Shown: positions 1 through 22,811 of the stretch, one piece after another | How positions within the stretch are numbered: position 1 is the first letter of the stretch | How the letters are laid out: each line of letters begins with the position of its first letter | DNA from: a virus | DNA: 22,811 bases | Strand: one strand, 5' to 3' | Virus record (IMG/VR): IMGVR_UViG_3300044641_008523 | Coordinates: 1 to 22,811 of that record | Translations under genes and position numbers: made by a program | The notes under the pieces: model-generated | Seen by the model: only the letters and a program-made list of their open reading frames with translations | What the model was told of the DNA's origin: nothing | Database searches by the model: none

Positions 1-880
1 CTGTTGCGGCTGACAAACCAACGGCAAGAAGTGCTTTTTGCCATATTTGCTTTCTATTCGCAGCTGTTTGTTTGGTATCTTCACCTGCCGCTATTTTCAA
101 AGAACTATTATCTTCTACTTCTAAAAGAACATCACCCAACGTTTTTTTCGACTCAACCTTCGTATAGACGGACTGGAGTTCTTTACTATACTTATTAACC
201 AAAGCCCTAAGATCGGCAATGATAATATTAGCCTGCTCCGTCGATAGCACGCCTTCTTTGTGACGCTGAACTGTTGTATCGTAAACGTTTGCGACGCGTG
301 CCAAACCGTTGACGAATAAAGCATGAGGAGAAATATCTCTAAATTCAGGATTGACTTGCGAGGCCTTCTTTACGTCGCCTGGTCCACAGTTTGGAAACCC
401 AGTAATGTCAGATCTAATTCCTTTGTCGAGTTTTTTAATCGATAATTCTGACGTGTCGTCGTACTTACTAAGTATTTTTTCGTAATCTCTTTGTGCCTTT
501 TCGTTTTCTTTGTCGCTCCAAAGAAGAGTTCGAATATTATAGAGCTTATTTGTAACAGAGCCCACCATAGCTTTAGCGCTAGCGCCTATCTTTTGAAATA
601 TTCCGCCTGACTTTTCTTTCGAACGGTCTTTATCAAAATTGATGCTATCGCCCTTGCCGTCTTCGAATAATAAATTTATATTTCGATTATCATAAATTTC
701 GTTAATAAGAGACGGATTTTTTTTCAAAAATTCATCGAGTATCCAAGCGCAAGCTTTATCCTTTTTATAATTTTCTACAATATAAAGACCCATTTCAACG
801 TCATCTTTATATAAAATAGATTTTTTCTGTAATTCTACAGAAAAAGGATCAACGCTATAAAAAGCCTCTGTTAGTTTCAT
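1..880 (-). CDS. unknown protein, 3' end cut by window edge
   Basis: This reading frame starts at ATG 878-880 and stays open for 293 codons to the left edge, so the C-terminus is missing. A GAGG sequence about 10 nt upstream is a fair ribosome binding site. The start lies one base beyond the stop of the annexin-like gene, so the two are probably co-transcribed. The protein begins MKLTEAFYSVD, is charged and lysine-rich, and has no motif I can assign. The last visible residues (KALLAVGLSAAT) turn hydrophobic. The LTE|A near the N-terminus fits the T4 prohead protease consensus (L/I)-x-E, so an internal head protein is conceivable, but this is only inference. Function unknown. Confidence 0.85.
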   Translation of the reverse strand, partial: MKLTEAFYSVDPFSVELQKKSILYKDDVEMGLYIVENYKKDKACAWILDEFLKKNPSLINEIYDNRNINLLFEDGKGDSINFDKDRSKEKSGGIFQKIGASAKAMVGSVTNKLYNIRTLLWSDKENEKAQRDYEKILSKYDDTSELSIKKLDKGIRSDITGFPNCGPGDVKKASQVNPEFRDISPHALFVNGLARVANVYDTTVQRHKEGVLSTEQANIIIADLRALVNKYSKELQSVYTKVESKKTLGDVLLEVEDNSSLKIAAGEDTKQTAANRKQIWQKALLAVGLSAAT

Positions 881-881
881 G

Positions 882-1478
882 TTATTTTGCCTCGGACTCT
901 TCATCGTCGCCGAATTCTTTTTCCTTTCCTGAGGCGCCTATTTCTCCACCAGATGGTTTCGAGCGTTTAAACTTTGAATTATCTTTTAGAAGTTGTTTGT
1001 GCAAAGTTCTAGCTTGTTTTTCCATTCCCTCGCCATCCAGCCAACCAATCAGATCAGTGTCCCAGCTAGATGTGTTTATTTTTTTATTTATAGTGTATAG
1101 TCCTGCCGACGTGAGACCTTTGAAGAATTCTCTAACTCCAGAAACGTCTGTTGTTATTGTTTTAATGAATGTATTAAACTCGTTGTATAACTTAGGAAGA
1201 TCATTCTTTCGAGCATTTAAAACTTTGTTAACTTTCTCTTCGTTCGTTCCGAAACCTTTCATAGCCGAAAATAAAGTCCAACAATCTTCGCTAGATGAAG
1301 CGATAGCTTGTTCTACAGAAGATGGAATCTTAGAATTCTGAATTTTCTTTTTCATCTTATCGGCTATCGCAGAAAGAATTCCCTCGCGAATTATATCGCT
1401 AGCGTTACTTTTCGCAACATCTCGTCTTTTTATTTCGCTACGAATAATGCTACGCAATTTTTGTTCTGTTATCAACAT
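882..1478 (-). CDS. annexin-repeat-like protein, 198 aa, behind the capsid gene
   Basis: ATG start with GGAGT seven bases upstream. Residues 2-17 (LITEQKLRSIIRSEIK) form a short basic amphipathic helix like those of other head-region proteins here. Residues 66-122 look like one annexin repeat: AMKGFGTNEEKVNKVLNAR (72-90) matches the annexin endonexin loop K-G-x-G-T-(D/N)-E with its following helix, and ITTDVSG (108-114) matches the ITSDTSG turn that carries the acidic calcium ligand in annexins. Annexins usually have four repeats of about 70 residues; here I see one, with a linker about six residues shorter. The C-terminus (about 163-198) is hydrophilic and ends in an acidic tail. Annexin repeats bind calcium and phospholipid in eukaryotes; a role in a virion or at the host membrane is inference. 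Confidence 0.85.
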   Translation of the reverse strand: MLITEQKLRSIIRSEIKRRDVAKSNASDIIREGILSAIADKMKKKIQNSKIPSSVEQAIASSSEDCWTLFSAMKGFGTNEEKVNKVLNARKNDLPKLYNEFNTFIKTITTDVSGVREFFKGLTSAGLYTINKKINTSSWDTDLIGWLDGEGMEKQARTLHKQLLKDNSKFKRSKPSGGEIGASGKEKEFGDDEESEAK

Positions 1479-1596
1479 TATGTACTCCGAAAATGCAAAC
1501 TAGACTACAAGTATTAATTATCATACAAAATTGAAAAACGTATCATTAATTATTTTTTTAATAAAATACGAGTTTTTGTTAATTTTTAATAATCTA

Positions 1597-1611
1597 ATTT
1601 GCGTTGCAAAT
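1597..1611. repeat. short inverted repeat in the spacer
   Basis: ATTTGC and GCAAAT flank a three-base loop, giving a perfect 6-bp stem about 20 bases beyond the strong terminator. It could be an operator-like site or a small RNA hairpin; no function is assignable. Confidence 0.4.
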
Positions 1612-1630
1612 GCTTAAAATCAAAATAAAA

Positions 1631-1652
1631 CAGGCCGCCCGAAGGCGGCCTG
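1631..1652 (-). terminator. strong intrinsic terminator after the major capsid gene
   Basis: On the minus strand CAGGCCGCC-TTCG-GGCGGCCTG forms a perfect 9-bp GC-rich stem with a UUCG tetraloop, followed by a T-rich run (TTTTATTTTG). It lies 26 bases past the capsid protein stop and in the direction of transcription. This is the best-formed terminator in the window and should end the long head-gene transcript. Confidence 0.93.
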
Positions 1653-1653
1653 C

Positions 1654-1690
1654 GTGACCCTAGGTCACAACATCAAACTAGATGATGTTG
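1654..1690 (-). repeat. two tandem stem-loops between capsid stop and terminator
   Basis: Two further inverted repeats sit directly before the terminator: GTGACC/GGTCAC (1654-1668, 6-bp stem, 3-base loop) and CAACATCA/TGATGTTG (1668-1690, 8-bp stem, 7-base loop). The second spans the capsid TAG stop. Neither has a U-tract of its own. They may protect the 3' end of the abundant capsid mRNA from exonucleases; that role is inference. Confidence 0.6.
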
Positions 1691-3558
1691 AGATCGAGGA
1701 TGGAAACCGTTCCGTAGAAGTCAGCGCGAACCATCTTCTTGCCGTAACGGGTCATGACGCCCTTGCGAGGAGTGAAATCCTCTGGCGCGAAGATAGTAGG
1801 GGTGACGATTAGTGGAACGTATGGAGCGTACACATAACCGGTCTCGAGGTAAGAACCACCCTTGAAGCCGACGAGAACCTTGTTACGTGGGAAGTAAGGA
1901 TCCTTGTAGACGGTGAAGCGGTTAGAGAGTGTACCGATCTTCTCAGCGCCGATAGAGAATGGCGCACCGACCTGGCCAGAGCCGTCGATCGAGTAGACAG
2001 GCTTGTAGAGCACTGAGGCCTCGAGGATGGTGGCGACGTCAGGAGAGACGACGATGAAGTTCGCCGAACCGCGGAGGGTCTTGCGGTGGATCTCGTTCGC
2101 AACGTCGATGACGGTCTCAACGAGGGTCTCGTACCATTCGCGAACCGTACCGGTGAAGGCAGGACCTGGAATGTTTGTACCACGGACGATCTCAGCGCCT
2201 GAGGTCTTGTTGACGAACTTGCCAGGAGCGCGTGACCAGTAGTAGTTAGCGCCAGAAGCCTGGGTGAGGAGGTCATTGAGGATCTCGCGATCGAGCTCAA
2301 GGGCGATCTGCTCAGAGAGGATCTGGGTTAACTCAACCTCGGCGTCCATCGAGTGGTACGCGTTGAGGTCCTGGGCGAGCTCTGGTGACCAACGAGCGCG
2401 GAGCTTACGGGTCTGAGCTGTAACAGCGAGGGATTCGATCTTGATGTCGATCTCAGGGATCGCAGGTGAAGGCTCGACCCCGAAGTTAGACTCGAAAGAA
2501 GGAATCGTGAGGGTTGAACCGGTGCCTTCGGTAAGATCAAGCGCAGAAGACTGCGCGTAAGATACCGCGAGGGACGCTTCGTTCGCGCCGACGCCTACGG
2601 GGTTACCAGAAACAACCATGAGGACAGATGCTCCTGAAGTTGAAACTGCAACGAGTGGGCTAGGGGTGAAGGTCTTCGCAACGTTATCCCAAATGCCGAG
2701 CTGGTTGAGACGACGGATGTTGAGAATGTTCTGACCACCCTGGACTGTCGCAGGGATGACACTGAGCTTGGTTGGTGCAGCGGAGTTCGACTTGTGTAGC
2801 GCGAATTCCTTGACCATCGTTGTATCCGCGTCGGTTAGACCGGAGAGAGGAACGACCGCAAAGTGGTAAGCACCACCGGCATCAACGAGGTTGGCTAAAC
2901 CAGGATCGAACCCGGTGAGGCGACCGTCTGTACCAGTTGTAACAAGTGCCTGATCGCCCCAAACTCCTGAGTTGCCGTATGAACCCGTTGAGGTTAGCGT
3001 AACGGTTGATGATACGTGGACTCTAGAGAAACCAGAACCAGCGAGGTCGTACATACCACCCGCAGCAGAAGCACCAGCCTGGATGTTCTTACCGAGTGGA
3101 TTACCGTAGATAGAAGTGCCAGTGACGTAGGTCGCAGCAGAACCACCGGAATCGCCGTCGATACCAGAGTTACCACCGCGGTTCGCACCGTATGAGTAAT
3201 CCAAGTAGAAGAGGAGACCGGAGGGGAGGCTCATTGGCTGGATTGAAACGAGCTCGTTCGCAACGAGACCACCGAAAACGCGGCGGACGATTGGGAACGC
3301 GATGTTGGTGAAACCACGGATATCAGAGGGCCCACCGACTGAAACTGAACCGCCACCGGCGCCGAGGGAGTTAGCCTCGCGGAGGATCTGAGCGGTCTGG
3401 TTCTCGAGGAGACGAGCCATGTTTTCCTTGGTGACGCCTTCGAGACCGCGGAGGAGACCGGTGCGGTTCCACTTCTCGATGAGACGCTTGTTTTCTGTGC
3501 CTAAGTGACGCTCGCGGATACCTTCGGCGAGCTGATCTAATGTAAATTGACGTGACAT
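1678..3558 (-). CDS. 23: major capsid protein (T4 gp23 family)
   Basis: Forms the hexamer lattice of the head shell. The 626-aa product aligns by eye with T4 gp23 across its length: residues 88-125 (FPIVRRVFGGLVANELVSIQ, then QPMS-PSG) match the gp23 segment ending VQPMNSPTG; residues 364-425 (PEIDIKIESLAVTAQTRKLR, SPELAQDLNAYHSMDAEVEL) match the long central helix; the C-terminus carries YVYAPYVPLIVTP and KGVMTRYGKK. A prohead protease site LRE|A lies after residue 61, where T4 cleaves gp23 after residue 65. It is about 100 residues longer than T4 gp23, the extra length being a Gly/Ser/Thr-rich region around 125-350. ATG start with AGGAG eight bases upstream. GC content is clearly above that of most neighbours, which fits translational optimisation of a very abundant protein. 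Confidence 0.97.
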   Translation of the reverse strand: MSRQFTLDQLAEGIRERHLGTENKRLIEKWNRTGLLRGLEGVTKENMARLLENQTAQILREANSLGAGGGSVSVGGPSDIRGFTNIAFPIVRRVFGGLVANELVSIQPMSLPSGLLFYLDYSYGANRGGNSGIDGDSGGSAATYVTGTSIYGNPLGKNIQAGASAAGGMYDLAGSGFSRVHVSSTVTLTSTGSYGNSGVWGDQALVTTGTDGRLTGFDPGLANLVDAGGAYHFAVVPLSGLTDADTTMVKEFALHKSNSAAPTKLSVIPATVQGGQNILNIRRLNQLGIWDNVAKTFTPSPLVAVSTSGASVLMVVSGNPVGVGANEASLAVSYAQSSALDLTEGTGSTLTIPSFESNFGVEPSPAIPEIDIKIESLAVTAQTRKLRARWSPELAQDLNAYHSMDAEVELTQILSEQIALELDREILNDLLTQASGANYYWSRAPGKFVNKTSGAEIVRGTNIPGPAFTGTVREWYETLVETVIDVANEIHRKTLRGSANFIVVSPDVATILEASVLYKPVYSIDGSGQVGAPFSIGAEKIGTLSNRFTVYKDPYFPRNKVLVGFKGGSYLETGYVYAPYVPLIVTPTIFAPEDFTPRKGVMTRYGKKMVRADFYGTVSILDLNII

Positions 3559-3565
3559 ATTTTAA

Positions 3566-3582
3566 CTCCTGTTAGAATTATA
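3566..3582 (-). promoter_or_regulatory. gp23 ribosome binding site and possible -10 box
   Basis: AGGAG (3566-3570) stands at good distance from the capsid ATG. A perfect TATAAT (3577-3582) lies just upstream in the 31-bp gap, overlapping the palindrome TAATTTAAATTA (3581-3592). In T4, gene 23 has its own late promoter; here the box is sigma70-like rather than TATAAATA and no -35 is evident, so only the binding site is firm. Confidence 0.5.
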
Positions 3583-3589
3583 ATTTAAA

Positions 3590-4642
3590 TTACTTGATAC
3601 CAGCGAGGATGGCCCAACGGTCGACGACTGCGCCCTCATTAAGAGTGGTGCCAGATGTCTTCGCGCCAGTAGGACGTGATGAACCGCCCGCAGAACGGAC
3701 GCCCTCGGAAAGTGAACGGCCAGGCTTCGCGAGTGATTCGGAGAGACTGGTGTAAAGGAGGTGCGCTTCACGGAGATTCTTAGCAGAATCGAGTGCCTCC
3801 ACTATTGAACGGAACTGCTTGTCGGTGAGAGAAGAGCTCTGCATTAGCTTGTTCACGTAGAGTAGCTTAGCATTAAAGAGTTTCTGCTCATCGAGCTGAC
3901 GATCGAGCGCCTTGATCGCCTTGGCTGCCTCATTGAGGCGAGACATGAGTTCACGATTACGACGTGACTCTTCAACCTTTTCTTTTCTAGCGTCATCCTT
4001 CGCGGAATCGGCTTCATCAACTTCTTCTTGCTTCTTGCGACCGCGGCCCTTGCCCTTGCCGCTTTCGTTCGCGTTGAGCTTCGCAGGACTCTCGAATGCA
4101 TCCTTGCCCGCCTTGCCGCCACCGAAGTGGTGAGCCATGGCAGAAGCACCGTTTGCAGCCTCGCGCAATGCGCGTAGACGCTTGAGCTCGGCGCGTAAAA
4201 CCGTTTCGTCGATTTCATATATTTCGCCCTCGTCAAGGTCATCTTCGGATTCTGATTCTGACATTTCGACGTCCTCTTCCTCTTCGTCAGATTCTGACAT
4301 CGACATTTCGTCGAACTCGTAAGTCACGGACTCTTCCTTTTCTTCGGGCTCTTCTTCGCCGCCAAGATCATCTCCCATATCCATGTCTTCGCCAGACTCT
4401 TCCTCGCCGCCTTCGTCAACGAGTTCCATTCCAACTGCACTGGCGAGTGACTTGAGTGCATCCTTGACGGCATCGACGTCGAGGTCGCCTGATTCGTCGC
4501 CAGAATCTTCGACATCAACAGCTGCATCGTCAGAAGCTTCCTCTTCGTCGGCTTCCATCGTATCCATTTCCTCGACCTCTTCGTTAATCTTTCCGCGGCG
4601 ACCCTCAGAGAGAAGGCTGCGGAGCAGCGTCTTTGTTGACAT
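3590..4642 (-). CDS. candidate nested short scaffold product, 350 aa, in frame
   Basis: Within the scaffold gene, codon 226 is an ATG (4640-4642) preceded by AAGGAGAT with eight bases spacing, a better ribosome binding site than that of the full-length start. The product would begin MSTKTLLRSLLSEGRRGKIN, which reads like a native N-terminus and resembles the leucine/arginine helices that open other head proteins here. It keeps the whole acidic centre and the gp22-like C-terminus, and at 350 aa is nearer to T4 gp22. Nested in-frame scaffolds are known elsewhere (lambda Nu3 inside C). Whether it is really made is inference. Confidence 0.45.
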   Translation of the reverse strand: MSTKTLLRSLLSEGRRGKINEEVEEMDTMEADEEEASDDAAVDVEDSGDESGDLDVDAVKDALKSLASAVGMELVDEGGEEESGEDMDMGDDLGGEEEPEEKEESVTYEFDEMSMSESDEEEEDVEMSESESEDDLDEGEIYEIDETVLRAELKRLRALREAANGASAMAHHFGGGKAGKDAFESPAKLNANESGKGKGRGRKKQEEVDEADSAKDDARKEKVEESRRNRELMSRLNEAAKAIKALDRQLDEQKLFNAKLLYVNKLMQSSSLTDKQFRSIVEALDSAKNLREAHLLYTSLSESLAKPGRSLSEGVRSAGGSSRPTGAKTSGTTLNEGAVVDRWAILAGIK

Positions 4643-5317
4643 TTCTTTAATCTCCTTTTCTATTTTATTAAGCTCTTGCTTCGCGCTCTCCGCAAGTGGA
4701 CCAGGAACAGCGTCCCTAATCTCTTGCTTAAGTCCAATGCTCTTGCGGAGGATTGCATTAAACTCCTCGACGATTCGGCCACCGGCGCGAAGCTTCTTGC
4801 CGCGACCACTGAGGGCGTCGAGTTCCCTCCTCAACATTCTAAGCTCTATCTGGATCGAACGGGCGCGCTCGGTGAGCGTGCCTCGACCGTCGATGAGTTT
4901 AATAAGATCTTGTATATTCGATTCGTCGAGCTGTATTGTCGTGTCCTTTTTATTAGACTCGGCAACGCTTAACGTGACTTTATCGACACCACTTGGAATT
5001 TTTATATCCAATGTGCTGGACGAATCTGTCGATGCAACGGGAATCGCTGGTGTAGATGGCATCACCGGTGGTGCATCGCCTTCTATTTCTTCGAATTCGT
5101 CGGTTTCGACTTCTTCATCAGAGTCATCGTCGGTAGAAAGAAGTAAATCTTCGACATCGTCGTCGACATCCTCACCTTCTAGAATCTTTTTTTCCAATAA
5201 ATCTCTAATTCTAGGCATGACTGATTCGATGAGCTTATCACGGGCTCTTTCTTCAGCCATTCTCAAAAGATCATTGGCTTCGCTAATCGCTTCTTGATAT
5301 AATTTTCCTGTTGTCAT
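3590..5317 (-). CDS. 22: prohead core scaffold protein, gp22-like, oversized and acidic
   Basis: Probable internal scaffold around which gp23 assembles, later degraded by gp21. It lies directly before gp23, as gene 22 does in T4. The 575-aa product has a helical N-terminal part (about 1-50), an acidic linker, a second helical part (about 130-225), a very acidic Asp/Glu/Ser-rich centre (about 245-370), and a C-terminal helical region (about 440-530). There, RQLDEQKLFNAKLLYVNKLM and the downstream IVEALDSAKNLREAHLLY resemble the conserved C-terminal core of T4-type scaffolds. T4 gp22 is 269 aa, so this is about twice as long. A strong ribosome binding site and ATG at codon 226 suggest a second, shorter product or an old gene fusion. 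The acidity and position make the role likely; the family call is by eye. Confidence 0.82.
   Translation of the reverse strand: MTTGKLYQEAISEANDLLRMAEERARDKLIESVMPRIRDLLEKKILEGEDVDDDVEDLLLSTDDDSDEEVETDEFEEIEGDAPPVMPSTPAIPVASTDSSSTLDIKIPSGVDKVTLSVAESNKKDTTIQLDESNIQDLIKLIDGRGTLTERARSIQIELRMLRRELDALSGRGKKLRAGGRIVEEFNAILRKSIGLKQEIRDAVPGPLAESAKQELNKIEKEIKEMSTKTLLRSLLSEGRRGKINEEVEEMDTMEADEEEASDDAAVDVEDSGDESGDLDVDAVKDALKSLASAVGMELVDEGGEEESGEDMDMGDDLGGEEEPEEKEESVTYEFDEMSMSESDEEEEDVEMSESESEDDLDEGEIYEIDETVLRAELKRLRALREAANGASAMAHHFGGGKAGKDAFESPAKLNANESGKGKGRGRKKQEEVDEADSAKDDARKEKVEESRRNRELMSRLNEAAKAIKALDRQLDEQKLFNAKLLYVNKLMQSSSLTDKQFRSIVEALDSAKNLREAHLLYTSLSESLAKPGRSLSEGVRSAGGSSRPTGAKTSGTTLNEGAVVDRWAILAGIK
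4650..4657 (-). promoter_or_regulatory. internal Shine-Dalgarno in scaffold gene
   Basis: AAGGAGAT sits eight bases before the internal ATG at 4642, within an AT-rich patch (4643-4672) in otherwise GC-richer coding DNA. Stops in the other two frames just upstream make the patch look like a former intergenic junction. Confidence 0.5.
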
Positions 5318-5353
5318 GATATATTCTCTGTGCGCTCCAGAATAACTATCAGT

Positions 5354-5974
5354 CTAATGCGTGTCATGCTCACGTTTTAAATTTAATTCGTGATATGCTC
5401 TAACTATTTGTCTAATTTTTGAAACTGCATCGTTTTCTTTATTTTTTTCGTCTTCGCTATTAAAAAAAGCATCTACGCCTACGGGAATAGAACTAGAGAA
5501 ACCTTTTTTCTGTCCCTTGGTGTGCTGTATAGTTTTTTGATAAGAGTTCCAGCTGTGTGCTCCACCAATGACTGCCTGTTTATTTTTGTATAAATCGGGC
5601 ATGGGCGTCATTGAAGATTGCGATCGTCTGTTTCCTATCGATTCGCCCAATTTCGCAAGATCGAATCTTGTAGCAGCTCCAACATAATAATAATTGTCAG
5701 TCGAACGAGTAGCGTAACTATCGACGGGAGTGACAATACCTAGTTTATTTTTAAATTTAGCGGCGTCGATTTCAAAATCTTCTTGTTCAGAACCCTCTTG
5801 TTCAAATTCACTTTCGACAGGTTCTTTATATGGAAAACTAGATTGATACTGGCGATTTTTATGATACGTTTGTTTTAACGTGCCGTAACCATCGCCAGTT
5901 TTCGCGTCGTAGTTTGGAAAGTTGGCGGGAGACGATATCGCCTCCCAAAGACTATTTTTTTTATTATGACGCAT
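5354..5974 (-). CDS. unknown head-region protein, 206 aa
   Basis: The frame is open up to 6091, but the likely start is ATG 5972-5974, which overlaps the end of the upstream gene by 11 bases; an earlier start would overlap it by over 100. No clear Shine-Dalgarno is visible, so translation may be coupled to the upstream gene. The protein opens MRHNKKNSLWEAIS, sharing the first six residues with the 279-aa protein next to the portal gene. It is polar and Tyr/Gln/Asn-rich, with an acidic stretch around 54-68 and a short basic helix at the C-terminus (VSKIRQIVRAYHELNLKREH). No family recognised. Its place among prohead genes suggests a head or core protein. Confidence 0.75.
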   Translation of the reverse strand: MRHNKKNSLWEAISSPANFPNYDAKTGDGYGTLKQTYHKNRQYQSSFPYKEPVESEFEQEGSEQEDFEIDAAKFKNKLGIVTPVDSYATRSTDNYYYVGAATRFDLAKLGESIGNRRSQSSMTPMPDLYKNKQAVIGGAHSWNSYQKTIQHTKGQKKGFSSSIPVGVDAFFNSEDEKNKENDAVSKIRQIVRAYHELNLKREHDTH

Positions 5975-6512
5975 TAGCAGTTGCAGGAGACTTACCTGAC
6001 TGATAAGAACCTTCTTCGGCGCCCAAAGACATACGCTGCGATGAAATCGCAGGATTTCTGGACTCTGACTTTGCATCTTGCGATGCTCCATCGTTAGAAA
6101 GGCTTGTAGATGGTGTAGTACCGTAATCCTTGGGTGGTTCTGGCAGATCTTTAGGATTCGATGAACCAGGACCTGGTGATGCAGGATTGGGAACCCAAGG
6201 CGAAGCGGGTAATCCGGCCGCGCCTGTTTTTACACTCTTCAGATCAGGAGGTTGTCTCCAAGCGTCAGTTGCGTTAAGACCGAAGTCCCTATCGACAACG
6301 CCAACTTGTTGATTATCTTTAATTTCGCCTTTTAATAAAAGAGCCAAAGCTTCTTTCTTATATCTTTCGGCCCCTTCAGCTCCCTGATATTCTACGTTAT
6401 AAGGAGCACCAGGAAATAGAACCTTAAGTGTAGCTGTATCCGATGTACCGCGTTTTGAACGTGAAGTGACACCGACGACATTAATCGTTGGATACGTGTA
6501 TGTTTTAGCCAT
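5964..6512 (-). CDS. unknown head-region protein with Pro/Ser-rich tail, 182 aa
   Basis: ATG start with AAGGAG seven bases upstream. The N-terminal half (about 1-85) opens MAKTYTYPTINVVGVTSRSK and looks like a small folded domain with beta strands. From about residue 88 it becomes a low-complexity tail rich in Pro, Ser, Gly and Ala (for example ASPWVPNPASPGPGSSNPKD), probably disordered. No catalytic motif or membrane segment. It lies between small core-type genes and the scaffold gene, so a prohead or decoration role is possible but not shown. Confidence 0.8.
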   Translation of the reverse strand: MAKTYTYPTINVVGVTSRSKRGTSDTATLKVLFPGAPYNVEYQGAEGAERYKKEALALLLKGEIKDNQQVGVVDRDFGLNATDAWRQPPDLKSVKTGAAGLPASPWVPNPASPGPGSSNPKDLPEPPKDYGTTPSTSLSNDGASQDAKSESRNPAISSQRMSLGAEEGSYQSGKSPATANAS

Positions 6513-6537
6513 TGTAATGCTCCTTATGTTAACTTAA

Positions 6538-6825
6538 TTACTTCTTGAGTCTACGAATCGCGCGATTCTTGGCTTCACGAAGTTGCTTAAGCTTGCGAAG
6601 AAGAAGTTTTTCATCATTTTCCATTAGTTCAATCTGACGAAGGCGGGCCTTGGCTTCCTTCACTGTGTGATCTTCATGTGACTCAAGTGTATCAGCGTAC
6701 TCATCGGCTTCGACTTCGACGGGCTCTTCTAAGAATCCCATCTCTGCCTTTTCACGTATGATTCGTTGTTTTTCTTCTAGTACTATCTTGCGCAGGAGCG
6801 CGGGTGTTAATTTACGAATTGCCAT
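6538..6825 (-). CDS. small prohead core-type protein, 95 aa
   Basis: The frame opens at 6864, but GGAGGT (6830-6835) four bases before ATG 6823-6825 makes the shorter start far more likely; it also clears the overlap with the upstream gene. The product begins MAIRKLTPALLRKIVLEEKQ and is almost entirely charged helix, with an acidic middle (EEPVEVEADEYADTLESHED) and a basic C-terminus (LREAKNRAIRRLKK), so a coiled coil is likely. T4 places small core proteins gp67 and gp68 between portal and scaffold; this gene has comparable position, size and composition, but I cannot assign it to either. Its GC is higher than that of its neighbours, like the capsid gene. Confidence 0.85.
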   Translation of the reverse strand: MAIRKLTPALLRKIVLEEKQRIIREKAEMGFLEEPVEVEADEYADTLESHEDHTVKEAKARLRQIELMENDEKLLLRKLKQLREAKNRAIRRLKK

Positions 6826-6860
6826 GTTTACCTCCAGAGCCTTCTGCTCTTGTCTATTTA

Positions 6861-7286
6861 TCAAGCTCGCCCGCGATTCGCCTTAGAATCTGCGAACGCA
6901 AGTTTCGCCCAATTTTCTGAATTTTCGAACAGTGACATTGGGTCGACTCCAGTATCCTGCGTAGTTATCTGTCGACCACTATCAGCAGCGACTTGTTCTC
7001 TAAGAGTCGTCGACGCTGTGTCTGCGAAAATAGATGCCATAACAGGATCGTTGGGAACAATTTGCTTTGCGATTTCAACGTTTGCTTTTTGAAATTGTTT
7101 ATTTTGCTGCAAACTCTGTTGACTGTGATTTGGCTTAGCAGAAATATAATCTAGAGCGGTTCTACGCTGCGGTCTAACTCGAGACTCTTCTAGATTCGTT
7201 TCTTTTTTATTACCGTTCGCAACTCCTTCCATTAAAATTTCAAGAAGACACTCTTTTACGATAGATTTCAATTCGCTGCGTTTCAA
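6861..7286 (-). CDS. unknown head-region protein, 141 aa, TTG start
   Basis: I place the start at TTG 7284-7286, which overlaps the TGA stop of the protease gene as TTGA and has GGAGGGG four bases upstream. The frame could open at an earlier TTG (7298), but the Shine-Dalgarno then falls inside the gene. The protein begins MKRSELKSIVKECLLEILME, a short amphipathic helix like those of the 95-aa and annexin-like proteins, followed by a Gln/Asn-rich stretch and a C-terminal part with MSLFENSENWAKLAF. No family recognised. The overlap with gp21 suggests coupled translation and a role in the prohead core. Confidence 0.8.
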   Translation of the reverse strand: MKRSELKSIVKECLLEILMEGVANGNKKETNLEESRVRPQRRTALDYISAKPNHSQQSLQQNKQFQKANVEIAKQIVPNDPVMASIFADTASTTLREQVAADSGRQITTQDTGVDPMSLFENSENWAKLAFADSKANRGRA

Positions 7287-7897
7287 CGACCCCTCCAATC
7301 GATGATATCGTTAAAAATCCTATCGATTCTATCTTCTTTCGTAAACGTTCTTTTAAGTTCTTCTTGTGTGATTTTTTTACCTTCTGCCATCATGAAAGCA
7401 CCAGGCGTTGAAGGTTCGGCGACGAAGTCCCAACAAATAAGCTGAAAATCGTCTTGTACTACTTGAAAATCGCCGTCCCTTTTTGTTGATCCAACACCAC
7501 GAGATGAGATACCGAGTGTAACGCCAGACTCAACAAGACTCTGTAAAATTTTACCACATGGGGTATCTAATAACTCGACGGTACCGTAACACACATCTCC
7601 GTCCATGTACGCATCTCTAATAATATGTGAAACCTTTTTAAGCTCTACTACGCTAGAATCTGGGTGGTCGCATTCTCCAAGAGCTCTATTTTCCTTAATA
7701 AATTTTTGATAATTTCTAACTTCTCGCTCGAGAATAGGCCTGGGGTAAATTCTACCATTCTGATTTAACGTTTCTGATTTTTGCAGAATGCCCTTCATGA
7801 TAATTTTACCGCCGTTTTTTTCACGACTTTCTTTTATTAGTTCGGGCGTGTAGCTAAAAGCCGTCCACTCTGTGAGTAATTTAACGTCTTCCGGCAT
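7283..7897 (-). CDS. 21: prohead core protease (T4 gp21 family)
   Basis: Serine-type maturation protease that digests the scaffold and trims the capsid protein before packaging. The 204-aa product shows the family motifs in order: KGILQKSETLNQNGRIYPR near 35-53, GECDHPDS with the catalytic His at 78, VSHII at 89-93, LGISSRGVGS (129-137) with the nucleophile Ser131 or Ser132, and CWDFVAEPS (155-163) with an Asp that is a candidate third residue. Length matches T4 gp21 (212 aa). ATG start with GGGGAGAAG upstream; it overlaps the previous gene by 17 bases and the next by a TTGA junction. A matching cleavage site is seen in the gp23 of this window. Confidence 0.95.
   Translation of the reverse strand: MPEDVKLLTEWTAFSYTPELIKESREKNGGKIIMKGILQKSETLNQNGRIYPRPILEREVRNYQKFIKENRALGECDHPDSSVVELKKVSHIIRDAYMDGDVCYGTVELLDTPCGKILQSLVESGVTLGISSRGVGSTKRDGDFQVVQDDFQLICWDFVAEPSTPGAFMMAEGKKITQEELKRTFTKEDRIDRIFNDIIDWRGR
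7290..7296 (-). promoter_or_regulatory. Shine-Dalgarno deciding a TTG start
   Basis: GGAGGGG lies inside the last codons of the protease gene, four bases before TTG 7284-7286. It is a stronger match than most ATG-started genes here have and fixes the start of the 141-aa gene. Confidence 0.6.
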
Positions 7898-8720
7898 TTT
7901 CTTCTCCCCTTATTTCTTCTATGAGTTTGTTTAGAACTAAAAATTTTGAAATGTTCTCTTCTCGAATATCTTCCGTAGATAGTTCATCGATGTGCGCTCG
8001 AACTCCTTTTACTTTTTCTAAAGTAATTTTGCTTTCGCTAAGCTTTTCGAACTGTTTTAAACTCAATAAAGCAGTTTGCTTTATCTTGTCCAGCAAAGGA
8101 ACTAGATTTTGTTTATCTTCTGCTAGCGCTAATTTAATTAGTCTAAATTGTTCAGTGGTTAATTCTCTGGAAATTTTTTCACTTACTTTTTTCTTCATAA
8201 TATTAAGCGATAAATTATTTACGACGCCCTTTTTTTCGAGATTCGTCGTCTTCTTTTCTTCGAGAAGCATCTTGATAACTTTTTGTTCGTATTCTGCTAT
8301 TCTCGATAGATCTGACTCCAGAATATTTCGCCAATCATTCATAAGCGTTTGAACGGTCGCCAAAGAACGATAGTCGGGTATTCTTTGTTCAAAAAAATCT
8401 TTTTGATTCAATTTTTTATTAATCGTGTGTATTAGAGCACCCTTTTCTTTATCAAGTGCTTTTACATCATGAGTTTGTGTAGCTTTTTTCGCTTCGTCCA
8501 GTATTCTTATGGCTATAGATTCGGATTCAACCGTGGTACGCACCAATGCATTGAAGAGTTTAAACTCTTTATGCAAATGTGTACCTGGTTTAAAATGTTC
8601 TTGAACAATGAACATCGCTTCACGGGCTTTATCGGTTTCTCCCTCGATTAATGCCTTTGAAATGAAGCGCACGAGCTGCTCATAAATTATCGCAGCATTC
8701 CTCTTCTTATTGTGCCTCAT
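7881..8720 (-). CDS. conserved-type head-region protein between portal and protease, 279 aa
   Basis: The sequence reads GTGATG at the start. ATG 8718-8720 is preferred because GGAG lies eight bases before it and the portal stop overlaps it as TGATG. The protein begins MRHNKKRNAAIIYEQLVRFI, is helical and strongly charged throughout, and contains LHKEFKLFNALVRTTVESES around 50-70 and a long Lys/Glu-rich segment around 150-210 suggestive of coiled coil. No catalytic motif, signal peptide or membrane segment. I recall similar proteins at this place in marine T4-like phages, without known function. In T4 the core gene 67 follows the portal gene, but this product is much longer. Its first six residues recur in the 206-aa protein. 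Confidence 0.85.
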   Translation of the reverse strand: MRHNKKRNAAIIYEQLVRFISKALIEGETDKAREAMFIVQEHFKPGTHLHKEFKLFNALVRTTVESESIAIRILDEAKKATQTHDVKALDKEKGALIHTINKKLNQKDFFEQRIPDYRSLATVQTLMNDWRNILESDLSRIAEYEQKVIKMLLEEKKTTNLEKKGVVNNLSLNIMKKKVSEKISRELTTEQFRLIKLALAEDKQNLVPLLDKIKQTALLSLKQFEKLSESKITLEKVKGVRAHIDELSTEDIREENISKFLVLNKLIEEIRGEENAGRR

Positions 8721-10627
8721 CACTCACTCTCCAAATCTATTTTTTCATCATCATTTAAAACTTCTGACAGAAGCTTACTACTCAAATTACTACCTATATC
8801 GCCCGAAAGCTTTTTGAAAATTCCTTCCATTTCTTGCGTTATTCTGGGATTAACTGTTCTCGCCTTTTCATCCAACATAGCGTCGGCTAACGATGTGGGT
8901 AAATCGTCCTCGAAAACATCCATTTTTGGAATAACGTTTCCGAAAGGTTTGTTAGAAGTATCCTGCGTTCTTGTTTTATTTCCAACAGAAGTCATAGACA
9001 TAAAATCTGGTAAATTTTTGTCTCTTCGATCTTTCGACCTCGCGATCTTCTTCTTATTAATTTCTTTTCCCCACATATTTTTAACTTCGTTCGAAGGATT
9101 GACGGGCGTAAAACCCGTCCCTCTACCTAGAGGCTCATATCCCGTAAAAAGAGGTTCTTCACCACCGGCGGAAGCTTCTTCGCCGCCTTCTGGTGCCGTT
9201 TCATCTCCTGCTGGCGCGCCACCAGAGTCGTCGGAGCCTCCAGATTCAACGTCTGCGTCTTCTAGTTTATCGGCTTTTCTACCTTCTTTGATCTGTTCAA
9301 TTTCTTCTTCAGTCAAACCAAGAACATTTCGACGAATCCATCCACGGTCAACGGCGCCTTCTGGGACTGCTCCGGCTATTTCGAACTTGGTCTTAATCAA
9401 TTCAAGCTTTTGCATCTGCGCTACCGAGCTTGGATTATTAAGCATTAACTTAAAGTTTAAAAGCGTTTCGTCGGTAAATCCGTGCGAATATAAATGAATC
9501 ATCGCGATCTTATTAAGCTCTGATATAATAACTTTTTGTATTCTAGAAATTGTCCTTGAGAACCTTATGTCTTCTTGAGCTAGCGTCGACTTCGAACCTA
9601 TTTCTTCATCATAGCCTAGGTAAGCTTTGGGTATTTTTAGAGCTGCAAACAGTTTTTTCTGTATGTATTGGACGTCCTCGACAGCAGAAGTATTTTGTCC
9701 GCCGGCTAAAGTATCGATCTTCGTACCCGACTCACCACCACGAACTGGTATAAAATAATCATCCAAACCACTTAATGGATTAAATCTTAAATCAACTCGA
9801 CCCGTTGCCTTATCTATAACCATGTTTCTTTTAAGAGTCGATTGAGCTTGCTGCATATAGTTTTCAACTTCTTCAGGTGGTATATTTCCCACGTCGATAT
9901 AAAATATCCTGCGCTCAGGAGCTCGAACTACTCTATACAAAAGCATCGCGTCTTCGCTTAATATCAACTGCCTCCAAACTCGACGCGCAGATTCTAGGAC
10001 AGATGCGCCGTAAGGCAAGAACGCATCGTTACCTAACAATCTAAAATGAACAACTTGCCAGTTTTCTAATACTTTATTTCCTTTTGTTATCCATCGAAAT
10101 CGAACTGCCATGGGATCTTGTGGATCGTACCCTTCCTCACGCTCTATCTCTGAGATCGGTATCGGGAGCACATTAACGACGCCATACTTTGGGTCAACAT
10201 CTAAGAACGAGAAAAAATCTCCGTATTTACATAAGTTTCTTGTCCACATTGGCAAATTAAAGTCTACATTTAGAATATCGAAAAATAATTCTTCTAATAA
10301 TTCTCTTATAGCCCTATTTTCTGAATAGATGTGTAAAACTTTTCCGGATTCATCTTGTGAAGCAGATTCTTCGGCGTAAATGTCAAGCGCTGAGCTTATT
10401 TCGGGGGTACTTTCCATTTCGCTAAAGTCGCTGTATCTACTCATTCTATCGAATGCACCGTAAGCAGAAACCGTTGTAGAATAAACATCAGATACGTTTC
10501 TTCTAAACATTTCGTAAGAAGAAGACGCAGAAGATGGCGAATATCCTTTAACCTTTGCCTTTATAACAGGCCCAGATCTAAACAATCTTGTTAGTCTACT
10601 GAATAGACTCTCATTTTTTTGTGCCAT
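8720..10627 (-). CDS. 20: portal vertex protein (T4 gp20 family)
   Basis: Forms the dodecameric ring at one head vertex through which DNA enters and to which the neck attaches. Residues about 60-450 carry the gp20 signature: STPEISSALDIYAEES (73-88), NLCKYGDFFSFLDVD (131-145), RAPERRIFYIDVGNIPPEEVE (start at 236), FIPVRGGESGTKIDTLAGGQ (292-311) and KKLFAALKIPKAYLGYD (324-340). After about residue 452 comes a low-complexity Gly/Ser/Glu/Asp linker to about 492 and a further C-terminal region with acidic end, making it about 110 residues longer than T4 gp20. ATG shares one base with the terminase stop (TAATG). No good Shine-Dalgarno is present, so coupled translation is likely. Confidence 0.96.
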   Translation of the reverse strand: MAQKNESLFSRLTRLFRSGPVIKAKVKGYSPSSASSSYEMFRRNVSDVYSTTVSAYGAFDRMSRYSDFSEMESTPEISSALDIYAEESASQDESGKVLHIYSENRAIRELLEELFFDILNVDFNLPMWTRNLCKYGDFFSFLDVDPKYGVVNVLPIPISEIEREEGYDPQDPMAVRFRWITKGNKVLENWQVVHFRLLGNDAFLPYGASVLESARRVWRQLILSEDAMLLYRVVRAPERRIFYIDVGNIPPEEVENYMQQAQSTLKRNMVIDKATGRVDLRFNPLSGLDDYFIPVRGGESGTKIDTLAGGQNTSAVEDVQYIQKKLFAALKIPKAYLGYDEEIGSKSTLAQEDIRFSRTISRIQKVIISELNKIAMIHLYSHGFTDETLLNFKLMLNNPSSVAQMQKLELIKTKFEIAGAVPEGAVDRGWIRRNVLGLTEEEIEQIKEGRKADKLEDADVESGGSDDSGGAPAGDETAPEGGEEASAGGEEPLFTGYEPLGRGTGFTPVNPSNEVKNMWGKEINKKKIARSKDRRDKNLPDFMSMTSVGNKTRTQDTSNKPFGNVIPKMDVFEDDLPTSLADAMLDEKARTVNPRITQEMEGIFKKLSGDIGSNLSSKLLSEVLNDDEKIDLESE

Positions 10628-12216
10628 TATTTATACATCCATAATAATTCAGGTGGTATAGGCATAGAAGGATCCGTTCCGAAGTATCTACTATCGTACA
10701 TTCTAGGTTTTAATGGATTATTATTCTGATTGACGTGTGTTTGATTTTGTTGTTGAGCGTTCACCTTAAAACCCGCGAGCAATCCCCATTGCGTCGACTG
10801 GACGGTTTGCGATGTATTACCCGTTGGTTCGAATAAACTGCAAGCGATTGCCGAAGCCATGACAAGATCATCGTTAAATCCTTTCTGCGCTTTTGCTACG
10901 TTACCAACCCAGACGAAAGTCTTAAGTTCATCTAATAACCTAGCAGAATATATTCTAATCTTATTTGTTCGAAGGTATTCTTCTAGTTTCGTTAAAATCG
11001 TAGGTTTATTTTGTCCCGATGTATTGAAGCCGATCTTTCCTATTGGAACGTCAGGAGAATATCTAAATCTAACATCGTTTATATAAAGATTAGGGTACCC
11101 AATCTCTTTAAGCTTCGTGATTGTCGCGAATCCGTAAGTATTATTCTCAGGACAAACTAGTGCCTTATTATATTTTAAACCTATTTCATTTATTAATATT
11201 CCAAGTTGATCAGGCGGTAATTTTCCTTTAAATTCGCAAACTTGCTCGCATTCTACAGTGTCAATAACCTGTATAGTAGAAAAATCGTATGCATCGCCTC
11301 TCGATACGTCAGCTGCTATTACATACTTGTGACCAGGCAAAGCATATTTCCAAACCCAAACAGATGCTTCGGGTCCCCATCTTTCTATGGGATTACGACA
11401 AGCAGATCGTATTTTTTCGTAATCTTCAGCATTAATGAATGTATCACCAGATGAAGAAAAATCGCAAAGTAATTCCTGCGCGATTTGTTTACGAGTCATA
11501 TTTCTTGATTCTTGTTCGAACCACTTTTCATCGTGATCAGGGTGTACGAACCACGGCAATTTTATTGGATGAAAATCAGAAACGCCTGCATCGGCGTCTA
11601 ACCATAATTTGTGAAATTGATTTCCAACACCAGACGGTGTACTCAATATAATCGCGGCGCCGCCAGTTGAAAGTGTAGGATACAATCCCTTCCAAAGCTC
11701 TTCGAAATCTCTAATGAATGCCGCTTCGTCGACGATTAATAATGAAAGAGCTTCCGAACGACCTGCGTCCTCTGATGTCGGAACTGCTTTTATTATAGAT
11801 CCATTTGAAAATTCTATTTGCGTCTTCGTGTGCGAAGTAATTTCAGGAATTACCAACCAAGACGGCAAATTTTCAAGCATTGTCTTAACTTTTCTAATAA
11901 AATTTTGAGCGACAGCAAGTTTTGTAGCGATAATAAGAACATTTTTTTGCTTATAAAAAATAGCGCGCCATAAACTATATGCAGCTGTAATTGTCGACAA
12001 GCCGAGCTGTCTAGACTTCAGAACGATGTTAAAACGATGTTTAACGAAATCCTTAAGACAATCATTCTGAAAATCGTAAGTCTTGAACGGTATTAAACCC
12101 TTATTCGGGTGTGTAATTTTGACATACTTATTTATAAAATAGTCTGGTTCTTTTCCACACCTGACTATTTCGTTTAATTGAGCTTGTTTCGTAATAACTA
12201 CGTTCTGCTTAGCCAA
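10627..12216 (-). CDS. 17: terminase large subunit, packaging ATPase and nuclease (T4 gp17 family)
   Basis: Motor that cuts concatemeric DNA and pumps it through the portal. The 529-aa product has an N-terminal ATPase domain with Walker A KSRQLGLST (67-75), Walker B LLIVDEAAF (159-167, Asp163 and Glu164) and coupling motif LSTPSG (191-196). The C-terminal RNase H-fold nuclease has AADVSRGDAYDFS (301-313, Asp303), CPENNT (355-360, Glu357) and FNDDLVMA (447-454, Asp449/450), the usual acidic triad. Slightly shorter than T4 gp17 (610 aa). The start is TTG 12214-12216 with no clear Shine-Dalgarno, overlapping the previous gene by eight bases; no better start lies nearby. It is followed immediately by the portal gene. 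Confidence 0.97.
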   Translation of the reverse strand: MAKQNVVITKQAQLNEIVRCGKEPDYFINKYVKITHPNKGLIPFKTYDFQNDCLKDFVKHRFNIVLKSRQLGLSTITAAYSLWRAIFYKQKNVLIIATKLAVAQNFIRKVKTMLENLPSWLVIPEITSHTKTQIEFSNGSIIKAVPTSEDAGRSEALSLLIVDEAAFIRDFEELWKGLYPTLSTGGAAIILSTPSGVGNQFHKLWLDADAGVSDFHPIKLPWFVHPDHDEKWFEQESRNMTRKQIAQELLCDFSSSGDTFINAEDYEKIRSACRNPIERWGPEASVWVWKYALPGHKYVIAADVSRGDAYDFSTIQVIDTVECEQVCEFKGKLPPDQLGILINEIGLKYNKALVCPENNTYGFATITKLKEIGYPNLYINDVRFRYSPDVPIGKIGFNTSGQNKPTILTKLEEYLRTNKIRIYSARLLDELKTFVWVGNVAKAQKGFNDDLVMASAIACSLFEPTGNTSQTVQSTQWGLLAGFKVNAQQQNQTHVNQNNNPLKPRMYDSRYFGTDPSMPIPPELLWMYK

Positions 12217-12577
12217 TTTCGTACGTCGCGAATCTTCTATAGTATGCTACTTTTCTAGGGGAGTGAAAAGTAGTTGAAATAACTTCTATGTTATCGTTTG
12301 TACTGAGTTCTTTACACTTCAACGCTTTACCACATGAATCCTTGTAATTTTTCTTAACAAATTTCAAAGCATCATCGAGCATCGAAATCGATCTTTCTGA
12401 CTCGCGAGCGACTTGCGGCCTCAGGGCATTTTCATTAGCAAAATTTACGATCGATGTATAAGTCAACATCATTTGACCTTCGCCAATAAACTTATACGTA
12501 ATCGATTCAGTTCCATTTTTGGAACCTTTTATCAACTCAAGACATTGCGCAAGGCAATTTAAATCGTAGCTTAGCAT
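12209..12577 (-). CDS. unknown small protein before terminase, 122 aa
   Basis: ATG start with GGAGAAG upstream, embedded in the end of the zinc-finger gene. The end overlaps the TTG start of gp17 by eight bases, so the two are probably translationally coupled. The N-terminal half has beta-like segments (ITYKFIGEGQMMLTYTS), the middle a charged helix (ARESERSISMLDDALKFVKK, 57-76), and the C-terminus SPRKVAYYRRFATYEIG. In T4 the small terminase gp16 overlaps the start of gp17, so this is a positional candidate, but it is shorter than gp16 (164 aa) and shows no recognisable DNA-binding or central coiled-coil arrangement. Function not assigned. Confidence 0.8.
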   Translation of the reverse strand: MLSYDLNCLAQCLELIKGSKNGTESITYKFIGEGQMMLTYTSIVNFANENALRPQVARESERSISMLDDALKFVKKNYKDSCGKALKCKELSTNDNIEVISTTFHSPRKVAYYRRFATYEIG

Positions 12578-12580
12578 ATT

Positions 12581-12904
12581 TCACTTCTCCGCATTTACAT
12601 ATCTAGCGAATAACAAAGAATTTCGCTCTTTCTTTTTTAAAATAACGTCTTCTTTTGACGGTCTCCATCCATTTTTCCATTTTTCTAAATTTAGTTCTGC
12701 GAAATTATCCTCACATGCTCTACAACACCCTACTCTCTCGTAAGCTTCCATATCTATGCTAGACGCGAAAAAACACTCGCATACTTGACAGTATGATAAA
12801 ATATCTGCTTCTTTTCTTTCATATATAAACTTCGCATCTTTTTCAAGCCCAAACGTAAGAGTCCGGGCCTTGTTTCGTAATTTCGATGATGTTGTCGACC
12901 GCAT
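12581..12904 (-). CDS. small zinc-finger-like protein, 107 aa
   Basis: The frame begins at ATG 12902-12904 inside the last 62 bases of the Rad50-like frame; no in-frame ATG, GTG or TTG allows a start after that stop except one past the first cysteines, so the long overlap is probably real. Residues about 38-66 contain YCQVCECFF and GCCRACEDNF, four cysteines arranged as two CxxC pairs about 18 residues apart plus extra cysteines, typical of a zinc ribbon or treble-clef finger. The N-terminus is basic (RSTTSSKLRNKAR) and the C-terminus Lys/Arg/Glu-rich. Such small proteins can bind nucleic acid or RNA polymerase, but nothing here decides it. It ends three bases before the next gene. Confidence 0.72.
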   Translation of the reverse strand: MRSTTSSKLRNKARTLTFGLEKDAKFIYERKEADILSYCQVCECFFASSIDMEAYERVGCCRACEDNFAELNLEKWKNGWRPSKEDVILKKKERNSLLFARYVNAEK

Positions 12905-14054
12905 CTTTTACCGCATCCACGTGTGATATTACTATAATTGTCTTGAAAAATCTCTTTAAGGAAACAAGAAGTCGATTACAAGCCTCGACATTTACTTCGT
13001 CGAGTGCTCCGAATCCTTCATCGATAATCAACATATCGGTCTTAGGAAGAGATGAAACATTAATGAGCGCAACTCGAATAGCAAGAGAAGCCATCATTTT
13101 CTCCATACCAGAACCGAGTTCTATTGGACGTTGCGAATCGCCATAGTCTAAATTTATTTCCAAATCGTTTCCATTTGAAACTAAACCTACCGTAAATCCA
13201 CAAACACCCTGAAGTATCGATGAAATTTCTTGATTAATTCTTGGTAACTGTTGTGTTAAGACTACTTGTTGTAGTCCGTTCTTACCATACGCTTGAATTA
13301 GTAGTTCATATAACTTCCATAATCTTGAATTCTTAGAATACTCTTCTTTATCTTTTTGATTTTTTTGTAGCGATGATGTCTCAGATCCTATCGATCGTTC
13401 GGTCCTTAGTAAAGACGCCTCGGAATCTCTTAATGCCACGGAAACTTTTCTTAATTCTTCTTCTGTTTCAAAAATTAAATTCTCAGTTTCGTCTCCAACT
13501 AGGTTTAATTGCATTTCGATTATTTTCTCTTCGATTTCTTTGATTTTCTTAATAGTCTCTAGAGACTTCGCGGCGTATGAATTTTTTTCGACGTGTAATG
13601 AACTGGAGTTTGAACTTAAATTTATTTCTTCTCTCAGAATTCTCTCATATTTTTCAATTTTTGTTTCCAAAGATTTCGATTTGATATCAGCAATAGTATC
13701 ATTTGCTTCCTGTAATTTCTGAGACAGTCCTTCGATTACTTGTCGTTGACTCTCTATAAGAGTCTTATCACGATGGGAGTCTCTAATAAACTTACAAGTT
13801 GGAAACTGGTCACCGCAAGGAACATCTCGTAATTTAGAAACAGAAAGTTCTTGTTGTCTGAGCTTTTCTTTTTCCTTCTCGAGTTCGGCTGATAGTTTGG
13901 CTTCATTTAATTCAAACAACCTTAGAGAATTAAGCTCTTCTCTCAAGACTTCAACAGATACACTATTTTTAAACGTCTTAATTTTTTCCAGTCGAACATT
14001 CGAAAGTTCGATTTTTTCTTCTATCTCTTCGATCTTCGCGTCGTAGTTTTGCAC
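12843..14054 (-). CDS. 46: Rad50/SbcC-like C-terminal half (T4 gp46 family), separated by an in-frame stop
   Basis: The first possible start is GTG 14052-14054, but the frame is open without a break up to 14186, just after the TAA that ends the Mre11-Rad50 N-terminal frame, and both are in the same reading frame. From the GTG the product is 403 aa: coiled coil to about 75, a hook-like turn VPCGDQFPTCKFI (78-90), the returning coiled coil (about 95-270), then the ATPase C-lobe with signature ELGSGMEKMMASLAIRVAL, Walker B DMLIIDEGFGALDE and KTIIVISHVD. No Shine-Dalgarno precedes the GTG. Partner of Mre11 in double-strand break processing and recombination-dependent replication. Either a separate subunit made by reinitiation, a readthrough product, or the tail of a gene broken by a nonsense change. 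Confidence 0.8.
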   Translation of the reverse strand: MQNYDAKIEEIEEKIELSNVRLEKIKTFKNSVSVEVLREELNSLRLFELNEAKLSAELEKEKEKLRQQELSVSKLRDVPCGDQFPTCKFIRDSHRDKTLIESQRQVIEGLSQKLQEANDTIADIKSKSLETKIEKYERILREEINLSSNSSSLHVEKNSYAAKSLETIKKIKEIEEKIIEMQLNLVGDETENLIFETEEELRKVSVALRDSEASLLRTERSIGSETSSLQKNQKDKEEYSKNSRLWKLYELLIQAYGKNGLQQVVLTQQLPRINQEISSILQGVCGFTVGLVSNGNDLEINLDYGDSQRPIELGSGMEKMMASLAIRVALINVSSLPKTDMLIIDEGFGALDEVNVEACNRLLVSLKRFFKTIIVISHVDAVKDAVDNIIEITKQGPDSYVWA

Positions 14055-14186
14055 AAGCTTTTGAAGTGTAGATAATTCTTTCTTTTTAACTTCAACGTCA
14101 GATTGTGTGTATCCAGATTGTTTTTTAACTGTAGCTAAATTGATTCGAAGATTTATTTCCTTATCCTTATAGTCGCTTATCTTTTT

Positions 14187-14189
14187 TTA
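14187..14189 (-). other. in-frame TAA interrupting the Mre11-Rad50 fusion
   Basis: The frame reads GCC CTA TAA AAA AAG ATA AGC. Codons on both sides are in one frame and encode continuous Lys/Glu-rich coiled coil (QLNIEKKAL, stop, KKISDYKDKEINLR). TAA ends at least eight other genes here, so the code is not altered. A single base substitution (for example from CAA, GAA or AAA) would explain it; an indel would not. Confidence 0.9.
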
Positions 14190-15965
14190 TAGGGCTTTCT
14201 TCTCGATGTTTAGCTGTAAAATCTTATCTTCGCAATCTGCGATAGCGACGTCATAGTTTATATTCGCGCCAACTTTTAGTGAAGACTTGATGTTATGTGA
14301 ATCTTCTTTTAGCTTAACTAGAATCTGTTCAAATATTCCTAAATCCAAAAAGTTATTTAATAACTTCTTTCTATCAGTCGCTCCGTTTTTAATAAACATA
14401 TTCATTTCGCCTTGCGAGGCAAAAGAAGTTAATAAGAAATCTTCAGATTCTCCGATTAATTGCCGGAGAGCCTTATCGGAATCGCGGCGTTGCTCGCCAG
14501 AAATATCTTCAATAATATCTCCAGACTCGTCGATCCTAAAGAGATTCATTTTCGTATTCGCGCCAAGACCACGGGAATTACTCCACTTATGCGACATTCG
14601 TTCGACTTTATAATGATTCCCGTTAAGCTCGAACTCTACTTTTACTTCGCAATCTCCCTTTCTTGCGTTAATCACGTGCAAGTTGCTTATAGAACCTCGA
14701 TCAGTATCATTGAACAAAGCGTACATGATTGTTCCAGGTATGGATGACTTACCACATCGATTTGTTCCAAACAACCCGATAATACCTTCTAGACTAGAAA
14801 AATCGATTTTATTACCCTTTCCATAAGAAAAAGTATTATCCCATTCTAAACTTTTTATTGACCACTTTGTGTTTCTATTATTTTCGATGCTTTCGAATGA
14901 ATGGATGACACTAGATACGATGGAATCTACGCTGTCCCATTCCTCATCAGATAATTTATTTTTACCGCAAAATTCCCTAAGCGCGTCGAAATGAAACTTT
15001 TCGTCTCTAAGCGAGGCTTTTTCTATGTTATTTTCACCGATAACAATATTACTAGGCGGTGGCAATTCATTAATTTTCCAAGCAATCTCTTCGGGAAAAA
15101 GAGAAGATTTCACCAAAAATGAAAATTTTTTGATATCGTCTTGCGAAATGCTCTCATTCGACACAATTCGAATTCGACAATTTTTAGAAAATTTTTCGCA
15201 AGATCCAAACGTCAAATCAGGCGTACCTTCCCAGTCTACGTTGTAGAATGGATTAGGAGAAGGTACGATTCGTCTAACTGATGAGTACTCGTCTCTCGAT
15301 TTAATATTCCACAGCAAATATCCTTTTTCAATATCTTCTGCGAAATCTTGTTGTATCGTAGAACCAGGGTAAGCAAATCTTTCGTGTTCATCAAGATATT
15401 GAAATTTATGAATGTCGCCAAACATTCCGAAATCGTAACCTTGAAATAATGACATATCACGCTCGCCTTCTACCTCCCACCCAACATCTGTCTTGGCTTT
15501 TTTTATAGCGCCGTGAAAAAGACAAATATTAAGCTTTCCGCTAATTGGACTTACGGAATGCCAATTTTCTTCGTCGAAACAACTAAAATTAGTCCATACA
15601 GTATTAAACTCTTTATCTGTCCACTGGCATGTATCTCTAAGATAAACGATTCTATCGTTATTAAGCGTTTCGATAATCGGAGTTATCGTATCTAGTCGTG
15701 ATTTATTTAGAATCAATCCATCGTGATTTCCCAACGTAACGATAGTCGGAGCGACTTCTGCTAAGGCGGTGAACCACCAAGTTAATTGTTTAATCAATTC
15801 GGGAGATATTCCCATCGTTTTTGTATGTACGATATCACCCGCCACAACAATTCTATCGACACGTTGAGATTTCGCGTCTGCTAATAAATGTGAAAATACC
15901 TCTCGATATTCTCCGTGACGCTTCAATCCTCTCCAGTGAATATCTGCAATATGACAAACTTTCAA
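14187..15965 (-). CDS. 47: fused Mre11/SbcD nuclease plus Rad50/SbcC N-terminal half (T4 gp47-gp46)
   Basis: Processes DNA ends for recombination. Residues 1-220 are a Mre11-type phosphodiesterase: HIADIHW (5-11, Asp8, His10), VAGDIVHT (41-48, Asp44), LGNHDG (78-83, Asn80, His81), LFHGA (149-153, His151), FGDIHKF (182-188) and YPGST. After a capping region to about 360, a second domain starts at SIKSLEWDNTFSYGKGNKID and carries the Rad50 Walker A FGTNRCGKSS (399-408) and the Q-loop region LLTSFASQGEMNMF, then enters coiled coil and stops at residue 592. T4 encodes nuclease and ATPase separately as genes 47 and 46; here they are one polypeptide. Start TTG 15963-15965 with AGGAG eight bases upstream, which overlaps the primase stop. 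Confidence 0.9.
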   Translation of the reverse strand: MKVCHIADIHWRGLKRHGEYREVFSHLLADAKSQRVDRIVVAGDIVHTKTMGISPELIKQLTWWFTALAEVAPTIVTLGNHDGLILNKSRLDTITPIIETLNNDRIVYLRDTCQWTDKEFNTVWTNFSCFDEENWHSVSPISGKLNICLFHGAIKKAKTDVGWEVEGERDMSLFQGYDFGMFGDIHKFQYLDEHERFAYPGSTIQQDFAEDIEKGYLLWNIKSRDEYSSVRRIVPSPNPFYNVDWEGTPDLTFGSCEKFSKNCRIRIVSNESISQDDIKKFSFLVKSSLFPEEIAWKINELPPPSNIVIGENNIEKASLRDEKFHFDALREFCGKNKLSDEEWDSVDSIVSSVIHSFESIENNRNTKWSIKSLEWDNTFSYGKGNKIDFSSLEGIIGLFGTNRCGKSSIPGTIMYALFNDTDRGSISNLHVINARKGDCEVKVEFELNGNHYKVERMSHKWSNSRGLGANTKMNLFRIDESGDIIEDISGEQRRDSDKALRQLIGESEDFLLTSFASQGEMNMFIKNGATDRKKLLNNFLDLGIFEQILVKLKEDSHNIKSSLKVGANINYDVAIADCEDKILQLNIEKKAL

Positions 15966-15972
15966 AACGATT

Positions 15973-15977
15973 CTCCT
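15973..15977 (-). promoter_or_regulatory. Shine-Dalgarno for the TTG-started Mre11 gene
   Basis: AGGAG lies at optimal distance before TTG 15963-15965 and overlaps the TAG of the primase gene. The first residues read KVCHIADIHW, the usual beginning of Mre11/SbcD proteins, which confirms the TTG. Confidence 0.6.
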
Positions 15978-16941
15978 AAAATATTGAACCAGATGAAATA
16001 TTATTAATTTTATAAATTAACCTATTAACAGGATGCCATTCGAACGCATTTTTCTTAAACGATTCGAATTCGCTTCTAGACATTTCTCCGATATCAATAT
16101 TACCTCTTATTTCCAAGAATTTCACCTTTATGTTATGTTGATATAACGTCCTAGCTATTTTGTGCGATTTACTTAACGCGTCGGAATCAAGAGCTAAAAT
16201 TACCGGAGTGTTATTTTCTATTATTCTCTTGAAGAGTAGCGAATCTTGTGGTAAGGTTGAACCCAATAGAGCGACAGTGTTATCTGTGGCTTTCATCAAA
16301 TCGAATGGTCCTTCTACGAGTAGAACTTCTTTTTTCCAGTCTACGTCCACTTCATTAAATATAATTGTCTTTCTATCTATTTTAGGATTAACGTACCTGA
16401 CTTTTGAATCTTTATCGATAGTTCTAGCAGTCCAATAGTTTATTTTTCCCATCGAATCGAAAGAAGGAATTACTATACGTCGACGCAATCGACCCTTTGT
16501 GCATCCGATTAAACGAAATCTATATGATAAGTCTTCGTCGATTCCTCTCTGCGTTAAGTAATTTAAAATTGCTTTCGCATCGGGATCTTTCGAAACGACT
16601 AGTTCGTCTATAGTAAGACCGTCAGGAATTTCTATTTCTTCGATGCGTGTATTCTCATCATCGAAAAATACCTTTCTAAATTCTGCGCTCTCGAATCTAG
16701 AAACCCAAGCTTGATAATACGACTTTGCGTAAGTCTTCAGTAAAGAAGGTACACTTCTTCCTTTCGTTTCGCAAACCCAGCAATGCCACTGTCCCGTATC
16801 TATTCTTACTATCAACTTTTTTTTGTTTTTCGTAGTCTTGCAATTAGGGCAAGAAAAAGCAATATTAATTCCGTCTCTAGCGACTTCACCATCGCCGAAG
16901 ACATTTTTTAAAAATTTGATTCGATCGCCTGCGTCTAGCAC
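15976..16941 (-). CDS. 61: DNA primase, zinc ribbon plus TOPRIM (DnaG / T4 gp61 type)
   Basis: Makes RNA primers for lagging-strand synthesis. The 321-aa product has an N-terminal zinc ribbon with SCPNC (30-34) and HCWVC (53-57), i.e. Cys31, Cys34, Cys54 and Cys57, as in DnaG-type primases. The TOPRIM domain follows: LRRRIVIPSFDSMGKINYWT (152-171), LLVEGPFDLMKA (207-218, Glu210) and ILALDSDA (248-255, Asp252 and Asp254). T4 gp61 is 342 aa, so length fits. No helicase domain is fused, so it must pair with a separate gp41-like helicase not in this window. The start is GTG 16939-16941 with a weak ribosome binding site; an ATG two bases earlier is out of frame and stops at once. Confidence 0.93.
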   Translation of the reverse strand: MLDAGDRIKFLKNVFGDGEVARDGINIAFSCPNCKTTKNKKKLIVRIDTGQWHCWVCETKGRSVPSLLKTYAKSYYQAWVSRFESAEFRKVFFDDENTRIEEIEIPDGLTIDELVVSKDPDAKAILNYLTQRGIDEDLSYRFRLIGCTKGRLRRRIVIPSFDSMGKINYWTARTIDKDSKVRYVNPKIDRKTIIFNEVDVDWKKEVLLVEGPFDLMKATDNTVALLGSTLPQDSLLFKRIIENNTPVILALDSDALSKSHKIARTLYQHNIKVKFLEIRGNIDIGEMSRSEFESFKKNAFEWHPVNRLIYKINNISSGSIF

Positions 16942-16962
16942 ATCTTTAATATAAAGTGATTA

Positions 16963-17505
16963 CTATTGTTTTTTTAATGCTAAACACGCTCTAGCCATCA
17001 CGTAAGCGTCCATACTATCTTCAACGCCTTTTTCAAAAACTATTTCACCTTTTCTTGGACCATTACGAAGAGTTTTTGTAGGCCACTGATATTCTGGCTC
17101 TTGAACGAGAACCCATTCTCGAACGATCGCTTTTGCGTCCTCGCCTTTTTTAGCAGTCCTTATTCCAACCGATTTTCTTGAATCAGAAACAGATATTATC
17201 GTTGGTTTAAATCCGAACTCTACGTAAGAAATGTAACAAACGATCCCATTAAATCTAGCCAGGGTCGATATAGTGTGAGCGCTTGATAAACCTCTTCTAA
17301 AGATAGAGAGATTTTCTTCTATCGAAATACGGGATATGTCAAACGAAGTCGAATATTTTTTAATTTCCGCGCGAACAGCCACTGCCTTGTCGAATAAATC
17401 TTCAAGATTAGATAAGTTACAATAACTAGAACTTATAAGCTTTCCCGTCTTGTCGACGAGCGCAAAACCTGTACACGATGTACTTATATCAATACCCAAA
17501 ATCAT
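16963..17505 (-). CDS. RuvC-like Holliday junction resolvase
   Basis: RNase H-fold endonuclease expected to cut branched DNA before packaging. The 180-aa product begins MILGIDISTSCTGFALVD, with the first catalytic Asp at 6; RISIEEN (59-65) supplies Glu63/Glu64; GVEDSMDAYVMA (160-171) supplies the last acidic residues (Asp163, Asp166). This order and spacing is that of RuvC-family resolvases, as is the length (E. coli RuvC 173 aa). T4 uses an unrelated enzyme, endonuclease VII (gp49), for this job. The ATG directly abuts the stop of the LamG protein (TAA ATG), without a Shine-Dalgarno. It lies upstream of primase and Mre11-Rad50, forming a DNA metabolism cluster. Confidence 0.9.
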   Translation of the reverse strand: MILGIDISTSCTGFALVDKTGKLISSSYCNLSNLEDLFDKAVAVRAEIKKYSTSFDISRISIEENLSIFRRGLSSAHTISTLARFNGIVCYISYVEFGFKPTIISVSDSRKSVGIRTAKKGEDAKAIVREWVLVQEPEYQWPTKTLRNGPRKGEIVFEKGVEDSMDAYVMARACLALKKQ

Positions 17506-19833
17506 TTAGAAATCTATTTTTGTTCTAAACATTATCCTATCGCTATTTCTCTTGTTAATAGGTTGAGCCAAATCAGTTCGAGCAACTATGTTTAGATTTT
17601 GGTCGTGAAAATTTATTCTTCCTATCCTGATGAAACCAGCCTGTGTATCGTTAACATAATCGGTAAGATACAACTGTTTCCAGTCGGGGTTCGAACTAGA
17701 GTTTATTTGCCACGCGGGAACGATAGCTTGTATTTCTAGAACGTGCACAGGTTGTGTTCCCCTTAGATTAACTGTATACGAATCTTTACCAAATAATTCG
17801 CCAAGATACGGAGTAGTGACGACCGAAATACCTTCAGAATACAGTATGAAACCAGAACTTGCCCAGGTTGCGTGGGTCGAATCAGCATCAGCTCTATACA
17901 AAGAGCCTAATCCGTTGTCCCTAAGTCTTATGGACATCGTGCCTTCGCTTCCCGTAAATGAGTTATCAATTACTTCGTAAGTCTCTGGATAAATTCGACT
18001 TCCGTAGAAAAGATTCGACGCGTCGAAAAAAGTTACTGCGTTCGAGCTTTCGTCTCTTGTTCTTTGAAAAATGGTTAATACAGCACCAGGAGCTACGCCA
18101 GGGTTTTCGGGACTCGTTCCCATCAATTCATCTAGTAAATTACCGTCTTGAACCAACCCAGGGAATAACGAACTCGTGGGTAATAATTTAGAAAGATTTA
18201 CGAAAGATAAATCAGGCGCGCCCGTATCTGTAACAAATTTCTCCATGATCTTACCGATCTCATAATCCGAATCTGTCCCACTATATAGTAATTGAAAATT
18301 AGGATAAAATTTACCATTATCACAAGGCATAATTGTTAGATTTCTTCTAACTGTTGATCCCGTAGCGTAAAAATAATCATTAGCTTCTTTGAAATCCTGC
18401 GATTGATAAGGTATTTCGCTAGATGTTAAAAACAATAATCTGGGATAGTAACCTTTTACGAGTTCGCGCGTATGATTTTCGACGTTTATGTGATGTCCAC
18501 CGACTCCAAAACTTAACGCCACGTTGTATGGATCATCGGTTGTAGAAGCGAAACTCTGAAACGGTGTTTGCAAAACCAATCTTTCTGATGTTTCTTTTCT
18601 AAAAAAAGGTGGTACATAGAACAATAAATTCTCGTCTAAATCGGGCCCAATTTTACTACCCGATGTAATCGACTCCCAATCTCGTGATATATTCCATATT
18701 CTAATTTCGTGTAACTCTCCCTTGAAAGGAGCGTCTAATTTAAAATTCGAAGGATACTCTGGATTAGACGGTGTTGCGTTGAAGGCATCGGTCACACCTT
18801 CATTGTTCACAGCGTCTAACGAAAAAAATCCGTGTGGACCATAAATAAAATTATTTTCTCCATCGTAAAAATTTCCAACGAAAATAGCAGATCGATCGTC
18901 GTAAGAAGCAGAAAATGGTAGCAAATTTTCAGGACAATAAAAACTACCCGCTTTATTTCCGTCAATATAAAAAGAACCTGTTGATTCGTTTTTTGTCGGT
19001 GACCACGTTAAACATACATGATGCCAATTATTTCTTTTTATTTTAAAATCGTCGGATAAAAATGCATATTCTAGTGGATTCGAACCTATCGAATTAAGAT
19101 CTAAGTATTTCGGATTTAGATCGGCGCTATGTGTTAGTTGTAAAAGTACTCTAAACGAACTCGGTTCACCCGCGAAGTCGATATCGCTTCCGCTTACGAT
19201 AGAAATCGCGAAACAAGAAGACATGTGTAGAATTGTACCAGCGCTATAGTTTTGCTCTACGTAAGAGGGCTTTACATAAAATTCTATAGTGAAATCTTGC
19301 TCTGGTGAATAAACGGGTAAATTTCCTTCTTTAGGGTTCGGATAAATTATGCTAGCTGAAGTTGGTCCGACGTCTTTCGGAAAATGTAAGCTACAATAAT
19401 TTGTATACCCCCATCCAATGTTTGGATATCCTATTTTATAATGAGGTAATAATACAGTTCTTACTACATTTTTTCTAAGAGTATCAGAAGTCAGCCTAAA
19501 CGAAGGTTCGAATCTAATGACTTCTACACTTTTCTGGAACCTTGGATCGATCGGGGAACTGTTAACTTTTTCTATATATTTCTCTAGTTCCTTTGAAAAA
19601 TTTGCGCTTTGTGAAGCATTACTTTTGACATCAAGAAATGCGCTTTCGATCGAGTCTTCTGTGAAAAGGCTATCATTGAATACAGATGAGTCTTTTTCTG
19701 CGCGTGAAAGTCTTTTAAAAACTCGAACGTCTCCAGTTATACCGTCTACAGAAGAAGAAGCAAAACTTCTACTTGGTCTCGCCAAAACAGTAAACGTATC
19801 GAACGAGTCCTGGGGTAGCTTTATAAAAGACAA
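17506..19833 (-). CDS. virion protein with LamG/concanavalin A-like domain, 775 aa
   Basis: Residues about 179-385 form a LamG-type jelly roll: DFTIEFYVKPS (180-190), NNWHHVCLTWSPTKNESTGS (268-287) followed by FYIDGNKAGSFY, and ELHEIRIWNISRDW (373-386). Such domains bind sugars and occur in phage tail and capsid adhesins. The remaining N- and C-terminal parts are not recognised. The last 19 residues (QPINKRNSDRIMFRTKIDF) match gaplessly the end of the 421-aa protein upstream, suggesting a common attachment module. The start is TTG 19831-19833: a stop lies two codons upstream, GGGGTGA precedes it, and no ATG follows for a long stretch. It is likely an adhesin, neck or baseplate component; the exact place in the virion is unknown. 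Confidence 0.85.
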   Translation of the reverse strand: MSFIKLPQDSFDTFTVLARPSRSFASSSVDGITGDVRVFKRLSRAEKDSSVFNDSLFTEDSIESAFLDVKSNASQSANFSKELEKYIEKVNSSPIDPRFQKSVEVIRFEPSFRLTSDTLRKNVVRTVLLPHYKIGYPNIGWGYTNYCSLHFPKDVGPTSASIIYPNPKEGNLPVYSPEQDFTIEFYVKPSYVEQNYSAGTILHMSSCFAISIVSGSDIDFAGEPSSFRVLLQLTHSADLNPKYLDLNSIGSNPLEYAFLSDDFKIKRNNWHHVCLTWSPTKNESTGSFYIDGNKAGSFYCPENLLPFSASYDDRSAIFVGNFYDGENNFIYGPHGFFSLDAVNNEGVTDAFNATPSNPEYPSNFKLDAPFKGELHEIRIWNISRDWESITSGSKIGPDLDENLLFYVPPFFRKETSERLVLQTPFQSFASTTDDPYNVALSFGVGGHHINVENHTRELVKGYYPRLLFLTSSEIPYQSQDFKEANDYFYATGSTVRRNLTIMPCDNGKFYPNFQLLYSGTDSDYEIGKIMEKFVTDTGAPDLSFVNLSKLLPTSSLFPGLVQDGNLLDELMGTSPENPGVAPGAVLTIFQRTRDESSNAVTFFDASNLFYGSRIYPETYEVIDNSFTGSEGTMSIRLRDNGLGSLYRADADSTHATWASSGFILYSEGISVVTTPYLGELFGKDSYTVNLRGTQPVHVLEIQAIVPAWQINSSSNPDWKQLYLTDYVNDTQAGFIRIGRINFHDQNLNIVARTDLAQPINKRNSDRIMFRTKIDF

Positions 19834-19861
19834 TATTCACCCCGCAAAATAAATACTAAAA

Positions 19862-21127
19862 TTAGAAATCTAATCTTACTCTAACCGTAAGATCTTTTTC
19901 GTAATTTTTCTCTATCGGTCTTGAGAACTTGGCTACAGCCAATAAGTTGTTGTTCGAATCATACAAACCGACAGTAGTAGGATATGTAAAGCTCGTTTGT
20001 ATATCCTCTTGACCAGGTTCGATTACGACAATTTCTCCTGCGTCGCTCGTATATGTAGGATTCGTAGAATAATTAAATTCATCGGCTGTAGCTCTACAGA
20101 AAATCAAAGTAGAGTTTATCGTAGTTTGATTTTGAAAGGTGAGCGCAGTAAATGATCCTGATGAGAATCTACACGAAGCAACGTGATCGACGATATCGTC
20201 GATCGATGACGACACGAAGAAATCAGGTATAAATTTAGCCGATGGATTCGAACCTGGTAAACCTGACCCGATAATTGTAGTATTGACGCCTGCTAATGAA
20301 CTCGTCGTCGCAGAAATAACTCCTGATACGTGCTGATCTGCCCACATGATCTTCTTGGCATCCAAAATTACTATGCCTGCGTCATAAAAGATTAAACCTA
20401 CTTTTTCTGTTGAATTATTCGCGTTGACGACGTCACCGACCTCTCCACCGAACGTAGTCCGTCTATTTGAAGAAGAACCAACGTCGGTAAATAATGTAGC
20501 GCCAATATTACTAGTGACATCGATGTTCGAACCGGTGTATATATTCGCGATGGCTTTTTCATCGATACCTGCGTTTGGGCTACCGTCTAGTACACCCGAT
20601 ACATAGAATCGCATCGCAAACGATTCACGCTTGAGTCTATCTCTAGCGAATAATCTCTTAAAATTGATAAAAATAGCCTCGTCGATTCTTTCTTGTGTAG
20701 TAGAACCATCGAACGGCGCGTAAAAAGAACTATCCGTATCGCCGAGTAATTTTCCTGCGTGTAATTTATATAAATCGATTTTCTCTCTCATCATTAGCGA
20801 AGAAGAAGAAAATAAAAACTTTCCTGTTGTATCTTCACCCGTTTTTGAAGATAAAACTGTACTCGATGATAAAAACAATCCTGCTGTAATGTCGAAAATT
20901 GGATTCGCGACCTGCAATGTATAATCTTGATCATATACAGTTTGAAACAATGATGAAGTTATTGAATATACAGATGCAGTTTCATCCGCCGAAGACGAAA
21001 TGAACATATCGTATACTCTTCTAGTTACAGACCCCGAGATATCGTTTTGCACGATATCTATTAATTGATTTAAACTTGTTCTCGTAGTTTGTATATCAGC
21101 TGATGTTAATTCTTTAAATGTTGCCAT
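19862..21127 (-). CDS. virion structural-type protein, 421 aa
   Basis: ATG start with only a weak GAAGTGA upstream; three bases after the stop of the 236-aa gene. The N-terminus (MATFKELTSADIQTTRTSLN) is helical, followed by Ser/Thr-rich, beta-type sequence (SSSADETASVYSITSSLFQT; LFSSSSLMMREKIDLYKLHA). The centre (about 145-175) has a helical EAIFINFKRLFARDRLKRES. No enzyme motif, signal or membrane segment. It ends RPIEKNYEKDLTVRVRLDF, the same C-terminal module as the LamG protein. I recall similar proteins as unnamed virion proteins of marine T4-like phages. Position in the tail block supports a structural role; the exact component is not assigned. Confidence 0.82.
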   Translation of the reverse strand: MATFKELTSADIQTTRTSLNQLIDIVQNDISGSVTRRVYDMFISSSADETASVYSITSSLFQTVYDQDYTLQVANPIFDITAGLFLSSSTVLSSKTGEDTTGKFLFSSSSLMMREKIDLYKLHAGKLLGDTDSSFYAPFDGSTTQERIDEAIFINFKRLFARDRLKRESFAMRFYVSGVLDGSPNAGIDEKAIANIYTGSNIDVTSNIGATLFTDVGSSSNRRTTFGGEVGDVVNANNSTEKVGLIFYDAGIVILDAKKIMWADQHVSGVISATTSSLAGVNTTIIGSGLPGSNPSAKFIPDFFVSSSIDDIVDHVASCRFSSGSFTALTFQNQTTINSTLIFCRATADEFNYSTNPTYTSDAGEIVVIEPGQEDIQTSFTYPTTVGLYDSNNNLLAVAKFSRPIEKNYEKDLTVRVRLDF

Positions 21128-21130
21128 TTT

Positions 21131-21841
21131 TCACTTCGATACTGAGATTGTAAAGTCACTTACGGCGCCAGACTGCAAACCAGTTATGCTACCGACTGCA
21201 TTGATAATAGTTTTATCAGTTGATAAACCGTAAATTAAAAATTGTGTATCAGTTATTGACTTAAGCGCTAACGTGAAACTAACTAATGAACCACCTGCAG
21301 CGGTCGTAGTTGGATTTCTTACGATAGTGTAATATGCGACACCATCTCTATCTATAAAATCTGGGGTAGCTCCGACAATTTGTAAAAACATATTAGGTAA
21401 TTTAACTATGAACTGTTGATCTCTCAGTTCGACGTCGATAGTAGATTCACCAGTAATTTGTTGCGTAAAAGTTAATTGTTTTGTAGAGTCGACAGAATTC
21501 AATTTCATAGAAATTAAACTAATCGATGTAGAACTCGAACCGGTTGTGAGAGAAATCTTCGGTAATCGATATAAATTTGGATTGGATAATGAAATATTTT
21601 TATACTTTAAAGCCAAACCTGCGTTAGTTTGCGCTTCAAAAATTGGTGTATTTTTTTCTATTTTTTCTTTTCCAATAACTCTACCAAATTTTTGTATAAT
21701 AGAATAATCTATTTCATCGTCAGCAAAAGAAAATTTAACTATGCTAAAGCTGCCATCGTTTCTTGCCAAAAATTGTCTACCGATATCTGTCAATACTGCG
21801 TCGACAATAATATTGGAAGATGAATGATCTAAAAAGCCCAT
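21131..21841 (-). CDS. virion structural-type protein, 236 aa
   Basis: Begins MGFLDHSSSNIIVDAVLTDI and continues GRQFLARNDGSFSIVKFSFA, DDEIDYSIIQKFGR, with EKIEKNTPIFEAQTN near 60-73. This N-terminal pattern recurs, as I remember it, in proteins of unknown function in cyanophages and other marine T4-like phages. The rest (about 80-236) is beta-rich with many Ser/Thr. No catalytic residues, signal peptide or membrane segment. Only a weak GGGT precedes the ATG. It lies between the FN3 protein and the 421-aa virion protein, so a neck, tail or baseplate component is likely; not more specific. Confidence 0.82.
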   Translation of the reverse strand: MGFLDHSSSNIIVDAVLTDIGRQFLARNDGSFSIVKFSFADDEIDYSIIQKFGRVIGKEKIEKNTPIFEAQTNAGLALKYKNISLSNPNLYRLPKISLTTGSSSTSISLISMKLNSVDSTKQLTFTQQITGESTIDVELRDQQFIVKLPNMFLQIVGATPDFIDRDGVAYYTIVRNPTTTAAGGSLVSFTLALKSITDTQFLIYGLSTDKTIINAVGSITGLQSGAVSDFTISVSK

Positions 21842-21865
21842 TTTTTTACCCAGTCGTGTTAAGTA

Positions 21866-22811
21866 TCAAGTTTCAGAAGTTTCCAGTAAATTATTAATCT
21901 TAACTGGAATTGTTAAAATTTGTCCTCTAGTAATATCTAGTATATTGATCCCGTACTCGCCCTTTTCAGATGTAACGACAGCGTCTATAGTCGATCCATT
22001 AGAAGCTTTTATTTTTAAATATTCTGGGTCGAAATATATTTTAACTCGGCGCTTTTTTGAAGAAGCGATAATATCTTGAAAAAAATCTTCCTTTAAAAAT
22101 ACATTTGGATATTGCCGTGGTGCCCCTGATGGGGATATTACATTTTTAACCAATTTGTTTCTTATTTTATTAAATGAAACTTCTATTTGTTGTGAATAAT
22201 TTGAAACAAAGCCTCTCGCATCAACACATGCGACAGTATAATAGTATTTTGAATCTTTGTTAAAATTTTGATCTATATAAACGTTTAACGGTTCTGTTAG
22301 TTCTTGAACTAGATGGGGTAATGTATCTTCAAGTCTTGCGGGCTTTTTCAGTGAATCATTGAAATCATATTCCAATAGTAATTCATATGGTTCATTCAAT
22401 GAATTTCTTCTAAAGATTTGAAAATATTTTATATCTTGTCGTGGATTGACGGGAAAATTCCAAGACAAAACAAGACTATAATCTTGATAACTCCAGCGAG
22501 CGTCAAAATCAACAGGTGGTTCAGGCGGTATGTCATCTCGTGTGTAGACCGTAGAAACAGAAGACGGTAACGATTGAAATAAAATTTCTGCATTTAATAC
22601 TTGACCTGTATCCTCTGATAGCACGTTAAGATTCGCGATATACACAGAGTGCATCCAGTACGTGTATTGGGACTCGAGCTTTATTTTAAAATCTATATAC
22701 GTGTTAACTTCAGGACCAACAACTTCGACTAATCTAACGTCTTGTCGTCCGTCAGGTAATAATTCACTTCTGTAAATAAGTCCCGCGACTCTCTCTATGC
22801 CAGATATAAAT
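21866..22811 (-). CDS. fibronectin type III-like virion protein, 5' end cut by window edge
   Basis: An ATG at 22654 exists, but the frame is open to the right edge and reads sensibly upstream (GLIYRSELLPDGRQDVRLVE, then VNTYIDFKIKLESQYTYWMH), so the true start lies outside the window; about 314 residues are visible. It carries FN3-like sequence: PPEPPVDFDARWSYQDYSLV followed by LSWNFP, KYFQIFRRN, and KYYYTVACVDARGFVSNYSQ, the usual Trp, Tyr-x-(I/V)-(F/Y)-R and YYYTV-A-D strands. The visible residues before it, ending YTYWMHSVYIANLN, look like a second such domain. The tail ends IPVKINNLLETSET. FN3 domains are common in phage tail and fibre proteins and often act in surface adhesion. No enzymatic motif is seen. 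Confidence 0.85.
   Translation of the reverse strand, partial: FISGIERVAGLIYRSELLPDGRQDVRLVEVVGPEVNTYIDFKIKLESQYTYWMHSVYIANLNVLSEDTGQVLNAEILFQSLPSSVSTVYTRDDIPPEPPVDFDARWSYQDYSLVLSWNFPVNPRQDIKYFQIFRRNSLNEPYELLLEYDFNDSLKKPARLEDTLPHLVQELTEPLNVYIDQNFNKDSKYYYTVACVDARGFVSNYSQQIEVSFNKIRNKLVKNVISPSGAPRQYPNVFLKEDFFQDIIASSKKRRVKIYFDPEYLKIKASNGSTIDAVVTSEKGEYGINILDITRGQILTIPVKINNLLETSET

Follow-up and report, generated by a model that had tools for sequence, protein, structure and literature searches.

When a reading frame is open from end to end except for one stop codon, does the stop point to an unusual way of making a protein, or does it mark a damaged or misread copy of an ordinary gene? The window analysed here, the whole 22,811-base stretch of an IMG/VR virus record, raises this question because a single minus-strand frame in it combines Mre11 and Rad50, which T4 keeps as two genes (gp47 and gp46, respectively), and the frame is interrupted by one TAA. 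An earlier note on this DNA had offered three options: a novel fused protein made with readthrough, a split protein whose two halves rejoin through the coiled coil, or a recent nonsense mutation or assembly error.

A fused Mre11-Rad50 frame and its relatives

Head and packaging genes of T4-like type are clustered in the window (PHROGs assign a major head protein, head protease, portal and large terminase). A DNA primase and a RuvC-like resolvase are encoded there too, every one of these genes on the minus strand, and the Mre11-Rad50 frame sits on that strand between primase and terminase. The closest relative that we found across the site of the stop is L008, on a 175.6-kb contig. All window genes that can be compared with L008 and with a second relative, L091, align as single open frames, which speaks against gross assembly trouble. 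One related phage contig, L215 (PBIO01000013.1), is filed within a Halobacteriovorax metagenome-assembled genome; this is a weak host hint, and the contig may be misbinned.

The frame was confirmed as described in the earlier note, which had left its strand unnamed; it is broken at one codon only (Table 1), and its TTG start has AGGAG 7 nt upstream. Aligned with L008, it is identical at 723 of 1041 positions with zero gaps, far beyond chance (protein identity 72.6% before the stop and 65.3% after it). The series of motifs running from the Mre11 nuclease to Walker B, also claimed earlier, is complete: the N-terminal metallophosphoesterase domain that characterises SbcDC fusions has all its motifs, and both Rad50 halves (Walker A on one side; signature and Walker B on the other) flank the coiled coil. 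Pfam and PHROG searches agree with this assignment (before the stop, Metallophos PF00149, E 4.4e-10, residues 1-116, and AAA_23, E 3e-10; after the stop, SbcC_Walker_B at 7e-5, below the curated cut-off; phrog_77, SbcC-like, on both flanks of the stop, 2e-23 and 5e-28). The hook has the spacing C-x6-C and not the classical C-x-x-C of the Rad50 zinc hook; among 152 full-length relatives, 101 have C-x6-C and 47 have C-x-x-C, three of the latter also having C-x6-C.

Table 1. Positions of the Mre11-Rad50 features in the window and of the split genes in related phages
Feature	Position	Strand	Basis
Whole Mre11-Rad50 (SbcDC, gp47-gp46-like) frame, 3123 nt, 1041 codons including TGA	12843-15965	-	gapless alignment with L008
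TTG start; TGA end; one TAA as sole interruption	15965; 12843-12845	-	translation
Mre11 phosphodiesterase domain, about residues 1-260, motifs DIHW, GDIVH, GNHDG, HG, GDIH	15186-15965	-	Pfam Metallophos and model; boundary approximate
Mre11 capping and helix-loop-helix region, about residues 261-358	14892-15185	-	L008 model secondary structure; boundary approximate
Rad50 ATPase lobe I, about residues 367-541	14343-14867	-	Pfam AAA_23
Walker A, GTNRCGKSS	14742-14768	-	translation
First coiled-coil arm, about residues 543-714, containing the TAA	13824-14339	-	model helices 543-567, 571-612, 621-668, 671-714
In-frame TAA, codon 593, in first coiled-coil arm	14187-14189	-	translation; L008 alignment
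44 sense codons from the stop to the first standard start (GTG, codon 638, at 14054)	14054-14186	-	translation
Hook loop PCGDQFPTC, C-x6-C, residues 717-724	13794-13817	-	translation; inter-helix loop in model
Rad50 ATPase lobe II, about residues 898-1040	12846-13274	-	translation, Pfam, model
Signature, ELGSGMEKMMASLA	13080-13121	-	translation
Walker B/D-loop, Walker B DMLIIDEGFGALD	12996-13037	-	translation
Split at shared Mre11 point	L044:1259-5420; L049:3810-7386; L061:3297-6529 (L068 is a copy); L248:2513-6070; L255:1027-5249		
Same Mre11 split point; in-frame TAG, then ATG within about 10 nt; no insert or extensions	L209:4932-8213		
Seventh split locus, about residue 252-271	L252:1484-5989		

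We gathered approximately 250 loci by searching viral contigs with both halves of the gene and with its neighbouring genes. What the window lacks owing to its TAA, namely one uninterrupted polypeptide, was found in relatives: at least 152 loci, L008 the closest among them, carry an uninterrupted Mre11-Rad50 frame of about equal length (at least 111 clusters at 95% protein identity), and these were drawn from numerous independent metagenomes, with one in an isolate, Microcystis phage Mel-JY01. In the relatives, genes 47 and 46 are not separate, as an ancestral fusion would predict, and we conclude that the fusion is ancestral in this phage group; in a tree, the window groups with L008 (100/100) among the fused relatives. 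A second Rad50 was not found in six large related records searched with the AAA_23 model: five had one match each, inside the fused gene, and the L008 record had nothing above threshold, so that in this record the model misses even the known gene. As judged from sequence, the locus is thus a conserved single-chain Mre11-Rad50 (SbcDC) gene of T4-related phages.

An AlphaFold2 model of the L008 protein (alignment of 57 relatives; mean pLDDT 85, pTM 0.47) had its best solved-structure matches, by Foldseek, in Mre11-Rad50-Nbs1 (7zr1) and SbcCD (7yzp), with the nuclease part matching SbcD (7dog). Overall TM-scores were low, as can be expected where a long coiled coil bends freely, and it is chiefly the globular parts that carry the matches. 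The fold of this model is shared with bacterial SbcCD and eukaryotic Mre11-Rad50, but these are made of two chains and have a C-x2-C hook. Similarly, T4 gp47/gp46 have the same two domains in a T4-related phage setting, but as separate genes where the window has one frame.

Fusion of this type is not new. Mre11/Rad50 fusions of the Mimivirus R555 type were described in 2011 by Yoshida et al., and the part of that paper drawn on here reports fusion homologs to be abundant in aquatic viral metagenomes and assigns them to viruses (PMC3175470). By that description, R555 resembles the window in joining an N-terminal Mre11 to a C-terminal Rad50 in one chain; the internal stop belongs to the window record only, and the window's phage group, with its adjoining T4-related capsid, portal and terminase genes, is not resolved in the same part of the paper. 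An isolate example is the Mel-JY01 protein WWT39521.1 ('AAA domain containing protein'), a fused Mre11-Rad50 of 1066 aa (3201-nt gene) encoded directly after the DNA primase gene and sharing 29% identity with L008 across 99% of its length; unlike the window gene it has no internal stop, and it lies in a separate deep clade of the tree (L088). The fusion in the window is therefore real but of an already known kind (PMC3175470).

The stop at codon 593

A genome search also marked a single TAA within the open frame. In L008, codon 593 is GAA (Glu), one base away from TAA, and the two sequences share the flanking residues, Leu at 592 and Lys at 594; Glu is also the commonest residue in this alignment column (26 of 59 diverse relatives). 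From L008 and the column together, we infer that GAA was probably the ancestral codon in the window's lineage. None of the 207 loci (148 clusters) that are open across codons 570-640 has a stop at this site, so that the conservation expected of a programmed readthrough signal is lacking. In the L008 model, codon 593 falls within a helix (571-612) of the first coiled-coil arm, ahead of the hook loop (715-727), which agrees with the placement of the stop inside the coiled coil by the earlier note.

The age of the stop is not closely bounded, because the nearest record found to span codon 593 is L008, at 65-73% protein identity. No closer relative covering this codon was found in protein scans with the Mre11 half, the terminase, the primase and Rad50 lobe I, and a DNA pattern scan found no near-identical copies around the stop, although near copies may have been withheld from these searches. 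L089 and L090 are nearer to the window than L008 in terminase (90-91%); their contigs stop short of codon 593.

Downstream of the stop, the frame still looks like coding sequence: coding bias is 0.20 per codon in frame vs. -0.04 and -0.01 in the other frames, and pN/pS is 0.14 for lobe II vs. L008 and 0.28 over 362 codons vs. L090, although synonymous sites are near saturation in both comparisons and these selection figures therefore reflect a long history and not the time since the stop arose. The downstream part does not have the start and ribosome site of its own that a stable split gene needs. As claimed earlier, no standard start precedes the GTG at codon 638, and this GTG has no Shine-Dalgarno match before it. 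The sole restart candidate that we do not dismiss outright is an ATA at codon 604 with AAGGA 7 nt upstream.

Nine other genes of the window terminate in TAA, and we conclude that TAA is not recoded; a reassigned code is not what the window displays. UAA is also the least leaky stop in bacteria. The idea of a suppressor tRNA was dropped, as no tRNA genes were found in the window or in the 175.6-kb L008 relative.

A comparison within the same gene family indicates how such a stop may come about. Two contigs from different samples, L245 and L246, share 99.93% identity across 8585 bases; in the Mre11-Rad50 gene they differ by one base, which makes codon 1010 of L246 a TGA in place of TTA (L246:5861-5863), L245 being intact, and L246 has a second stop in a neighbouring gene, where five differences lie clustered (L246:1397-1445). 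Lone stops thus do occur in single contigs of this family, as mutations or assembly faults.

Genuine splits elsewhere in the family

Six phages (L044, L049, L061, L209, L248 and L255) have the gene divided at one shared point, which lies not in the coiled coil but inside the Mre11 domain, at about residue 197, between the GDIH and Y-x-G-S-x-x-Q-Q motifs. Except in L209, an acidic extension closes the first piece (e.g. IEMEIDEDDLEQYIKNGWEIIEE) and a basic one opens the second (e.g. MGKKIKVRKKTP). A putative homing-endonuclease gene, judged by eye, stands between the pieces in L044 and L255 (the intervening ORF of L044 had no significant Pfam family), and L248 has an apparent remnant of such a gene there; in L049 and L061 the pieces meet in a GTGA stop-start overlap. 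In a tree of the Rad50-side piece, the split phages are scattered: L044 groups with the unsplit L030 (100/100) and L049 with L061, and a different deep clade holds L248, L255 and L209. An Rfam scan of the window and of the split loci other than L248 and L255 gave no hit, so that no known intron family is present at the splits scanned.

These recurrent Mre11 splits look like mobile, endonuclease-linked splitting of a conserved gene, with matched docking ends. They recall nrdA of phage Aeh1, which is split by the homing endonuclease mobE within the gene (PMC2988022): in L044 and L255, as in Aeh1, an endonuclease gene (here a putative one, and in L248 an apparent remnant) lies in a critical region, and the gene is in two pieces. 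The window stop resembles neither, having no insert and no new start. More generally, the split loci carry their own starts and mostly end extensions, and in this the genuine splits differ from the window stop, which has neither.

A seventh split locus, L252, has approximately 1.35 kb of other ORFs between its pieces. Two further candidates, L076 and L082, were considered as breaks in Rad50; both start close to the end of a contig and are preceded by unrelated sequence, and they were set aside.

Origin of the stop and significance of the family

We regard it as very probable that the window holds a fused Mre11-Rad50 gene whose stop is private to one record and recent, having arisen either as a nonsense mutation or as an error in the metagenome consensus. 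Because the stop is seen in this record only, it is almost certainly a one-base mutation or a sequencing error and not a new way of making a protein; of the three options in the earlier note, the last is the best supported. Much less can be said for a stop that is real and maintained, with translation restarting near codon 604 or 638 and the two chains rebuilding Rad50 through the coiled coil. Both lobes do keep their motifs, a break in the coiled coil could be tolerated, the ATA at codon 604 has its AAGGA, and the family tolerates splits at other sites. Yet none of the 207 open loci is split in this region, a restart at GTG 638 would forgo the 44 conserved-frame codons, and where the gene is genuinely split (L044, L049, L061, L248 and L255) the break is at about Mre11 residue 197, the second piece has its own start and the pieces bear new end extensions. 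We therefore give the split protein proposed earlier a slim chance.

A chance slimmer still goes to programmed readthrough, or to a genetic code, of host or phage, in which TAA specifies an amino acid, either of which would yield the full fusion. Such decoding would account for a frame that is open on both sides of the stop and coding-like beyond it, but the nine TAA-terminated genes, the want of tRNA genes and the tightness of UAA tell against it, and with the stop missing from every relative nothing supports readthrough. Of the novel fused protein with readthrough that the earlier note had put forward, the fusion accordingly stands, and is ancestral; its novelty yields to the 2011 description (PMC3175470), and the readthrough falls away. 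That the fusion is itself an artefact, with separate genes joined by an assembly error, could be argued from the separate genes 47 and 46 of T4, but same-length fused frames in so many clusters and metagenomes, and in an isolate, refute it, and we give it practically no credence.

With a private, recent stop as the preferred reading, the normal product would be one protein of about 1040 residues, comprising the Mre11 nuclease and, directly after it, lobe I, then a coiled-coil hairpin with the hook, and lobe II. By homology, its proposed function is that of T4 gp47/gp46, and it may open and trim DNA ends for recombination-dependent replication. Comparison with L008 suggests that the stop arose in the first coiled-coil arm through a single base change, GAA to TAA. 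A genuine stop would end the product at residue 592 and leave it with Mre11, lobe I and a piece of one arm of the coil; as it would have no hook, signature or Walker B, a working ATPase is not expected, and from the known mechanism of the Rad50 ATPase this product should be unable to hydrolyse ATP in the manner of a proper dimer.

The stop itself carries little weight and is chiefly a lesson in reading single metagenome contigs. Of more interest is the gene that it interrupts, a member of a large one-chain Mre11-Rad50 family that is conserved in T4-related phages and in which most members have the unusual hook spacing. The family displays a natural split site inside the Mre11 nuclease domain, and its single chain of about 1040 residues could suit the study of communication between nuclease and ATPase.
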